Positions 1 to 64,000 are shown, counted from the first letter of the stretch. The stretch is 64,000 nt of DNA from Fibrobacter sp. (GCA_012523595.1 JAAYIG010000105.1:1-64000), one strand, 5' to 3'. The notes: generated by a model from the sequence alone, not told the origin. A program made the numbers and translations.

Positions 1-99
1 CCTGTCATCGTCATCGACAAAGAGCTCTTTGCCCTCGATAGAGTGCGCCATTATGTGGAAAAGAGAGCCAGGAGATTCCATACGGGCCATTCGAGGCAT
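1..99 (-). CDS. REP-associated tyrosine transposase (IS200-like, Y1_Tnp), N-terminal part only
   Basis: The minus-strand frame opens with an ATG at 99 and runs off the left edge after 33 codons. A strong ribosome binding site (GGAGG, five bases from the ATG) supports the start. The readable protein begins MPRMARMESPGSLFHI and continues through EGKELFVDD, the characteristic start of RAYT/Y1 transposase-like proteins (PGxxxHxxxRxxxGxxLFxDDxDR pattern). These single-stranded DNA nucleases act on REP palindromes. The HUH catalytic motif and the tyrosine lie outside the window, so it is unknown whether the gene is intact. REP-like sequences at 187 and 2642 fit this call. It lies downstream of dnaK on the same strand. 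Confidence 0.72.
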   Translation of the reverse strand, partial: MPRMARMESPGSLFHIMAHSIEGKELFVDDDDR

Positions 100-186
100 A
101 TTTTCCTCCGGCAAAAGGGTGAGATTGATGTAAGGTGGAGGTAATAAGATGCAAATTCCGGGCCGAAGGAAAATCAAAGATAAAAA

Positions 187-221
187 AGATGGTCCGTCCC
201 CTGAAAACAAAAAAAACAGGG
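187..221. repeat. REP-like element, copy 1 (between RAYT and dnaK)
   Basis: The core GTCCGTCCCCTGAA at 192-205 recurs at 2648-2661 in the same orientation and in a similar flank (AAGAT on the left). Here CCCTG at 199-203 can pair with CAGGG at 217-221 around an A-rich loop, giving a short hairpin. GGTCCGTCCCC-type sequences are known companions of RAYT genes, and a RAYT gene starts 90 bases to the left. The hairpin also sits just past the dnaK stop, so it may act in dnaK mRNA 3'-end stability. Confidence 0.55.
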
Positions 222-270
222 CAGGTAACCCACCCACCCCGTAAAATCACAAATATTCAACACAATCCAA

Positions 271-2223
271 TCAATCAACTATCTCGTAATCAGCATCAAC
301 TGCTCCATCACCCCGATTACGTTTCTGCGGCTCCTCTCCCTCAGCAGCTTCCTCTGAAGGTCCCTTCTGCTGTGGACCAGCACCAGCTCCGCCCGCAGCA
401 CCTGCAGCACCCGGCCCCCCAGACCCTTTGTAAAGAGCTTCAGCCATGATGTGCGAGGCTTTCATAAGAGCATCGATTGCGGATTTTATACCTTCAGTAT
501 CATCTGTCTTGGCCTTTTCCTTAAGATTATTCAAGGCAGATGCAATAGCAGCCTTATCGCTCTCGGATATCTTATCCCCGACCTCACCCAGTGTCTTTTC
601 AGTCTGGTAGATTACCTGATCGGCCTGATTCTTGACCTCCACCTTCTCCTTCTCCGCCTTATCCCTCGTAGCGTTGGCCTCGGCCTCCTTTACCATCCTT
701 TCAATATCACTTTCGGAGAGACCGCTCGATGATTCTATACGGATCGCCTGCTGCTTTCCTGTACCCATGTCTTTTGCACTGACATTCATAATTCCGTTTG
801 CGTCAATATCAAAAGTAACCTCTATCTGAGGTACTCCACGGGGAGCCGGAGGAATACCGATAAGATCGAATTTGCCAAGCAAACGATTGTGAGCGGCAAT
901 CTCTCTTTCTCCCTGGTAAACGACAATACTTACAGCAGTCTGATTGTCAGCCGCAGTGGAGAAAATCTGGCTTTTCTTTGTAGGAATAGTAGTGTTGCGC
1001 TCTATGAGCTTTGTCATTACTCCTCCCAGAGTCTCTATACCCAGAGAAAGAGGAGTAACATCGAGAAGAAGCACATCTTTTACGCTCTGATCACCGCTAA
1101 GTATCGCACCCTGGATCGCAGCCCCAAGAGCAACAACCTCATCCGGGTTGACACCTTTATGTGGCGCCTTGCCAAACACCTCCTCAACTTTACTCTGCAC
1201 AGCAGGCATACGGGTTGCTCCCCCCACCAGTATCACTTCATCGATATCACTTGCGCTCAAGTGCGCATCTGCCAGAGCTCTCCGGCAAGGCTCAACCGTC
1301 CGGTCTATAAGATGCTGTACAAGCTGTTCGAGTTTAGCCCTCGTCAAAGTCATATCGAGGTGTTTGGGTCCGGATGCATCAGCGGTAATAAAGGGCAGAT
1401 TGATATTAGCCTGCATCGCAGAAGAGAGCTCGATCTTTGCCTTCTCGGCAGCCTCTTTTAACCTCTGAAGAGCCATGCGGTCATTACGGAGATCTATCCC
1501 GTTAGTCTTCTGAAAATCTTCTGCTATGTAATCAATCAAAACCTTATCGAAATCGTCACCGCCAAGATGAGTGTCCCCATTAGTGGACTTTACCTCAAAT
1601 ACACCCTCACCCAGTTCCAGAATCGAAATATCAAATGTACCACCACCAAGATCGTAAACTGCTATCTTTTCATTGCGCTTCTTCTCAAGCCCGTAAGCCA
1701 GCGATGCAGCAGTAGGCTCATTAATTATCCTCTTTACATCAAAACCGGCAATTCTGCCCGCATCCTTTGTAGCCTGCCTCTGGGCATCATTAAAATATGC
1801 CGGAACAGTGATAACCGCTTCCTTGACTTCCTCACCCAGATAATCCTCAGCTGCTTTCTTGAGGTACTGAAGAATCATGGCAGAAATCTCTGGAGGAGTA
1901 TAGTCTTTATCAAGAGCATTTACTTTGACCGGTTCCTCAGGAGCCCCTTTGATTGTATAGGGAACCCGCTTCTCCTCAGATTCGACCTCGCTGTGGCGAC
2001 GACCCATAAAACGTTTTATGGAAAAAATCGTGTTCTCAGGATTTGTTATCGCCTGCCGCTTGGCAATCGCACCAACCAGCCTTTCACCTGTTTTGGTAAA
2101 AGCAACTATTGACGGAGTAGTACGACCACCTTCCGGATTAGGAATAACTACCGGCTTCCCAGCCTCCATCACTGCAACACAGGAGTTAGTGGTCCCAAGA
2201 TCTATACCAATTATCTTCCCCAT
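271..2223 (-). CDS. dnaK: Molecular chaperone DnaK (Hsp70)
   Basis: 650 residues, the normal Hsp70 length. The ATPase domain occupies about residues 1-385: phosphate-1 loop GIDLGTTNS at 6-14, then [19 protein letters not shown] and VGGATRMP. The substrate-binding domain starts after the linker [13 protein letters not shown]. The lid ends in a Gly/Ala/Gln-rich tail and DADYEIVD, a variant of the usual EEVD-like end. The frame is open for 20 more codons upstream, but the ATG at 2223 has a GGAGG ribosome binding site and matches the family start [14 protein letters not shown]. It works with DnaJ and GrpE in folding. Neither is encoded within the visible flanks, so dnaK looks monocistronic. A perfect 12-bp inverted repeat lies 22 bases upstream. 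Confidence 0.98.
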
Positions 2224-2244
2224 AAAAACTGCCTCCGATCTTAT

Positions 2245-2280
2245 CAATTCTATAATGCAATAAAAACGATTATAGAATTG
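2245..2280. promoter_or_regulatory. Perfect 12-bp inverted repeat in front of dnaK
   Basis: CAATTCTATAAT (2245-2256) and ATTATAGAATTG (2269-2280) are exact reverse complements separated by 12 bases. The right arm read on the minus strand contains a TATAAT hexamer, so the repeat may overlap the dnaK promoter. The layout (two arms, about one helical turn of spacer, just before a heat-shock gene) is like the CIRCE operator of HrcA, but the sequence does not match CIRCE (TTAGCACTC-N9-GAGTGCTAA). It could be an operator for an unknown repressor or a hairpin in the 5' leader. Confidence 0.6.
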
Positions 2281-2330
2281 CAATCAAAAACCATGCCATT
2301 CCCCTCAACATCCGGTTTGAATCATTTCAG

Positions 2331-2349
2331 TTTTAATTCAGAATTAAAA
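2331..2349. promoter_or_regulatory. 19-bp palindrome upstream of dnaK
   Basis: TTTTAATTC, one central base, then GAATTAAAA: perfect 9-bp arms about 108-126 bases upstream of the dnaK start. It could be a transcription-factor site or part of a hairpin. Its A/T richness makes chance occurrence more likely than for the repeat at 2245. Confidence 0.35.
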
Positions 2350-2641
2350 AATGGCCTGTTCTAATCGAATTTAGCAGATATTAACCTAAAAGCAGAAATT
2401 TAGATCGAATAATCTAAAAGAATCAATTATTTCATTATAAAGCAAACGTTTTATTATGAAACAATTCTATAGCATCTATCAACTAAAAAGTCCTAAAATA
2501 ATACTATTGATAATGACCTTATTACCTCTTTATCCACTCTCTTTTTCACCGCAATGATGAATTATGACTTAATTTGTTTTAACCATCAAAAGACAACTGC
2601 CCCAAAACATCCCTACCGGAACAACCTTTCTAAAAAGAATA

Positions 2642-2661
2642 AAGATAGTCCGTCCCCTGAA
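2642..2661. repeat. REP-like element, copy 2 (between dnaK and ychF)
   Basis: AAGATAGTCCGTCCCCTGAA repeats the core of the element at 187-206 with one mismatch (AAGATAG versus AAGATGG). Both copies have the same orientation. No long pairing arm is visible here, so this may be a half or decayed copy. Confidence 0.45.
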
Positions 2662-2731
2662 TAAAGAACATTTTAATCGCTTAAATCGACCCCCAAACCT
2701 GCATCTAACTCCAACCTCACCCCCCTCAAAA

Positions 2732-3799
2732 TCAAACATTAAACCTTATACTCATTATGTCCCCATCAGACACAATATAGTCCTTACCCTCCAGATGAAA
2801 TCGCCCCTTTTCTTTCACAGCCTTTTCCGATCCCAGTTCCATCAGATCGTCATAAGAGAAACACTCCACAGCAATAAAACCCCGTGCCAGGTCAGAATGA
2901 ATACTGCCGGCAGCCTCCACCGCCGTCGAACCTCTCCTTATATTCCAGGCCCTCACCTCATCTGCACCCACAGTGAAAAAACTTATATACCCCAGTGTAT
3001 CATAGGCGATTTTTGTCAGACGATCCTTTGCTGACTCCTTTATTCCCATATCCTCCATAAACATCTGCGCATCATTCTCATCGAGCCTCGAGAGCTCCAT
3101 CTCAAAATTACCCGCAAACTCAATTGCATTATACTCCTTTGAAAACTTCTGCATCACTGCTTCATTTTTCCCGTAAGATACCTCATCGGTATTGAGAATA
3201 ACTATCGCCGGTTTTTTGGTAAGAAACTGAAATCCCCTGATCGCCAGTTCCTCCTCAGGGCTGAATTCCAGCTTTCTGACAGGCTCTGATTTGTTAAGCT
3301 GCTCACATACTCTCTCTAAAACCTTTTCCTCCATCAGCAGAGCATCATTTTTCTGCCCCTTCGTATATCCTGACCTGATTTTCTCAAGCCTCTTCTCAGC
3401 TATTATCAGGTCGGAAAGCAGAGTCTCTTCCTCAATTTTTCTCAGATCACCAATCGGATCTGCCGGGCCGGTAATGTCGTTTGCAAAGCCACGGATCACA
3501 AATGCCAGCGAATCCGCATTCCGGATTACCTTCAACATCTCACCCGCGAAGGCCTCCTGACGAATCGAGTCCTCCGCGATCCCTGCAACATCCACAATTT
3601 CTATCGTGGCAAAGACTGTCTTTTTAGGTTTGTACATCTCAGAGAGCCTCTTCACCCGCTCATCTGAAACTTTGACAATAGCAATATTGGGTTCGGCTTT
3701 GGAGGAGGCATAAGCAGATACAGGAGCTTCCGATTTTGTCAAGGCATTAAAGAGAGTGGTTTTACCTGATTTGGGTAATCCAAACAGTCCTATCTTCAT
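2732..3799 (-). CDS. ychF: YchF-family P-loop ATPase/GTPase
   Basis: 355 residues, slightly shorter than the usual 363. The P-loop GLPKSGKTT is at residues 7-15, a switch region carries DVAGI, and the G4-position motif is NTDE. That is the NxxE form typical of YchF/Ola1, which prefers ATP over GTP. A TGS domain forms the C-terminus (RRGSTAVEAAGSIHSDLARGF). Members associate with ribosomes and are implicated in stress and redox responses. The ATG at 3799 has a GGAGG site five bases upstream. It is transcribed alone. Confidence 0.9.
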   Translation of the reverse strand: MKIGLFGLPKSGKTTLFNALTKSEAPVSAYASSKAEPNIAIVKVSDERVKRLSEMYKPKKTVFATIEIVDVAGIAEDSIRQEAFAGEMLKVIRNADSLAFVIRGFANDITGPADPIGDLRKIEEETLLSDLIIAEKRLEKIRSGYTKGQKNDALLMEEKVLERVCEQLNKSEPVRKLEFSPEEELAIRGFQFLTKKPAIVILNTDEVSYGKNEAVMQKFSKEYNAIEFAGNFEMELSRLDENDAQMFMEDMGIKESAKDRLTKIAYDTLGYISFFTVGADEVRAWNIRRGSTAVEAAGSIHSDLARGFIAVECFSYDDLMELGSEKAVKEKGRFHLEGKDYIVSDGDIMSIRFNV

Positions 3800-3930
3800 T
3801 GTTCCTCCATGCAGAGATACATATTCAGTAAAATCAATACAGAAAAACTCAGCCGGGGACCCATCCCGCAGGCCGTGAAAACAAATCTGAGAGATATTTC
3901 GGGGATTTTCACATTACCCGGAATAAGCCG

Positions 3931-5442
3931 TTACTTGATGATTGATGGCGGCTTTATTTTCAGGTCTATCAGTTCCGGACGTCTGAAATGGACAACCGAG
4001 ATTATGCCCACGAAGAGAAATCCGGATGCGTAGAGCATCAGAAAAGGACTGACAAGAAAATTTGTAAAGCCAAGAAACATCTGGAAACTGGCCAGGCAGT
4101 ATATCCCCAGGATGATCTCGACAAGACAGGTCAGATCTTTTATCGGCTTGTATGTAGTGCTTCGCTTAGAACCTTTTTTCGGTGTACGATGAAAAGGCGA
4201 ATTCATCTTGAGAAGAGCCTCAAAGACCGCTTTACCATTATTCACGGCCAACCCGGTCCCTATAAGCATCATCGCCGGGATAAGCATGATCTGCTTTCTG
4301 ATCTTGTTTCCTATGTAGTACTGGGAAACCATGTACATTGTCGATGGCCCGCTGGTAGCCAGAATCATGCACAGAATAACACATCCAAACCAGAACGGCG
4401 GAAGATACACCTTTACATAATAGAGAACCGGCATAGTCAGAAGTGCCAGAAGCAGCATCAACGGATGAACCATATAGTGGGTAAGATGAAGTACCGCCTG
4501 AACCATTTTAAACACGGGAATCTTTCTCTGCCACAGAAGAGGGATGATCTTTATAGCGGTCTGGATCGAACCCTTCGCCCACCTGAACTGCTGATTCTTA
4601 AAAGCGTTTATATCCTCAGGTATCTCAGCCGGCACCTCAAGTTCAGGAACATACTCTGTTTCCCAACCGGCCAGTTGCATGCGGTAGGAAAGATCCATAT
4701 CTTCGGTCAGGGTATCATGCTGCCACCCGCCACTGGTTTCAATAGCTGAACGGCGAAAAACTCCGGCAGTGCCATTGAAATTCATGAACAACCCATTCCA
4801 GCTTCTGGCGGCCTGTTCAATCATAAAATGCCCGTCAATACCCATGGCCTGGCCTCTGGTGATCAAAGAGGAATTCTTGTTCAGATGTGTCCATCTCCCC
4901 TGAACAAGCCCAATCTTGGGGCGATCCACAAAAAAGGCCATCGCCTTCTTCAGAAAATCCGGCCTGGGTACAAAATCAGCATCAAATATCGCTACAAATT
5001 CTGCATCTGTATAGTCAAGTCCATTCTGCAGAGCACCCGCTTTATAACCTGTTCTATCTACCCTGCGAATAACCGAAATATTGATTCCCTGCTCTTTCAG
5101 CCGCCTGACAGTTTCATCCACAAATCCAATTGTCTCATCAGTGCTGTCGTCAAGAACCTGGATTTCGTGCCTTGATATTGGATAATCAATCGCAGCCACA
5201 GCCTCTATGACCCGGTTGGCTACAGATTTCTCATTGTACATTGGAAGCTGGGTTACTACTTTGGGGAAACAACTTTCATCTGTTATACTATAGAAGTGCT
5301 TCATCCTCTCGCGTTGGGCAATTACTTTAGCTTTTCGCTTCCGAAGGAAAAGATAGGTGAGAATATAACACTGTAACCCATATGCCAGCAGAATCGCCGA
5401 ACACAAGACGTACAAAGATATTACAATGATTAGTGCAACCAT
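3931..5442 (-). CDS. Membrane-bound family 2 glycosyltransferase, cellulose/mannan synthase-like
   Basis: 503 residues from the ATG at 5442; a GTG at 5460 would add six residues but has no ribosome binding site. One N-terminal membrane segment is followed by a cytoplasmic GT-A domain with the processive D,D,D,QxxRW signature: DDSTDET, FDADFVP, TEDMDLS and QQFRWAKGS. Four or so membrane helices follow. The size and QQFRWAKG motif resemble bacterial relatives of plant CslA/CslC (beta-mannan or glucan backbones) more than BcsA, and no PilZ domain is present. It would polymerise a beta-linked polysaccharide at the inner membrane from a nucleotide sugar. No bcs-type partner genes are nearby, so the product is unknown. 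Confidence 0.85.
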   Translation of the reverse strand: MVALIIVISLYVLCSAILLAYGLQCYILTYLFLRKRKAKVIAQRERMKHFYSITDESCFPKVVTQLPMYNEKSVANRVIEAVAAIDYPISRHEIQVLDDSTDETIGFVDETVRRLKEQGINISVIRRVDRTGYKAGALQNGLDYTDAEFVAIFDADFVPRPDFLKKAMAFFVDRPKIGLVQGRWTHLNKNSSLITRGQAMGIDGHFMIEQAARSWNGLFMNFNGTAGVFRRSAIETSGGWQHDTLTEDMDLSYRMQLAGWETEYVPELEVPAEIPEDINAFKNQQFRWAKGSIQTAIKIIPLLWQRKIPVFKMVQAVLHLTHYMVHPLMLLLALLTMPVLYYVKVYLPPFWFGCVILCMILATSGPSTMYMVSQYYIGNKIRKQIMLIPAMMLIGTGLAVNNGKAVFEALLKMNSPFHRTPKKGSKRSTTYKPIKDLTCLVEIILGIYCLASFQMFLGFTNFLVSPFLMLYASGFLFVGIISVVHFRRPELIDLKIKPPSIIK

Positions 5443-5508
5443 ATTTTTATCAGCCTGCACGAGTGATAGGTTTTTTTCTTAACTTATGTTACGAAAAATG
5501 TAGCAAAT

Positions 5509-5536
5509 AATATAATTATTGCATGGTGCAACACAA
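5509..5536 (-). promoter_or_regulatory. Putative sigma-70-type promoter for the GT2 gene
   Basis: On the minus strand, TTGTGT (5536-5531) and TATATT (5514-5509) are 16 bases apart, about 65 bases upstream of the GT2 start and just past the recG stop's opposite side. It is a near-consensus match found by eye only. Confidence 0.35.
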
Positions 5537-5544
5537 AATAACTT

Positions 5545-7575
5545 TTATTGAGAACCTGTAAGTTGGCAAATCTCCTCCTGCACCTCTCTGAAAAGATCCG
5601 GGGCATCAAGTATATCCGCCATCACCTGATTCCCCCACCCCGATTGCCTTATTCCTGCCATTTCACCCGGTCCCCTGGACCTCAGATCCATCTCCGCAAT
5701 CTTGAACCCGTCATTAAGCCTGCAAAAAGCCAAAAGCCGCCCCCTTACCTCTGAGTCCGATCCGGCAGCCGGGCTTAAAAGAAAACAGTAAGATTTCCCC
5801 CCTCCCCTCCCTACTCTTCCTCTTAGCTGATGAAGTTGTGCCAATCCAAACAGATCTGCTCCTTCTATGACCATAACAGTTGCAGCAGGAACATCTACCC
5901 CCACTTCAATCACCGATGTAGATACAAGGAGTCTGGTTTCCCCTGATACAAATTTTTCCATAACTGACTGCTTTTCGATGCTATCCATCCTTCCATGCAC
6001 CAGTCCAACATCAATCCCGGAAAAAGCACCTCTTCTCAAATGGTCATACAGAGTCTCTGCATCTTTCACCTCATGGTCCTCATCAAACTCCTCACCCTTC
6101 TCGATTCTTGGTGCCACCCAGAATACAGATGCCCCCCTGGAAGTAATCTGTTCAAGAATAAATTTCTCCATCTCTGCCCGCTTTTCCTCCGGTACAAGAT
6201 AAGTTGACACCGGCTCCCTTCCCCCTGGCCCCCTGTTTATGGTTACAATATCCAAATCTCCATACAGGGTCATAGCAAGGGACTGAGGAATCGGAGTTGC
6301 CGACATGAGAAGAAAATCACTCGCCGGATCTTTTTCCTGAAGAGCCATTCTCTGCTTTACACCAAATTTATGCTGCTCATCAATTACCACCATGCCAAGC
6401 GATCTGAACTTGACAGTTGGTTGTATAAGGGTGTGGGTCCCCACAACAAATCGCAGTTCACCCGTAAGCAGACTGCGAAGAATTTTCTTGCGTTCAGAAG
6501 CCGGTGTTGCACCTGTGAGCATGGCAGATTCTATACCCAGACCACCGAGCCATTTCTTTACAACTGCATAACCCTGGGCTGCAAGAACTTCCGTAGGAAC
6601 CATCCACGCCACCTGCAGCCCCTCATTGAGAGCCGGCAGACAGGAGAAAATCGCCACAAACGTTTTCCCGCATCCCACATCCCCTTGCAACAATCGATGC
6701 ATCCGGCTGGGGCTGCCTGAATCTCTGTAAAGCACATTGACAGCATCCTTTTGATCGGGTGTCAATTCAAAGGGAAGACTGCTCTTTAAAAGATCTGGAA
6801 GTCTCCCCGGATTCATACTCCTGCCGGGAAGCGCAAATTTTTTCCTGCTGAACCGAAGTGCCAGTGCCACCCTGTAGAAACTCTCATATTTTATACGCTG
6901 CCGATATTTGGGGAGCTCTTCCATAGAGGAAGGAAAGTGAAGCTCACGGATACAGATCTCAAGTGGAGGAAACTGATGTTTTTTCTCGAGAGGCTCCGGA
7001 AGCACCCGGGGATAATGCTTCAGGTTTTTAAGGATCCAGGAAACCGCCTTGCGAAAAAGTCCTTGTGCCAATCCGGCCTCCCTCATACCCGAAGTCAATG
7101 AATATACCGGAATGCATTTTAACAGTGGTCCCTCCCCCCTCTCCGGCACCCTGTCAGCTATAGGATGAACCATCTGGAAATGAATATACCGGCTGACCCT
7201 CCCGGTAACCATCATTCTCATCCCGGGCTTGAAAGCATTTCGCAGGTAACTGATCCCCTGGAACCACAGCAACTCTATCTGCCCCGTTCCATCATCTATT
7301 AGAATTCTCAACCTCTGGCTGCGACGTCCGCGTTCAAGTCTCACCCGTTTAACAATTCCAACGATTGTACAACAGTCCTGAAAGTAGTCACCGATTGAGC
7401 TGATTAGGGTAATTCTGGAGCGATCTATGTAGCGGCGGGGAAATGCATAAAGCAGATCTCCTATGGTCTCTATTCCAGACTCCAGCAGGGCCTCAACCCG
7501 CTTCGGCCCCATCCCCGGAACCAATGAAACCGGTGAGAGAAAATCCATCATTGCTTCTACATCTCTTTTTGTCAT
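5545..7575 (-). CDS. recG: ATP-dependent DNA helicase RecG
   Basis: 676 residues, close to the usual 690. The N-terminal wedge/OB fold (about 60-150) begins with a helix-hairpin-helix-like LVPGMGPKRVEALLESGI. Then comes the SF2 helicase core: Walker A GDVGCGKT at 298-305, DEQH at 399-402, SATPIPQS, and the motif VI region QLHQLRGRVGRG. The C-terminus has the RecG segment with RSRGPGEMAGIRQSG. RecG reverses stalled forks and branch-migrates recombination intermediates. The ATG at 7575 is preceded by AAGG. It is transcribed after a terminator at 7663-7692, so probably alone. Confidence 0.97.
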   Translation of the reverse strand: MTKRDVEAMMDFLSPVSLVPGMGPKRVEALLESGIETIGDLLYAFPRRYIDRSRITLISSIGDYFQDCCTIVGIVKRVRLERGRRSQRLRILIDDGTGQIELLWFQGISYLRNAFKPGMRMMVTGRVSRYIHFQMVHPIADRVPERGEGPLLKCIPVYSLTSGMREAGLAQGLFRKAVSWILKNLKHYPRVLPEPLEKKHQFPPLEICIRELHFPSSMEELPKYRQRIKYESFYRVALALRFSRKKFALPGRSMNPGRLPDLLKSSLPFELTPDQKDAVNVLYRDSGSPSRMHRLLQGDVGCGKTFVAIFSCLPALNEGLQVAWMVPTEVLAAQGYAVVKKWLGGLGIESAMLTGATPASERKKILRSLLTGELRFVVGTHTLIQPTVKFRSLGMVVIDEQHKFGVKQRMALQEKDPASDFLLMSATPIPQSLAMTLYGDLDIVTINRGPGGREPVSTYLVPEEKRAEMEKFILEQITSRGASVFWVAPRIEKGEEFDEDHEVKDAETLYDHLRRGAFSGIDVGLVHGRMDSIEKQSVMEKFVSGETRLLVSTSVIEVGVDVPAATVMVIEGADLFGLAQLHQLRGRVGRGGGKSYCFLLSPAAGSDSEVRGRLLAFCRLNDGFKIAEMDLRSRGPGEMAGIRQSGWGNQVMADILDAPDLFREVQEEICQLTGSQ

Positions 7576-7662
7576 AATACCTTAGCGATATTTCAATTTT
7601 AACTGAAATATATATCGCAGGATTGTCTATCGATGCGTTCTGAAGCAGTTAGAAACAGCGCA

Positions 7663-7692
7663 GAAAAAAAGCCCGGCTCAGAGAGTCGGGCT
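7663..7692 (-). terminator. Rho-independent terminator downstream of rlmH
   Basis: On the minus strand a 9-bp stem (AGCCCGACT with AGCCGGGCT, one G-U pair) closes a 5-base loop and is followed directly by seven T residues. It separates rlmH from recG. Confidence 0.85.
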
Positions 7693-7764
7693 GTACAGCA
7701 AAGGAGTACGGAGAGAGAGGAAATGTAACTATATATAAACATAATCCGATCTGGATAAAAATAC

Positions 7765-7791
7765 TGTGATAAAGATCACAATTCGTGTGAT
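7765..7791. promoter_or_regulatory. CRP-type palindrome TGTGA-N6-TCACA overlapping a second inverted repeat
   Basis: TGTGATAAAGATCACA at 7765-7780 matches the CRP/FNR-superfamily half-site spacing exactly. ATCACA (7775-7780) also pairs with TGTGAT (7786-7791), giving a hairpin followed on the plus strand by TTTTATTT. It lies 24 bases past the rlmH stop and about 190 bases upstream of recG, behind a terminator, so a terminator role is as likely as an operator role. Confidence 0.35.
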
Positions 7792-7814
7792 TTTTATTTC
7801 TTTCTGCTCTCCGG

Positions 7815-8261
7815 CTATTTATGATATCTCCTGTGACGGATAATAGATATCGCACGATAGATCTGCTCAAGGAGAAGCATCCTGGCAATTTCATGTGTGA
7901 AAGTCATGGCCGAGAGAGACAAGACCAGGTCAGCAGCTTTCTTTACCTCTGCGCTCAGCCCTGAAGGCCCCCCGATAATGAAAGTGAGCTGATGGGTTAT
8001 CGATCCAATATACCTGGAGAAAGCCACCGAATCAAACTGACGTCCCTCCTGAGTGAGCACTATCACATGACCGGGATTCTTTTTAAGATGCTCCAGTATT
8101 TTGGTCCCTTCCTTTTCCGGATTACTGTCCCCTATCTCAATAACCTGCAGCTTCGCATCATGCGAAATCCTCTCAGTATACTCCTTTATCATCGATGCAA
8201 GTGAGCAGTCCTTGATTTTACCAACAGCAATAATCTTGATATCAAGTACAATTTCAGCCAT
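7815..8261 (-). CDS. rlmH: 23S rRNA (pseudouridine-1915-N3)-methyltransferase RlmH
   Basis: 148 residues, a SPOUT-class enzyme that methylates pseudouridine 1915 in helix 69 of 23S rRNA using SAM. Family hallmarks: the SAM-binding knot with IGGPSGLS, then LSLSAMTFTHEIARMLLLEQ and the terminal RHRRYHK. The start ATG at 8261 has AGGA at a good distance. The usual neighbour rsfS is not in view. Confidence 0.95.
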   Translation of the reverse strand: MAEIVLDIKIIAVGKIKDCSLASMIKEYTERISHDAKLQVIEIGDSNPEKEGTKILEHLKKNPGHVIVLTQEGRQFDSVAFSRYIGSITHQLTFIIGGPSGLSAEVKKAADLVLSLSAMTFTHEIARMLLLEQIYRAISIIRHRRYHK

Positions 8262-8359
8262 TGAGAATCCTGTGTTAATGTTTGCTCATAAAAATAAGCA
8301 AAAACGGCTCAGTTTCAGTATTCCTGGATTAAAGTACAGATAGAATCGGTGTGCCTGCT

Positions 8360-8803
8360 CTATCCGGATTGATTACGGGAAAAAGGTTTTTTGAGTTCCT
8401 CGAGGATACAAACCGCCAGCCAGTGAAGATATGATGCTCTTGCCGGAATCAGCATATCAGATGTAGGAGATGAAAACGCTTTCAGCAGCTTCTCGAATTT
8501 CCGGGTCTCTTCCTGAAACTCCGCAAGCATTCTGCGGATTTCTGAATCAAAGCTTTCTGATCTGTCTGTTGCGAGAAGAACTATATGATCAATACAGATA
8601 TAAAGCTGGTGAGCATTCTCCTTCTGCGGAGAAGCAGCAACTTCATTGAGACATTCAAGGAAATAATTGAGCAGGTTCTGAAGCTTTATATATAAAGAGA
8701 GGTCAGGGGTGCTGAAAACAACCGCATCAACCACACAGTTGTTTTTTTGTAAAGCAGATCCGGCCTTCGGGACAAAAGGACGGTTTTTTTTCTTTGATTT
8801 CAT
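8360..8803 (-). CDS. Conserved-looking hypothetical protein, helical
   Basis: 147 residues from the ATG at 8803 (the frame extends two codons to a GTG). No family recognised. The N-terminus is basic (MKSKKKNRPFVPKAG) and the rest is predicted mostly helical with many Leu and Glu, with no signal peptide or membrane helix. No clear ribosome binding site. It lies about 100 bases upstream of rlmH on the same strand. It could be a four-helix-bundle protein of the FliS or phasin size class, but nothing specific supports that. Confidence 0.6.
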   Translation of the reverse strand: MKSKKKNRPFVPKAGSALQKNNCVVDAVVFSTPDLSLYIKLQNLLNYFLECLNEVAASPQKENAHQLYICIDHIVLLATDRSESFDSEIRRMLAEFQEETRKFEKLLKAFSSPTSDMLIPARASYLHWLAVCILEELKKPFSRNQSG

Positions 8804-8972
8804 GAGCACGGTCAGATTCCAGAATAAAACTTTTCAGACCCCTGTAATCCGAAGATATGATACGGAACTCTGCATGTCAAAACTATTTTACTCGTCCGAA
8901 GTCACAGTGCCGACATTGGTATCGGCTGGAATCGATTACTGCAATTAATAAACGTCCTTTATACCTCCCAGA

Positions 8973-9164
8973 TCAAGCAGCCTCAGAAAAAACCCCGAAT
9001 GATGAGCTATTTAGTTGCAGAGCTTTTGCCATCTCTGAAAGATCTTTCAGGACAGGGCAGCTTGCACAAGGGTATTCTTTGTTAAGTTTTTTGCAGTCCC
9101 ACAATACACAAAATTCATGATTCCGGATCTTCAGATTGACAATAGATTTTCCCGTATAGTCCAT
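8973..9164 (-). CDS. Small four-cysteine protein, possibly metal-binding
   Basis: 63 residues with an excellent ribosome binding site (GGAGG, five bases before the ATG at 9164). The cysteines are at 19, 24, 33 and 36 (Cx4C-x8-Cx2C) in HEFCVLWDCKKL and YPCASCPVLKD, compatible with a zinc or iron-sulfur site. No signal peptide. Function unknown. It stands alone between two unrelated minus-strand genes. Confidence 0.65.
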   Translation of the reverse strand: MDYTGKSIVNLKIRNHEFCVLWDCKKLNKEYPCASCPVLKDLSEMAKALQLNSSSFGVFSEAA

Positions 9165-9244
9165 AACTGCCTCCTTTTATTAAAAAAGCATACCGCACAG
9201 CCTGTGCCAATGGGATATGCTTATTGCAGCAAAGGATAAAGCAG

Positions 9245-10009
9245 TTACCGGAATTGCTTACGGTTAGCCCTCTGATCTTTGGGAGTCTCCTCCTGTTGAG
9301 GAAAATATGTGGCATGCCACTGCCAACCCGGATCCTTGAGCTTTGCCGGGCAGTACTCCTTCACCTGATCCATCAGTGTAGAATCCAGAATCGCATTATG
9401 GAGAGTCGTTACCTCACGAAGTTTCTCCAGATCCAATCCGATTGCCCCCCTGAGATCCGCCCCCTGAAAGTAAGCACCTTTGAGATTTGCATCAGTTAAT
9501 TTTGCGTTCTTAAGTTTTGCGTGCTTCAGATAAACAAATTGCAGGTTGGCTCCGCTCAGGTCAGCACCCTCCAGTTTCGCCGAACGCAGATCTGCTGATT
9601 CAAGATTAGCCTTCCTTAGATCCGCCCTGGACAGATCAACCCCCTTCAGGTCATATCCCCTTAGATCAGATTCCGCAAGATTCTTTTTCTCTTTTATGGA
9701 TTTTCGCAGAATCCCTGATGATATCTCTCTTCTAAGCCCTTTTTGATCAAGCAGTTGCTGGCTGTCAGGCTGTGATGCACGACTCTGTTGAAAACTGTGC
9801 CTGGAAAACTCTGCCCTGAGTTCATGTTCTCTCATGCATTCAGTCTTCTGCCCATCAATATATCCGTAAACCAGCTTTGGAGGAGTTTCACCGGTTTTGT
9901 CAAACTGCTGTTTCATGCTGTCGATACACAGATACATCACCGGTTCTTCTGAGTACACGGAACCAAAAAAGAAAAAAAACAAAAGAGATAACACATGTGA
10001 TTTGCTCAT
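9245..10009 (-). CDS. Exported pentapeptide-repeat protein
   Basis: 254 residues from MSKSHVLSLLFFFFFGSVYS, a signal peptide with a very Phe-rich core, probably cleaved near residue 20. The ATG at 10009 has GAGGG upstream; the frame starts 14 codons earlier without one. About residues 113-195 are a run of A(D/N)LxX pentapeptides (SDLRGYDLKGVDLSRADL and so on), which fold as a right-handed quadrilateral beta-helix. A short unrelated C-terminal domain follows. Most characterised pentapeptide proteins are cytosolic (Qnr/MfpA type), so export is notable. Role unknown. Confidence 0.85.
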   Translation of the reverse strand: MSKSHVLSLLFFFFFGSVYSEEPVMYLCIDSMKQQFDKTGETPPKLVYGYIDGQKTECMREHELRAEFSRHSFQQSRASQPDSQQLLDQKGLRREISSGILRKSIKEKKNLAESDLRGYDLKGVDLSRADLRKANLESADLRSAKLEGADLSGANLQFVYLKHAKLKNAKLTDANLKGAYFQGADLRGAIGLDLEKLREVTTLHNAILDSTLMDQVKEYCPAKLKDPGWQWHATYFPQQEETPKDQRANRKQFR

Positions 10010-10040
10010 TATTTTCCCTCTGCGTCCGGTCAATTTACTT

Positions 10041-10056
10041 AAAAGGTACACCTTTT
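10041..10056. promoter_or_regulatory. Short inverted repeat upstream of the pentapeptide gene
   Basis: AAAAGGT and ACCTTTT flank two bases, 32-47 bases upstream of the start at 10009. A second small repeat, GGTATC-N6-GATACC, is at 10092-10109. Either could be an operator; neither has a T tract on the minus strand. Confidence 0.3.
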
Positions 10057-10177
10057 TTAATCCTTTACCTTATGTTTTGAGGCTTGGGGGCGGTATCTGA
10101 ATTGATACCTCTTTACTTGTTACCGAATACTGCTGATTCACCCTGAATAAATTAGAGATTATTTATCCCGGTTTTGT

Positions 10178-11212
10178 TCATTTTTTTTCAATTAATATCT
10201 GCTGGTAAAGGCTTTCATACTCTGCTGCTATTCGTCTGATGTCAAAAGCTCTCACAGATTCAATTCCATTGGCAATAATCCCGGACCTCAGTTGCTGGTC
10301 CTTAAGGAGTTCTTTTATAGTACGACCAAGAGATTCCGGTTCACAGAGTACCCCATTAACCCTGTCCCGGATTATTTCCCTTATCCCGGCATTCACTGTT
10401 GCTACAACTGGTGTTCCACACGCCATCGCCTCCAATGCCGGGACCCCAAATCCCTCGTATGAGCTTGGAAGACAATAGATCCAGGATTCCCGGTATTTCT
10501 CTATCAGCGATTTTTCATCTGTTATCCCGGCATAGATGACATTCGGGGCAGTGCAGGGCTGTGGGCCGATTATTGTGAGTCTGCTGTCAGGGAATTCGGG
10601 AAGCACCTCTTTTACAAAAGTATCTACCAGAAGACGCCCTCTTTTGCGGCTGTCCAGGTCTCCGATAAAAAGAATAGAGGGATAATCAGTTTTAATCCCC
10701 CCACCCGGACTATAGATATCAAGGGGAACTCCACAGGGGATACATCTTTTAACCAGCGGTAAACAAGAGTAAGTGCTTTCTGATATGGTGATAAGAGCGC
10801 CTTTTCTCAGGCAGGAGATCCATTCAAAGAGATAAAACAGTGATTGATAAAGAAACCGGCCGGAATTCTTTGCATGAAACGCCTCCTGCAGGGCAGAACC
10901 ATAAAAAGTCCTTACCCTTCCATTTCCTCCTTTGCAAAGATAGTCATCACCATGATAGTGCAGGATGTCAAACTGTTCTTTGGAAACTGATCTGAACTGA
11001 AGCGCAGGCTTGAATTTGCACATCAGGCGCGAATCGTTTCCCCATGACAGCTTTACATGAGAATATAGTGCATCTGCAGGAGTGGGGCTGAAACTGAATA
11101 CCGTCACAGCGTGCTTCAGTTCAACAAGTGACTGCGCCAGCCTGTGCACCTGTACTGAAACACCATTGGGCTGGTCGGATGAAAGAAATTTATTGAAAAA
11201 GGCTATTCTCAT
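10178..11212 (-). CDS. Glycosyltransferase, GT4/GT-B fold
   Basis: 344 residues. The N-terminal GT-B half begins MRIAFFNKFLSSDQPNGVSVQVHRLAQSL, an acceptor-side Gly loop. The C-terminal half has the nucleotide-sugar-binding EX7E-like stretch in SSYEGFGVPALEAMACGTPVV, typical of GT4 retaining enzymes. Its start overlaps the stop of the upstream GT2 gene in ATGA, so the two are translationally coupled. The acceptor is probably a cell-surface glycan or lipid-linked saccharide; no specific substrate can be read. Confidence 0.88.
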   Translation of the reverse strand: MRIAFFNKFLSSDQPNGVSVQVHRLAQSLVELKHAVTVFSFSPTPADALYSHVKLSWGNDSRLMCKFKPALQFRSVSKEQFDILHYHGDDYLCKGGNGRVRTFYGSALQEAFHAKNSGRFLYQSLFYLFEWISCLRKGALITISESTYSCLPLVKRCIPCGVPLDIYSPGGGIKTDYPSILFIGDLDSRKRGRLLVDTFVKEVLPEFPDSRLTIIGPQPCTAPNVIYAGITDEKSLIEKYRESWIYCLPSSYEGFGVPALEAMACGTPVVATVNAGIREIIRDRVNGVLCEPESLGRTIKELLKDQQLRSGIIANGIESVRAFDIRRIAAEYESLYQQILIEKK

Positions 11213-12165
11213 ATCAGAAGAAACTTCCGGAAACGTATGCTTCCATAAATCAGGGCACCTGTCAAAACCAGAGGTGAAAGAATCACCGAAACAGTTTCAG
11301 AAACAAATTTTTTCAGACTTTCCTTCCCGATCCCGCACCTCTTTATTCCAAACACCAGCACAAGTGCAAGATTCAGAACAGCCGCCCATTTCGAGACAGT
11401 ACGGTTGTTGGCAGGAAAAGAAAAAGAGAGGAAAAGATACCCTGCAGAGATCAATAAAATTCCCGGAGGAAAAGGCGAATGGATATGTTTACGGTAAAGT
11501 TCCGGATGTTTACGGTACAGAAGCGGATCGAATCTTCTGTTCCAGCAATTCTTAAGCAAATCCCACCGCTCCCAGTAGCGGAACCTGTGCTCAACTCTTA
11601 TCTGCGGACAGTAATCGATCTTCCCTCCCATCTTTTTCACCGAGAAGGCAAGATCGACATCCTCCCTCTGGACTGTAAAGCGTTCGTCAAATCCCCCGAC
11701 AGCCAGGAAAGCCTCTCTCCTGAAAAAGATATTGTTGGTTCGGAATCCGGGTCGTTCCAGCCTCTTATACTCTCTGTGTGCACCTGTTAATTTACCGATT
11801 TCCTCAATTGTGGTCAAGCCCTCAACTGCCGATGCATCCTTATGACCAGCAAGGTAAGAAGCGCCTTTACTCAGCCAGTCAGATGCCGGAATGCAATCAT
11901 CATCGACAAAAGCCAAAATCTCCCCTTTAGACAGAGAAACCCCAAGATTGCGCTTTGCACTTATGCTCCTGTTATCGAGAAATCGCCAGTTGATCATCCG
12001 GTATTTTTCCGCAAAAGCGCCGGGGTCATAATCGGTCACAACTACTGTTTCAAATCTGTCAGCACCAAAATCCTGCCTGGACAGCGAATCAAGCAGACCT
12101 GTTAACAGTGCCGGGCGATGTGATGCGATGACTATGGAGATCTCTGGAGACATACTATAAAACAT
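11209..12165 (-). CDS. Family 2 glycosyltransferase
   Basis: 318 residues. GT-A domain at the N-terminus: SIVIASHRPALLTGLLDSL, the DDD metal/nucleotide motif in AFVDDDCIP, and QREDVDLAFSVKKMGG with the ED motif. Two or three hydrophobic segments at the C-terminus (about 235-310) suggest membrane attachment. It forms a two-gene operon with the GT4 gene at 10178 through a 4-base overlap. An ATG at 12153 is an alternative start; neither has a clear ribosome binding site. Confidence 0.88.
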   Translation of the reverse strand: MFYSMSPEISIVIASHRPALLTGLLDSLSRQDFGADRFETVVVTDYDPGAFAEKYRMINWRFLDNRSISAKRNLGVSLSKGEILAFVDDDCIPASDWLSKGASYLAGHKDASAVEGLTTIEEIGKLTGAHREYKRLERPGFRTNNIFFRREAFLAVGGFDERFTVQREDVDLAFSVKKMGGKIDYCPQIRVEHRFRYWERWDLLKNCWNRRFDPLLYRKHPELYRKHIHSPFPPGILLISAGYLFLSFSFPANNRTVSKWAAVLNLALVLVFGIKRCGIGKESLKKFVSETVSVILSPLVLTGALIYGSIRFRKFLLI

Positions 12166-12271
12166 TATATATTAACAAAATTTATTGCAACTAATACATC
12201 TGGATGCTGTGATTTTTTCATATATTAATAGAAATAACCGAAACCAAACCCATCAGAATGAAGGAGAGAGT

Positions 12272-12874
12272 ATGGGTATGAGATTTTTGTTTGTATTAAT
12301 CGTGCTTTGTTTTTCCCTGAGTGCATGGGCAGCAGGTGATATGGTTTTAACTCTCGATGACGGCAGGGATGTGATTTTGCATGATGACAATACATGGGGA
12401 TTTGCAAAATTCACCATCAGCCACGGAGATGAAGAAGATATTTATATAACAGTAGACGATGGACGTACGATCTGGTTGAAAATGGAAGACAATACCTGGG
12501 AGTTCACCACTAAAAAGGCACCCCGGAAAAAATCGTTTCAGGAGCTCCCTACTGTAACCGCTACCGCTTCTTCCACAAAACCAGTCCTTGATCAGGCTGT
12601 TCAGACAGCTACTCAGGGTGCACTTAAAAGAGCCGCAGACCGTCTGGTTCCATACGCAAAAAAATCAAAAATGACTCATAAATACCTGACTGCCTGCATC
12701 AAAAACGAAATAGGTGAGGCAGGTGCGGAAGTCAGTTACAAACCAGGATGGACTGCGCAGGCAAAGGTAAGTCTGGAGAAAGTCCAGGTTAAAAAGATTC
12801 TGGACTGTGTCGAAACACAGATCGACCTTGCAACGCCAGAAACACAGGATTCCACCAAAGCTGCTAAAAAATAG
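12272..12874 (+). CDS. Exported DUF3157-like protein with a duplicated DDGR...DNTW motif
   Basis: 200 residues from the ATG at 12272, which has AAGGAG five bases upstream; the open frame extends 29 codons further without one. A signal peptide MGMRFLFVLIVLCFSLSAWA is followed by two copies of a short beta motif, LDDGRDVILHDDNTWGF and VDDGRTIWLKMEDNTWEF, 30-odd residues apart. This motif resembles DUF3157-type envelope proteins. The C-terminal half is Lys/Ala-rich with two cysteines (TACIKNEI and ILDCVETQ). Function unknown. Confidence 0.75.
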   Translation: MGMRFLFVLIVLCFSLSAWAAGDMVLTLDDGRDVILHDDNTWGFAKFTISHGDEEDIYITVDDGRTIWLKMEDNTWEFTTKKAPRKKSFQELPTVTATASSTKPVLDQAVQTATQGALKRAADRLVPYAKKSKMTHKYLTACIKNEIGEAGAEVSYKPGWTAQAKVSLEKVQVKKILDCVETQIDLATPETQDSTKAAKK

Positions 12875-12890
12875 CAGCATTCCTCTTTTT
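12860..12890 (+). terminator. Probable terminator at the end of the DUF3157-like gene
   Basis: GCTGCT (12860-12865) and AGCAGC (12873-12878) flank an A-rich loop that includes the stop codon region. CTCTTTTT follows eight bases later. It separates this gene from the convergent gene ending at 12889. Confidence 0.4.
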
Positions 12891-13635
12891 ACTTACGGCT
12901 GACACTGGTCCTCAGTTCAGCCGTAACTAACGATGCCTTTTCCGGGATATCCAGGCCAACTGTAGAGTAGGGAGATCTCCACACTTTCCTGTCAGGAAAT
13001 TCTGCTGTGCTTCTGTAGACCAGGATATGTTTTCCGGGAGGAGCCAGGAATGTGACGTTCCCCTCAGCATAAAGGATAAACCCGGTACTGCATCCGGTTT
13101 CCTCATTTACCAGAGCACCCTCATAGGTGTAATTTTTCGTACCTTTAATGGTGATAAAAGACAGTTTTCTGATGTAATTCCCCGATGCCAGCCCGGCATG
13201 ATCCGGGTTTACAGGGACATTTGGAGCAAAAAATGTCTTGTTCCAGAGATTAAGATACTCTTCAGAAGTCAACTCTTTGTCTTTGAGATTGAAGAGAGTA
13301 TTCACAGAACTGGTGCTATGTGCACATCTTTTTATTCCTTCTATGATACTGTTAATATTGGCTGATTTTCTCCCAGTACCTGTGGTGACCCAGAGGATGT
13401 ATTTCTCTACTTCCTTCTTCCACAGAGCCGGTTCGAGAAATTTGGATCTGTTGAAATCCGGTATTTTCCCCGAAGGAGAACCTTCCAGAAGGGCCTGGGT
13501 GTAGTGTGTATAAGCTTCACCCATATTTCCGGTTGACTCAGAGGCCTTTGCTTTCTGCAGAAGGTCAGATGTCTTGCTGCAGAAAACCGTAATAATTGAC
13601 AACAGGAGAGAAATCCATAGTAAATATTTCCTCAT
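12889..13635 (-). CDS. Exported protein of unknown function
   Basis: 248 residues from MRKYLLWISLLLSIITVFC. The ATG at 13635 is chosen because GGAGG lies eight bases upstream; the earlier ATG at 13650 would place that site inside the gene. The signal peptide ends in VFCSK, a poor lipobox, so lipidation is uncertain. Residues 25-60 look like one TPR-type helix pair (AKASESTGNMGEAYTHYTQALLEG). The C-terminal half is beta-rich. No family recognised. Confidence 0.7.
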   Translation of the reverse strand: MRKYLLWISLLLSIITVFCSKTSDLLQKAKASESTGNMGEAYTHYTQALLEGSPSGKIPDFNRSKFLEPALWKKEVEKYILWVTTGTGRKSANINSIIEGIKRCAHSTSSVNTLFNLKDKELTSEEYLNLWNKTFFAPNVPVNPDHAGLASGNYIRKLSFITIKGTKNYTYEGALVNEETGCSTGFILYAEGNVTFLAPPGKHILVYRSTAEFPDRKVWRSPYSTVGLDIPEKASLVTAELRTSVSRK

Positions 13636-13967
13636 GACAAACACCTCCATCGGTCGATCCGGTCAATAATTGGCAAGCTGATGAGGGTAGCTCTTGCATC
13701 GAATTATCTGCACCTTGTGCTTAGATAACTCTTTTTCTCTGATAAAATTCAGGTAAACCACCTTGATCAAGATTATCAAGGTAAGAAAATCAGGTTTGTA
13801 TCTTAAATATAAACGATCTTCAATATGATTGCACACCCGGAATAATAAATGGCATTATTTTTGTCACTTTCCCTTTTAAAGCCCGTAGGATTGCAATAAA
13901 TCAACTATTCAGCCTCTGGCTGGAACTATATTCTTCATACAAAATTCGAAATGACCAAGGGAGACCT
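13636..13967. other. Divergent intergenic region upstream of glgB
   Basis: 332 bases separating the exported protein (minus) from glgB (plus), so both promoters must lie here. The clearest element is the inverted repeat at 13760-13782. No other gene or RNA was recognised. Confidence 0.6.
13760..13782. promoter_or_regulatory. Inverted repeat ACCTTGAT-N7-ATCAAGGT in the divergent region
   Basis: Perfect 8-bp arms at 13760-13767 and 13775-13782. Part of the spacer makes CTTGATCAAG, itself a 10-bp palindrome. The layout is typical of a dimeric repressor site. It is 125 bases from the minus-strand start and 186 from glgB. Confidence 0.45.
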
Positions 13968-15911
13968 ATGAAATCAAAGACAACTGCGGAGAAGCCCGAA
14001 CCGCGGGTGCAAAGCGGAGTATCGCTTTTTTCTGATTTTGATGTTTATCTTTTCAAACAAGGAAACCACTACAGGCTTTTCGAAAAACTGGGTGCCCATG
14101 TGATGACAGTAGATGACGTCAAAGGTACCTATTTTGCCGTCTGGGCACCAAATGCAAAAAAGGTTTCAGTTGTAGGGGATTTTAACCACTGGAACCCCGA
14201 AACTCACCCCCTTACTGCCAGATGGGATGGCTCGGGAATCTGGGAGGGTTTCATTACCGGAATCGATACAGGTACTCTTTACAAATTCCACATCGATTCC
14301 AACTACAACGGATACAAAGCCAACCGCGGCGACCCCTTCGCCTTCTTCTGGGAGGAACCGCCAAAAACATCGCCAATAGTATGGAACCTTGATTATGAGT
14401 GGCAGGATCAGGAATGGATGAATGAGCGCAAGGAGAAAAACAAACTTTCCGCTCCTATCTCCATCTATGAAATTCACCTGGGATCATGGCGCCGTAAACC
14501 CGATAATCAACCTCTGTCATACCGTGAAATTGCACCGGAACTGGCTGATTATTTACTGAATATGGGTTTTACTCATGTTGAGTTTCTCCCTGTCATGGAG
14601 CATCCTTTTTACGGATCATGGGGTTACCAGACCACAGGATATTTTGCCCCTACCAGCCGCTATGGAACACCCCAGGATTTCATGTACCTCATCGATTATC
14701 TGCACCAGAAGGGGATAGGTGTGATCCTCGACTGGGTCCCATCACATTTCCCCGGTGATGAGCATGGGCTCGCCTACTATGATGGTACCTGTGTATATGA
14801 ACATTCAGACCCCAAAAAAGGCTTCCACCCCGATTGGAAGAGCTTCATCTTCAACTATGGGCGTAACGAAGTACAGGGTTTCCTTCTAAGCAGTGCCATC
14901 TTCTGGCTGGAAAAATACCACATCGATGGTTTACGGGTCGATGCTGTGGCTTCGATGCTCTACCTTGATTACTCCCGACGTGAAGGAGAATGGATCCCCA
15001 ATGTATTTGGAGGAAGGGAAAACCTGGAAGCAATCGCTTTCCTTAAAAAATTCAATGAGGAAGTCTATAAAGCCTTCCCTGATGTGCAGACCATTGCCGA
15101 AGAATCAACTGCATGGCCAATGGTCTCCCGTCCGGTTTATGTCGGCGGCCTGGGGTTTGGTATGAAATGGAACATGGGGTGGATGCACGACACACTCACT
15201 TATATGAATAAGGACACAATCTACAGGAAATATCATCACCATGAATTGACATTCAGCATGCTTTACGCTTTCACAGAAAACTATGTACTCCCCCTCTCTC
15301 ACGATGAGGTAGTGCATGGTAAAGGCTCACTTGTAAACAAGATGCCTGGTGATGACTGGCAGAAACTGGCTAACCTCAGATTGCTTTTATCCTACCAGTA
15401 CATGCATCCAGGGAAAAAGCTCCTCTTCATGGGAGGAGAATTTGCCCAATGGACCGAATGGTCCCACGATAATCCGCTCGAATGGCATCTCACACAGTGG
15501 GACAGGCACAGTGGAATTCAACTCATGGTCAAGGACCTTAACAGAATCTACAGAGAACTCCCGTCTCTTCATGAGTTGGACTTCGACGGAAGAGGGTTTG
15601 AGTGGATGGACTGCAATGACTGGGAAAACAGTGTGCTGACCTTCGTAAGAAAAGGCAATGAACCCGATCAGATGGTACTCGTGGCATGTAATTTCACCCC
15701 TGTACCCCGCCTTCTCTACAGAGTCGGAATACCTCTGGCAGGATACTGGGAAGAAATCTTCAACAGCGATGCAAAAGAATATGGCGGAGGAGGAATCGGA
15801 AACGCAGGTGGCGCATATTCAGAACCGGTTACCTGGTTTGGAAGAGAACAGTCTCTGCTGCTTACACTCCCTCCGCTTGCGATTAACGTCTTTAAGTACC
15901 ATAAGGAGTAG
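13968..15911 (+). CDS. glgB: 1,4-alpha-glucan branching enzyme (GH13, CBM48)
   Basis: 647 residues, within the usual range. An N-terminal CBM48 domain (about 50-130) has [20 protein letters not shown]. The GH13 barrel follows with YEIHLGSW, the conserved [10 protein letters not shown] and [11 protein letters not shown], the nucleophile Asp325 in [13 protein letters not shown], the acid/base Glu near 378 in TIAEESTAW, and [11 protein letters not shown]. It transfers alpha-1,4 chains to alpha-1,6 branch points in glycogen. GGGAG precedes the ATG. No other glg genes are adjacent, but a GH57 enzyme at 52813 may have an overlapping role. Confidence 0.97.
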
Positions 15912-15929
15912 AGAAAATCAAACCTCCGG

Positions 15930-15969
15930 GAGGATTCAGGAATACCTTTCCAGAAAGACCTGAATCCTC
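15930..15969 (+). terminator. Long hairpin just after glgB
   Basis: GAGGATTCAGG (15930-15940) and CCTGAATCCTC (15959-15969) are exact complements. Inside the loop CTTTC (15946-15950) pairs with GAAAG (15953-15957), so the whole 40 bases fold into one arm. There is no T tract, so it may stabilise the 3' end or work with Rho rather than terminate on its own. Confidence 0.5.
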
Positions 15970-16054
15970 AATCATAAACCGGATCACTACAATCGGCTCT
16001 GACAAAACTCCTGAATCAACCACACTGAAGACACCCTTTAACACTTGCGTGAGC

Positions 16055-16103
16055 GGGTTTTACCGGTAACCTGATCTATAATCTCTTAACATCGGTAAAA
16101 CCC
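16055..16103. repeat. 11-bp inverted repeat upstream of the kinase gene
   Basis: GGGTTTTACCG (16055-16065) and CGGTAAAACCC (16093-16103) are perfect complements 27 bases apart. A run of eight T residues follows at about 16127-16134, shortly before the kinase ribosome binding site. It could be a leader hairpin or terminator-like structure between glgB and the kinase. Confidence 0.4.
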
Positions 16104-16165
16104 TCTTTAAATTCCATAACCGGGTGTTTTTTTTAATATATTTGAAAGCAAACCGGAGGCGTTTG

Positions 16166-17692
16166 ATGAACAATTTGACAGGGAAAATAATAGGCGGGTG
16201 CCGGATAGTGTCCAAAATTGGCCACGGAGGCATGGGTGCTGTCTATAAAGCTCATCATCTGGCTCTGGACATCCCTGTGGCTATCAAAATTCTTCAACCT
16301 CTTTCAGCTACAGAAGGTGCAGAGGAGAGATTTCTCCGCGAGGCACGTATAGCCGCAAGACTGAGACACCCGCATATAATCGGTGTTCATGATGTCGGCT
16401 GTGAAAAGGGACTGCACTATATCATCATGGAATTCATCGAGGGTAAAGATCTCCTCTCCATCATCAAAGAAACCGGTGGAATCAAACCCGATGAAGCGGT
16501 GCGGATAGCAATCGAAGTGCTGGAAGCACTTCAATTTGCAATGGAAAATGGAATCGTGCACAGAGACATCAAACCTGAAAACATCCTGCTGGAGAAGGGC
16601 AGGGTCAAACTGGCAGACCTTGGGTTGGCGAGGATAGATGGCGACACATCGCTCACCCAGTCCAACACAGTACTCGGCAGCCCTCACTATGTAGCACCCG
16701 AACAGGCCGAAAACCCCGGAGCAGCAGATTGCAGATCAGATATCTACTCTCTGGGTTGCACTCTTTACCACATGATGGCTGGAAATGTTCCTTATCAGGG
16801 TTCTACTCCGGTTGAAATCATTCTTAATCATATAAAAACTCCGGCACCTATTCTGCATCTGGTAAATCCTGATATTCCTGAGCCCCTTTCCAGAGTTGTT
16901 TCAAAAATGATGGAAAAGGATCCTGACGCACGTCTGAAGACTCCTCTGGAAGCTATTACTGCACTGAAAAGAGCGATAGATAATACCCAGCAGCAACAAC
17001 AACCATTACCCCCTCCTCCAGTTGAAGCTGCTCCTGTCCAACCACCCGAAAAGAAAAATGATAACACTGCACTACTACTTACATTAGTATCAATATGTAT
17101 AATGATTGTGCTTTCGATTTTTGTTTTCAGGACACCCTCAAAGGGACACCAGGTGCAGAACCCTTCCGGTCTTGTTGCAGGGCAGAAACCAGAGCAATCA
17201 AAACCAACTGACACAGCTACAGTTGATCAAAGCAGGAAACCTAAGAAAACATCCCCCAAAAAACGTAAAACACCTGAACCAAAACCAGTTTCACAAACTA
17301 TCAGTAAACCTGTAACCGGGAAAAATCCGGTCCTTGAAGCTGTAAAGATCGGAGATACAGGGGAGTTGAAACGCCTGCTCAAAGAGGGTGCTTCATCTGA
17401 TGTACCCGCGGGTTCTCCCACTTCCCCTCTTCATGAGGCAGTACGAAGAGGATCCACCGAACAAACAGAACTTCTCCTGAAAATGGGTGCCCGACCAAAT
17501 GTCCGTGATAAATATGGTGACGCTCCTCTGCACTATGCTCTACGGGAAGATGCTGTGTTAATTGTCAAAATCCTTCTGAAGGGTGGCGCTGATGCCAATC
17601 TCAAAGACCGCAGAGGAAGAACCCCTTTGAAAATCGCCTCAGGAGTGGACACCGAGCTGGAAAAGATCGTTAAGGAATATGGAGGGAGGTAA
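16166..17692 (+). CDS. Membrane Ser/Thr protein kinase with C-terminal ankyrin repeats
   Basis: 508 residues from the ATG at 16166 (GGAGG six bases upstream; the frame is open 14 codons earlier). PknB-like kinase domain at about 12-270: glycine loop GHGGMGAVYKAH, Lys41 in VAIK, HRDIKPEN at 132-139, DLG at 151-153, APEQ at 177-180, all catalytic residues present. A Pro/Gln-rich linker, a single membrane helix (about 301-321) and a Lys/Pro-rich linker follow. The last 115 residues are about three ankyrin repeats (SPLHEAVRRGSTEQTELLLK, APLHYALREDAV). If the kinase is cytoplasmic, the ankyrin part is periplasmic and may be a sensor domain in place of the usual PASTA repeats. Confidence 0.93.
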   Translation: MNNLTGKIIGGCRIVSKIGHGGMGAVYKAHHLALDIPVAIKILQPLSATEGAEERFLREARIAARLRHPHIIGVHDVGCEKGLHYIIMEFIEGKDLLSIIKETGGIKPDEAVRIAIEVLEALQFAMENGIVHRDIKPENILLEKGRVKLADLGLARIDGDTSLTQSNTVLGSPHYVAPEQAENPGAADCRSDIYSLGCTLYHMMAGNVPYQGSTPVEIILNHIKTPAPILHLVNPDIPEPLSRVVSKMMEKDPDARLKTPLEAITALKRAIDNTQQQQQPLPPPPVEAAPVQPPEKKNDNTALLLTLVSICIMIVLSIFVFRTPSKGHQVQNPSGLVAGQKPEQSKPTDTATVDQSRKPKKTSPKKRKTPEPKPVSQTISKPVTGKNPVLEAVKIGDTGELKRLLKEGASSDVPAGSPTSPLHEAVRRGSTEQTELLLKMGARPNVRDKYGDAPLHYALREDAVLIVKILLKGGADANLKDRRGRTPLKIASGVDTELEKIVKEYGGR

Positions 17693-17827
17693 TGTATTTT
17701 CCTCTTTTCAACCTCGTTACACGGTTTTCCTTATCAGAAAATGATTTACTTAACTTCAAATAACAATTTGTTTTTATTATCCACCCAGGACATCAGATAA
17801 TTCAGATAAAAAACCTGACTCTTCAAA

Positions 17828-20158
17828 ATGGCAAAAAAAAAGAAACCAGTTGCAGCACCGGAACAAAAAACAGAACCCGGTAAAAAAGTAGAATACGGAA
17901 AATACCTCTCTCTCTCCCTCATCATCTTTTTCCTGTTCTTTTACGGAAAATTCCTGATCGGAAACGCAGCGCTATGGGAAGATGTGGTTGAGCAGGCATA
18001 CCCCAACCTGATGTTTACTTTACATAGCATCAAAAAGGGACTCTTTCCTTTCTGGACACCCTATGTCTTCAGCGGAATGCCTTTTTTTGCCGATGTGCAG
18101 GCAAACATACTTTACCCTCCCTACTGGATACTCCTTTTCCTCTCCCTGTTTACAAGTTCACATACACTGCTTCTTTCATCCTTTATAGTGATCCATATCC
18201 TCTGGCTGGGAATCGGAGTCTATCTGCTTTCTCTACATTTTGGTTTCAGGCGTGTCTCTGCCCTGTTCACTGCAGTGGCACTCATGTTCACAGGGTACGT
18301 CTCTCTTCATGTTATCCATTTTATCTACATTTATGTAATCTCCTGGTTCCCGTTGACACTCCTTTTTCTTGATAAATCTTTTAAAACCGGCAATCTCCGG
18401 TACTGCTTGATCTCCGGGCTGTTCTTCGGGATTTCAACCTTCGGTGGTTATCCCCAATCAAACCTCCACTTCGCCTGGATTCTGGCCGGATGGACAGCAT
18501 TGGCTATCGTAAGAAACTGGAGATCATCATGGACCGCAAGGCTGCTATACGCCTCTTACTATGCCCTTGTTATGGCAATCGGACTGGGACTCGCCGCGGT
18601 CCAATACCTGCCTTCGGTAGAACTGATGCAACAGAGTGTGCGCCAGGCACTTGACTTTGAGCAGGCCTCTCTGGGATCAATCCCCTTGCGCAACCTCCTT
18701 ACGTTTATTGCTCCTCAGTTTTTCGGATCTGTGAGTGGAAGCTCGATGGGACAGTCTTTTTACTGGGGATTCCCACAGTCATTTCTGTTCTGGGAAACAA
18801 ATGCGTTTGTGGGTATAACCACACTTTTCCTGGCAGTGAGGGCGATTTTTGAAACAAGGAAAAACCCCGTAGTAATTTTCCTGCTCATAGCCGCTTCACT
18901 GACACTTATTCTCTCACTCGGCAACAACACACCTCTCTGGTATCTTGTATTCAACTATGTTCCAGGTTTCAGTAATTTCAGACTCCCGGGGCGCTTTATC
19001 TCCTGGTTCTCTTACATGGTTGTTTTTCTTGCAGGAACCGGCCTGGATTTGATACTCAAGAATTCCACTGATCCAAAGGTCAACAGAAACTACTTCAGGA
19101 CAGTAGCTGTAATCGGTGGAGTCACAGCATTCGGACTTATTCTCTTTCTGGCAGGCGCATTCAGAACCTCGGAATACTTCCAGCATGAAACGGTTCTGAA
19201 AAACTCAATTAACGCGTCGGGTTTTGCCCTCTTGTCAATAGCAGTAAGCGTTGTGCTTATATGGGCCATTCTGTTCAGGAAAAACAAGTCTGCCTGGGGA
19301 ATGGCAATAGTTGCTTTCACCTTTATAGAACTTTACGCGTTCGGAGGTTCGTTTGCAGGTTCAAAAGTGACTTTCGAGCAGTTCTACAAAAACGACATCA
19401 GCCGGCCACTTAAAGAAAAACTCAGAGAGGAATCGTTCCGGGTTCAAAGCAGGCTCTATCGTGGACCGGGCAAAGGCCAGATGATCCTTCCACGTAACCT
19501 TGGAAATGTCTATGAACTCCCCCTGACAGAGGGATACAACCAGTTCATGCTCAAAAGATACAGCGATCTTCTGAATTATGTAAACGATACTGTCAGCCAG
19601 GAACTTCTTAATGTGAAATATAAGAAAGTCCCCGAACACCCTGCCTTCTATGAACTCAAAACCATGCCTCGGTTTTACTGCTCTCCTTTTGTAAAGGTTG
19701 TCGAAAACCATGATTCGGCACTGGCATACCTCAACTCCGCGTCATTCACTCCGGGCAGGGACATAGTTCTTGAAGAGTTGCCGGAGATTGAAACCGATAC
19801 TATAAACGGATCTGTGTCCAATGTAAAGCTTTTACGCGAAACCGCAAATATTATAGAACTGGAAGTCAATGCTCAGGGTAACACATTCCTTTCTGCAGGG
19901 GAAATCTATTACCCATCCTGGAAGGTCACAGTTGACGGAAAAAAAAGCAGGCTTTACGCAGCAAATCTTGCCTTCAGGGCTGTCCCCATAGAAAAAGGAA
20001 CTCACAGGGTAGTGATGCGCTTTGAATCGGATTTTTTCAAAGTCGGGATGGTAGTTTCGGTTATAATGCTTCTGATGCTTTCTACCTTGATTCTATTCTG
20101 GAACAGAATACATTTACCTGCACGACTGAAACAACCATGGGTAGGCATGGTAAAATAA
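17828..20158 (+). CDS. YfhO-like polytopic membrane protein (GT-C-type)
   Basis: 776 residues. A Lys-rich cytoplasmic start is followed by about 11-12 membrane segments up to residue 500, with the conserved first-loop pattern WEDVVEQAYPNLMFTLHSI and PFWTPYVFSGMPFFAD seen in YfhO and GT-C lipid-sugar transferases. A beta-rich extracytoplasmic domain and one final membrane helix (about 735-758) end the protein. YfhO proteins are implicated in adding sugars to envelope polymers from lipid-linked donors. No ribosome binding site is obvious. It lies 135 bases after the kinase gene. Confidence 0.85.
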   Translation: MAKKKKPVAAPEQKTEPGKKVEYGKYLSLSLIIFFLFFYGKFLIGNAALWEDVVEQAYPNLMFTLHSIKKGLFPFWTPYVFSGMPFFADVQANILYPPYWILLFLSLFTSSHTLLLSSFIVIHILWLGIGVYLLSLHFGFRRVSALFTAVALMFTGYVSLHVIHFIYIYVISWFPLTLLFLDKSFKTGNLRYCLISGLFFGISTFGGYPQSNLHFAWILAGWTALAIVRNWRSSWTARLLYASYYALVMAIGLGLAAVQYLPSVELMQQSVRQALDFEQASLGSIPLRNLLTFIAPQFFGSVSGSSMGQSFYWGFPQSFLFWETNAFVGITTLFLAVRAIFETRKNPVVIFLLIAASLTLILSLGNNTPLWYLVFNYVPGFSNFRLPGRFISWFSYMVVFLAGTGLDLILKNSTDPKVNRNYFRTVAVIGGVTAFGLILFLAGAFRTSEYFQHETVLKNSINASGFALLSIAVSVVLIWAILFRKNKSAWGMAIVAFTFIELYAFGGSFAGSKVTFEQFYKNDISRPLKEKLREESFRVQSRLYRGPGKGQMILPRNLGNVYELPLTEGYNQFMLKRYSDLLNYVNDTVSQELLNVKYKKVPEHPAFYELKTMPRFYCSPFVKVVENHDSALAYLNSASFTPGRDIVLEELPEIETDTINGSVSNVKLLRETANIIELEVNAQGNTFLSAGEIYYPSWKVTVDGKKSRLYAANLAFRAVPIEKGTHRVVMRFESDFFKVGMVVSVIMLLMLSTLILFWNRIHLPARLKQPWVGMVK

Positions 20159-20213
20159 CAAACAAACCAGATCTCCCTGATCGCGCCCTCTGTTCATCTG
20201 CTTAATGCGCAAA

Positions 20214-20245
20214 CAAAAAATGGGCAACCCTTAAAGGATACCCAT
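20214..20245 (-). terminator. Rho-independent terminator of the bTHX gene
   Basis: On the minus strand ATGGGTATCC pairs with GGTTGCCCAT across a 6-base loop (one mismatch, one G-U pair), followed at once by TTTTTTG. It lies 44 bases past the bTHX stop. Confidence 0.75.
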
Positions 20246-20288
20246 CAGCTAACCTTCAGTATTTTCTATGGTTTTCGTAATCCGCGAA

Positions 20289-20387
20289 TCAGCCTTTAAC
20301 TTCGGGTTTGGCTTTGCGCGGGCGTTTCTTTCCAAAAGAATTCTTGAAAATTTTGCCGCGTTTTGACCTTTTGTCACCTTTACCCAT
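20289..20387 (-). CDS. Small-subunit ribosomal protein bTHX (S31/THX family)
   Basis: A 32-residue, strongly basic protein starting MGKGDKRSKRGKIFKNSFGK and continuing KRPRKAKPEVKG. It matches the THX pattern MGKGDKxTxRGKIxxGxxGKxRPRK, first known from Thermus 30S subunits, where the peptide sits in the head and stabilises 16S rRNA. GGAGG lies six bases before the ATG at 20387 and a terminator follows, so this is a complete single-gene unit. The C-terminal KPEVKG is less basic than in most members. It is short enough for automatic gene callers to miss. Confidence 0.92.
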   Translation of the reverse strand: MGKGDKRSKRGKIFKNSFGKKRPRKAKPEVKG

Positions 20388-20542
20388 TTTCGTCCTCCTG
20401 AAACAATACTGTTTTAAAAACTTTTAACAAGGTATAAAATAAATCTTTTCAGGCCTGATACACAATCCGGCTGTTCTATTCTTACTGGATGATCTCTAAT
20501 TTGTTACCTGTTTCTGGCATTATTTGTGATTCAATTCGATGC

Positions 20543-20986
20543 ATGCAGGCGGTAATATTTATTGGAATACAAGGTTCAGGAAAAACCACCTTTTTCAAGG
20601 AGATATTCTTTAATACCCACCTGAGAGTGAGCCTTGATCTGTTCCGCACGCGTAACAGGGAAGAAAAATTCCTTCAGACATGTTTCGACACTGCGATGCG
20701 TTTTGTAGTCGATAATACTAATCCCACAATTCAGGATCGTCAGAGGTATATTAGCAGAGCTAAAGCTGCTCACTTTAAAGTGACAGGATATTTTTTCGAT
20801 TCGACTCTGGAGGAGGCTCTTTTCAGAAACTCATTGAGAAAAGGGAAAGAGATTATACCGGAAAAGGGAATCAGGGCCACCAGAAACAAGCTTGTCGAAC
20901 CCTCACTGAAGGAGGGTTTTGATGAACTTTACAGGGTAACTTTAAACAAACAGGGATTATTTGTAGTCGAGGAGTTCATCAGATAA
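20543..20986 (+). CDS. AAA/P-loop kinase (polynucleotide-kinase-like)
   Basis: 147 residues from MQAVIFIGIQGSGKTTFF, with the P-loop at residues 8-15 directly after the first beta strand. This supports the ATG at 20543 over the one 18 codons upstream. LRVSLDLFRTRNREE and FVVDNTNPTIQDRQRYI match the AAA_33/Pnk-type P-loop kinases (substrate Asp-x-x-Arg, and the Walker B-like VVDNTN). A lid with Arg residues follows (FRNSLRKGKEIIP). The substrate is unknown: nucleic acid 5' ends or a small metabolite. No ribosome binding site seen. Confidence 0.8.
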   Translation: MQAVIFIGIQGSGKTTFFKEIFFNTHLRVSLDLFRTRNREEKFLQTCFDTAMRFVVDNTNPTIQDRQRYISRAKAAHFKVTGYFFDSTLEEALFRNSLRKGKEIIPEKGIRATRNKLVEPSLKEGFDELYRVTLNKQGLFVVEEFIR

Positions 20987-21005
20987 CCCCTGTTTGTCTG
21001 ATAAT

Positions 21006-22787
21006 TCAAGGCATCAGAAATTTGCCGGTAACAATCTGCTCACCCTTCCGGACCTGAATAATGCGCGTGCCGCTGCTTTGAGAGGGAAGATCCGCCTTAA
21101 AGCAGTTATTTCCAGCTTTTGCTGAAACTGTTTTCCTGAAGAGACATTTCCCATTCAAATCAAACGCCTGAATCTGAGCAGGCCCGGATGATGGAGATGA
21201 GAATCTGATTTCTGAGCTCCTGAAATTGAAATCTATTCCGGAGAGGATTTTCTGACGGGAAATACGTCCCTTATCTACAGATAAACTAGCGTTACCTGGC
21301 GATGGTTCTGCTTCTCTCCAGTTTTCAGGCTCACAGCCAAACGACCGTAGATTGATCCTTACAATTGATTTTCCTGGCGCAACCTGCGGCCAGGGAGCTT
21401 TTGTACCGTATGCTACCAGATCGATAAGATAATAAGGAACGATTGTTTCAGTCCCGTCAACATACGGATCACTGGGCATCTCAACCCGGAGCTCTTCACC
21501 ATTCTTAGACAGATTACCTGCATAACGGAATACTTTTACAGAAGAAGGAACATTGTAGGTCATCCTGAAATCATTGATACTCACAGAATCAGAGATAACA
21601 AGCACAACCTCACCAGGATCCAATACAACACTCTGTGGAAAAGAAAAGGAGAGCCCCCCGATTGTCCAGGTGTTAAGAGGCTTTTCAGGATCATACAATG
21701 TCAGTTCTAAATCTGATATGTTAATCAGTTCGACATAATCAGCTCCGCCTTCAGCATTATAATTGATTTCTGATATTACCAGCGGACCGATCCAGGGGGC
21801 AGAATTTTTTGACCCCAGAGTCACATCCTCAAGATTAACAAAAAACTCCTCTCCGGAGGAAACTTCTACTCTTCCGACTGAAACGCCTTTTGATGTCTCT
21901 CCGAACTCAAAACCATGACTTTGGCCTGTCAATTCACCTTTCTTATCCACTGGAAAAAGATATACTCCTTCACCGTGGGCACTGAGCGCAAACCCAAGAT
22001 CATCAGGGTTGAAATCATCAGCATCAAACACTATATAGGACTTAGGCTCCATCACCGTTCCGTCAGGAATTTTAAACTTCTTCGGTTCGCTTTTTTTATC
22101 TGTCAAATACCACCCGCTTATATCCACAGCTTTAGAATGAGTGTTATAAAGCTCAATGGCATCTTTCTGATTCGAACCAGGATTTGCGAGTATCTCATTG
22201 ACCCTTATTTTCATTGCATCATAATTCTGAGCAGGATCATCTTCACCTGGTGATCCGCCAATCGCAGTTGATACTCTCCACCATGAAGCATCATTTGGAT
22301 CACCGGATCCATCACTGGAAGCCATTACAAGTGAAAAACCGGCTCCATCCGCGGCTTCCGGCCAGGGACTATCTGTTTCATATTTCACAGAAAAAATCTC
22401 CGTTTTGGAAGTTGTGTTCATAAGCACTATTTTCTCTCCACTGTTGGAGAGATGGCCTGTAAAGACTCCAAAAGGAGCAAACCCATACCGCTGCTCAAAG
22501 TACTCGGCATTATAGGCCAAAACCAGAAACTCACCGGGACCAAGCTCTGCTTTTGATGGAAATGTATAAGTTATGCCTGTATTAAACGCATACCCGGTAA
22601 GGGAAACAGTCGAATCACCTACATTTGTCAACTCAATAAACTCAAACTCATCTCCATCTACAGTGCCCTCCTCCAGAGGATGATAATGTATCTCTGAAAT
22701 GACAATCTGAGCAGATGAAATAGAGACTACAGCCAATAAAGATATTGCTGCACCAACAAAAAGATCTTTAAATCTGTTCTTTCTCAT
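21006..22787 (-). CDS. Secreted protein with three lamin-tail domains and a sorting-like C-terminus
   Basis: 593 residues from the ATG at 22787 (GAGGGGG upstream, seven bases after the stop of the CotH gene; an ATG 21 bases further up overlaps that gene). A signal peptide ends near ISSAQ. Three lamin-tail (LTD) immunoglobulin-like units follow, each opening with IxISEI or RVNEI and an E(F)IEL/AIEL/YVEL motif, at about 28-150, 195-310 and 340-470. The last 60 residues (IQAFDLNGKCLFRKTV ... GTRIIQVRKGEQIVTGKFLMP) resemble a type IX-type sorting tail. It is probably displayed at the cell surface together with the CotH protein encoded just upstream. Confidence 0.88.
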   Translation of the reverse strand: MRKNRFKDLFVGAAISLLAVVSISSAQIVISEIHYHPLEEGTVDGDEFEFIELTNVGDSTVSLTGYAFNTGITYTFPSKAELGPGEFLVLAYNAEYFEQRYGFAPFGVFTGHLSNSGEKIVLMNTTSKTEIFSVKYETDSPWPEAADGAGFSLVMASSDGSGDPNDASWWRVSTAIGGSPGEDDPAQNYDAMKIRVNEILANPGSNQKDAIELYNTHSKAVDISGWYLTDKKSEPKKFKIPDGTVMEPKSYIVFDADDFNPDDLGFALSAHGEGVYLFPVDKKGELTGQSHGFEFGETSKGVSVGRVEVSSGEEFFVNLEDVTLGSKNSAPWIGPLVISEINYNAEGGADYVELINISDLELTLYDPEKPLNTWTIGGLSFSFPQSVVLDPGEVVLVISDSVSINDFRMTYNVPSSVKVFRYAGNLSKNGEELRVEMPSDPYVDGTETIVPYYLIDLVAYGTKAPWPQVAPGKSIVRINLRSFGCEPENWREAEPSPGNASLSVDKGRISRQKILSGIDFNFRSSEIRFSSPSSGPAQIQAFDLNGKCLFRKTVSAKAGNNCFKADLPSQSSGTRIIQVRKGEQIVTGKFLMP

Positions 22788-22794
22788 GGCCCCC

Positions 22795-25272
22795 TCACTC
22801 AAAAACAAATTTAATGTTGTCTATCGCAAGATAACCTTTATCAGGTACTACAGAAAGCTCACCAGCAGCATCAAACATTGCACTCGGTGTAAATACCAAT
22901 CCCGTAACTGATCTTTTCACCTCTTCAAGAATATCAGGATTTGATGGATCACCCCAGGAGGGATAAGAGATATCCGACATTTCGAAAACATATATCTTGT
23001 TGTTCGTTCCAACATAGAAATCCGTCCAGCCGTATTCTGTATCTGCACCACTGTCTGCATAAACCGGACTGGCAAGATACACACGCATGTATCTCATAGC
23101 ATCGGATTTCATATTGACACGAATCTCCTTCAATTCACTCAGATCAGCCATTTCATCAAACAAGACTCCCATCCCGGACCACTCTGAATACCTTTCATTA
23201 TCCTCTATTTTAGCATATTCAAAATTAAAAAGTAAATCGGCTGTTCCCCACAGGGGATTTTCAGTATTATGAGTTAATTTTGTGATCGTTCCTTCTGAAG
23301 CATAGGCATAGGCAAATTTGACCGTAGATACTGGAGTAAACTCAAAGTTATTGGTACGATCCGTTACTAAGTAACCATTACCAACAAATGGAACCGAATA
23401 ATCCGATGTATCCATCACCTCTTTGCGCCCATGGATATAATCATCGAATTTCTTGCATAATGTCACTACATCCTTTCTCAACGACTCAACCTCAGCCTCC
23501 CAGGTTTTCTTCTCCACTACGGGATCTATTTCCACCACATCTGATATAACCTGCTGATACTTGTCAATCTTATCCTGCAAGGAATCAGACCGGAACCATG
23601 TCGCAAGAAAATCTTCCCCTGCTTTTACAAATTTATTCCACTGAGTGGCAGCAATCAGAGAGGTCAATTTATCACAACCTGGAGGAATAACATTTGTTGT
23701 ACCCCAAACCTTCATCGGACCACAGCTCTCAGGAACTTCGTTCCAGTTCGGAATATCAGCATCTTCTATAAATGGATCATTTTTCCAGAATGTATTGTCA
23801 AGATCCCAGGGGATTATCCAGCATTTACCTCCGGGATTCTCCTCCTCATATAAGAAGTAATTATGGTTACTTGCGTCAGAAGTACTACTGCCATACCAGG
23901 CCATTATCCCATCCCAGTTATTAATAGCTCTGTCAACTACAATATAGTTCACCCAGTAATCAAGATCTATAAAAGGAGAGACATTTTGGACAAAATTCTG
24001 TTGAGTAGAACTATTGATTGCATTATAAAAAGAGACCATCCCGGTAGCATCAGGGGTTTCACCATAATCGTTGTTGGTTTTCAGTTGGAGTAAATAGTGA
24101 TTGATGTTACTGGTTTTCGGCCAGGCTTCTTTATAAAGATTCCCGTCACCGTATTCCGGCCATCTTGATTTTGTAAACCTGCCGTCAATAGACTCCACAG
24201 CCACAAAGAGTCCCTGGAAAACATTATTTATGTAAACCTTCACGTATGCTGTCCGGGGACTGTAAATACCCATTTTCCGGAACATCTCATAGGAGAGCAT
24301 ATCATGCATTTTACTGTCATCCGCAGACATCGAGTGCAGATTTAGTTCCTTCATGAGATAGAAACGGGTGGTGTCCACAAATTTATTGAATTTCACCTTA
24401 AAGGAGATTTTTTTACACACAGGTTTATCCTCCCGGTTCCCCTGAAGATCGAAACAATTGGGCAATGAGTAAAATGACCCCTTGTACCGGAATCCTACTG
24501 TTCCATAGGATTTACCATTAAACTGCATCTCTGCACGGACATAGTTTTCCCTGCGTGCCTCTCTCTCCATTTTAAGAGAATCTTCCTTACTGAGCGTAAA
24601 ATAGTAAGAATGCACCTGCATCGGATCAAAAACGTATGCCCTTGGGTCAGGACGCATCCCTATCAGTAAGCCTTCAGTCGTACCGTAAGTTTCAAAATCC
24701 AGAGGATAATACTCATCGTGTCTTAACAGAAGTTTTACATTACCAACCGCAGCGCTCCTTCTGGCAATTGCTTCGGGCATAATACACTCAAACGTACTGT
24801 TGCTCCCGGACATGATCCAGGTTTTTGTAATCTGCCTTTGACCAGATGTAAACCTTACAAGGTAAAGACCTTTGGAAATGGCAGGAATCCGGACTATCCT
24901 TTTTCCTGCTCCAAGATCAGCCCTGAAAACAACCGATCCATCAAGCCTGAAAATCGAAAAGCGCTCCACTGCCTCAGCTTGACTGAAATCAAAAAGCCTC
25001 TGATTCCCCAGAAAACGAATCCTCATCATCCCTACAGAATTTATCAGAGTACCGGCAGCCAACTCTGAAACCTCAAGGGAAAACTTTCCTTCCGAATCTG
25101 TAGTGGTCTTCACAGAGGAATGCCCCACAGACACCAAAGCATTGACCACCGGAACCCTGGAATCTTCCCCATTTACCACTACACCGTTTAATTTAACGGC
25201 TAATACTGGGAAGCAATAGAACAATACCGCCCAGACAACCAACACTGATGTTTTATTTTTGTATAGTTTCAT
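22795..25272 (-). CDS. Secreted CotH-family kinase-like protein with N-terminal carboxypeptidase-regulatory and sorting-like modules
   Basis: 825 residues from the ATG at 25272 (GGGGGTG upstream). Order: signal peptide (1-25); carboxypeptidase-regulatory-like beta sandwich (about 27-72); a module at 101-156 (ERFSIFRLDGSVVFRADL, then SKGLYLVRFTSGQRQITK) that looks like a type IX sorting tail but sits near the N-terminus; the CotH domain (about 225-590) with LMKELNLHSMSADDSKMHDML, GLFVAVESID and the metal-binding IIPWDLDNTFW; and a beta-rich C-terminus that may bind carbohydrate. CotH proteins are atypical kinases, first known from Bacillus spore coats; secreted bacterial forms often carry carbohydrate-related modules. 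Operon with the lamin-tail gene seven bases downstream. Confidence 0.9.
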   Translation of the reverse strand: MKLYKNKTSVLVVWAVLFYCFPVLAVKLNGVVVNGEDSRVPVVNALVSVGHSSVKTTTDSEGKFSLEVSELAAGTLINSVGMMRIRFLGNQRLFDFSQAEAVERFSIFRLDGSVVFRADLGAGKRIVRIPAISKGLYLVRFTSGQRQITKTWIMSGSNSTFECIMPEAIARRSAAVGNVKLLLRHDEYYPLDFETYGTTEGLLIGMRPDPRAYVFDPMQVHSYYFTLSKEDSLKMEREARRENYVRAEMQFNGKSYGTVGFRYKGSFYSLPNCFDLQGNREDKPVCKKISFKVKFNKFVDTTRFYLMKELNLHSMSADDSKMHDMLSYEMFRKMGIYSPRTAYVKVYINNVFQGLFVAVESIDGRFTKSRWPEYGDGNLYKEAWPKTSNINHYLLQLKTNNDYGETPDATGMVSFYNAINSSTQQNFVQNVSPFIDLDYWVNYIVVDRAINNWDGIMAWYGSSTSDASNHNYFLYEEENPGGKCWIIPWDLDNTFWKNDPFIEDADIPNWNEVPESCGPMKVWGTTNVIPPGCDKLTSLIAATQWNKFVKAGEDFLATWFRSDSLQDKIDKYQQVISDVVEIDPVVEKKTWEAEVESLRKDVVTLCKKFDDYIHGRKEVMDTSDYSVPFVGNGYLVTDRTNNFEFTPVSTVKFAYAYASEGTITKLTHNTENPLWGTADLLFNFEYAKIEDNERYSEWSGMGVLFDEMADLSELKEIRVNMKSDAMRYMRVYLASPVYADSGADTEYGWTDFYVGTNNKIYVFEMSDISYPSWGDPSNPDILEEVKRSVTGLVFTPSAMFDAAGELSVVPDKGYLAIDNIKFVFE

Positions 25273-25520
25273 AACACCCCCACCCCACTTAGTAGCACAA
25301 AGACGCACAACAGTTTAATAATACAATGACTCTACCTTATTCCATCGTAAACCTCAGCATGTCTCAATAGTAAAAGACGGCGAAAAATTTAGATTAAAAT
25401 ATCTTCTGCTTATTCAATTCTTTTCAATTTTTGAAATCACTCATAATCTTTCCTAAAACCAAATCATAGACAGCTATTAGCTGGAACAAGAATTGCCCTT
25501 TAACACAAGGAGGTGATATT

Positions 25521-25807
25521 ATGGCTAAAACCGTATCGAAAATTACCACAGATCATAAAGAAATTAAAACTGGGTCGAACAGCATGGAGGTCATCCAGCC
25601 CGGGTCAGAGGCACCGGAAATCAGAATGATCCTGGAATTCTAAGAATAGATTTCCCCGGAGGCAGTGGAGAAGATGTGCTTCAGGAGGTCAGTTGGGATC
25701 AATGGTTCGATAAATTCGAAGAAAATCACCTTGCATTTCTATATCAGAAGGAAAAGGCCAGCAGTGAAGACAGCACTTTTTTCAAACTGATAAAGAGAAA
25801 AGGATAA
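25521..25807 (+). pseudogene. Conserved small protein interrupted by a single-base frameshift
   Basis: A perfect AGGAGGTG ribosome binding site precedes the ATG at 25521. The first frame reads MAKTVSKITTDHKEIK and then drifts to a stop at 25641-25643. Shifting one base back at the AAAA run (25566-25569) gives NWVEQHGGHPARVRGT, DPGILRIDFPGGSGED, SWDQWFDKFEENHLAFLYQ and a stop at 25805-25807. With one extra A the product would be 95 residues and match, from memory, a widespread small protein family (TTDHxxIxxWxExxGGxP...IRIDFP...WxExFxKFxExxLAFLYQ) of unknown function. No canonical slippery heptamer in the right phase is present, so a deletion or sequencing error is more likely than programmed frameshifting. 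Confidence 0.85.
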
Positions 25808-25978
25808 AACAACACTGCAAAAACATCAAAATCAGGTTTTTTTACAGGGAGAATTCATTTGAATACTGGATCTCCCCCCGCTTTCAGTAACTCTCAAACT
25901 TCCACAATGATACCAAAATGGCACACATGTTGATACATGATCACTATCATCTCATAAACCCAATCCTGGAGGTAACCA

Positions 25979-26416
25979 ATGCCTGTAAGAACCGGAGAAT
26001 CTTTTTGGGAAGGAACCCTGATGGGAGGACATGGAACCATAAAAGTAAAAAGCGGCCTCTTCAGCAGCCCATATAACGCAGCAATGCGATTCCAGGATGA
26101 ACCTGGAACCAATCCCGAGGAGCTGATAGGGGCAGCTCATGCAGGATGTTTCTCAATGCAATTCGCCCATCTGCTGGCTCAGAGCGGGTTTACCGCTAAA
26201 AAGATCCACTCCCGCTCAAAAGTGCATATAGAAAAACAAACCGAAGGGTTCACCATCACAAATATCGAACTTTACACAGAAGCCGTTGTGCCCGGAATCT
26301 CAAAAGAGCTCTTTATGCAACAAGCCCTGAAAGCTAAAGACACATGCCCGGTCTCAAAAGCCCTGTCAGTTCCAATCTCCCTCGAAGCATCTTTAACAGA
26401 CGAGATCCAGCAATGA
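25979..26416 (+). CDS. osmC: OsmC-family peroxiredoxin
   Basis: 145 residues, normal for OsmC. Two redox cysteines are at 57 (GAAHAGCFSMQF) and 123 (DTCPVSKALS), the catalytic pair that reduces organic hydroperoxides; NPEELIGAAHAGC is the family signature. GGAGG lies five bases before the ATG. Its stop overlaps the start of the Yip1 gene (ATGA), so both are translated from one message. OsmC is usually induced by osmotic or stationary-phase stress. Confidence 0.94.
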   Translation: MPVRTGESFWEGTLMGGHGTIKVKSGLFSSPYNAAMRFQDEPGTNPEELIGAAHAGCFSMQFAHLLAQSGFTAKKIHSRSKVHIEKQTEGFTITNIELYTEAVVPGISKELFMQQALKAKDTCPVSKALSVPISLEASLTDEIQQ

Positions 26417-26934
26417 TACAGATCTTTAACCAGATGATAAGAGCAGCAAAACTCGATTCCTCTCTATATGAGGAGGTCGAATCCAATACTGATGCACTAC
26501 TGCCGGCAATGACCGTTATCCTTATATCCAGTATCGCCGCCGGAATCGGAACAATCCCTGAGCGCGGCCCATCAGGAATTGTAATCGGAACTCTCACCGC
26601 ACTGATAAGTTGGTTCATCTGGTCATTTCTGACTTTTTTTATCGGAACAAAACTCCTGCCTGAAGCTCAAACCCAGGCAGATCTGGGACAACTGCTCCGC
26701 ACAATCGGCTTCTCAAGCTCCCCGGGAGTAATCAGAATTCTGGGTTTGATCCCTGTCCTGGGTGCCATCGCCTTCGCTGTCTCAGCTGTCTGGTCACTTA
26801 TTGCTATGGTTGTAGCCGTACGCCAGGCATTAGATTATACTAGTACTGTGAGAGCAGTTATGGTCTGCATCCTGGGATGGATTGTGCAGATAATCGCACT
26901 TGCTCTTCTTTTTATTCTGGTGCCCACTAATTGA
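26413..26934 (+). CDS. Yip1-domain membrane protein
   Basis: 173 residues from the ATG at 26413 that overlaps the osmC stop. The frame is open 23 codons upstream, but this start matches the family (IQIFNQMIRAAKLDSSLYEEVE). Five membrane segments follow. The loop with LGQLLRTIGFSSSPGV between segments is typical of bacterial Yip1 proteins. Function unknown in bacteria. Confidence 0.82.
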   Translation: MIQIFNQMIRAAKLDSSLYEEVESNTDALLPAMTVILISSIAAGIGTIPERGPSGIVIGTLTALISWFIWSFLTFFIGTKLLPEAQTQADLGQLLRTIGFSSSPGVIRILGLIPVLGAIAFAVSAVWSLIAMVVAVRQALDYTSTVRAVMVCILGWIVQIIALALLFILVPTN

Positions 26935-26946
26935 AAGGAGATCCTG

Positions 26947-27189
26947 ATGAAGAGGAAAATGCACTGGAATGAGTTCAGTCCTGTACAGAAAAAAGGAATA
27001 ATCTTTTTAGCTGCACTGCAGATCATTCTCCTTGCCAGCGCTCTTATCGACATTGCAAGAAGGCCCTCTTCCGGAATAAAAGGCAGGAAGCTTAAGTGGG
27101 TACTGATCTCTTTTATCGATTTTGCAGGACCTGTTTCCTATTTCCTTTTCGGCAGGAAAAGTCCTGAGGAGCCCGGGAAGGTTGCCTGA
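26947..27189 (+). CDS. Small PLDc_N-type membrane protein
   Basis: 80 residues with two membrane helices (about 17-37 and 50-67) and the phospholipase D N-terminal-like pattern ASALIDIARRPSSGIKGRKLKW, ISFIDFAGPVSYFLFGR. GGAG lies eight bases upstream and the gene starts 12 bases after the Yip1 gene, so it is the third gene of the osmC operon. Role unknown; related peptides occur as stand-alone membrane anchors. Confidence 0.8.
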   Translation: MKRKMHWNEFSPVQKKGIIFLAALQIILLASALIDIARRPSSGIKGRKLKWVLISFIDFAGPVSYFLFGRKSPEEPGKVA

Positions 27190-27226
27190 TCTTTTTCAGA
27201 GCTGAATCGGATTGCCCAGTCTGACA

Positions 27227-28561
27227 CTACCTGCCGAATAAGCGTAAATAATCCGGTATCCGCTTTACATCATTTATGGTGACAAACAGGAAAAGCAGCA
27301 GAAAAAATGCAATGGCAACTTTGTTGATAACCATCTGTGTTTTCACCTGTAAAGGTTTTCTGCGGATCGCTTCAATCAGCAGGAACAAAAGTAAACCACC
27401 ATCGGTAATTACCAGTGGAAGCAGATTGAGTACTGCGAGATTTATCCCTATCAGTGCCATGAAATTAAGTATCTGAGAGATCCCCTGAAGTGCAAGAAAA
27501 CCGGAAACAGGAATTATCCCCAGAGGGCCGCTGAGATTATTCGCAGAAACTTTCCGGGATGCCATTTTCCCGATTACATCAAATATCATTGTGGTATACT
27601 CCCAACTCTTTTCCAATCCCTTTTGGAAAGCTGCCCCGGGAGCATACCTTACTTTTCTGACCTCACCCTCACTTACTCTTACTCCGATCAGATTGCGTCC
27701 GGTCTGCTTGTCAAATCTGGGCGTAATCTGCATCGAGACTGTTTCCTCACCCCTTTTCACTTCAAAGAGAAGTGGATTGCCCTCTTTGTTCTCTGATATA
27801 ATATCCATCAACTGAAACCAGGAATAGATCTTCTGCCCATCGATGAAAAGGACAGTGTCTCCTGCCCTCATCCCTGCCTCATCAGCAGATGACCCACTGT
27901 TTACTTCTGCAACAATTGCCGGAAGCGCCGGGAGTACTCCCCCTGTGGGATTCTCAGGAATCGACCCGTCACTGTTTTCCATCCTGAGCATTGCTGTTTT
28001 CTGCTCACCATCCCTGCTGTAAACAATTGTGTATTCCTGTTCCTGCTGGGCAAAGAAACTTTCAATCTCTTCCCAGGAACTCACACTCTTTTTATTAATA
28101 GAAATGATACTGTCTCCAGCCAAAAGCCCAGCACTCTCAGCAACTGAACTGTCTTTTACAGCACCGATAACAGGACGCTCATAATAGAGCGGCTTATCAA
28201 CACCCCACATGAAAACTATCCACAACATGAAAATCGCCGAGATAAAATTTGCTGCAGGTCCGGCTATTGCCACCAATGCACGCTGATAAACCGGTTTTGA
28301 TGTGAATTCATCAGGATCACCTTTTCGCGGCTCCTCCGGATTCTCACCCGCCATCTTCACATATCCACCAAATGGAATCGAACCGATCCGGTATTCAGTC
28401 CCCTTGTAGGTCTTCTTAAAAACAGGGTTACCAAATCCCAGAGAAAATGCCAGGACATTGAACCCACACCTCTTCGCCACCAGAAAATGACCAAGTTCAT
28501 GAATGAAAACAAGAATACCTAATACAAGTAAACCCAGAATTATCGATAGTATAACTGTCAT
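27227..28561 (-). CDS. rseP: RIP site-2 zinc metalloprotease RseP
   Basis: 444 residues. The zinc-binding HELGH is at 21-25 in the first membrane helix. Two PDZ domains (about 120-190 and 205-290) lie in the periplasm, and the third catalytic ligand lies in NLLPLVITDGGLLLF. It cleaves within the membrane, classically anti-sigma factors after a DegS-type first cut, and remnant signal peptides. Its ATG overlaps the dxr stop. It is the last gene of uppS-cdsA-dxr-rseP. Confidence 0.96.
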   Translation of the reverse strand: MTVILSIILGLLVLGILVFIHELGHFLVAKRCGFNVLAFSLGFGNPVFKKTYKGTEYRIGSIPFGGYVKMAGENPEEPRKGDPDEFTSKPVYQRALVAIAGPAANFISAIFMLWIVFMWGVDKPLYYERPVIGAVKDSSVAESAGLLAGDSIISINKKSVSSWEEIESFFAQQEQEYTIVYSRDGEQKTAMLRMENSDGSIPENPTGGVLPALPAIVAEVNSGSSADEAGMRAGDTVLFIDGQKIYSWFQLMDIISENKEGNPLLFEVKRGEETVSMQITPRFDKQTGRNLIGVRVSEGEVRKVRYAPGAAFQKGLEKSWEYTTMIFDVIGKMASRKVSANNLSGPLGIIPVSGFLALQGISQILNFMALIGINLAVLNLLPLVITDGGLLLFLLIEAIRRKPLQVKTQMVINKVAIAFFLLLFLFVTINDVKRIPDYLRLFGR

Positions 28562-29718
28562 CGTTTGCCTTTTAAGAATTGTTTTAATATACTTTCGCGA
28601 ACCCTCCTGTCTGCTTCCTCAATCTCCTCGCAGGAGTCAGCAGGTTCAGGCTTACAGGTTTGCAATGAATATGCCACTATCTCGGAAATCTGATTAAAGG
28701 AGATTTTTCCATCCAGGAAAGCCGCAACTGCGACCTCATTAGCCGCATTCACCACTGCAGGTGCCGTCCCCCCGGCCTTTCCGGCCTCAATACAAAGACG
28801 CAAGCAGGGGAAACGATTGAGATCAGGATCAGAGAATTCCAGCCGCCCAATCTCTGGAAGTGATAAACGCTTCCCTCCCATCGGAAGCCTCTCCGGAAAA
28901 CTAAGTGCAAACTGAATCGGAAGCTCCATATCGGGAAGTCCCAACTGCGCCATTATCGCCCCATCATGAAACTCCACAAGGGAATGAATAATCGACTGTG
29001 GATGAATCCAGACCCGTAATCGTGAATATGGAAGAGAAAAGAGATGATGCGCTTCTATTACCTCAAAACCCTTGTTCATAAGTGTCGATGAATCGATAGT
29101 AATTTTAGGACCCATTGACCAGGTCGGATGACTCAACGCCTGAGCCGGAGTGATAGAATCGAAACTCCCGGCAGGCAGATTACGAAAAGGTCCACCCGAT
29201 GCGGTAAGAATAATTGATTCAACTGTGGAATCTTTTACTCCGTGCATGCATTGAAGAATCGCGCTGTGCTCACTGTCAACAGGTACCAATTCGCCCTTTC
29301 CCTGTTCAAGCAGACTTCTTATGTAATCTCCACCGATTACCAGACTCTCCTTATTGGCCAGAGCCACTCTTCTGCCGAGTTCAAGCGCTATCACCGTAGG
29401 TCTGAATCCCACCGCACCCACCAGGGCGTTAAGCACTATTTCACACTCATTTTCCCTGACCAGTTCCTCAAGACTGCCACATACTCTCAACTTCCCGCCA
29501 AACTCGTTCCTTATCTTATCTGCTCCGGAAGGATCGCCGATAAATACCATCTGTGGATTGAATTCGCGTATCTGAGAGATAAATTTGTCTACATTCCTTC
29601 CGGCTGCAAGCCCGCTTACCCTGAATCTATCCCCGAACCTTCTTATACAATTAAGAGCGGAAGTCCCGATTGAGCCAGTGGAGCCTAAAAGCAATATTCT
29701 TGATTGTGAAATCTCCAT
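28558..29718 (-). CDS. dxr: 1-deoxy-D-xylulose 5-phosphate reductoisomerase
   Basis: 386 residues. The NADPH-binding LLGSTGSIGTSAL is at about 10-22. The substrate site has ALANKESLVIGG, PVDSEHSAILQ (metal-binding D/E), TASGGPFR and the flexible-loop SHPTWSMGPKITIDSSTLMNKG. Second step of the MEP isoprenoid pathway, supplying undecaprenyl phosphate made by the neighbouring uppS. It starts two bases after the cdsA stop. Confidence 0.97.
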   Translation of the reverse strand: MEISQSRILLLGSTGSIGTSALNCIRRFGDRFRVSGLAAGRNVDKFISQIREFNPQMVFIGDPSGADKIRNEFGGKLRVCGSLEELVRENECEIVLNALVGAVGFRPTVIALELGRRVALANKESLVIGGDYIRSLLEQGKGELVPVDSEHSAILQCMHGVKDSTVESIILTASGGPFRNLPAGSFDSITPAQALSHPTWSMGPKITIDSSTLMNKGFEVIEAHHLFSLPYSRLRVWIHPQSIIHSLVEFHDGAIMAQLGLPDMELPIQFALSFPERLPMGGKRLSLPEIGRLEFSDPDLNRFPCLRLCIEAGKAGGTAPAVVNAANEVAVAAFLDGKISFNQISEIVAYSLQTCKPEPADSCEEIEEADRRVRESILKQFLKGKR

Positions 29719-29720
29719 TT

Positions 29721-30614
29721 TTATCCGAAAAACCTGCTTACCGTGTAGGAAAAGAGTGAAAGAACCGGTGCAGTAAAAAAAACCGAATCAAATCTGTCAA
29801 GAATTCCGCCGTGACCGGGAATCATATCAGATGCATCCTTCACCCGGAAATATCTCTTCATAAGTGAGACCAGAAGATCCCCCACCTGTGCAAAAACCCC
29901 GATAAAAATTCCAAGCACTATCCCCAGCCAGCGTGGATATAAAGGATTGGCAAAATACCACCAGCCTGCCCCACTCACTAATATAGCCGCAAGGAGACCA
30001 GCTATACTCCCCTCCACTGTCTTCTTTGGACTGATACTGCTGAAGTGGGTCTTTCCCCATAAGGAACCAAAAATGTAGGCTGCAGAATCACACATGAAAA
30101 TCGAAGCTATTACTGTAACTACTCCTAACTGCGAAAGCATTTGGGCCTCAAACCTGGGTGGAAAAATAGACTGGAAAGGCTCCCTGTACAGGCTCAAAAG
30201 AGATGTCCCTGCAATGTAGAGAAAGGCTATTCCGCTGAAAAACAGACTGGCCCTGACCCAACGTTTTCTCTGGTTTCTCTTTCCCCAGATAAAAGCCTCA
30301 AGCGCTACAAGAATCAGAAGAGTGTAGATACTCAGGTCTGAGGGAACAATATTCTCTTTGTCAAAGTAAAGAACAAAATAAGAGACCAGCCAGATATACC
30401 CAAACCAGAACGCGTTGCGGGGATAAAATATGCGGAGCATCCGGATGTATTCAAAGCAAGCCATTAATACAAGAACAACTACAGCAGCCTGAGCAGGGTA
30501 TACTACAGCTACGCTCCTGGGTATAATCGATATGTTAGAGTTTATAACCCACCACCCCAGAGGAGCCGCCCACAACACAAATAAAAGACGTTTACCCAGA
30601 TCTGAGAATCTCAT
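29721..30614 (-). CDS. cdsA: Phosphatidate cytidylyltransferase (CDP-diglyceride synthase)
   Basis: 297 residues with about seven or eight membrane helices and the signature S-x-x-K(R)-x4-D-x5-G-H-G-G-x3-R-x-D: RVKDASDMIPGHGGILDRFDS. CDSDAAYIFGSLWGK is also typical. It makes CDP-diacylglycerol for phospholipids at the inner membrane. Its start overlaps the uppS stop (ATGA). Confidence 0.95.
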   Translation of the reverse strand: MRFSDLGKRLLFVLWAAPLGWWVINSNISIIPRSVAVVYPAQAAVVVLVLMACFEYIRMLRIFYPRNAFWFGYIWLVSYFVLYFDKENIVPSDLSIYTLLILVALEAFIWGKRNQRKRWVRASLFFSGIAFLYIAGTSLLSLYREPFQSIFPPRFEAQMLSQLGVVTVIASIFMCDSAAYIFGSLWGKTHFSSISPKKTVEGSIAGLLAAILVSGAGWWYFANPLYPRWLGIVLGIFIGVFAQVGDLLVSLMKRYFRVKDASDMIPGHGGILDRFDSVFFTAPVLSLFSYTVSRFFG

Positions 30615-31339
30615 GACTCCTTCACCTTCCCAAATCTGCGGTCCCGTCTGGAAAAATCCTCAATGGCTTCTATCAGACAGTCTTTATTAAAATCCGGCCA
30701 CAACACATCAGTGATGTAAAGCTCAGAATAGGCCGCTTGCCAGAGCAAAAAATTGGAGATTCTCTTATCCCCCCCAGTCCGTATTATCAGCTCAGGATCG
30801 GGGATGTCTTTTGTAAAGAGATACTCACGGAACGATGCCTCATCGAGAAGGTCAATCAAAGAGGGGTCTTCTGCAGCCTTCCTGGCAAATTCTCGTGCGG
30901 CATTTACTATTTCAGAACGTCCTCCATAGCTTATGGCCAGGTTTAAATTCAGCCCGGTATTATTTCTGGTCTCCTCGATACCATTAAGGAGCACCTGACG
31001 GGTTTTGGGGGGAACCCGTGATAGATCACCGATTGCCCTTAACCGCACATTATTTGCATTCAGACTCGCTATCTCTTTTTTGGTCATCTCTACCAGAAGA
31101 TCCATCAGCATAGATACCTCTGAACTGGGCCGTCCCCAGTTTTCCGCAGAGAACACATAGGTGGTCAGATATGAGACACCCAGCTCTCCGCAAGCTCTGA
31201 CTACCTCCCTGGTAGCATCGGTACCGGCACGATGACCTGCGGACCTGGGAAGCCCACGCTGCCGCGCCCACCTCCCATTTCCATCCATTATAATTCCAAT
31301 ATGTGTGGGAATAATCATTATGAGTAAATTTCCCGCCAT
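30611..31339 (-). CDS. uppS: Di-trans,poly-cis-undecaprenyl diphosphate synthase
   Basis: 242 residues. The catalytic IGIIMDGNGRWARQRG motif is at about 14-29, then GHRAG, TTYVFSAENWGRP, and DPELIIRTGGDKRISNFLLWQ. It condenses eight isopentenyl units onto farnesyl diphosphate to give the C55 carrier for peptidoglycan and O-antigen. An ATG at 31318 (MIIPTHIG) is an equally good start; neither has a strong ribosome binding site. First gene of its operon. Confidence 0.96.
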   Translation of the reverse strand: MAGNLLIMIIPTHIGIIMDGNGRWARQRGLPRSAGHRAGTDATREVVRACGELGVSYLTTYVFSAENWGRPSSEVSMLMDLLVEMTKKEIASLNANNVRLRAIGDLSRVPPKTRQVLLNGIEETRNNTGLNLNLAISYGGRSEIVNAAREFARKAAEDPSLIDLLDEASFREYLFTKDIPDPELIIRTGGDKRISNFLLWQAAYSELYITDVLWPDFNKDCLIEAIEDFSRRDRRFGKVKES

Positions 31340-31760
31340 TTAACGGGACTATTAGCAACTAAACTTTCGATATGAGGTCGATTAATGTTTAAATGCCCTT
31401 TCACCAGCCTGCATAGAGAGGATTCGTAGTTCATAAAAAAACTGACTCCCGACAAGAGGTTTCTGCTCCCTATGTTAAACTGTAGAAATCTTGTTAAATA
31501 TACTTTCTGCGGGAAATAGAAGAAATGAAGCGGATATTTAGGGCCTGTATCAGAATCATCTGGGTTTTATGGGTATAGATTTCTGATACTCTTAAAAATA
31601 AAATTCTTATTCTCCAAATAAACCAGAGAATCATTTATCAAATAATCCAAGTTTTTCTCATGAAAAAACCAGTGCGACCATTTTTAATAAATTTAATCGA
31701 AACCTTATTCTCTGGTGAAACTCAGGAAAATCACTCAATCAAGAAAATCGAGGTCTCTAC
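31340..31760. other. Gene-free stretch between frr and uppS
   Basis: 421 AT-rich bases within an otherwise tightly packed block. They hold a terminator after frr and presumably the uppS promoter. Two inverted repeats stand out: GTATCAGAA/TTCTGATAC at 31547-31555 and 31581-31589, and ACCAGAGAAT/ATTCTCTGGT at 31622-31631 and 31707-31716. No coding frame with a ribosome binding site and no known RNA family were recognised. Confidence 0.55.
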
Positions 31761-31769
31761 TCAGACCTC
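31741..31769 (-). terminator. Terminator-like hairpin at the end of frr
   Basis: On the minus strand GAGGTCT pairs with AGACCTC over a 6-base loop that follows the frr stop codon; the downstream bases are GATTTTCTT. The T tract is imperfect. Confidence 0.5.
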
Positions 31770-32324
31770 CATGATCTCTTTTTCTTTGTTGGCAAGCAGA
31801 TCGTCAACCGTTTTTATAAACTTATCCGTAAGCTTCTGAATCTCATCAAGCCCCTTCTTTGATTCATCCTGAGTAATTTCCTTGTCCTTCTCAGTCTTCT
31901 TCAACTTTTCATTTGAATCACGCCTGATGTTCCTGATACCAACTTTACTTTCCTCTGCAACTTTCTTGCAGTTCTTGAACAGGTCCCTGCGGCGTTCCTC
32001 TGAAAGAGGAGGTATTGGAAGGCGAATAAGGTTACCATCATTCTGAGGATTGAGTCCCAGATCAGATGTCTGGATTGCTTTCTCAATCGCAGTAAGCATC
32101 TTTTTCTCCCAGGGCTGGATAACAATCATCCTGGCGTCAGGAACTGAGATATTTGCGACCTGATTTACAGGCATGGGAGAACCATAATAATCAACTGTCA
32201 AACCATCGAGAAGTGCCGGACTGGCTCTTCCTGCCCTGATCCTTGAAAGGTCTTTTTTCAGGCTTTCAATTGTCTTCTGCATTCTCTGATTAGTTTCCGA
32301 CTGAATAGAATCCAAAGCACTCAT
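31761..32324 (-). CDS. frr: Ribosome recycling factor
   Basis: 187 residues from the ATG at 32324, which overlaps the pyrH stop (ATGA) and has GGAG upstream; the frame continues 17 codons further without family similarity. Hallmarks: KDLSRIRAGRASPALLDGL, NISVPDARMIVIQPW, NLIRLPIPPLSEERRRDL and RNIRRDSNEKLKK. With EF-G it splits post-termination ribosomes. Confidence 0.97.
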   Translation of the reverse strand: MSALDSIQSETNQRMQKTIESLKKDLSRIRAGRASPALLDGLTVDYYGSPMPVNQVANISVPDARMIVIQPWEKKMLTAIEKAIQTSDLGLNPQNDGNLIRLPIPPLSEERRRDLFKNCKKVAEESKVGIRNIRRDSNEKLKKTEKDKEITQDESKKGLDEIQKLTDKFIKTVDDLLANKEKEIMEV

Positions 32325-33040
32325 GCCTGTTCTCCTGTTTTGATAATTGATCCCACAGCCTGACCCTCTATACATTTACGGAGATTTCCATGTTCAAGCA
32401 GCTTGAAGATGATAATCGGAATTGAGTTCTCCTGGCAGAAGGAAAAGGCTGTCACATCCATCACCTTCAACCCCTTTGCCAGCGCTTCAGCATGGCTGAT
32501 GCTGCTGAACCGTACCGCTGAAGGGTTCTTTAAAGGATCGCTGTCGTAAATACCATCTACCTTGGTTGCCTTCAGAATCACTTCACCGCCTATCTCAGCG
32601 CAACGCAGCGCAGCAGCGGTATCTGTCGTGAAAAATGGATTGCCGGTTCCCCCCGCGATTATTACCACTTCCCCGTTCTGCAAACACTCAATCGCCTTGG
32701 CCGGAGTGTAGTATTCTCCTGCCCGGTCAAGACGAACAGCAGTGAGTACCCTCGATGGGCACCCACATTTATCCAGGTATTCCTTCATTGCAAGGGAGTT
32801 TATCACTGTCGCCAGCATCCCCATGGCATCACCGGTTACCCTCGAAACACCCTCAATTGTAGCCCCGCGGAGAAAATTCCCCCCGCCAATTACTATCCCT
32901 ACCTGAGTCCCGGCGACAAGCACCTCAGCAATCTCCTCGGCTATTCTGGAAATAACCGACGGATCTATGCCAAACCCTTTGCTTCCGGCAAGTGCTTCAC
33001 CGGAAAGCTTCAATAGCACTCTCTTGAACCTGGCACCCAT
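32321..33040 (-). CDS. pyrH: UMP kinase
   Basis: 239 residues, hexameric amino-acid-kinase fold. RVLLKLSGEALAG near the N-terminus binds phosphate, GGGNFLRG and GDAMGMLATVINSLAM bind UMP, and GGTGNPFFTTDTAAALRC is the family signature. It phosphorylates UMP to UDP. It follows tsf by eight bases and overlaps frr. Confidence 0.97.
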   Translation of the reverse strand: MGARFKRVLLKLSGEALAGSKGFGIDPSVISRIAEEIAEVLVAGTQVGIVIGGGNFLRGATIEGVSRVTGDAMGMLATVINSLAMKEYLDKCGCPSRVLTAVRLDRAGEYYTPAKAIECLQNGEVVIIAGGTGNPFFTTDTAAALRCAEIGGEVILKATKVDGIYDSDPLKNPSAVRFSSISHAEALAKGLKVMDVTAFSFCQENSIPIIIFKLLEHGNLRKCIEGQAVGSIIKTGEQA

Positions 33041-33048
33041 CAGGTATA

Positions 33049-33924
33049 TTACTCCTCCGCACCAAGCTCAAAGCGTACAAAATCAAGAACCTTGATTTTT
33101 GCACCTGTCTGCTTCTCAGTCTCTTTTATGCGGTCAGTCACACTGATATCCGGAGTCTTTATAAATGCCTGCTCAGTCAATACGACTTCCTGATAGAATT
33201 TCGTCAGTTTGCCTTCAACTATCTTATCCCAGATTTTTTCCGGTTTACCTGAACTCTGTGCCTGAGTAAAGTAAATCTCCTTCTCTTTATTTACCACATC
33301 CGCAGGAATGTTTTCCCTGTTGGCTGCAATAGGATTGGCAGCAGCAACCTGCATGGAAAGATCCTTACCCAGATCCGCCATAGCCTGGCTGTCAAGCTCC
33401 TTGTCAGCAGACAATTTGACCAGAACACCGATTTTCCCATTGCCATGAAGATAACTGAAAAGACGTTCACTTGCAGGATTGACATCCATCTTGCGATACC
33501 TGCGGAAAGTGATGTTCTCCCCGATTTTTCCAATAAGCTCGGTCAGCCTGCTCTCAACAGACTGCCCGCCAAACATTGGAGAGGTCAACTTCCGGGCAGC
33601 TTCGATATCAGCAGGCTTCTCCTGAATCAAAAGTTTTCCCAGCTTGTCCACAAACTCGATAAAATCCTCGTTCCTGGCGACAAAATCTGTTTCTGAATTG
33701 ACTTCGAAAACTATACCACAGGAAGGCTCAATCAACAGGGTGACCTTTCCCTCTTTCACCGCTTTGCCTGCTCTGCGGGCAGCAGTTGCCTGACCCTGCT
33801 TTCTGAGATTCTCAATTGCCAGGTTCATGTCACCCTTGGACTCAATCAGGGCCTGCTTACAGATCATCATTCCAAGCCCGGTCTTTTCTCTGAGTTCTTT
33901 TACTTGTGCAGCAGATATTTCCAT
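33049..33924 (-). CDS. tsf: Elongation factor Ts
   Basis: 291 residues. The N-terminal UBA-like domain has KELREKTGLGMMICKQALIE; the core carries the TDFVARNEDF motif that contacts EF-Tu (FEVNSETDFVARN). The C-terminal module has LLTEQAFIKTPDISV-like sequence. It is the nucleotide exchange factor for EF-Tu. GGAG lies eight bases before the ATG. It is 43 bases after rpsB in the same operon. Confidence 0.97.
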   Translation of the reverse strand: MEISAAQVKELREKTGLGMMICKQALIESKGDMNLAIENLRKQGQATAARRAGKAVKEGKVTLLIEPSCGIVFEVNSETDFVARNEDFIEFVDKLGKLLIQEKPADIEAARKLTSPMFGGQSVESRLTELIGKIGENITFRRYRKMDVNPASERLFSYLHGNGKIGVLVKLSADKELDSQAMADLGKDLSMQVAAANPIAANRENIPADVVNKEKEIYFTQAQSSGKPEKIWDKIVEGKLTKFYQEVVLTEQAFIKTPDISVTDRIKETEKQTGAKIKVLDFVRFELGAEE

Positions 33925-33967
33925 TTGTTATTCTCCTTTTCTTTCCTGCAGATCCGATGTGCTTCTG

Positions 33968-34810
33968 TTATTCTTCTTCGGCAAATTTAACGATTTTTTT
34001 GTGGATAACACGAGGTTTTTTCTTTGTTTCTTCCGTTTCCTCCACAGCTCCCTCTGCTACCTCAGTCTCTTCTGCTGGTGCAGATGCCGCTTTTGCAGTC
34101 TCCTGCTCGATAATCTCTGCTTCAGCAATGTTTGCGCTCTCCTCCATGATTGCGTCAGAAACTGCTCTGGCTATCAATTGCACCGACTTTATGGCGTCAT
34201 CATTACCGGGAATAGGATAATCAACCACATCAGGATCACAATTTGTATCTACTATTGCCCCGATCGGTATACGCAGACGACGTCCCTCGGCAATTGCAAT
34301 ATGCTCTTTGATTGTGTCAACAACAAAAATGATACCTGGAAGCCTGCGCATATCACGGATACCACTCAGCACAGAAAGGAGTTTCTCCTTTCTTTTAATA
34401 AGAAGCATCCTTTCCTTTTTGGGAAGAGCCTCGATTGTACCATCCGCCTCCATGGTCTCGATTTTTTCCAGCTTGGAAACACTCTTGCGAATAGTCTGGA
34501 AATTAGTAAGCATCCCGCCAAGCCACCTCTCGGTTACATAAGGCATCTTGCAACGCTCGGCTTCTTCCCGGATGCAATCCTTAAGCTGCTTCTTTGTACC
34601 AACAAACAAAACCTTTCCACCCTTGGCAACTTCCTTGCGCACTCGCGTAATGAATTTTTCAACAGAAAGCAGAGTTTTGTTCAGATCAATGATATAGATG
34701 CCGTTTCTTGGACAAAGAATAAAGCGCTTCATCTTCGGGTTCCAGCGCTTTGTCTGATGGCCAAAATGGGTCCCGGCTTCCAGCAGGTCTTGTACTGATA
34801 ATGTAGACAT
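33968..34810 (-). CDS. rpsB: 30S ribosomal protein S2 with an acidic C-terminal tail
   Basis: 280 residues. Standard S2 signature at the start (LLEAGTHFGHQTKRWNPKMKR, YIIDL) and PGIIFVVDTIKEHIAIAEGRRLRIP later. The last 55 residues form an Ala/Glu-rich extension ending in a basic patch, longer than in E. coli (241 residues). AGGAG precedes the ATG. First gene of rpsB-tsf-pyrH-frr. Confidence 0.97.
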   Translation of the reverse strand: MSTLSVQDLLEAGTHFGHQTKRWNPKMKRFILCPRNGIYIIDLNKTLLSVEKFITRVRKEVAKGGKVLFVGTKKQLKDCIREEAERCKMPYVTERWLGGMLTNFQTIRKSVSKLEKIETMEADGTIEALPKKERMLLIKRKEKLLSVLSGIRDMRRLPGIIFVVDTIKEHIAIAEGRRLRIPIGAIVDTNCDPDVVDYPIPGNDDAIKSVQLIARAVSDAIMEESANIAEAEIIEQETAKAASAPAEETEVAEGAVEETEETKKKPRVIHKKIVKFAEEE

Positions 34811-34952
34811 ACAAACTCCTTAACTTTAGTGGGTTGAACTTCCACGGAGATTCATTACGGATAGATTACCACCCCTGCAGACAGCACCCGTCTTCCGCTC
34901 TCACCGTGTGAAATTATTTTTTTAAAATTGAACTTCGCCGCCTGCGTCCAAT

Positions 34953-34987
34953 GAAAACGTTCGTGTCCGATAAATCCGACACGAACG
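34953..34987 (-). terminator. Terminator of rplM-rpsI
   Basis: Arms CGTTCGTGTC and GACACGAACG (34958-34967 and 34978-34987) are exact complements with a 10-base loop. On the minus strand the stem is followed by TTTTC. It lies 47 bases past the rpsI stop. Confidence 0.7.
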
Positions 34988-35034
34988 ATATCTCCAGAGC
35001 AAGCAACAGAATTTTATTACAAATGGGAATAAAA

Positions 35035-35424
35035 CTATCGCTTTGAGAATTGGTATCTTCTGCGGGCTCCAGCCTGGCCATACTTTTTACGCTCAACCAC
35101 CCGGGAGTCTCTGGTAAGAAATCCACCCTTGCGCAGGGCTTTACGGTTTTCCTCACTGATCAAAGCCAGTGCCCTGGCAATTCCCAGACGAATCGCACCA
35201 GACTGCCCACTAAGACCGCCCCCCCGAACACTGGCAACCACATCGAAAGAATCAGCTACCTGGAGTAAATGCAAAGGCTGTTCCGTGTCCTTCACCAGTA
35301 CATCACTCATGAGATACTCTTGAATAGACCTTCCATTTATGATCCTCTCACCTTTGCCGGGACGAACAATTACGGTCGCAATCGCGTTCTTACGCTTACC
35401 GGTCGCAGAATACCTGTTTTCCAA
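35035..35424 (-). CDS. rpsI: 30S ribosomal protein S9
   Basis: 129 residues. ATGKRKNAIATVIVRPGKG at the start, GGGLSGQSGAIRLGIARAL in the middle, and the conserved RRYQFSKR end that reaches the P-site tRNA. The start is a TTG at 35424, nine bases after GGAG; no ATG fits. Cotranscribed with rplM, 22 bases upstream. Confidence 0.97.
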   Translation of the reverse strand: MENRYSATGKRKNAIATVIVRPGKGERIINGRSIQEYLMSDVLVKDTEQPLHLLQVADSFDVVASVRGGGLSGQSGAIRLGIARALALISEENRKALRKGGFLTRDSRVVERKKYGQAGARRRYQFSKR

Positions 35425-35446
35425 AATGACCAGCTCCTTTTTTATC

Positions 35447-35881
35447 TTAGATGGTTAAAGCAGTGGGCTGCTGCGCAGTATGAGGATGATTTGACCCGGA
35501 ATACACATGAAGCTTCTTCATTATAGCCCTGCCACGCGCATTTTTGGGAACCATACCATGGATAGCATGAACCAGAACCTTCGATGGATCAAGTCTCATC
35601 TGCTCCTGGAAGGAACGGAATTTTCCCCCACCGGGATAACGGGAATGGCGGAAATACTCTTTGGTCTCCGCCTTTTTTCCGGTCAGCACAACCTTCTCTG
35701 CATTTACTATGATCAGAAAATCCCCATGATCCTGATTTGGAGAATAAGCAACCTTACCCTTCCCTATCAAAATCTGAGCAGCCTTCGATGCAAGCCTTCC
35801 CAGGGTCTGATTGGCAGCATCAAGCACATACCACTTACGCTCAATCGACTTTGTGTCCACAACTACTGTTTTCATGGTCAT
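35447..35881 (-). CDS. rplM: 50S ribosomal protein L13
   Basis: 144 residues. WYVLDAANQTLGRLASKAA, GDFLIIVNAEKVVLTGKK and HAIHGMVPKNARGRAIMKKL are L13 signatures. The ATG at 35881 has AGGATGG just upstream; the third codon is also ATG. First gene of rplM-rpsI. Confidence 0.97.
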   Translation of the reverse strand: MTMKTVVVDTKSIERKWYVLDAANQTLGRLASKAAQILIGKGKVAYSPNQDHGDFLIIVNAEKVVLTGKKAETKEYFRHSRYPGGGKFRSFQEQMRLDPSKVLVHAIHGMVPKNARGRAIMKKLHVYSGSNHPHTAQQPTALTI

Positions 35882-35924
35882 TCCATCCTGAAATACAAAT
35901 TTCGTTTTTTGGATAAGTTTGTTG

Positions 35925-35954
35925 AATATAAAACAGAGGTGAGGAAAAAGTCAA
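35925..35954 (-). promoter_or_regulatory. Putative sigma-70-type promoter of rplM-rpsI
   Basis: On the minus strand TTGACT (35954-35949) and TATATT (35930-35925) are 18 bases apart (17 if TTATAT is used). It ends 44 bases before the rplM start. Confidence 0.55.
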
Positions 35955-36067
35955 CATTCTTGATTAAAGTTCAGCAGGAAAAACTGTGCCTGCAATTTTT
36001 TACCTGAGTTTTTTCCTGAACCGGTGCCCTGCCTTTTCCCCTGCTTTCATGCTTCTCTGCAAAAAAA

Positions 36068-36418
36068 TCACTTCCGGTACATGCGTATAAAGAGAGGGCC
36101 TTTTTTGCTGTTTTCCTGAATCATCTTGTCCAGGGAATATATGGAGTCGCTTCTCATGTCAATTTTATGCACGACCTCACCCTTGGCATTGTAAAGCACC
36201 GCGCGCTTGAATCCCTGAAGTTTGCGGGCGTCCGGACGACTCCCCATCACCGATATAAACGCAATATCCTGATTACTGGAATAGGATCTGGCTTTAAAAG
36301 TGTTCCTGTTTTCCGAATCACTCTTCCCGCCCTTGACCGGCTCGGAACCATATACAGAAGAGATGAAGAAAACTGGTATCAGTACTGCAAACAGCAACCA
36401 TCCAACTGAGCTTTTCAT
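36068..36418 (-). CDS. Small exported protein with a sorting-tail-like C-terminus
   Basis: 116 residues. A signal peptide ends near SSVYGSE. The middle is polar and probably unstructured. The last 50 residues (FKRAVLYNAKGEVVHKIDM ... KKGPLFIRMYRK) follow the beta pattern of type IX-like sorting tails (hydrophobic strand, N/DxxGxxV, strand, short final strand), though the typical glycine-aromatic step GxYxxR is replaced by GPLFIR. GGGGG precedes the ATG. Not in an operon. The cargo part is very short, which is unusual. Confidence 0.65.
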   Translation of the reverse strand: MKSSVGWLLFAVLIPVFFISSVYGSEPVKGGKSDSENRNTFKARSYSSNQDIAFISVMGSRPDARKLQGFKRAVLYNAKGEVVHKIDMRSDSIYSLDKMIQENSKKGPLFIRMYRK

Positions 36419-36525
36419 ACCGGCCCCCAGAAAGGTAAACTATCACTGCACTACTTTGTCAATATAAGGAAAAAGCCCTCTATTTACTTAATAAAGAATA
36501 ACTGCCCACGCCTGCACTCCAAAGA

Positions 36526-37374
36526 TCAAGATCTGTAGGCAAGGAGACGTTTACTGCGGGATGAATGCTTCAGCCTCCGCAAAGCCTTCTCCTTTATCTG
36601 ACGCGCCCTCTCCCGGGTCAGGTTAAACCGCTGGCCTATTTCCTCAAGGGTATGAGAAGTATCCTCCCCTATTCCGAAATATAACCTCACAACTTCCTTT
36701 TCTCTCTCACTGAGAGTCTCAAGGGTGTGATTTATCTCATCCTGAAGTGAAATCTCCATTAGCCCGTCATCCGGCTGCTCCTGATCCTCATCCTGAAGAA
36801 TATCCATCAGCTTGGAATCTTCCCCGTGCTGAAGCGGGGCATCCAGAGACATATGACTGTTGCCGATCTTTATCGTCTCCCGCACTTCAGCTTCATCAAT
36901 ATTGAGCTCAGCAGCAAGCTCCTCTACATTGGGAAGACGACGATACTTCTGCTCAAGCTTGCTTTGCATCTTCCCTATCTTATGAATTGTACCAACCCGG
37001 TTAAGCGGCAACTTTATTATTCGGGATTGTTCAGCCAAAGCCTGTAAAATGGCCTGCCTTATCCACCAAACCGCATAAGAGATAAACTTGAAATTCTTCT
37101 TCTCATCAAAGCGCTTTGCAGCCCTGATTAAACCCAGATTACCCTCATTTATCAGGTCACTCAGGGGTAATCCCTGATTCTGATAATTCCGGGCAACGCT
37201 TACCACAAATCTCAGATTAGCTTTTACCAGCTTCTCAAGCGCCTTCCGGTCACCTTTGCGAATCCTTACGGCCAGCTTGGATTCCTCTTCTACCGTCAGG
37301 CTCCTGTTTTTCCCGATTTCTTTAAGATAAAGCGCAAGCGAACCCTCCTCAGGAAGAAATTGCGATTTTTCCAT
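36526..37374 (-). CDS. rpoD: Primary-type RNA polymerase sigma factor, short form
   Basis: 282 residues. Region 1.2 ([21 protein letters not shown]), region 2 ([46 protein letters not shown]), region 3 and region 4 ([37 protein letters not shown]) are all present. Region 1.1 and the non-conserved insert are absent. This is the length and make-up of the Bacteroidetes/Chlorobi housekeeping sigma. It could be the only primary sigma or a group 2 paralogue; which one cannot be told from one window. GGAG lies close before the ATG. Confidence 0.88.
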
Positions 37375-37448
37375 ACTCTCCGTTTCACCTCATATATAAA
37401 AACCAGCTATGTAAATGCTGTCCTGGTACTCTCTGAAAAAATTCTTAC

Positions 37449-37478
37449 AATATAAACAAATCCACACTTTATGTGCAA
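37449..37478 (-). promoter_or_regulatory. Putative promoter of the sigma factor gene
   Basis: On the minus strand TTGCAC (37478-37473) and TATATT (37454-37449) are 18 bases apart, about 75 bases before the start at 37374. The same spacing and -10 sequence are seen in front of rplM. Confidence 0.5.
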
Positions 37479-37590
37479 TCCAACCTAGTTTTTCGATTAT
37501 ATCATCATGGAAAACAGATATAAAGAACTTTCCAAAAAAATCGGCTCTGCTCTGGATTTCTCCAGAAAACCAAGCACTAAATTAATTCCT

Positions 37591-38430
37591 CTAAATGGTG
37601 ATTTCAAACTGGTTTCCTACCGCAAAACAATCCATCCCGCAATTATTCCTCTTGATTATTCTCTTAGAATCCCTTACTATTGACTCCTGTTGCCTGTCGG
37701 TTCGATAGCTGTTAATGTGGAAAAGTCCAAGTCTCTTCACACCTGCCCTGATCCCAAGCTCAACCACATCAGTGTACATAGAATGACCCCAGGCCTTAAA
37801 TTTCCTGTACTCCTCCCTGTCAAATTCTGCATCATGAATCAACAGGTCCGCATTTTTACAGAAATCCACGTAATACTCAAAAGGCTGACTCCCGGGCAGG
37901 TCATAACCAAGCTCATTGTCCGTCAGAAATACAAAAACCTTCCCTTTTTCCTTAATTCTGTATCCCAGCCCCCCATTCGGATGGTTCAAATAAATGGGTG
38001 TTACCTTTACAGAACCTATCCGGAAAGATTTGGCCATGATATCTTTGTAGCGTACTCTGGCAGGAAGGTTCTTAAGATCCACCGGAAAATATGGAGACCT
38101 CATCATCCCATGCAATGCACTCTCGAAACTGGAAATCTTAAAAGGACACCCGTAAATATTTATACTGAATTCACGACTATAAACAGGACCGAAAAAAGGA
38201 AGCCCTATTATGTGGTCAAGGTGAAGATGAGTGAAGAGGATGTTTAGTTTTCTGATCTTTTCCCTCATCAACTTAACACCCAGATTCCTTATACCGCTTC
38301 CTGCATCCAGGATTATTAAATCACCTTCCCCGGACCTGACCTCCACACATGCAGTATCCCCCCCATACTTAATGAATTCAGGACCACTTACGGGTATGGA
38401 CCCTCTCGATCCCCAGCAACGAATGCGCAT
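37591..38430 (-). CDS. Metallo-beta-lactamase-fold hydrolase
   Basis: 279 residues from the ATG at 38430 (GAGG seven bases upstream; a GTG two codons earlier is less suited). It starts MRIRCWGSRGSIPVSGPEF, a form shared with the PhnP/RNase Z-like branch. Metal ligands: THLHLDHIIG (HxHxDH), NHPNGG, TDNELG and HDAEF. The final His position is in LFHINSYRTD. Probably binuclear zinc or iron. Members often contain this fold alone and act on phosphodiesters or as signalling domains. Substrate unknown. Confidence 0.87.
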   Translation of the reverse strand: MRIRCWGSRGSIPVSGPEFIKYGGDTACVEVRSGEGDLIILDAGSGIRNLGVKLMREKIRKLNILFTHLHLDHIIGLPFFGPVYSREFSINIYGCPFKISSFESALHGMMRSPYFPVDLKNLPARVRYKDIMAKSFRIGSVKVTPIYLNHPNGGLGYRIKEKGKVFVFLTDNELGYDLPGSQPFEYYVDFCKNADLLIHDAEFDREEYRKFKAWGHSMYTDVVELGIRAGVKRLGLFHINSYRTDRQQESIVRDSKRIIKRNNCGMDCFAVGNQFEITI

Positions 38431-38662
38431 CTTCACACCTCATCAAAGCAACATTTTTGATTAAATCCAGAAAAATCACTTCTTAACCCTGATAATCCGC
38501 AGCAGACTATTTACCAGCTCAATCTATCCTTAATTTCTCCGAACACGCCACAGAATCCAATATTATAAATCTTCACTGTTTAAAATACGATAAAAAAGTA
38601 TCCCCTCTTGATTTAGATAACCGGGTCCGGTCAGAAGATTTCAGGGACTTGATCGTATTTCT

Positions 38663-38690
38663 TTGACAGCCTACCGTCAAAAAGTATATT
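38663..38690 (+). promoter_or_regulatory. Putative sigma-70-type promoter of rpmB
   Basis: TTGACA at 38663-38668 and TATATT at 38685-38690, 16 bases apart, 37 bases before the rpmB start. The best consensus match noticed in the window. Confidence 0.65.
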
Positions 38691-38726
38691 TGAAGATTAC
38701 TCTGAAAATTGATATCAGGAGGAAAT

Positions 38727-38909
38727 ATGTCAAAAACTTGCGAAATATGCGGAAAACACCCGCAGTCCGGTAATACAATCTCGCATGCGCACAATGTAAA
38801 TAAAAGGATTTTCTATCCGAACCTGCGCACAATCAAAAGGGTTGTAAATGGTACTTCCAAAAGAATAAAGATCTGCATGAAGTGCCTCAAGGCCATGGCC
38901 AAAAACTGA
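38727..38909 (+). CDS. rpmB: 50S ribosomal protein L28, zinc-binding form
   Basis: 60 residues from the ATG at 38727 (AGGAGG four bases upstream). MSKTCEICGKHPQSGNTISH and NKRIFYPNLRTIK are L28. The CxxC pairs at 5-8 (CEIC) and near 52-55 (CMKC) make this the C+ form that binds zinc; organisms often have a second, C- copy under Zur control elsewhere. It ends directly against the convergent gene at 38910. Confidence 0.95.
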   Translation: MSKTCEICGKHPQSGNTISHAHNVNKRIFYPNLRTIKRVVNGTSKRIKICMKCLKAMAKN

Positions 38910-40190
38910 CTATCTTTGCTCCGTGCTTCCAGCACGGAGCCGAAGCCCCTTTTCTCTCCCCTGGTTCCCAGTCCTGATAAAAAGTAATGAGGAATTGCAG
39001 AAATTTATTTTTCGTCCCAGAATATCTGTTTCAAAGCCTTCCCTTATTTTAAAAACCTTTCTTACTCTGCTGAGCTTTATAGATGTAAAGTGATCACACC
39101 CATCAGGATCAATCAACTCAAAATCATCAAACAATGCCTGCGCATTTGAAGAGGTATACAACCCTGCTTTATGATATAAAGCTTCAGCAGGTTTAGATTC
39201 AACTAATGAGCCATTGATCAGAAATTGAAGCTCTCCATTTTCTCTTTTCAACTCCAGAGTATAGATACCCTCAGATTCTGATCGCTTAATAAATTCAAGC
39301 TCCGGGTCCTGGCCATCTGAATGGACAGAATACTGGCTCTTTCCATTGATACAGAAAAACAGATTGGTATTGCCGGAAAGCACAAAGAGGCCGCAAAGTG
39401 AACTGCTGTCACTTCCTGAAGGGTTTACAGTTGTTTTCATGCAGAAATTCCCGAGTGGAATCTCCAGCCCATAAAAGAATTCCTGATAAGCTGTCGTTGT
39501 GACTTTCAGGACATTGTCCCCTCGTACTGCGTCTCCACTTCCATCTGTTGTCCACCCAAAAGCAGCAGTATCCCGGAAATCATCCCTGAAACAGGTAAAA
39601 GTTGCTGAGTCAATGGTTTCATCCCTGAAAACCACATCATCAAAGGATGCAGAAATATAGGGCTGGGCAAGCAATCCGATATCACCGCTTTCCAGTTCAG
39701 AATCAGTAAACGAAAAGATGAAATACCCGTTACAGAAAACACTTATCCGCTCCCCTTTTTTGCTCACTGAGATCTGGTTCTCGGTCTTCTTCACAAAAGG
39801 GCTTTCCTTTGAAGAGATAAGGGTTGCTCCGTCAGGGCTGTGCCTGTAAGCGAAAACCGAGCCATCACCAGTCATTACTGCATAAGAATCGGCCCCTTCA
39901 TCTGTGTTTCTCAAGCAGAAAAGGAGTCCCGCACCGGGATAAACCGATACTACTTTTGCACTGAAAGTGAAATCCGGGTATTTCTGAGGCATATTATGTA
40001 CCAGCATCGCAGAATAAACCATACTTGTATTGTCAATTGATGCAGATCCGCCGCTGAAACCGGCACTTCCGCCATTGTCAATACGTGCCACCCAATTCAG
40101 AGTCGAGAGCGCTTCGTTACTGAAGTCGTCCTCGAACAGAATCGAAGCTCCCAGAAGGGTGGAAATCAATATAAACAGAATTGATCGCAT
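38910..40190 (-). CDS. Secreted protein with two LamG-like domains
   Basis: 426 residues. A signal peptide of about 18 residues is followed by two concanavalin-like beta sandwiches, at about 18-190 (LFEDDFSNEALSTLNWVAR) and 200-365 (CFRDDFRDTAAFGWTTDGSG). Each ends with an ASFDDVVF or ALFDDFEL strand, as in DUF1080/LamG-type carbohydrate-binding units. The C-terminal 45 residues include ETDILGRKINFCNSSLLFIR, reminiscent of a sorting tail, then a basic end. No catalytic domain seen. Its last codons overlap the hairpin at 38918-38940. Confidence 0.75.
   Translation of the reverse strand: MRSILFILISTLLGASILFEDDFSNEALSTLNWVARIDNGGSAGFSGGSASIDNTSMVYSAMLVHNMPQKYPDFTFSAKVVSVYPGAGLLFCLRNTDEGADSYAVMTGDGSVFAYRHSPDGATLISSKESPFVKKTENQISVSKKGERISVFCNGYFIFSFTDSELESGDIGLLAQPYISASFDDVVFRDETIDSATFTCFRDDFRDTAAFGWTTDGSGDAVRGDNVLKVTTTAYQEFFYGLEIPLGNFCMKTTVNPSGSDSSSLCGLFVLSGNTNLFFCINGKSQYSVHSDGQDPELEFIKRSESEGIYTLELKRENGELQFLINGSLVESKPAEALYHKAGLYTSSNAQALFDDFELIDPDGCDHFTSIKLSRVRKVFKIREGFETDILGRKINFCNSSLLFIRTGNQGREKGLRLRAGSTEQR
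38918..38940. terminator. 9-bp hairpin between rpmB and the convergent gene
   Basis: GCTCCGTGC and GCACGGAGC (38918-38926 and 38932-38940) are perfect complements with loop TTCCA. It starts nine bases past the rpmB stop and lies inside the last codons of the minus-strand gene. There is no T tract directly after it on either strand, so it is a weak or Rho-assisted terminator for rpmB at best. Confidence 0.45.
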
Positions 40191-40316
40191 CCTGTTTATT
40201 ATAACCTGAGTTTACGTAAAGGACAACAATTACAGAGAAGGAAATGAAATCTGTCAGGTACGCCAAAAGGCAATACCTTACTATCTGCATCTACCATTTA
40301 CAATCGCAGACTGTCG

Positions 40317-41168
40317 CTATTTTCTCCTCTGGCACCTTGGCTGAACCGGCTTTCCCTGTGGATAGGAGCCAAGAAGACGGTAAAACCGGGTGATTTCCTG
40401 CAAATTGGAGATTGCGTTCCGCTGAGATTCCGATTCGGCTGAACCTTCGAAGTCAAGATAAAACAGGTACTTGAATCCTTTCCCATGCACCGGGCGTGAT
40501 TCGATTTTATAGAGATCGATATCTCTGAGGGCAAACGCCCCGAGACATTTGAACAAGGCACCCGGAACGTTTTTCATGGAGAAAACTACCGATGTTTTCA
40601 CCGGTACACCTTTCGGAGGTTTTTCCGCCTTTCTTGCCACTATCAGAAATCTTGTAGTGTTCCATTTGTTATCCTCGATGTTGCCGGCCAGAATATTCAT
40701 GTTAAAGTCGATAGCCGCCTGCATCGATGCCACAGCCGCGGAGTCATCCAATTTCTCGTCTCTGATCTTCTTCACGGCCAGAGCAGTATTGGGATAAGGA
40801 ATCTTCTCTACATTCGGGAAACGTTTCAGGTACTCTTTACATTGAGCTAAAGCCTGGGGGTGAGAGAATATTCTTCTCACCTGTGTTTTTTTCACTCCTT
40901 TATTGGCAATAAGGAAATGCCCGATCCGCAACAGTATCTCACCTGTTATGAATAGTCCACTCTCCAGAAGGAGATCATAGTTCTGATGAATACTCCCGGC
41001 AAGGGAGTTTTCAATCGGTACTATTCCATAGCGGCAGTCACCATCAGCAACAGATCTGTAAATTTCCGGGAAATCAGGTTTTGCCTGAAGCTTTGCCGAA
41101 GGGCCGAAATGCTCTATAGCGGCCAGTTCACTGAAGGAGCCGCGCTCACCAAGAAAAGCAACTTTCAT
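40317..41168 (-). CDS. pheA: Prephenate dehydratase
   Basis: 283 residues, stand-alone dehydratase without chorismate mutase. FLGERGSFSELAAIEHFG opens the catalytic domain; PIENSLAGSIHQNYDLLLES and the catalytic NTTRFLIV follow. The ACT domain (about 195-265) has VPGALFKCLGAFALRDIDL and the ESRP Phe-binding motif, so feedback control by phenylalanine is expected. Its ATG overlaps the NlpC/P60 stop. Last gene of a nine-gene run. Confidence 0.95.
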   Translation of the reverse strand: MKVAFLGERGSFSELAAIEHFGPSAKLQAKPDFPEIYRSVADGDCRYGIVPIENSLAGSIHQNYDLLLESGLFITGEILLRIGHFLIANKGVKKTQVRRIFSHPQALAQCKEYLKRFPNVEKIPYPNTALAVKKIRDEKLDDSAAVASMQAAIDFNMNILAGNIEDNKWNTTRFLIVARKAEKPPKGVPVKTSVVFSMKNVPGALFKCLGAFALRDIDLYKIESRPVHGKGFKYLFYLDFEGSAESESQRNAISNLQEITRFYRLLGSYPQGKPVQPRCQRRK

Positions 41169-41707
41169 TTGAACAACCTCCGTACCTCCAGTAAACGTTG
41201 AGAATAATACTTTTCACTCAGATTACTGTATATTACACCTTTACTGCTGCTTGCATGCGCAAAACGCCCCTCACCCAGAAAAATACCTACATGATTGACA
41301 ATCCCCCTCGACCCCTTAAAGAATATAAGATCCCCATGACGAGCCTGCTGCATGGGAACTACCCTTCCGTATTTCCTGAGTTTCCTGGTGGAATGCGGGA
41401 GTTTCACTCTGCTTACATCTCTGAAAACAAGGCAGACAAAGCCGGAACAATCCACACCCTTTCTGCTCATTCCTCCATAGCGGTATGGAGTACCAATGTA
41501 GGACGCTATTACCGAAGAGAGACGGGATTGAGGAATCTGGTAATTTTTACGGTAATCCCAGTCCCGGGGCACAAGATACTGTTTTGAAGTGGTCCCTGTC
41601 TGAGGAGAACCACGGGAATATTTCACCGATGGAGCACAGCCGGAAAAGAAAAGAACTGCACTTATAAACACCGCACTAAGTCCGAAACCCGGCCCGGAAC
41701 TTTTCAT
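41165..41707 (-). CDS. NlpC/P60 lipoprotein, cell-wall peptidase
   Basis: 180 residues from the ATG at 41707 (AGGGA upstream). The lipobox FFSGC puts the lipidated Cys at 24. The NlpC/P60 domain (about 65-175) has the catalytic Cys87 in VDCSGFV, His139 in VNHVGIF and a third polar residue at His151 (FAHASSS). Such enzymes cut peptidoglycan peptide stems, commonly the gamma-D-Glu-meso-DAP bond. Starts 14 bases after gatA. Confidence 0.93.
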   Translation of the reverse strand: MKSSGPGFGLSAVFISAVLFFSGCAPSVKYSRGSPQTGTTSKQYLVPRDWDYRKNYQIPQSRLSSVIASYIGTPYRYGGMSRKGVDCSGFVCLVFRDVSRVKLPHSTRKLRKYGRVVPMQQARHGDLIFFKGSRGIVNHVGIFLGEGRFAHASSSKGVIYSNLSEKYYSQRLLEVRRLFK

Positions 41708-41720
41708 CAAATATTCCCTG

Positions 41721-43157
41721 TCAATTTCCCTTCATCTCCTGAACCGCAAATGCCATACGCAGTGCCGTATCCTCTCTCCAGTGGGGAGCCATGAACTGAA
41801 CCCCGACAGGAAGACCTTCTGCAAAAGGACAGGGAACACTGAGGGCAGGAATTCCTGCCAGATTTGCTGAAACAGTATAGATGTCAGTCAAATACATCTG
41901 TAAAGGATTATGCAGCTTTTCGCCCAGTTTGAATGCGGGTGCCGGAGTAACAGGTGATATGAGGATATCACATTTCTGAAATGCCCGCTCAAAATCTTCC
42001 TTTATCAGTGTCCGTACCCTGGCCGCTTTCAGATAGTAGGCATCGTAATAACCTGAACTGAGCACGTATGTACCCAGCATTATTCTCCTCTTTACCTCTT
42101 CCCCAAAACCCTGTTTACGGGTTTCGCTGTACATGTCAATAAGGTTTGAACTCCCGCCGCTGCGGAAACCATACTTTACGCCATCATAGCGGGCAAGGTT
42201 CGAAGATGCTTCTGCTGTACAGATTATATAATATGTTGCAATTGCGAAAGAAACATTCGGCAGGGATACATCCTCCACAACCGCACCCGATTTCTTCAGA
42301 CGCCCGACAGTCTCCAGAATCGGCTTTCTGATTTCATCTGTCAAACCCTCGCCGAAATACTCTGCAGGCAGGCCGATCCTCAACCCTCTGATATCACCAC
42401 TGTAAAGAGAGGTGGAATCGGCAAAGGGTTTACCGGCACAGGTGGAATCCCGCTTGTCAGCACCGGAAATTACAGATAGCAGAAGTCCAAGATCCCGTAC
42501 ATCGGAGGCAATAGGGCCGATCTGATCAAGTGATGATGCGAAAGCGACCAGGCCATACCGGGAAACCCTGCCATAAGTCGGCTTTAAACCTGCCACCCCG
42601 CAATGGCTGCAGGGCTGTCTGATAGAGCCACCGGTATCAGAACCCAGAGCAGCAGGAACAAGCCCCGCTCCAACAGCCGCAGCACTTCCTCCGCTCGATC
42701 CCCCGGGGATCCTCTCCTGGTCAACAGGATTTCTTGTGACACCGAAAAATGATGTTTCTGTGCTGGATCCCATCGCGAATTCATCGAGATTGGCCTTACC
42801 TGCAATTACTGCCCCGGCCTCAAGCAGCATCTCCACAACTGCCGCATTGTAAGGGGGTTTGAAATCCTGAAGCATCCTTGACCCACAGGTTGTCGCCGTT
42901 CCTTCAGTGCAGATATTGTCCTTTACAGCCAGGGGAACACCAAGAAGAGGCATCTTCTCTTTTTGTTCATCAGGAAGAGAGTCCAGAGCTTTAGCCCTTG
43001 CTATAGCTTCCTCCTCCTGAACAGAGATGAAAGAATGCAAACTGCCGTCTTTCTCACTTATCAGATCAAGCGAACTTTTAACTGCTTCCAGGCACCCGAT
43101 CTCTTTTCTGCGGATCTTCTCGACCAGCCTGGAAACTCCCATACCTAAAAAAGCCAT
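41721..43157 (-). CDS. gatA: Aspartyl/glutamyl-tRNA amidotransferase subunit A
   Basis: 478 residues. Amidase-signature triad: Lys in PLAVKDNICTEG, the cis-Ser in PGGSSGGSAAAVGAG, and the nucleophile Ser in GSDTGGSIRQP. MGSSTETSFFGVTRNP and the GLKPTYGRVSRYGL stretch are GatA-specific. It supplies ammonia to GatB for transamidation of misacylated Glu-tRNA(Gln) or Asp-tRNA(Asn). AGGAAGG precedes the ATG. gatB and gatC are not adjacent, which is not unusual. Confidence 0.97.
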   Translation of the reverse strand: MAFLGMGVSRLVEKIRRKEIGCLEAVKSSLDLISEKDGSLHSFISVQEEEAIARAKALDSLPDEQKEKMPLLGVPLAVKDNICTEGTATTCGSRMLQDFKPPYNAAVVEMLLEAGAVIAGKANLDEFAMGSSTETSFFGVTRNPVDQERIPGGSSGGSAAAVGAGLVPAALGSDTGGSIRQPCSHCGVAGLKPTYGRVSRYGLVAFASSLDQIGPIASDVRDLGLLLSVISGADKRDSTCAGKPFADSTSLYSGDIRGLRIGLPAEYFGEGLTDEIRKPILETVGRLKKSGAVVEDVSLPNVSFAIATYYIICTAEASSNLARYDGVKYGFRSGGSSNLIDMYSETRKQGFGEEVKRRIMLGTYVLSSGYYDAYYLKAARVRTLIKEDFERAFQKCDILISPVTPAPAFKLGEKLHNPLQMYLTDIYTVSANLAGIPALSVPCPFAEGLPVGVQFMAPHWREDTALRMAFAVQEMKGN

Positions 43158-43212
43158 TCTAAAAACCTTCCTGTTAATTGTTCCGGCATGAACCGGATCG
43201 CACCTTCAATGC

Positions 43213-43509
43213 TTATCTGTACCAGCGAAACAGATATAGACTGACAAAAATTCCTATTATGGAAAGCAAACTGAATCTGATCATGAAACCGAACTGGAAT
43301 TTGACAGCATGCAGATCTATCAGTGCTGGCTTGTTATGCGCGAAATCCCCAATTCCGAATGGAATGCTGTAGGTAAAAAACGTCTTTACAACATTCTCGC
43401 CTCCGGGCAGCATCGATACTATACTGTTAAGATAAGCTCCGATAATGATCCCCACAAAAACCACCAGCACAATTGTAGAGATCCGTTTTTCCTTTAAAGG
43501 AACCGCCAT
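43213..43509 (-). CDS. DUF4321-type membrane protein
   Basis: 98 residues from the ATG at 43509 (AGGA five bases upstream; a GTG at 43560 would overlap the protease gene). Two membrane helices flank a loop, and the second half (HAVKFQFGFMIRFSLLSIIGI) follows the DUF4321 pattern, a small protein often found near envelope or division genes. Function unknown. Lies between the protease and gatA. Confidence 0.75.
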   Translation of the reverse strand: MAVPLKEKRISTIVLVVFVGIIIGAYLNSIVSMLPGGENVVKTFFTYSIPFGIGDFAHNKPALIDLHAVKFQFGFMIRFSLLSIIGIFVSLYLFRWYR

Positions 43510-43540
43510 ACCGATCCTTTCTGTAAAATGCCCAGCGTTT

Positions 43541-44779
43541 TTATCTTCCGGTATACTCACTGAGAGTCAGACCGGTTTCTATAGTCTTGCCTTTTCTAAT
43601 GATAACCAGTTTTACCTTGTCATCTACAAAGTAATCCAGGAAGAAACCATCGATATCAGCATGACTCTGAATCACTCTTTTTCCCATCCGCCGGATAATA
43701 TCACCCACACGTAAACCGGCTTTCTCCCCGGGACTGCCCGGCTGTACACTGACAATTACCACACCATCAGTACCTTCGTATCCCAGAGAGATCGCTATTG
43801 AACGATTAAGATTCTTCACTGATATCCCGGTCCACACCTGCCTGCGTTTTCCATATCGAATCAGTTCTTCGGCGACTTTCCTGGCACGGTTTATAGGTAT
43901 GGCAAACCCAATCCCTATAGACCCCTTGCTGGCATTTGATCCTGTATAGATAAAGGTGTTTATCCCGATAACTTCCCCAAGGGCATTGACCAGTGGTCCG
44001 CCACTGTTTCCTGGATTAATGGCTGCGTCGGTCTGAATCATTCCCTGATAGTAAACACCTTCCGTAGGAGCAAAATTCCTGTTAAGTGCGCTTACTACTC
44101 CAACTGTCACTGTAGGATGAGCATCATTTATAAAATTCAGAAACGGGTTGCCTATTGCAATGGCCCATTCACCGATCATTGCCTCGTCAGAATTCCCGAA
44201 CCGTACAGACTTGAATTTATCACCCTTTACAGATATTACCGCCAGATCCGACCTTTCATCTGCACCTACCACAACCCCCTCAACCTGGCGCCCGTCGGAA
44301 AAATTTACATACAGCTTGGCTGCATTCTGCACAACATGGTAATTCGTGAGAATCATACCATCTTTACGGATAACAAATCCCGAACCGATGCTTTCAACCT
44401 GACGGTACCTGGGCATAAGCTCCGGTCCAAAGAAAAAATCAAAAAAATCATCGGAATAGTACTGGTTCCGCACTACCTGGATCTGAGTGACTACTATGCC
44501 AACAACACAGGGCGCCACAAGCCTTGTCGATGTTACTATGGCGTTTTTCCTCGACTGGTTCAGTTCATCCTGAGCAACAGCCGTCTCCTGACGACGATAA
44601 TTCTTTTCAGGTTCAGACTCACGGTACACAGTATCGACAGATTCGGTGTAATTTGAAAAGAACTGGAAGTTTCCGTTATAGAGACGGCGCATGAATTCGG
44701 CACCGCCAATAAGACCGGCACCAATCCCAAGGACCAGAAACAGAAGGTATACGGAAGCTTTTCCCTCACACCGGTACAT
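43541..44779 (-). CDS. HtrA/Deg-type periplasmic serine protease, membrane anchored
   Basis: 412 residues. An uncleaved N-terminal helix (about 10-28) anchors it. The trypsin-like domain has His148 (TNYHVV), Asp178 (RSDLAV) and Ser259 (NPGNSGGPL). One PDZ domain (about 315-405) closes the protein (SPGEKAGLRVGDIIRRMG). A single PDZ plus anchor is the DegS layout. In that case it would make the first cut for RseP, encoded 15 kb away, but a general quality-control protease is as likely. Start ATG overlaps the truA stop by one base. Confidence 0.93.
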   Translation of the reverse strand: MYRCEGKASVYLLFLVLGIGAGLIGGAEFMRRLYNGNFQFFSNYTESVDTVYRESEPEKNYRRQETAVAQDELNQSRKNAIVTSTRLVAPCVVGIVVTQIQVVRNQYYSDDFFDFFFGPELMPRYRQVESIGSGFVIRKDGMILTNYHVVQNAAKLYVNFSDGRQVEGVVVGADERSDLAVISVKGDKFKSVRFGNSDEAMIGEWAIAIGNPFLNFINDAHPTVTVGVVSALNRNFAPTEGVYYQGMIQTDAAINPGNSGGPLVNALGEVIGINTFIYTGSNASKGSIGIGFAIPINRARKVAEELIRYGKRRQVWTGISVKNLNRSIAISLGYEGTDGVVIVSVQPGSPGEKAGLRVGDIIRRMGKRVIQSHADIDGFFLDYFVDDKVKLVIIRKGKTIETGLTLSEYTGR

Positions 44780-45513
44780 CAGTCTACCCCCGGATACATA
44801 ACATTTTCCAGCACAAGCCCGAAAGGCGGAGCTGTTTCCCCAGCCAGGCTGCGGTCCCTGCTGGCAATTATCTTTTCCATTGTAGCCTCAAGTCTGCCTC
44901 TTCCAATATCCACCAATGTACCGACAATTGACCTTACCATCTTATAAATAAATCTGTTTGCTTCAATTGTAAATACCAAAATGTCCCCCTCGTTTTCAAG
45001 GGAGGCCCTTTTTACCGAACACACCGAATTTTTCGAGCCGCTCCCTGATGCCATAAATGCGGCAAAATCCCTCTCTCCCATTAAAGCCGGAATGTTGGCC
45101 CTCACCTTTTCCCAGTCTACCCTGTACCTGAGTTTCCATACCTGTCCGAACCGAAGCGGCCGTTTCTGAAAACAGATATGATACCTGTAAAGGCGGCTGA
45201 CAGCAGAGAACCTGGCATGAAAATTCGGTTCTACCCGCTGAAAATTAAATACCGCGATCTCAGGGGGAAGGAGCGCGTTTACCGATAACTGGCATCTGTC
45301 GCAATCTATTAAGCCCTCAAAATCAAAATGGGCTCCCTGCCTCCTTGCATGAACCCCCGCATCCGTTCGCCCCGCTCCGGTAACAGAGACCTCAGTCCTG
45401 AGTACAATGGAAAAGGCTCTCTCAAGATGTTCCTGAATGCTTTGGACATCAGGCTGACGCTGCCATCCTCCAAACCGGCTCCCATCATATTCTACCCTGA
45501 AAAAGTATCTCAA
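44779..45513 (-). CDS. truA: tRNA pseudouridine(38-40) synthase
   Basis: 244 residues. The catalytic Asp lies in GAGRTDAGVHAR. VEYDGSRFGGWQRQ opens the first domain, and FTIEANRFIYKMVRSIVGTLVDIGRG is the second signature. The start is a TTG at 45513, eight bases after the holA stop; no ATG fits and MRYFFRVEYDG matches the family start. Confidence 0.96.
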   Translation of the reverse strand: MRYFFRVEYDGSRFGGWQRQPDVQSIQEHLERAFSIVLRTEVSVTGAGRTDAGVHARRQGAHFDFEGLIDCDRCQLSVNALLPPEIAVFNFQRVEPNFHARFSAVSRLYRYHICFQKRPLRFGQVWKLRYRVDWEKVRANIPALMGERDFAAFMASGSGSKNSVCSVKRASLENEGDILVFTIEANRFIYKMVRSIVGTLVDIGRGRLEATMEKIIASRDRSLAGETAPPFGLVLENVMYPGVD

Positions 45514-45521
45514 ATATCCGT

Positions 45522-46625
45522 TCAGCTCCTGATTAATTCCGATACCCGGGCGATCTTGAAACAGAAAAGCTGTACTTCATGCTCTGTTGCCTCTATTTTT
45601 CCGGTCTTTACTCCTGCGTCAAACTCAAGCAGCCATCTGAGAACAGTCTTAAGCTCCTCATCACTAAATTTACGTGCTGATTGCACAATCCCGGATGCAA
45701 TTATTACCGGGTATACTTTTCTCTGCTCCCCTTCATGCAAAAGCCCGCTGGCTAGCCCGATATCATAAGCCGCGGCGTCCACCGCAGGATCCTTGTAACC
45801 ACGGGAGGAAAGAAAAGTTTTAACGACCTGAGGATTTGCCTCGGCAAAACGGCGAATACGGAAAAGCGCCCAGTAATGCCTGAAAAATGCTGAAATCATC
45901 AGAGGCGCATAGAAATCCGTGGAAAAAAGAGAGTTAATGATGGCTAACGCCTTAGGGAACTGCTTCTGTGAAAGGGCGGAAGCCAGCTCATACACAGTCA
46001 TCTGCCTTGATGCGCCAACTACATGCTCGATCGCAGAGTGGCCGATTGCCCGGCCTGCCGGAAGATGAATATCGATTTTTTGCAGCTCCGAATGAAGAGT
46101 ATCCAGATCCGATCCCACCAGGTCAGCAAGATAATCGGCATCACTCTTCGATATCTTCCTCCCAAAAAGAAGAGGCACCTGACTTTGAAGCCATTGAGAT
46201 ATTCGATACTCAGGAGGTTTTGGAAATTCCATATAACTGCAGCCGCCCTCGGCAGCCCGTCTGGAAGCCCCCAGCTTTTTGGCAGTCTTAGGTTCCGATT
46301 CCTTACCCTTTTTATCCTCATCGATCTCAATTATCAGGTAACAGTCCGGAGGTGGATTGTCAAGCAGTTGATTCAACTGGGAAATCTCCTTTTCGCCCAG
46401 TTCCTGTGCATGCCCGATCAGAAACACCCTTGTCTCCTGAAAAAGCGATGGTGTAAGGATATCCTGAGCAAACAGGGAAAAATCTCCATCCCCCGTGTCA
46501 AAACGCACTGATGTCACCTGGCCGTGGTTACGGCTGATACTCTCAATGATGCCTCCACGGGCATGCTCTCTTCCCACTGTGTCATTGCCTGCCAGAATGT
46601 AAATCTGCTTCAAACTTTCTGTCAT
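45522..46625 (-). CDS. holA: DNA polymerase III delta subunit
   Basis: 367 residues. Clamp-loader AAA-like fold without a working P-loop: IYILAGNDTVGREHARGGII near the start, RVFLIGHAQEL, LVGSDLDTLHSELQKI, and the C-terminal collar domain with ISAFFRHYWALFRIRRF. It opens the beta clamp together with delta' and gamma/tau. Start overlaps the waaA stop (ATGA). Confidence 0.9.
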   Translation of the reverse strand: MTESLKQIYILAGNDTVGREHARGGIIESISRNHGQVTSVRFDTGDGDFSLFAQDILTPSLFQETRVFLIGHAQELGEKEISQLNQLLDNPPPDCYLIIEIDEDKKGKESEPKTAKKLGASRRAAEGGCSYMEFPKPPEYRISQWLQSQVPLLFGRKISKSDADYLADLVGSDLDTLHSELQKIDIHLPAGRAIGHSAIEHVVGASRQMTVYELASALSQKQFPKALAIINSLFSTDFYAPLMISAFFRHYWALFRIRRFAEANPQVVKTFLSSRGYKDPAVDAAAYDIGLASGLLHEGEQRKVYPVIIASGIVQSARKFSDEELKTVLRWLLEFDAGVKTGKIEATEHEVQLFCFKIARVSELIRS

Positions 46626-47893
46626 GGAATAAGCGGCTCCAGAACCGCTTGCCTTTTGTTAATTGTTTCCTGAAACAGTAACTGGGCATTTACAAATTTC
46701 TTCGCTTCAGTTTTCATCACTCTCAGGATAAGTGTGGCAAGATCCCTCGATTCCTCAGCCTTGAAACCTACTCCAGCGGTAATCAGTTTTTCGCACCCGT
46801 CTATCTGGGTATGGTAATCAGGGCCGAAAAATACCGGGATTCCGAATTTCGCAGGATCCCACACATTGTGGCCTCCGGTAGAATCAAATGTTCCTCCCAC
46901 TATCGCGGCATCGGCTATCTTGTACATTTCATCGAGTATACCGATTTTCTCTATTACACAGATATCCCATTTTCTCGAGGTAGTTATATCTCTTAGATGC
47001 AAAGCATTTCCCCCCAGTTGCTTAAGCAGATCCGGAACATCCTGAAGATGCCGGGGAACCACAATCAGTTTGCAGTGCATTTTGTTCTTTTTCAGTATGT
47101 CCAGACATACCCTGAGTGTTCTGCCTTCCGGAGCATGCACGCACCCTGCAGTTATCACAGGCTGATTGTCGCTGATGTTAAGTCCTTTTCTTAACGCCAG
47201 CCACTCTTTTCTGGGCGGCCGCTTGATCATTATATGACTTTTAAGATTCCCGACAATATGAATATTCTCTGTTTTCACACCCAGTTCAGCGAAGCGCTGC
47301 GCATAGGTCTCATTCTGCGCCAGAACCACATCGAAACATCCGAATAAAAACTTCAGCACTCCCCGGAACCGTTTATAATTGCTGAAAGACTTCTCCTCGA
47401 TTCTGGCGTTAACTATACCCACCGGAATCCCTTTACGTCTGCAGGTCCAGAGCATTGACGGCCACAGTTCAGTCTCAAGAAGCCACACACGTGTTACTCT
47501 GAAATGATCGACAAGACCGCTCACCAGCGGTATCGTATCGAGCGGGAGAAAACCTGTCGCACAGACTGACTTTACATCTCTGCTCTCGAGATATTTTACA
47601 CCGTTGCGGGTCGCCGCAGTGAGAAGGTAGAGGTCTTCAGGATGCCGCTGCTCAAGAATCTCCAGGAATTTGAAAAGAAGTTTAGCCTCCCCGAGTGATG
47701 CTGCGTGAATCCATACGACAGACCTGTTCCTGTGGTCTCTTATCGAATAGGGAAACCGCTGCCTGGCTGGAAGATCCCAGCCTCTTTTCTCACTAATTTT
47801 TGTCAGTAACGGAAAAATTATCCTGCGTACCAGGTCCAGTATTGTACTATAGCCGATAATGGCACCGGAGATCAGAACATATTGTAGTTTCAT
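46622..47893 (-). CDS. waaA: 3-deoxy-D-manno-octulosonic acid (Kdo) transferase
   Basis: 423 residues, GT30. N-terminal membrane anchor, then WIHAASLGEAKLLFKFLEIL with the acceptor-side Glu, LLETELWPSMLW, GIVNARIEEKSFSNYKRFR, and the CMP-Kdo-binding ADAAIVGGTFDSTGGHNVW. It adds Kdo to lipid A precursor, so the organism makes a Gram-negative LPS-type outer membrane. Overlaps the genes on both sides. Confidence 0.96.
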   Translation of the reverse strand: MKLQYVLISGAIIGYSTILDLVRRIIFPLLTKISEKRGWDLPARQRFPYSIRDHRNRSVVWIHAASLGEAKLLFKFLEILEQRHPEDLYLLTAATRNGVKYLESRDVKSVCATGFLPLDTIPLVSGLVDHFRVTRVWLLETELWPSMLWTCRRKGIPVGIVNARIEEKSFSNYKRFRGVLKFLFGCFDVVLAQNETYAQRFAELGVKTENIHIVGNLKSHIMIKRPPRKEWLALRKGLNISDNQPVITAGCVHAPEGRTLRVCLDILKKNKMHCKLIVVPRHLQDVPDLLKQLGGNALHLRDITTSRKWDICVIEKIGILDEMYKIADAAIVGGTFDSTGGHNVWDPAKFGIPVFFGPDYHTQIDGCEKLITAGVGFKAEESRDLATLILRVMKTEAKKFVNAQLLFQETINKRQAVLEPLIP

Positions 47894-49350
47894 ACTGAAA
47901 TATTGCCGACTGTAAACCTGTTCTTTCCATTTCGTTTTGAGGTGTAAAGCGCTCTGTCAGCGACTTCAATCAACCTGTCTTTTTTCAGGCTGTGTTCCCA
48001 GTCAAAAACCGCCAGACCGATGCTGATTGTATAATCGATCCGGTATTGAGGAGAAGAAAAGGATCTTGAAGAAATAGCTTTTAAAATTCTTGAAGCCAGG
48101 ATCTCCGCCCCGGAAAGGTCCGTGTCAGGCAGCACAAGGGAGAACTCCTCCCCACCGTACCTGGCAAAAAGATCACATACCCTCACCATGGCAGAAATTC
48201 TCTTTGTCAAATCAATTATTACGGCATCACCGACCTGATGCCCGTAAGTATCATTTATACTTTTGAAATCATCTATGTCGATAAGCAGCAGTGAAAAATT
48301 TCCCTTTTTCCTGGTTGCCCGTGCGATTTCCCTGTCCAGAGTTTCCTGAAAAAGCCTGTGATTTGCGATTCCGGTAAGACTGTCCGTTTTAGCCTGTCTT
48401 CTGACCTGAAGAGCGGTATATCCGTGTTCAACCACCGGCGAAACCATCGAACTGAAAACATACAGAAACTGGCTATGATCGCTGCTGCTTCTCTCCGGAC
48501 CATCAAAAAACACAGTTAACGATCCTATTGTCCTGCCAGTCACCATCATGGGAACACTGACCGGATGAATTGTCTTTATTCCCGGCGCTTCACCCTGTTT
48601 TCCTTTGTAAACAACAAGAGGTATCTCACCTTCCGCAAATCTTTCCTTGTCAATTGTGGGCATGACCCTCTGATGCATGTTCAGGAGAACCTGTCTGACC
48701 TCTCTGGGTTCTATTTCCCCGGAAGATGGCATCGCAAACACCTCCATGAATCCGGAAAGATTAACACTTATAACCGAGAGTACAGATCCCATCTTCTGAT
48801 TCGCCTCCTCCAGAGTTATACGCATGATTTCAGAAATCTCCAGAGAAAGCATCAGTTTTCTTGTAAAAAAGTACAAGGAAGTAAGGTCAAAAAGATGTTC
48901 TTTTACATCGGAGGAAATACCTTCGGAATTCCTCATGAGATTGAGACTCTTTAAATGGAAAATCCTCGATGCGACAGCCTTTTCCACCTTTATCAGAAAA
49001 TCAGTTATGTCGAGTGGCTTTATCATGTAGGAATTGACACCCTGATTGATAGCAACTGTCGCACTATCAAGCGAAGCATACCCGGTGATAATTATCACCT
49101 CAGCATACTCGTCCTTTCCCTTGATATAATTCAGGATATCAATCCCGGAAATATCCGGCAGCTTAAGATCGGTCACCACAACATCAAATTCATTCTGCTC
49201 TATCAGAGTTAAGGCTTCACTGCCGCTTGTGCAGGTGGTGACTTTATAAAAAGGCTCCAGAGCCTCTTCCAGAACATCGCAGATAATCTCCTCGTCATCC
49301 ACAACAAGGATATTGCATTCGGAAGGTTTTTTGATCTGGTGATTATCCAT
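47890..49350 (-). CDS. Response regulator with GAF-like and diguanylate cyclase (GGDEF) domains
   Basis: 486 residues. Receiver domain (about 13-125) with phospho-acceptor Asp61 (VVVTDLKLP) and Lys111 (YMIKPLD). A central region (about 160-310) resembles a GAF sensor. The GGDEF domain (about 325-486) has GGEEF at 399-403, which keeps catalysis, and an RxxD inhibitory site at 390-393, so product feedback by c-di-GMP is expected. Its stop overlaps the waaA start. No histidine kinase lies beside it. Confidence 0.93.
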   Translation of the reverse strand: MDNHQIKKPSECNILVVDDEEIICDVLEEALEPFYKVTTCTSGSEALTLIEQNEFDVVVTDLKLPDISGIDILNYIKGKDEYAEVIIITGYASLDSATVAINQGVNSYMIKPLDITDFLIKVEKAVASRIFHLKSLNLMRNSEGISSDVKEHLFDLTSLYFFTRKLMLSLEISEIMRITLEEANQKMGSVLSVISVNLSGFMEVFAMPSSGEIEPREVRQVLLNMHQRVMPTIDKERFAEGEIPLVVYKGKQGEAPGIKTIHPVSVPMMVTGRTIGSLTVFFDGPERSSSDHSQFLYVFSSMVSPVVEHGYTALQVRRQAKTDSLTGIANHRLFQETLDREIARATRKKGNFSLLLIDIDDFKSINDTYGHQVGDAVIIDLTKRISAMVRVCDLFARYGGEEFSLVLPDTDLSGAEILASRILKAISSRSFSSPQYRIDYTISIGLAVFDWEHSLKKDRLIEVADRALYTSKRNGKNRFTVGNISV

Positions 49351-49512
49351 AAATTCCAGCAGGACAGACCTGAATCCAGACCCGTCGAGTCTAAGTCACT
49401 GAATCAGCCGCTTTTCTGAAAGCTCCCCTCTCAACCGAAAAATACTTAATATACAGGTAAACTAAAAGCCGATTCCATGAAAAAACACTTACAAAGAAAC
49501 ATCGAGAATGGT

Positions 49513-49542
49513 TTGACTTACCTGACCTCTCAAACCTATTTT
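49513..49542 (+). promoter_or_regulatory. Putative promoter of the lipoprotein-barrel-GH57 run
   Basis: TTGACT at 49513-49518 and TATTTT at 49537-49542 with 18 bases between, about 70 bases before the lipoprotein start. Confidence 0.4.
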
Positions 49543-49614
49543 ATCTATTCATATCACAGGTACTTACCCGCTGTACCATAACTCACTTTAACAGTCTCCG
49601 GCAGGTGCAATATT

Positions 49615-50859
49615 TTGAGAAAAATCTTCAGTTTAATAGCTCTGGCGCTGCTTCTATCATGCTCGGGTCTTGATGACACTACCGGCCTGGGCAGAGATAT
49701 CATCAGCAGCACCAATCCATCCGCTGTCAGCATAGACCAGAATTTCAGAACCTTTTCACGAAACGAAAGCATAGTAACCGATTTTTTCAGCATTCCGGAC
49801 GAAAATGACACCCATTTTGGCATTCATCCCGGCCTCATAGCCGCCGGATCAAAAGCCGGTTACATAACCTCCAGCTATACCGAATTCAGCATCGGCAGAA
49901 ATGCAGGGTCCCGTTTTGAACTCGATGATGAACCTGTCTCCATATCTCTCACTTTTGACACACTCGATTACGGAACCGTTGCATTTAAAAACCTGAAGCT
50001 CTCTCTCTATCAATGCTCTCAGGATCAAAAATTCTCGCGCTCATCTACTACTCCTGAAGGAAAACTTATCGGCGAACTGGCACCTGACAGCACAGTAAAA
50101 AACCGGCTCTCTGTTGAAATAGATGACGATGAGCTTGTCTCTGAGATTTTTTCAGCTTGCCTGGCGTTGAAAGAGTGCTACGAAGAATGCGATAAAAATA
50201 AAGGCTGCAAAGACACCTGTTACAATTCTCTGGAAGCAAAAACATTCAGCTTCTGCCTTTATAACGAAGATGATTCGAGTTTTATAAGACTGTCTCAACC
50301 TCTGATGAAAATCACATTTACCAGAGATACATCTACAATTACCGAATCCATCAAGCCATCCTATTTCAATTACGTGGCGCAAGATGAGAACATCGATGAA
50401 CAGAAGGCACTCGCAGTCTCATCAAATGTCTCTGGACGCACTGCTGTTTTTAAAATCGATATCTCTTCTCTCTGGGATACAATGAACACAAGCGGCTTCG
50501 ATGAAATCCTTTCAGCTGGCTTTAACATCATACCTGAAACCCATATCAATTTCGATAATGAAAAAGACACCAGTTTTGCCGTAAGGCATTATATCTCCGA
50601 CAATCTGATTCAGGATGGCTCCGAACTGGATTCCCTCATCTTTTCAAGGTCATTTGAATTCAAAATCGAGAAAGATAGTAAAGGAAGGCTGAAAAAGAAA
50701 CTGATTCTCTTTGCAGACAGATATCTCCAGAAATACAGATCAAAACACCCGTCTACAGTTTTTCTTTACCTTCAGATCAGTAAATCATCAGATATGAGCT
50801 GGAAAAAGGTTTTATGGGAAAAGCCTGTATTCAATGCAGTATTGACAACAATCAAATAG
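49615..50859 (+). CDS. Lipoprotein with a twin CX3C insert, unknown function
   Basis: 414 residues starting at a TTG (49615) seven bases after AGGTG. Signal peptide and lipobox ALLLSC give lipidated Cys16. The rest is beta-rich with Asp/Ser-rich loops. A short insert holds C182, then C188-x3-C192-x5-C198-x3-C202, with further Cys at 134 and 214. The pattern suggests a disulfide-linked helical hairpin. No known family. It starts a plus-strand run with an outer-membrane barrel 12 bases downstream, so it is probably an outer-membrane lipoprotein partner. Confidence 0.75.
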   Translation: MRKIFSLIALALLLSCSGLDDTTGLGRDIISSTNPSAVSIDQNFRTFSRNESIVTDFFSIPDENDTHFGIHPGLIAAGSKAGYITSSYTEFSIGRNAGSRFELDDEPVSISLTFDTLDYGTVAFKNLKLSLYQCSQDQKFSRSSTTPEGKLIGELAPDSTVKNRLSVEIDDDELVSEIFSACLALKECYEECDKNKGCKDTCYNSLEAKTFSFCLYNEDDSSFIRLSQPLMKITFTRDTSTITESIKPSYFNYVAQDENIDEQKALAVSSNVSGRTAVFKIDISSLWDTMNTSGFDEILSAGFNIIPETHINFDNEKDTSFAVRHYISDNLIQDGSELDSLIFSRSFEFKIEKDSKGRLKKKLILFADRYLQKYRSKHPSTVFLYLQISKSSDMSWKKVLWEKPVFNAVLTTIK

Positions 50860-50871
50860 CAGAAAACTACC

Positions 50872-52110
50872 ATGATCAATAAAAAGTTGTTTTCATCAAT
50901 CGTAATCCTGTCGCTTGCGGCATGCGTCTATTCTCAGTCTGTTCTGGGACTCAAATACCCCTTCGGGTTACCTTTACAAAGCAGTAGCGGCCCCTCTCTT
51001 TCCCTTGGTGGAGCCGGAACAGGCGTTTCCGATGATTATTTTGGTATGGTTGACAATCCGGCAAATCTGGGTTCGATTAACCGTGCAGTCTTCAGTGCAG
51101 CATTCTCGCTGAGCCTGCTCAATATCTACGAAAATGATCAAAGAAGCAACCATGCAGGCTTCGGCCCCAGGCTGCTCTCGTTCTCTTTCCCACTGGGAAT
51201 GCTTGGTGCATTGGGGTTTTCCTACAATCAGCAGACAGATACTGACATGAAGTTCAGGCTCGGCAGAACCTACCCGCTGGGAGATGGTAAAATAGAGGAG
51301 GACTTGGCACTTGTAAAAAGCGGCGGGATATCGAACTGGCAAGTGGGGGTGGGTGTCTCCATTACAAAATGGGCAAGGATAGGACTTGGCTATCAGAGGA
51401 TCTATTTCAATAATCAGACCTCCCTGATCAAAAAAACAGAAGGATTCCTCAACGACACACTTATTGATTCCACTAACACTGTTTTTACCGGAAACGGCAT
51501 CAGAGCCGGAATTCAGTCTTCTATTCAGAATCTGACTCTGGGGATCAGCGGTCAATATGTTTTCAAAAGCGACGCGCGTGACAAACGCACAATCAGAGGT
51601 ACACGAGTACAAGAGAACAGTCCTCAAAAGGACGCTCCGATAACTGAAAACCTGACCTATGAACTGAAACCAGCTCCTTCCATAGCATTCGGGGCCTCTT
51701 ATGTTATCACACCTGAATGGATGGCTGCAGTAGAACTGGAAGCTATACTCTGGAACAGATTTTACTCGGAAATAGAAACTGTCGATGAAGTTGACAGAGC
51801 ATACAACTTCTCCATTGGTACTCAATACATTCCCGCACCAAACCTTCTTACTCCGAAGTATTACGAAATAATGCAATACCGTGCAGGATTCCGGTACTCT
51901 CAGTTGCCCACTCCCACAGCCTCTGAATTCGCTTTTACTCTCGGCTTGGGGCTTCCACTCAAGGAAGGTGGTGGCCTTTTTGATATAGTGCTGGAATATG
52001 GTCGGCGATGGGACAGCAGGTATCAGAACTTTACAGAAGAATTTGCAGGAATTTATTTAGGAATTAACGCCGGCAGGAAATGGTATCAGTCCGCACAAAA
52101 CAGCTATTGA
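50872..52110 (+). CDS. Outer-membrane beta-barrel protein (FadL/PorV-like start)
   Basis: 412 residues. A signal peptide ends near VYSQS. LSLGGAGTGVSDDYFGMVDNPANLG matches, within pieces, the start of FadL/PorV-type barrels (GGAxxxxxDDxxxxxxNPAxL). Alternating hydrophobic strands follow to the end. It ends in Tyr rather than Phe. PorV proteins serve the type IX pathway and FadL proteins carry hydrophobic compounds; the sequence does not decide between them. Twelve bases after the lipoprotein gene. Confidence 0.78.
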   Translation: MINKKLFSSIVILSLAACVYSQSVLGLKYPFGLPLQSSSGPSLSLGGAGTGVSDDYFGMVDNPANLGSINRAVFSAAFSLSLLNIYENDQRSNHAGFGPRLLSFSFPLGMLGALGFSYNQQTDTDMKFRLGRTYPLGDGKIEEDLALVKSGGISNWQVGVGVSITKWARIGLGYQRIYFNNQTSLIKKTEGFLNDTLIDSTNTVFTGNGIRAGIQSSIQNLTLGISGQYVFKSDARDKRTIRGTRVQENSPQKDAPITENLTYELKPAPSIAFGASYVITPEWMAAVELEAILWNRFYSEIETVDEVDRAYNFSIGTQYIPAPNLLTPKYYEIMQYRAGFRYSQLPTPTASEFAFTLGLGLPLKEGGGLFDIVLEYGRRWDSRYQNFTEEFAGIYLGINAGRKWYQSAQNSY

Positions 52111-52150
52111 CCGATCCAGCACGCTTTTTCGAGATTCTATGGAGAGAATG

Positions 52151-52792
52151 ATGGCAAGCAGGCAGTGCAAGGTTTCCAGATCGGAAACAAAAAGCGTGCA
52201 AAAAAACTCCAGGCCATCCGGAACCCGAATTTCCCGTTCCAAATCCAGGAATAATGATCTGATAACACCATCAGAGATCAAACCTGTAAACAAAAACACT
52301 CCGCGCTACAGTTTCAGCACCCAAATACCGGAAAAATACAACCAAGATTATGTGTGCGTCCTGCCCAGAGATCCACACATCTCTTTTGTATACTGGGAAT
52401 TTACCAACAAAAATCCTCAAAAAAGCGGTTTTAATTCCCCCTCAGGATCGAAAATCATTATGACCGTTAAAGAGCCTCACCAGGATAACAGTACCACGGC
52501 ACATCAAATAGAACTGCAGAACAACAGAAATGAGCAATTCATAAGCCTGCCCCAACCTGAAAAATTTCACTTCGAATTTGGTGCATTCTCAGACAAAGGC
52601 GAATATTCTATTCTTTCAAGGACACCGGTTCAGACTCCACCTCTGAATTCAGTCAGCGTAAACATTGACAAACAATGGTTTTCAGAATCAACAGAAAAGC
52701 TGATCAGCTTTTCTGCCGGATTATCGGTCGTGAAGGGGACCTCAAAACAGGCCCATGAGAGTTCAACATATCTGGGATCTGCTGGTTTCTGA
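52151..52792 (+). CDS. DUF4912 protein
   Basis: 213 residues from the ATG at 52151, which has GGAG six bases upstream; the ATG at 52139 would place the site inside the gene. A basic Ser/Lys/Arg-rich N-terminus is followed by the DUF4912 core (about 50-165): IPEKYNQDYVCVLPRDPH and SFVYWEFT. The fold is thought to resemble a sugar-binding or SSD-like beta sandwich. DUF4912 genes are known neighbours or fusion partners of GH57 (DUF1957) enzymes, as here. Confidence 0.78.
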   Translation: MASRQCKVSRSETKSVQKNSRPSGTRISRSKSRNNDLITPSEIKPVNKNTPRYSFSTQIPEKYNQDYVCVLPRDPHISFVYWEFTNKNPQKSGFNSPSGSKIIMTVKEPHQDNSTTAHQIELQNNRNEQFISLPQPEKFHFEFGAFSDKGEYSILSRTPVQTPPLNSVSVNIDKQWFSESTEKLISFSAGLSVVKGTSKQAHESSTYLGSAGF

Positions 52793-52812
52793 TTCCCATT
52801 TGAATACTTATT

Positions 52813-54405
52813 ATGAGCAATAACAACCCTGAAGGCTTTCTGAGTCTTGTCCTGCATGCCCATCTGCCCTACGTAAGGCATCCCGAATGTGATTATATGC
52901 TGGAGGAGAACTGGTTTTATGAGGCAATGACCGAGTGTTACCTGCCTTTGCTTGCAATTTTCAACAACCTGGTTTCAGACAGAGTTCCTTTCCGCATCAC
53001 CATGTCCCTTACACCTACGCTCTGTTCAATGATGAGTGATGAGCTTCTGCAGACCCGCTATCAGGCAAGGCTTCTGAAACTGATTGAACTTGCAGAGAAA
53101 GAACTCGACCGTACAAAAAACACCGAGTTTCATTCTACTGCAGAAATGTACCTGGAAAGATTTACACTCTGCAAACGGTTGTTTGAAAACGTTTACGACA
53201 GAGATATCACCAGAGGTTTTAAACACCTCCAGGATCTTGGATTTCTGGAAATAATCACCTGTGCCGCAACACATGGATATCTTCCCAACATGCAGGTAAA
53301 CCCCTCAGCGGTTCGTGCTCAGATTATCACAGCAGCAAACTCATACCAGCGCTTCTTTGGCAGAAATCCACCCGGAATATGGCTTCCGGAATGCGGGTAT
53401 TATCCCGGAGTAGAGAAATTCGTGGCTGAAGCAGGAATCCGCTATTTCTTCCTGGAGACCCATGGAATTCTTCATTCAAACCCCCAACCTAAATACGGCG
53501 TTTACGCACCTGTTTATTGTCAGGGAACCAATGTAGCTGCCTTCGGCAGGGATGTGGAATCGTCAAAATCTGTCTGGAGCGCCCATGAAGGCTATCCCGG
53601 ACACCCCTCTTATCGTGAATTCTACAGGGATATTGGCTTTGATCTGGAAATGGATTATATAGCCCCCTACATCGATCCCATCGGTATGAGAACCAACACT
53701 TCAATCAAGTATCACAAAGTGACTGGCAATAACTGCGAAAAACAGCCCTATAACCGTCAGGAGGGGATGAAAATTGCGGCTGAGCATGCTGGGAATTTCA
53801 TGTTCAACCGGCAGAAACAAACCGAACACCTGAGGTCCATAATGGACCGGCCGCCGATTATAATGGCGCCCTATGATGCCGAGCTGTTCGGGCACTGGTG
53901 GTATGAGGGTCCGGAGTGGCTCAATTTTCTTATCCGTAAGATAGCTTTCGAGCAGAATACGATCCGCTTGATAACCCCTTCCGACTATCTTGAACTTTTT
54001 CCATCCAATCAGGCTGTTCAACCTGCATTCTCCTCATGGGGACAGGGAGGATATTCAGAAGTATGGCTGCATGAGTGCAACAGTTGGATCTACCGCCATC
54101 TGCATCGTATGGAAGAGAGGATGACAGAGTGCGCGATGAGATTTCCTGAGGCGGATCAGAATGTCAGGCGGGTACTCAATCAGATGGCACGTGAGCTTCT
54201 TCTTGCAGAGTCAAGCGACTGGGCTTTTATAATGAAAACCGGCACGATGGTACAGTATGCCGAGAGACGTACAAAGGAACACATTGCAAATTTCCTGCGG
54301 CTTTATGATGATTTACAAAACAACAGGTTCGACATCGACTACATTTCGCTTCTTGAGTCGCACAATAATATTTTTCCTGAGATAGATTACAGAGTCTATT
54401 CCTGA
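52813..54405 (+). CDS. GH57 family 1,4-alpha-glucan branching-type enzyme
   Basis: 530 residues. It starts FLSLVLHAHLPYVRHPE (GH57 region 1, HAHxP). The catalytic nucleophile is Glu193 in GIWLPECGYYPG and the acid/base is Asp355 in MAPYDAELFGHWWYEG. The C-terminal DUF1957-like helical domain includes WNEFxxx-type sequence around HECNSWIYRHLHRMEERM. The positions closely match characterised GH57 branching enzymes, so alpha-1,6 branching of glycogen is the best guess. A 4-alpha-glucanotransferase or amylase is less likely. No signal peptide, so cytoplasmic. Confidence 0.9.
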   Translation: MSNNNPEGFLSLVLHAHLPYVRHPECDYMLEENWFYEAMTECYLPLLAIFNNLVSDRVPFRITMSLTPTLCSMMSDELLQTRYQARLLKLIELAEKELDRTKNTEFHSTAEMYLERFTLCKRLFENVYDRDITRGFKHLQDLGFLEIITCAATHGYLPNMQVNPSAVRAQIITAANSYQRFFGRNPPGIWLPECGYYPGVEKFVAEAGIRYFFLETHGILHSNPQPKYGVYAPVYCQGTNVAAFGRDVESSKSVWSAHEGYPGHPSYREFYRDIGFDLEMDYIAPYIDPIGMRTNTSIKYHKVTGNNCEKQPYNRQEGMKIAAEHAGNFMFNRQKQTEHLRSIMDRPPIIMAPYDAELFGHWWYEGPEWLNFLIRKIAFEQNTIRLITPSDYLELFPSNQAVQPAFSSWGQGGYSEVWLHECNSWIYRHLHRMEERMTECAMRFPEADQNVRRVLNQMARELLLAESSDWAFIMKTGTMVQYAERRTKEHIANFLRLYDDLQNNRFDIDYISLLESHNNIFPEIDYRVYS

Positions 54406-54420
54406 CCCAAAGGAGTATCT

Positions 54421-55173
54421 ATGAATTGCAGAAAAGTCGCTACCTTATTGCTTGCAGCCGTATCATTTGCTTTCGCGCAAGACAGTGAAACCCTCAACAT
54501 CTTCGCATCATTAGGTTTTGGATTTCCCACAGGAGGACAGGTTTTCTCCTCACACACCTATGATGATAATACTCTTACCGAACGGAAAGATAACTACTTC
54601 AATTATGGCCAGGGTATCAAGCTTGAAGCCGGGATTCAGTATTTCATGATGGAAAACGTGGCTCTTCAGTTAGCCTTCGGATTTTCAGGAAAAGTGCCAA
54701 GGCTTGAAATCCAAAACAATCATAATTTCACGAACGCAGCATTACTAGACAGCTCTATTTCAATTAATTACAGATCCAGCTTATTTGGCTTAAAGGTACT
54801 AGTGGTACCCAGATTTGAGATACTGGAGCTCCTCAACATGTACACAGGGGTAGGTATTGGATTTTTCTGGAATTCCCTCTCCTATGAGAGATCAAAAACA
54901 ATTGGAACAAATGTAGATAATTTTGACGGCAAAATAAAATCCTCGCCTGCACTGGGATTGTTAGGGCTACTGGGAATTGATATACCGCTTTCCGACCTCA
55001 TGGCTGTATTCGGCGAGGTAGCATTTGAACAGCTGAGTTTCAAGTGGCGCAAACGGATCGAAGATGGGCTCACCATCAATTATGAGAAGGATGCTGCAAA
55101 TCTTGATGCTCCGCTAAGAGCCCCCGGGTCCAACTGGCAGATTCGGGCAGGAATACGGTTTATAGTTTTTTAA
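54421..55173 (+). CDS. Outer-membrane beta-barrel protein
   Basis: 250 residues. A signal peptide ends in SFAFAQ. The remainder is alternating beta strands of about eight-strand size (OmpW/OmpA-barrel class) and the last residue is Phe (IRAGIRFIVF), the BAM recognition signature. AAGGAG lies five bases before the ATG. It starts 15 bases after the GH57 gene, an odd operon partner for a cytoplasmic enzyme. Confidence 0.8.
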   Translation: MNCRKVATLLLAAVSFAFAQDSETLNIFASLGFGFPTGGQVFSSHTYDDNTLTERKDNYFNYGQGIKLEAGIQYFMMENVALQLAFGFSGKVPRLEIQNNHNFTNAALLDSSISINYRSSLFGLKVLVVPRFEILELLNMYTGVGIGFFWNSLSYERSKTIGTNVDNFDGKIKSSPALGLLGLLGIDIPLSDLMAVFGEVAFEQLSFKWRKRIEDGLTINYEKDAANLDAPLRAPGSNWQIRAGIRFIVF

Positions 55174-55181
55174 TCTGAAAG

Positions 55182-55210
55182 CTGTAAGGGGACAAACAAT
55201 CCCCTTACAG
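55182..55210 (+). terminator. Perfect 11-bp hairpin after the beta-barrel gene
   Basis: CTGTAAGGGGA and TCCCCTTACAG are exact complements around the 7-base loop CAAACAA, starting eight bases past the stop codon. There is no T tract, but the position fits the end of the 49.6-55.2 kb transcript. Confidence 0.55.
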
Positions 55211-55365
55211 TGAGCCCAGATTGATATCACAAATTGTGAAGTAATTTTATGATGTCAAGCTTACCAGCTATCCAGTTTCTCTTCAAGTTCACATTTTGTG
55301 AGCTTTAAACTTCTGACTCTTCGTTAGTAAGCTGGGCTATCGGGGGTTATACTTGAAGGGAAAAA

Positions 55366-55438
55366 AGCCGAGAAGGGGACTCGAACCCCTGACCTACTGA
55401 TTACGAATCAATTGCTCTACCGACTGAGCTATCTCGGC
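55366..55438 (-). tRNA. tRNA-Thr (anticodon CGU)
   Basis: The minus strand folds as a full cloverleaf: acceptor GCCGAGA with TCTCGGC, D stem GCTC/GAGC, anticodon stem ATTGA/TCAGT around loop TTCGTAA (anticodon CGT, reading ACG), T stem AGGGG/CCCCT with TTCGAGT loop. Discriminator base is T, and CCA is not encoded. A run of T follows the 3' end and may terminate transcription. Confidence 0.95.
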
Positions 55439-55641
55439 ATAAGCCAACAAAATAAAATCCGCCACTATTAATCGGCCACATTTCGCGCTTCTATAGTCAT
55501 AAATACAGATACACAATAAAACTTCATCATCACAAAGAGAAAGGCTCTCTCAGAAATGCAATATAGACATGTCACTATCTATTTGATAAAATATTAAACA
55601 TCAAAACAAACAACTTTGTCTGTATCCAGCAGGAAGAATAG

Positions 55642-56413
55642 ATGAACTTCAAATCTCTTTTCAAAATTCGAGGATTAAAAGCAGGGTATTGTACAGTCTG
55701 CGATAAACCATCTCTCTTTATACTACAATAAATGATGAATTGTGGAAAATTAGAAATCATGCTATATGCATACATTGTCACAGCGTCTCCAGACATCGAC
55801 ACATGGCATACTGTATCTCGATGGCTTTGAAAGAGAAAGGTATTAAGCAATACACAGATCTAAGAAGAAGGCCTGACATTGCAATTTATTTTGCAGAATC
55901 AGGTACACAACTTATTACTGCACTGAGAAATAACCCATCATTAACAGTGTCAGAATTCTTTGATAATTGTCGTTCTGTGAAATCAAGAATAACATTCTGT
56001 GTCAGGACTTGCAGAAACTTACATCTGATGACTATAAGTTTGATATAGTCGTCACCCAGGATGTTTTTGAGCATATTCAAGATTGGCGAACTGCTGCAAA
56101 GGAAATATATCGTGTGTTAAACAACGGTGGTGCACATGTTTTTAGTGTTCCCTTTTATTTTGTATCACAAACAAAGAAGTTATTCGATAATGTAAACGGC
56201 AATTTTGTTCCAGTTGTGGAACCAGTAGAATATCATGGTGATGGAATCAGGGACAAGATTCCTGCATATAACCATTTCGGGTTTGATATGATAGAAGAAA
56301 TGACAAGAATTGGTTTCAATGTTAAGATTGATATTCCAAAATACCGGGAGTACCATCATTATGGTTTTTTTGATTGTTACACATTTATCGCTTATAAAAA
56401 CAGGTGTGATTAA
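55642..56413 (+). pseudogene. SAM-dependent methyltransferase gene broken by two frameshifts
   Basis: The ATG at 55642 has AGGA upstream. Three frames join to one recognisable protein: MNFKSLFKIRGLKAGYCTVC (55642 on), then NDELWKIRNHAICIHCHSV, RRRPDIAIYFAES and SEFFDNCRS (to about 55977), then EIKNNILCQDLQ, FDIVVTQDVFEH and EIYRVLNNGGAHVFSVPF to the stop at 56411-56413. Together they give a double CxxC zinc site followed by a class I methyltransferase. The junctions are near 55715-55730 and 55975-55980 (TCTGTGAAATC would read through as SGEIK with one more G). Each shift equals one lost base. The region is clearly more AT-rich than its neighbours, which suggests transfer followed by decay. 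Confidence 0.85.
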
Positions 56414-56446
56414 AAAAATTCCTGAAGCTGCTGAGGTAATTGCAAA

Positions 56447-57535
56447 CTATTCACTGATTTCTTCTCTTTTCTGCTGAGCAGAAAGTGCCTTCCTCTTTAG
56501 GTGCCTGGCCTCAGAAAACGGTTTATCAAGTCTCTTTCTTACCTCATTGTCGAATTCGTAATGTCCCATTCTGTTGACTTCAGCAATCACCTGCTCGTAC
56601 CTGTTTAGCTCCATATCTATTTTGGCAATCAACAGATGACAAAGAGCCGCATTGTAATGATTATCCTGAGGATCAGCTTCCACTTTACTCAAGATAGACT
56701 GGAAAATCATCCTTGCCTCATCATACCTTTTCAGGCCGAAAAGCGCCCTGGCTTTCCCCCACTGAAAAAGAGTTGACCTCTTATACTTCTGAAGCATCTC
56801 ATCAGCTATCTCCAGCGCTTCCTTATACCTTTTTTCATTCAGCAGAATATCCACCAGTGCCGATGAAGCGAAATTTCTGGTGTAAACACCGCGCTGACGA
56901 GCCACATAAAGCTTCTGTATCCCACTCTCCCTCTTATCTTCTACACCCGGCATCCACCAGAGTACTTTCATCAAAGCACTGCGCCAGTAATCATAACTGC
57001 CAACACCATAATTGATATCAACTATATCACTTTTTGCATCCTGAAGCTCCAGCAGAACCGACACACCTTTCCATCCATACCTGAATGCCGTAATCCACCT
57101 CTCATATCTGGCCTCATAGGTCCCTTTATACCCATCCGCCCCGCCTATAAAAAACTTTGCCCATTGATCCCCAGGATCTTTACTGAGAAGCTTCTCACCC
57201 TTCTCTATTGCAAGATCACAATAGCGGTAAAACTCATTCTCCTTCTTTTTCGACTGGAATTTAACCATCCAGGCATCTATCACAACCGCCATCATGAAGT
57301 AACCGGCCGGATGATCCGGATACTTTCTGATAATCCTGCGGACCTCCTCCTCAGACTCCTTCAAATCTTCATTGTAAACATGATCCAGCGATGCAATAGC
57401 CCATTGGTGAAGATCTTCGGGGAGCGGCGGTGCTGCGGAATAAACATTGACTATGCATAAAAAGACCAGGACCGCGGTGGAAATGCTATTGTTTCCGCGA
57501 AGAATCAGCTTTATCGGGCAGAAGACTGTAGTCAT
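56447..57535 (-). CDS. Exported TPR-repeat protein
   Basis: 362 residues. A hydrophobic segment at about 18-33 ending VYSAAPP acts as a signal peptide, although the N-terminus before it is long. TPR-like helix pairs follow throughout, clearest at KRYKEALEIADEMLQKYKR and KRYDEARMIFQSIL. The centre carries a conserved-looking block (GADGYKGTYEARYERWITAF, GVGSYDYWRSALMK). Its start lies within the 3' end of the upstream lipoprotein gene (50-base overlap), so a later start is possible. Last gene of the ABC importer run. Confidence 0.75.
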   Translation of the reverse strand: MTTVFCPIKLILRGNNSISTAVLVFLCIVNVYSAAPPLPEDLHQWAIASLDHVYNEDLKESEEEVRRIIRKYPDHPAGYFMMAVVIDAWMVKFQSKKKENEFYRYCDLAIEKGEKLLSKDPGDQWAKFFIGGADGYKGTYEARYERWITAFRYGWKGVSVLLELQDAKSDIVDINYGVGSYDYWRSALMKVLWWMPGVEDKRESGIQKLYVARQRGVYTRNFASSALVDILLNEKRYKEALEIADEMLQKYKRSTLFQWGKARALFGLKRYDEARMIFQSILSKVEADPQDNHYNAALCHLLIAKIDMELNRYEQVIAEVNRMGHYEFDNEVRKRLDKPFSEARHLKRKALSAQQKREEISE

Positions 57536-57860
57536 TAAAGTATCGTTCCCACATCCGCTTCGATCTAAGATAACGATATTTCCTTACTATCTTGACATTT
57601 ACGCTCTTGAGGAAATAAAAATCAACCTCGGCCTTCTTGGAATATTTCCCTTCATCATACAATTTATAGGAAACCAGGTCATAATATGGCTCCGGTAACA
57701 GAGCGGTATCTGCAACACCCTCCAGAATCGCTTCAAGATCATCCTTTAAGATCACCTCTAGCTTCTTCCTGGCAAGCTCATCACTCTCCCCGCTGCAACC
57801 TGTTGTCAACGGAATTACCGCGATAAACAGAAAACAAACAACTCTCTTAGACCAGTTCAT
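57486..57860 (-). CDS. Small lipoprotein
   Basis: 124 residues. Lipobox IPLTTGCSG gives lipidated Cys22. The mature part is charged, with a Tyr-rich segment (YYDLVSYKLYDEGKYSKKAE, then KIVRKYRYLRSK). No family recognised. AGGA lies very close before the ATG. It follows the ATPase gene by 11 bases and overlaps the TPR gene, so it belongs to the importer transcript. Confidence 0.7.
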   Translation of the reverse strand: MNWSKRVVCFLFIAVIPLTTGCSGESDELARKKLEVILKDDLEAILEGVADTALLPEPYYDLVSYKLYDEGKYSKKAEVDFYFLKSVNVKIVRKYRYLRSKRMWERYFNDYSLLPDKADSSRKQ

Positions 57861-57871
57861 ATCCTAACATT

Positions 57872-58981
57872 CTAGCTGAAAATGTTCAATGATGTAGTTG
57901 GATCAAAAAGATGAACCTTCCGCCCATCAACAAAAACTTTCATCTTCCTCTCTGGAATCACCTCCTCATCACGGACTATCAGAAAACGGACTACCGCCCC
58001 ACTGACATTCCGTCCTATTACAAGATACTTATCTCCAAGGTTTTCAACCAATTCTACCATAAGCTCTATCTCGGTATCCGTATGCCTCCTGCTGTCTCTG
58101 TGCTTAGAAAAATATACACTCTGAGGCCTTATTCCTGCCTTCACCTTCCTCCCCGCAAGATCCTTCAACCTTGAATACCTCTCCTTATCAAGCTTTAATA
58201 TTCCAATATCGGTCATTACTCCTAACCCATCCTCCTCAGCTTGTATCACTCCATCAAAAAAGTTAATCTGAGGGCTGCCGATGAATTCGGCAGTAAAAAT
58301 ATTGGATGGTGAATCATACAGAGCGGTTGGTGAATCATACTGCACAGTACGGCCGTTGTTTATAAGAGCAATCCTCTCGCTCATACTCATGGCCTCAACC
58401 TGATTATGCGTAACATAAATAATTGTTTTTCCCACATGCCTGTGAATGCGCTTAAGTTCCTCTATCGCAGTCTCCCTCAAAGCCGCATCAAGATTACTCA
58501 GCGGCTCATCAAGCAGCAGGACATCAGGATCAAGGACAAGAGCTCTGGCCAGGGCCACCCTCTGCCGCTGACCACCGGAAATCTCCCTTGGAAGCCTGTC
58601 CTCCAGCCCTTTAAGATGCAGAAAACCAGTGACCCATTTCAACTTCTGCTGCATCTTCACTTGAGAAGCTCCGTTTAACTGTAAACCAAATAGAATATTC
58701 CTGCGGACAGTCATGTGTGGAAATAAGGCATAACTTTGAAATACCATAGCTATCCTGCGTTTCTGGGCAGGAATCGCATTGTATCTCTTTCCATCAACCA
58801 GAAGCTCTCCGCTGTCTATACTCTCCAGTCCCGCAATCATTCTAAGAAGAGTAGTCTTTCCACATCCGGACGGCCCCAGTAAAGTCACAAACTCACCATC
58901 CCTGACACTTAAATCAAGGTTATCGATTATAGTGCTGTTACCGAATTTCTTGGAAAGAGAGCGCAGAATAACATCAGCCAT
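57872..58981 (-). CDS. Sugar-type ABC importer ATPase (MalK/UgpC family)
   Basis: 369 residues. Walker A GPSGCGKT at 36-43, Q-loop FQSYALFPH from 81, signature SGGQRQR at 135-141, Walker B VLLLDEPLSNLD at 154-165, and H-loop YVTHNQ. The C-terminal third is a TOBE/OB regulatory domain typical of MalK, UgpC and MsmK. It pairs with the two permeases encoded upstream. GAGG precedes the ATG. Confidence 0.96.
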   Translation of the reverse strand: MADVILRSLSKKFGNSTIIDNLDLSVRDGEFVTLLGPSGCGKTTLLRMIAGLESIDSGELLVDGKRYNAIPAQKRRIAMVFQSYALFPHMTVRRNILFGLQLNGASQVKMQQKLKWVTGFLHLKGLEDRLPREISGGQRQRVALARALVLDPDVLLLDEPLSNLDAALRETAIEELKRIHRHVGKTIIYVTHNQVEAMSMSERIALINNGRTVQYDSPTALYDSPSNIFTAEFIGSPQINFFDGVIQAEEDGLGVMTDIGILKLDKERYSRLKDLAGRKVKAGIRPQSVYFSKHRDSRRHTDTEIELMVELVENLGDKYLVIGRNVSGAVVRFLIVRDEEVIPERKMKVFVDGRKVHLFDPTTSLNIFS

Positions 58982-58991
58982 TATTTTTCCT

Positions 58992-59846
58992 CTATTTCAC
59001 AGATCCTGTGGAAATACCTGCAATCATATAGCGCTGCACCATTAAACTGAAAATTATAACAGGCACACTTAAACAAACAGATATCGCAGCCAGTAGATTC
59101 TGGGGTTCTGCGTATTTAATTCCATTAAGATATAAAGTCAGGGTAAAGATCTCCTGATTCCCAAGCATAAGAAAATAAGCAAATATAAACTCATCCCAGG
59201 AAAGCAGAAACGTATAAATAGCCGCTGCCGCAAGCCCCGGGATTGCCAAAGGAAGCAGTATTCTGAAAAAAGTCTGTCCAGTGCCAGCACCCATCACCCA
59301 GGCCTGCTGCTCCAGGTCTGCAGGTATGGATTCAAATGCCCCTATCCCGATAAAAATCACATAGGGAAGCGCCAGCAGAGTATGGGCAAGAATCACTCCC
59401 CAGTATGTCTGATGAGCACCAATATGTATGAAAAATTCGACAACTGGAATAACAGACGCGATGTCGGGAAAAAGGCGGACTGAAATAATACCCAGGAGAA
59501 GTAATTTCCTTCCCGGAATCCTGTATCTGCCGAGAATATATGCGGCTGGAACACCGAGAATCAAAGAGAGAACCACTGTAGAAAAGGCTACAATTACACT
59601 GTTGAGCAGAACCTGATAAAAATGATGATCTCTAAAAAGGTAAAGAAATGCCTGCATCGTAGGCTCAAAAGGCCACCAGGGAATCGGCTCTCCTCCGGTA
59701 TTTATACTTTTTATATCGCTGATTGAATACTTTACAAGTAAATATACCGGTCCTGCCACAATCAGCACGGCAAGAATAATTCCTGTAGCCCAGATCATTT
59801 TTTTCCCGGATGTCATCGGCATCCGCTTTGGTGTCACAGAAATCAT
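58992..59846 (-). CDS. ABC importer permease, MalG-like
   Basis: 284 residues with six membrane helices. The EAA loop that docks onto the ATPase reads QAWVMGAGTGQTFFRILLPL (the canonical EAAxxxGAxxxxxFxxIxLPL). The short N-terminal tail and length fit the MalG subfamily. Starts three bases after the stop of the partner permease. Confidence 0.95.
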   Translation of the reverse strand: MISVTPKRMPMTSGKKMIWATGIILAVLIVAGPVYLLVKYSISDIKSINTGGEPIPWWPFEPTMQAFLYLFRDHHFYQVLLNSVIVAFSTVVLSLILGVPAAYILGRYRIPGRKLLLLGIISVRLFPDIASVIPVVEFFIHIGAHQTYWGVILAHTLLALPYVIFIGIGAFESIPADLEQQAWVMGAGTGQTFFRILLPLAIPGLAAAAIYTFLLSWDEFIFAYFLMLGNQEIFTLTLYLNGIKYAEPQNLLAAISVCLSVPVIIFSLMVQRYMIAGISTGSVK

Positions 59847-59848
59847 AA

Positions 59849-60748
59849 CTATCCGCGCCTCAAGAGAACCTTCTGCAGCAGTTCCATTACCTTCAACAGA
59901 ACCAATGTGGTAACTACAATACAGATCACCATCACAATAGCCACAGTCGCAGCTCTATTTGAATTCCCCAGTTCATTATAGAAAAAATCGATAAGAGTTC
60001 CAAGCAGATTATACCGGCCCGCCAGCACAAAGGGGAAGATAAACTCTTTCCACATCTCCACCGACCGCAGCAGCACAACAGCCGATATAGATGGAATAAT
60101 AAGCGGAATGACAATCGTAAATACCCTTTTAAACAGCGAAGCACCCATTGTCTTTGCAGCATCAAATAACTCCGGATCGATACTATTAAGCCCCGTAAGC
60201 AGAATAAGCATGGAAATGGGCATATCCCTCCAGATTTTCCCCATCAGGGAAATTCCCAGGGAAAAAAGCTGCGATCCCCTCCAGTTAATCGGTTCACTGA
60301 TTATTGCCGGAAGTGACCAGTAGTTCCCAGCCAGAAGATGGTTGATATGACCACCGGGAAAATCAAACAGTATGTAAAGCAGCATCGCTGTAACAAGAGC
60401 AGGAATAGCCAGAGGAATCAGAAATATGCTTCTTACAACTCCCCGCATCGTAAAACTCTGGTAAAGCATGAACGCAAACAGCAAACCCGCCAGAAGTTCA
60501 AGAGGTGTGCCCACCACAGTAAATAAAAGTGTATTCAGAAGTGCACTCTGAAACCGGGAATCAGCAAAAAGATCCAGGAAAGGTTGTATCGATGGAAATT
60601 CTACACCAGCAGCGGGATCTGAAAGGCTCAGCCCCAGAAGATATACAAATACAATAAGCTGAAACCCTGTAAGATAAAGCGTGGCCGGTAACAATGGCCA
60701 CGCTTTTTTGACAAATTCAAAGAATCTCTTTACAGGAGAAGAAAGCAT
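59849..60748 (-). CDS. ABC importer permease, MalF-like
   Basis: 299 residues from the ATG at 60748, five bases after the stop of the binding-protein gene; the frame is open 21 codons into that gene but those are not expected to be translated. Six membrane helices and an EAA loop FDAAKTMGASLFKRVFTIVI before the fifth. LYLTGFQLIVFVYLLGLSLSD is a typical first helix of carbohydrate permeases. Confidence 0.94.
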   Translation of the reverse strand: MLSSPVKRFFEFVKKAWPLLPATLYLTGFQLIVFVYLLGLSLSDPAAGVEFPSIQPFLDLFADSRFQSALLNTLLFTVVGTPLELLAGLLFAFMLYQSFTMRGVVRSIFLIPLAIPALVTAMLLYILFDFPGGHINHLLAGNYWSLPAIISEPINWRGSQLFSLGISLMGKIWRDMPISMLILLTGLNSIDPELFDAAKTMGASLFKRVFTIVIPLIIPSISAVVLLRSVEMWKEFIFPFVLAGRYNLLGTLIDFFYNELGNSNRAATVAIVMVICIVVTTLVLLKVMELLQKVLLRRG

Positions 60749-60752
60749 CCAA

Positions 60753-62240
60753 TCATTCCGGATAGTCTTCCCCCAGGACTTTCTTCTGCTTTTCCAGATA
60801 ATCGCTTGCAAGTCTCATCTTCATCGTCGAGAAATTCATCTGTTCATCCTCAGTTTCCTTGAACTCGACACATAGCCCATACCATGCATCGATGAGATTC
60901 TGGCTGAGCTCAGCATATCCCTTGACAAGAGGAACTGTCGTAAGCTCGTTTATCCCAATCTGCTGGATAGAGGTCTTGAAAATCTCACCTACCCAGCCCT
61001 GATCAAACACTTCGGGAAGGTTATTTATGATATCCTTTCTTACAGGTACCATACCGAAACGCGAACACTCTTTTGCCTGGTTCTCCTTGCTTGTAATAAA
61101 CCTTGCCAAAGCATAACCAAGTTTCGCGTTTGGACTGGTTTTAGGCACACCCCACCACCACCCACCGGTGGAAATGGACCTGGTGCCCTCGTAAACCGGC
61201 TTCCCGGAATCATCGAGTTCAAACGCAGTCGCCTTTGGAACTATCGACAACCCCATATCATCCTCCTCCGGAAGATAACTGGGCATTGATGGATCATCTT
61301 TCCAGCCGTGAATCAAAAACACATCTATCTGCTGCATCAGAGCCAGGAATATTTTTCCATCTTTGATCGCTGTATAAATATTCGCACCCTTCCAGGGATC
61401 CTGCCACATTCCCGGATTATACAAATTATTCCTGATAAAAACTCTTTCCCACAGGAAAGTCTCAACTGTCTTATCTGAAGTTAATCTGAGAATATCCTCG
61501 CGTGAAGCACCCAGTTGAAGTGATTTGTCAACAAGATCCAGAGCTGTACCGGCGTATCTGGCCCCGCGATGAGCCATCCTGCCCATCTTGACACCATTAT
61601 ACTCCTCATTGGCCCAGATCGACCCTGCCACATACAAATCATAAAAATCCCAATGACCCGGATCACTTTCCAGCACATATTCTGCAGGAAGTCCATACCC
61701 ATTCTGCTTTTTAAGTTCTGCATCGATCCGCTTACGGTGTGATTCAAACTTGCTTACCGCTTCAGCCACCTTCGATTTTCTGTAGAAAAGAATCCTGGTC
61801 TCCAGTTTCCGGGGAATGTAATAAGGTTTTCCGTTGAAATATCCCAGGCCAGATGCTAACTGGTGGTACTCAGCAAGATCCTGAAGCACCTGATCGGAAT
61901 CGGAAATGGAAAAAAGGTCTTTCATGTAACCCTTTGTTACAAGAACCCTGGTCATCTCAAAAGGAGTCTTTACCAGAGAAATAGTGGGCTTTTTCTTCGA
62001 TTCCTCCAGTTTGAGAAAACGCTCAATATCCCATTCATTAACAAAGGTCGCAAGCGACACCTTACAGTTATTCTTCTTTTCAAACTCCGGGATTATCTGC
62101 TCCCTGAAAAATCTCTCCTGGGACGGCATCATCCTTAAAAGAACACTGATTTCTTTCTTTTCTCCCTGCTGTGAGCATCCAGCCACAATAGCCATCAGGA
62201 AAAAAACGGCTGTCAATTTAAACACACATCGGAACCTCAT
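60753..62240 (-). CDS. ABC importer solute-binding lipoprotein (sugar-type)
   Basis: 495 residues, at the large end of family 1 binding proteins. Lipobox AIVAGC puts the lipidated Cys at 22. Two-lobe fold with the conserved central pattern GYALARFITSKENQAKECSRFGMVPVRKDI near the end. Many Trp and Tyr residues (WWWGVPK, GMWQDPW, GHWDFYDLY) suit stacking on sugars. GGGAGG precedes the ATG. First gene of the importer operon; the substrate could be an oligosaccharide. Confidence 0.93.
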   Translation of the reverse strand: MRFRCVFKLTAVFFLMAIVAGCSQQGEKKEISVLLRMMPSQERFFREQIIPEFEKKNNCKVSLATFVNEWDIERFLKLEESKKKPTISLVKTPFEMTRVLVTKGYMKDLFSISDSDQVLQDLAEYHQLASGLGYFNGKPYYIPRKLETRILFYRKSKVAEAVSKFESHRKRIDAELKKQNGYGLPAEYVLESDPGHWDFYDLYVAGSIWANEEYNGVKMGRMAHRGARYAGTALDLVDKSLQLGASREDILRLTSDKTVETFLWERVFIRNNLYNPGMWQDPWKGANIYTAIKDGKIFLALMQQIDVFLIHGWKDDPSMPSYLPEEDDMGLSIVPKATAFELDDSGKPVYEGTRSISTGGWWWGVPKTSPNAKLGYALARFITSKENQAKECSRFGMVPVRKDIINNLPEVFDQGWVGEIFKTSIQQIGINELTTVPLVKGYAELSQNLIDAWYGLCVEFKETEDEQMNFSTMKMRLASDYLEKQKKVLGEDYPE

Positions 62241-62298
62241 CAGGAATCCTCCCTTCGGGATATAAAGTATGCTAATATCTCAACTTGCTTGATCATTA

Positions 62299-62328
62299 AG
62301 TATAAGTTAAATACCAGGTATCTATCAA
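62299..62328 (-). promoter_or_regulatory. Putative promoter of the ABC importer operon
   Basis: On the minus strand TTGATA (62328-62323) and TATACT (62304-62299) are 18 bases apart, about 58 bases before the binding-protein start. Confidence 0.5.
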
Positions 62329-62338
62329 CTTTCTACCT

Positions 62339-64000
62339 CTATTCAGAAAGCAGTCCAGCCTTCTTGATCTCTACCATCTCCTCTCCGCTTTTTCTCAGCC
62401 TCTCACTAAGCACCTCAAGCAGACTGTAACCAATATCAGGAATCTCCAGAAGCAGCTTTTTAAACTGTCCCCTCTTTATGACATATAATTCACATCTCTC
62501 ATTGGCAATCGCACTCGCAGAGCGGGTAGCCTGGGTAAACAATCCTATCTCTCCGTACGTCTCACCCTCTCTGACCGTTGCCAAAACCGTTTTCACCGCC
62601 CCATCATTCTTGACTACCCTCAAGCTCCCTTTTTTCACCAGATAAAGATGATCGGAGATCTGGCCCTGAGCAGAAATCACAGATCCTTTCTCAAATACCT
62701 CCTCCTGTGTTATTTCTGCCAGCTTCAGAAGCTTTTCTGCATTTACGTTTTTAAACAAGGAACTCTTCTTGAAAATCAGCACTCTTTCCAGGTACTCAAA
62801 TGCCAGAATCTTCTTGCTGTCGGACTTATAACGACTCTCAATTAATTCCCTTGCAGCAATAGAAACCTGAGGACTCGAATCATCAACAAGCACTCTCAGC
62901 GCCTCCTCAATAGCCGGATCAACAGGTCTGCCTCCATAAACAAGCCAGTAAGTGTAAAGTCCACAAAAACACAGCCACCTGTTGTCTGAATTGATAAAAT
63001 ACAATAATCCCTTATTCGCTGTTTCATCTTTAAAATGGAAATAATTCTTTCCAGTTTTGCTTATATGTTCCCAGGATTCAAATTTCAGCAGGGGAAGAAC
63101 CAATGACCCAATACGCTGGTAGGAACTGCTTTCAATTATCTCTATCAGATCAAATCTCTGCTCACGCTCCCTGATATCAATATCATTATGCCTCCAGGAC
63201 AGTACCCCCTTCTTATCAAGTAAAATCATTGCATTTACAGCCCACTCGCAAAAACGGATCAGGTTTTCCCTTATCGCTCCATCTAAAACACTTGTTGCTC
63301 CCCCGATTTTAACAGATTTCCTGAAATAATTCCATACAAAACAATCCCGGTAAATGCTCTCAATCTCAGCAGTAATCCAGCTCTGAATTGTATTGGAAAT
63401 ATCTGCCGAAATTGACCAGGCCTTGCCGGAAGAACGGATTGAATCAGCTATAAGCCTCAAACACCTGACAATCTCAAAAAACATCCGCCTGTTTGAGACT
63501 TGTGGCAGAAAGCCAATAAGGGTATCCCAAAGTGGAGCACCAATAGCATCAATTATCTCTCCGGTAATTGCTATGCGCTCCCGGCCCAGATCCTGCACCT
63601 TCTGCAGCGCCCGGTAACGGATTGTCGGGGCACCGGACCTCAGTATGATTTCAATGCTTTTTCTGAATACCTGAAGCGAACTGGATGTCAGGTTATCAAC
63701 CAGCACTTCTCCCCAATCAGGCGGCTTGAGCAGTCCAATCAGATATAATCCCGCAGAACGCCTGTTTGGGTTTGTACTTTCAAGCAGTCCCCCCAGAAAA
63801 GATCTTACATTTTCCCGGTCACGGGGATCCCCTCCATTCCACAGAAAACAAGCCGCCTCAATCTGTACCCTTATACTGTTTTCAAAAAGCAACTGTCTGA
63901 TAAGAGGCTTGAGATGTCGTTTCCAGTTGCAATTCATCCTGTTGAGTGAGTATATGGCATTTGCGCGTATTCTCAACTCCGGCTCTTTTAAAAGCCTCTC
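62339..64000 (-). CDS. HEAT-repeat protein with C-terminal cyclic-nucleotide-binding domain, N-terminus outside window
   Basis: 553 codons visible, and the frame is still open at the right edge, so the true start lies beyond it. The visible part is helical HEAT/armadillo-like repeats (about the first 390 residues; RIRANAIYSLNRMNC, RVQIEAACFLW). A cyclic-nucleotide-binding domain (about 420-535) follows, with VFEKGSVISAQGQISDHLYL and the phosphate-binding GEIGLFTQATRSASA, in which the key Arg is kept. Proteins of this build in other phyla often begin with an ATP/ADP translocase-like or MFS membrane domain; whether this one does cannot be seen. It may sense cAMP or c-di-GMP-like ligands. Confidence 0.85.
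   Translation of the reverse strand, partial: ERLLKEPELRIRANAIYSLNRMNCNWKRHLKPLIRQLLFENSIRVQIEAACFLWNGGDPRDRENVRSFLGGLLESTNPNRRSAGLYLIGLLKPPDWGEVLVDNLTSSSLQVFRKSIEIILRSGAPTIRYRALQKVQDLGRERIAITGEIIDAIGAPLWDTLIGFLPQVSNRRMFFEIVRCLRLIADSIRSSGKAWSISADISNTIQSWITAEIESIYRDCFVWNYFRKSVKIGGATSVLDGAIRENLIRFCEWAVNAMILLDKKGVLSWRHNDIDIREREQRFDLIEIIESSSYQRIGSLVLPLLKFESWEHISKTGKNYFHFKDETANKGLLYFINSDNRWLCFCGLYTYWLVYGGRPVDPAIEEALRVLVDDSSPQVSIAARELIESRYKSDSKKILAFEYLERVLIFKKSSLFKNVNAEKLLKLAEITQEEVFEKGSVISAQGQISDHLYLVKKGSLRVVKNDGAVKTVLATVREGETYGEIGLFTQATRSASAIANERCELYVIKRGQFKKLLLEIPDIGYSLLEVLSERLRKSGEEMVEIKKAGLLSE

Follow-up and report, generated by a model that had tools for sequence, protein, structure and literature searches.

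Analysis of a 64,000-nucleotide stretch of DNA from Fibrobacter sp. (GCA_012523595.1 JAAYIG010000105.1:1-64000; the window) by ORF calling revealed a gene encoding a CotH-family kinase (22795-25272) and a gene encoding a protein with three lamin-tail domains (LTD; 21006-22787), both on the minus strand and 7 nt apart, which confirms in place and strand the two neighbouring genes for secreted proteins described in an earlier note. The features of the locus, in coordinates of the window, are as follows.

22795..25272, minus strand: CotH-family kinase gene, 825 aa, secreted (ORF, Pfam CotH, AlphaFold2 model, Foldseek match to 5jda)
25198..25272, minus strand: putative CotH signal peptide, covering residues 1 to about 25 (by eye; helix at residues 7-20 in the model)
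25063..25188, minus strand: CarboxypepD_reg-like (TTR-like) domain at residues 29-70, counted from the ATG start (Pfam PF13715/PF13620, 20 bits, below cut-off; beta-rich in the model)
24814..24987, minus strand: type IX secretion system (T9SS) type-A sorting-domain-like module, residues 96-153, internal (TIGR04183, 24 bits, cut-off 23)
23476..24417, minus strand: CotH kinase domain, residues 286-599 (Pfam, alignment, profile against solved CotH)
23911-23913, minus strand: catalytic D454 (alignment and profile)
23860-23862, minus strand: catalytic N471 (alignment and profile)
23803-23805, minus strand: catalytic D490 (alignment and profile)
22801..23355, minus strand: C-terminal jelly roll, probably CBM11-like, residues about 640-824 (Foldseek to CtCBM11)
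22788..22794, minus strand: spacer GGGGGCC between the CotH and LTD genes, 7 nt, overlapping a good ribosome-binding site
21006..22787, minus strand: gene for the secreted protein with three lamin-tail domains, 593 aa (ORF, three Pfam LTD matches)
22380..22718, minus strand: LTD repeat 1 (Pfam-family search)
21954..22217, minus strand: LTD repeat 2 (Pfam-family search)
21363..21788, approximate limits, minus strand: LTD repeat 3 (three Pfam stretches; limits from the alignment)
21015..21212, minus strand: T9SS sorting-tail-like domain at the C-terminus of the LTD protein (TIGR04183, 19.7 bits; PF18962, E 0.0026)

The CotH gene starts with an ATG at 25272 and ends with the stop codon TGA at 22795-22797, an alternative GTG start at 25308 being less likely, and the LTD gene runs from an ATG at 22787 to a stop codon ending at 21006. 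Promoter-like sites at the locus were not above the shuffled-sequence level in a scan, while terminator-like sites slightly exceeded the shuffles and were not used as evidence. The operon geometry, together with conservation of the pair in a congener, suggests that the locus is likely a two-gene operon for a cell-surface pair.

Regarding the kinase, the Pfam CotH family matched with an E-value of 2.7e-39 and 136 bits (cut-off 23.8), and the AlphaFold2 model of the protein, obtained with 23 window and locus sequences, had a mean pLDDT of 88.5. The best solved match of this model in Foldseek was 5jda, the Bacillus cereus CotH with AMP (E 1.9e-20, TM 0.78 by target), followed by B. cereus CotH without AMP (E 4.2e-20). 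The residues D454, N471 and D490 were invariant in all 23 aligned CotH sequences, and in the profile alignment the window motif NWDG (containing D454) stood against NFDG of the solved CotH, and PWD against PWD. The aspartate five residues before the asparagine in SDASNHN was also considered as the catalytic Asp and was rejected, being not conserved even in the congener and the profile pointing to D454. The catalytic Asn, which in the solved CotH stands five residues after the catalytic Asp, presumably has the same role here, and a residue-by-residue mapping of D454, N471 and D490 to the B. subtilis CotH numbering is likewise assumed. In B. subtilis CotH, D228 and D251 are catalytic, D251 being metal-binding (PMC7821199). 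The alignment thus places D454, N471 and D490 at the CotH catalytic positions in a fold matching 5jda, as the claim of an intact catalytic domain would have it; the WDLDN motif said to be kept is so only in its first aspartate (D490), which is invariant, whereas the second is not. Because the catalytic residues are invariant and aligned and the fold matches that of solved CotH, the domain is apparently a catalytically competent kinase domain, its activity being predicted. The window CotH therefore has the same kinase fold and catalytic Asp/Asn/Asp as the Bacillus spore-coat kinase (5jd9/5jda); unlike the latter it is secreted and not linked to sporulation, carries extra N-terminal modules and a probable CBM-like C-terminal domain, and has no CotB/CotG-like repeat substrate nearby.

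The domain make-up of the CotH protein goes beyond the earlier description, with a CarboxypepD_reg-like domain, an internal T9SS-tail-like module and a probable CBM11-like domain. The T9SS-tail-like match lies near the N-terminus and not at the C-terminus. Structures of CBM11 matched the model after the solved CotH proteins (E 4e-8 to about 1e-7), and the jelly roll at the C-terminus is most likely the part that they match, a placement that we infer from size and position because the Foldseek output gives no aligned query range. The chief rival explanation of the locus starts from this domain: it would target CotH to a polysaccharide, where the kinase would act on glycan-bound proteins or on the glycan, and the LTD protein would be merely co-expressed or an independent adhesin. 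Besides the CBM11-like fold match, it is favoured by the presence of CotH modules in cellulosomal proteins (PMC6083626) and by relatives in Myxococcota/Deltaproteobacteria, in which CotH and the same C-terminal region occur together with no LTD neighbours.

The second protein has the three LTD repeats previously ascribed to it, confirmed by Pfam at E 2.2e-41 and 141 bits, far above the cut-off, and its N-terminus carries a signal peptide as judged by eye. The C-terminal sorting tail, at 19.7 bits, falls just under the curated 23-bit cut-off of TIGR04183; regarding the secretion system itself, the component searched for, SprA, is present in the genome, with SprA_N detected in a 2068-aa frame. 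As far as its predicted domains indicate, the type IX secretion system thus probably both exports the LTD protein and anchors it. The known CotH substrates CotB and CotG carry S/K/R repeats, and repeats of this kind were not found in the LTD protein sequence; it may nevertheless be a candidate substrate of the CotH kinase, one lacking the S/K/R repeat signature. A structure model of the LTD protein (pLDDT 35, from two input sequences) was discarded. Extracellular nucleases of the ExeM type likewise have LTD repeats in secreted bacterial proteins, but the window LTD protein scored 17.6 bits against a cut-off of 1300, over a short stretch, and has no nuclease domain by Pfam; membership of an ExeM-like nuclease was rejected, the match covering only a short LTD stretch.

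The window genome belongs to a Fibrobacterota family in which the members named in the genome collection are Chitinispirillaceae. Conservation of the pair was investigated in a sample of 24 genomes of this family, for which both window proteins and both Pfam families served as queries. Full-length orthologues of the window CotH were found in about ten of the 24, and adjacency to a window-type LTD gene was restricted to the window genome and its one congener, in which the pair is kept at 65% (CotH) and 55% (LTD) identity amid the same flanking genes. Of the 62 named loci that contain a relative of this CotH, the only ones with an LTD gene within 10 kb are that of the congener and two from Marinoscillum, in which it is a short single-LTD ORF, and a search for LTD3 in the genomes of distant CotH relatives gave only partial LTD matches. 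The expectation that CotH and LTD genes would be general neighbours in relatives accordingly did not hold: since the CotH orthologue lacks an LTD neighbour outside the genus, the pair does not represent a two-gene system of general occurrence, and is itself a variant, at genus level, of domain partners already known.

The CotH orthologues of other genera lacking LTD also favour action of CotH on a polysaccharide or its bound proteins, as does genus g3, in which CotH adjoins a gene for a Cthe_2159 carbohydrate-binding domain, in one case lying between CotH and VTC-DUF4956. The 7-nt spacing and its conservation in the congener suggest co-function of kinase and LTD protein and, with the frequency of CotH-LTD fusions, weigh against that explanation, which we regard as possible, if clearly short of probable. 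A recent chance juxtaposition of two surface-protein genes in one genus, with no functional link, would account for a pair found in only two genomes of that genus, and expansion of both families in Chitinispirillaceae makes neighbours not very rare. The window genome (4.1 Mb) has two CotH genes and about six LTD proteins, for which a chance LTD-CotH adjacency is unlikely (less than 1% by our own estimate); maintenance of the 7-nt coupling at 65% and 55% identity, and the CotH-LTD fusions and shared clusters elsewhere, also speak against chance, which is an unlikely explanation overall.

Fusion of the two families in a single chain was detected in about 28 of the 99 CotH proteins of the 24 Chitinispirillaceae genomes and also in Bacteroidota (loci L260-L262). 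A cellulosomal protein of Clostridium thermocellum, Cthe_0239, has the architecture LTD-LTD-Fn3-CotH (PMC6083626) and resembles the window pair in linking the same two domain families extracellularly in a carbohydrate context, but it is one chain in a cellulosome, whereas the window has two genes and a T9SS-type tail. The functional link between kinase and LTD protein that the earlier note had proposed thereby gains independent support from the fusions, from Cthe_0239 and from a shared cluster, although the exact pair is confined to one genus.

This cluster comprises, by Pfam, genes for DUF4956, a HlyD-type adaptor, an outer-membrane efflux protein (OEP), a VTC domain and LTD3, and was surveyed with local HMMs derived from sequences of the family. 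Of 20 sampled loci in Fibrobacterota outside Chitinispirillaceae, 18 have all five genes in the order DUF4956-HlyD-OEP-VTC-LTD3, one of the two incomplete loci being cut by a contig end and the other having LTD3 alone. An LTD3 match was present in 94 of the 151 genomes of the phylum sample, and in the Fibrobacter-rich family f8 nearly all genomes having such a match have exactly one. Within Chitinispirillaceae, the five-gene cluster is complete in nine of the ten genomes with strong-type VTC, and CotH lies directly upstream of it in five of these ten; an adjacent CotH is generally absent from the cluster in the other Fibrobacterota (one weak case in 20). The VTC proteins of the cluster match the solved yeast Vtc4 and have the same charged motifs. 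A further sample of 148 genomes covered the phylum of the L186 genome, which is Bacteroidota since L186 is a Saprospiraceae bacterium; a VTC match was found in 20 of the 148, and the strong ones nearly all adjoin DUF4956. One Bacteroidota locus (L258) has the whole order CotH-DUF4956-HlyD-OEP-VTC-LTD, confirmed by Pfam, and CotH or LTD was present in six of the eight Bacteroidota VTC loci fetched at greater length, a biased proportion because these loci were chosen partly for CotH or LTD matches.

In Gram-positive Pel loci, CotH, a polyphosphate polymerase and DUF4956 occur together (PMC7112168), and the accessory cluster described there, cotH-PPP-DUF4956-DUF4832, thus shares CotH, a VTC-type polyphosphate polymerase and DUF4956 with the envelope cluster; it differs in that no LTD, HlyD or OEP is named for it, and the window pair in turn has no adjoining VTC/DUF4956. 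A literature search, with preprints and most subscription journals outside its scope, found DUF4956 named in only three papers and no paper joining it with LTD and HlyD/OEP. The envelope cluster behind the pair is a more interesting object than the pair itself.

Regarding the relation between the two, paralogues of the window LTD protein at about 39-46% identity form the last gene of the five-gene cluster, and the window neighbourhood contains neither VTC nor DUF4956; the genome has its own five-gene cluster elsewhere (G000:C221). Its cluster-type CotH is found at a further site (G000:C59), with genes encoding an arylsulfotransferase-like protein and an FGE-sulfatase domain, and the window CotH, only about 30% identical to it, is not its orthologue. 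In the tree the window LTD protein groups with that of the congener and, less firmly (94/92), with a solo protein (G048) and a cluster LTD3 (G036); the C-terminal tails of these four proteins align with the sorting tail, while most cluster LTD3 copies have no tail and are lipoprotein-like by eye. Orthologues of the window CotH in genus g3 (L088, L091) lie upstream of VTC and DUF4956. Through LTD paralogy on the one hand and the g3 CotH orthologues on the other, each window gene thus has relatives in VTC/DUF4956 neighbourhoods, by different routes, and the two resemble extra copies of components belonging to a larger envelope cluster that is conserved phylum-wide and uncharacterised. The description as a two-gene system was right in pairing the genes and understated their context, as the window pair looks like a kinase-scaffold pair that arose by duplication from a CotH/VTC/DUF4956/LTD surface system, and a satellite of it.

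The recurrence of CotH with VTC and DUF4956 in several phyla, including the Pel loci (PMC7112168), could also mean that CotH here is no protein kinase but a phosphotransferase of a different type, working with the VTC/DUF4956 machinery and modifying the polymer which that machinery makes. The characterised CotH, however, phosphorylates spore-coat proteins (PMC7821199), and no VTC gene lies near the window pair, so that such a role seems improbable.

The explanation proposed here, to which we give an even chance, is that the locus is an operon for a competent CotH kinase and a T9SS-anchored LTD scaffold, a genus-specific offshoot of the (CotH)-DUF4956-HlyD-OEP-VTC-LTD3 cluster. In the parent cluster, VTC and DUF4956 would make a phosphate-rich polymer and pass it across the inner membrane, transport of this polymer or other cargo through the envelope would fall to HlyD and OEP, and the LTD protein would serve as outer scaffold. 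The CotH kinase would phosphorylate Ser/Thr of surface partners, first among the candidates being the LTD scaffold itself or proteins that assemble on it. A bolder and improbable extension is that the cluster is a trans-envelope polyphosphate machine feeding secreted CotH kinases that phosphorylate the LTD scaffold: it would synthesise and export polyphosphate and so provide a source of phosphate or energy in the ATP-poor extracellular space, a source on which the window pair, as a satellite kinase-scaffold set, would also draw.

To our knowledge, secreted CotH kinases occur widely among bacteria that do not sporulate, and for most of these enzymes neither a partner nor a phosphate donor is known. 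The present comparison connects them with LTD surface proteins as well as with a VTC/DUF4956 cluster, and supplies concrete genes and proteins for their study. A five-gene envelope cluster ending in an LTD gene is maintained across the Fibrobacter family as sampled, and also outside it.

The gene order DUF4956-HlyD-OEP-VTC-LTD3, the last being a triple lamin-tail paralogue of the LTD protein in the window, was detected in the window's own genome (G000:C221, L095:3517-9885) and is kept throughout the sampled Fibrobacterota, being complete at 18 of the 20 loci taken from other members of the phylum (L206-L225), and in one Bacteroidota genome the same order is headed by CotH (L258). This five-gene cluster looks like an uncharacterised machine spanning the envelope, with a polyphosphate-polymerase-like subunit.

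Around the cluster, several Chitinispirillaceae have a DUF3616/phytase-like/SdiA-regulated type domain fused to the HlyD-type adaptor or after it:

L095:4249-6222, adaptor with fused or following domain
L092:9712-10668, the same
L128:3920-6043, the same

In two genomes LTD3 is followed by a secreted PHP-domain protein (L126:7219-8445, L130:9071-10282). Genus g3 has a cluster of different make-up (L088:6766-16315, L091:6855-14642), containing the window-type CotH, VTC, DUF4956 and a porin-like protein, with a Cthe_2159-domain protein and a second CotH in L088.

Regarding CotH itself, a three-gene set comprising an arylsulfotransferase-like gene, an FGE-sulfatase-domain gene and then CotH (530-aa type) recurs in Chitinispirillaceae:

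L094:4954-9805, three-gene set
L096:4116-8908, three-gene set
L129, L134, L135, L137 and L138, three-gene set

A further window gene, separated from the LTD gene by about 3.3 kb, was judged by eye, with a glycine-rich loop and VAIK motif close to the start of the product:

16124-17692, forward strand, putative Hanks-type Ser/Thr protein kinase

The window CotH protein carries an N-terminal CarboxypepD_reg-like domain and internal T9SS-tail-like module (24814-25188), a combination present at about 30 other places, on many other Chitinispirillaceae proteins, e.g., the FGE protein at L094:6533-8062; the N-terminal placement of a sorting-tail-like domain is unusual.
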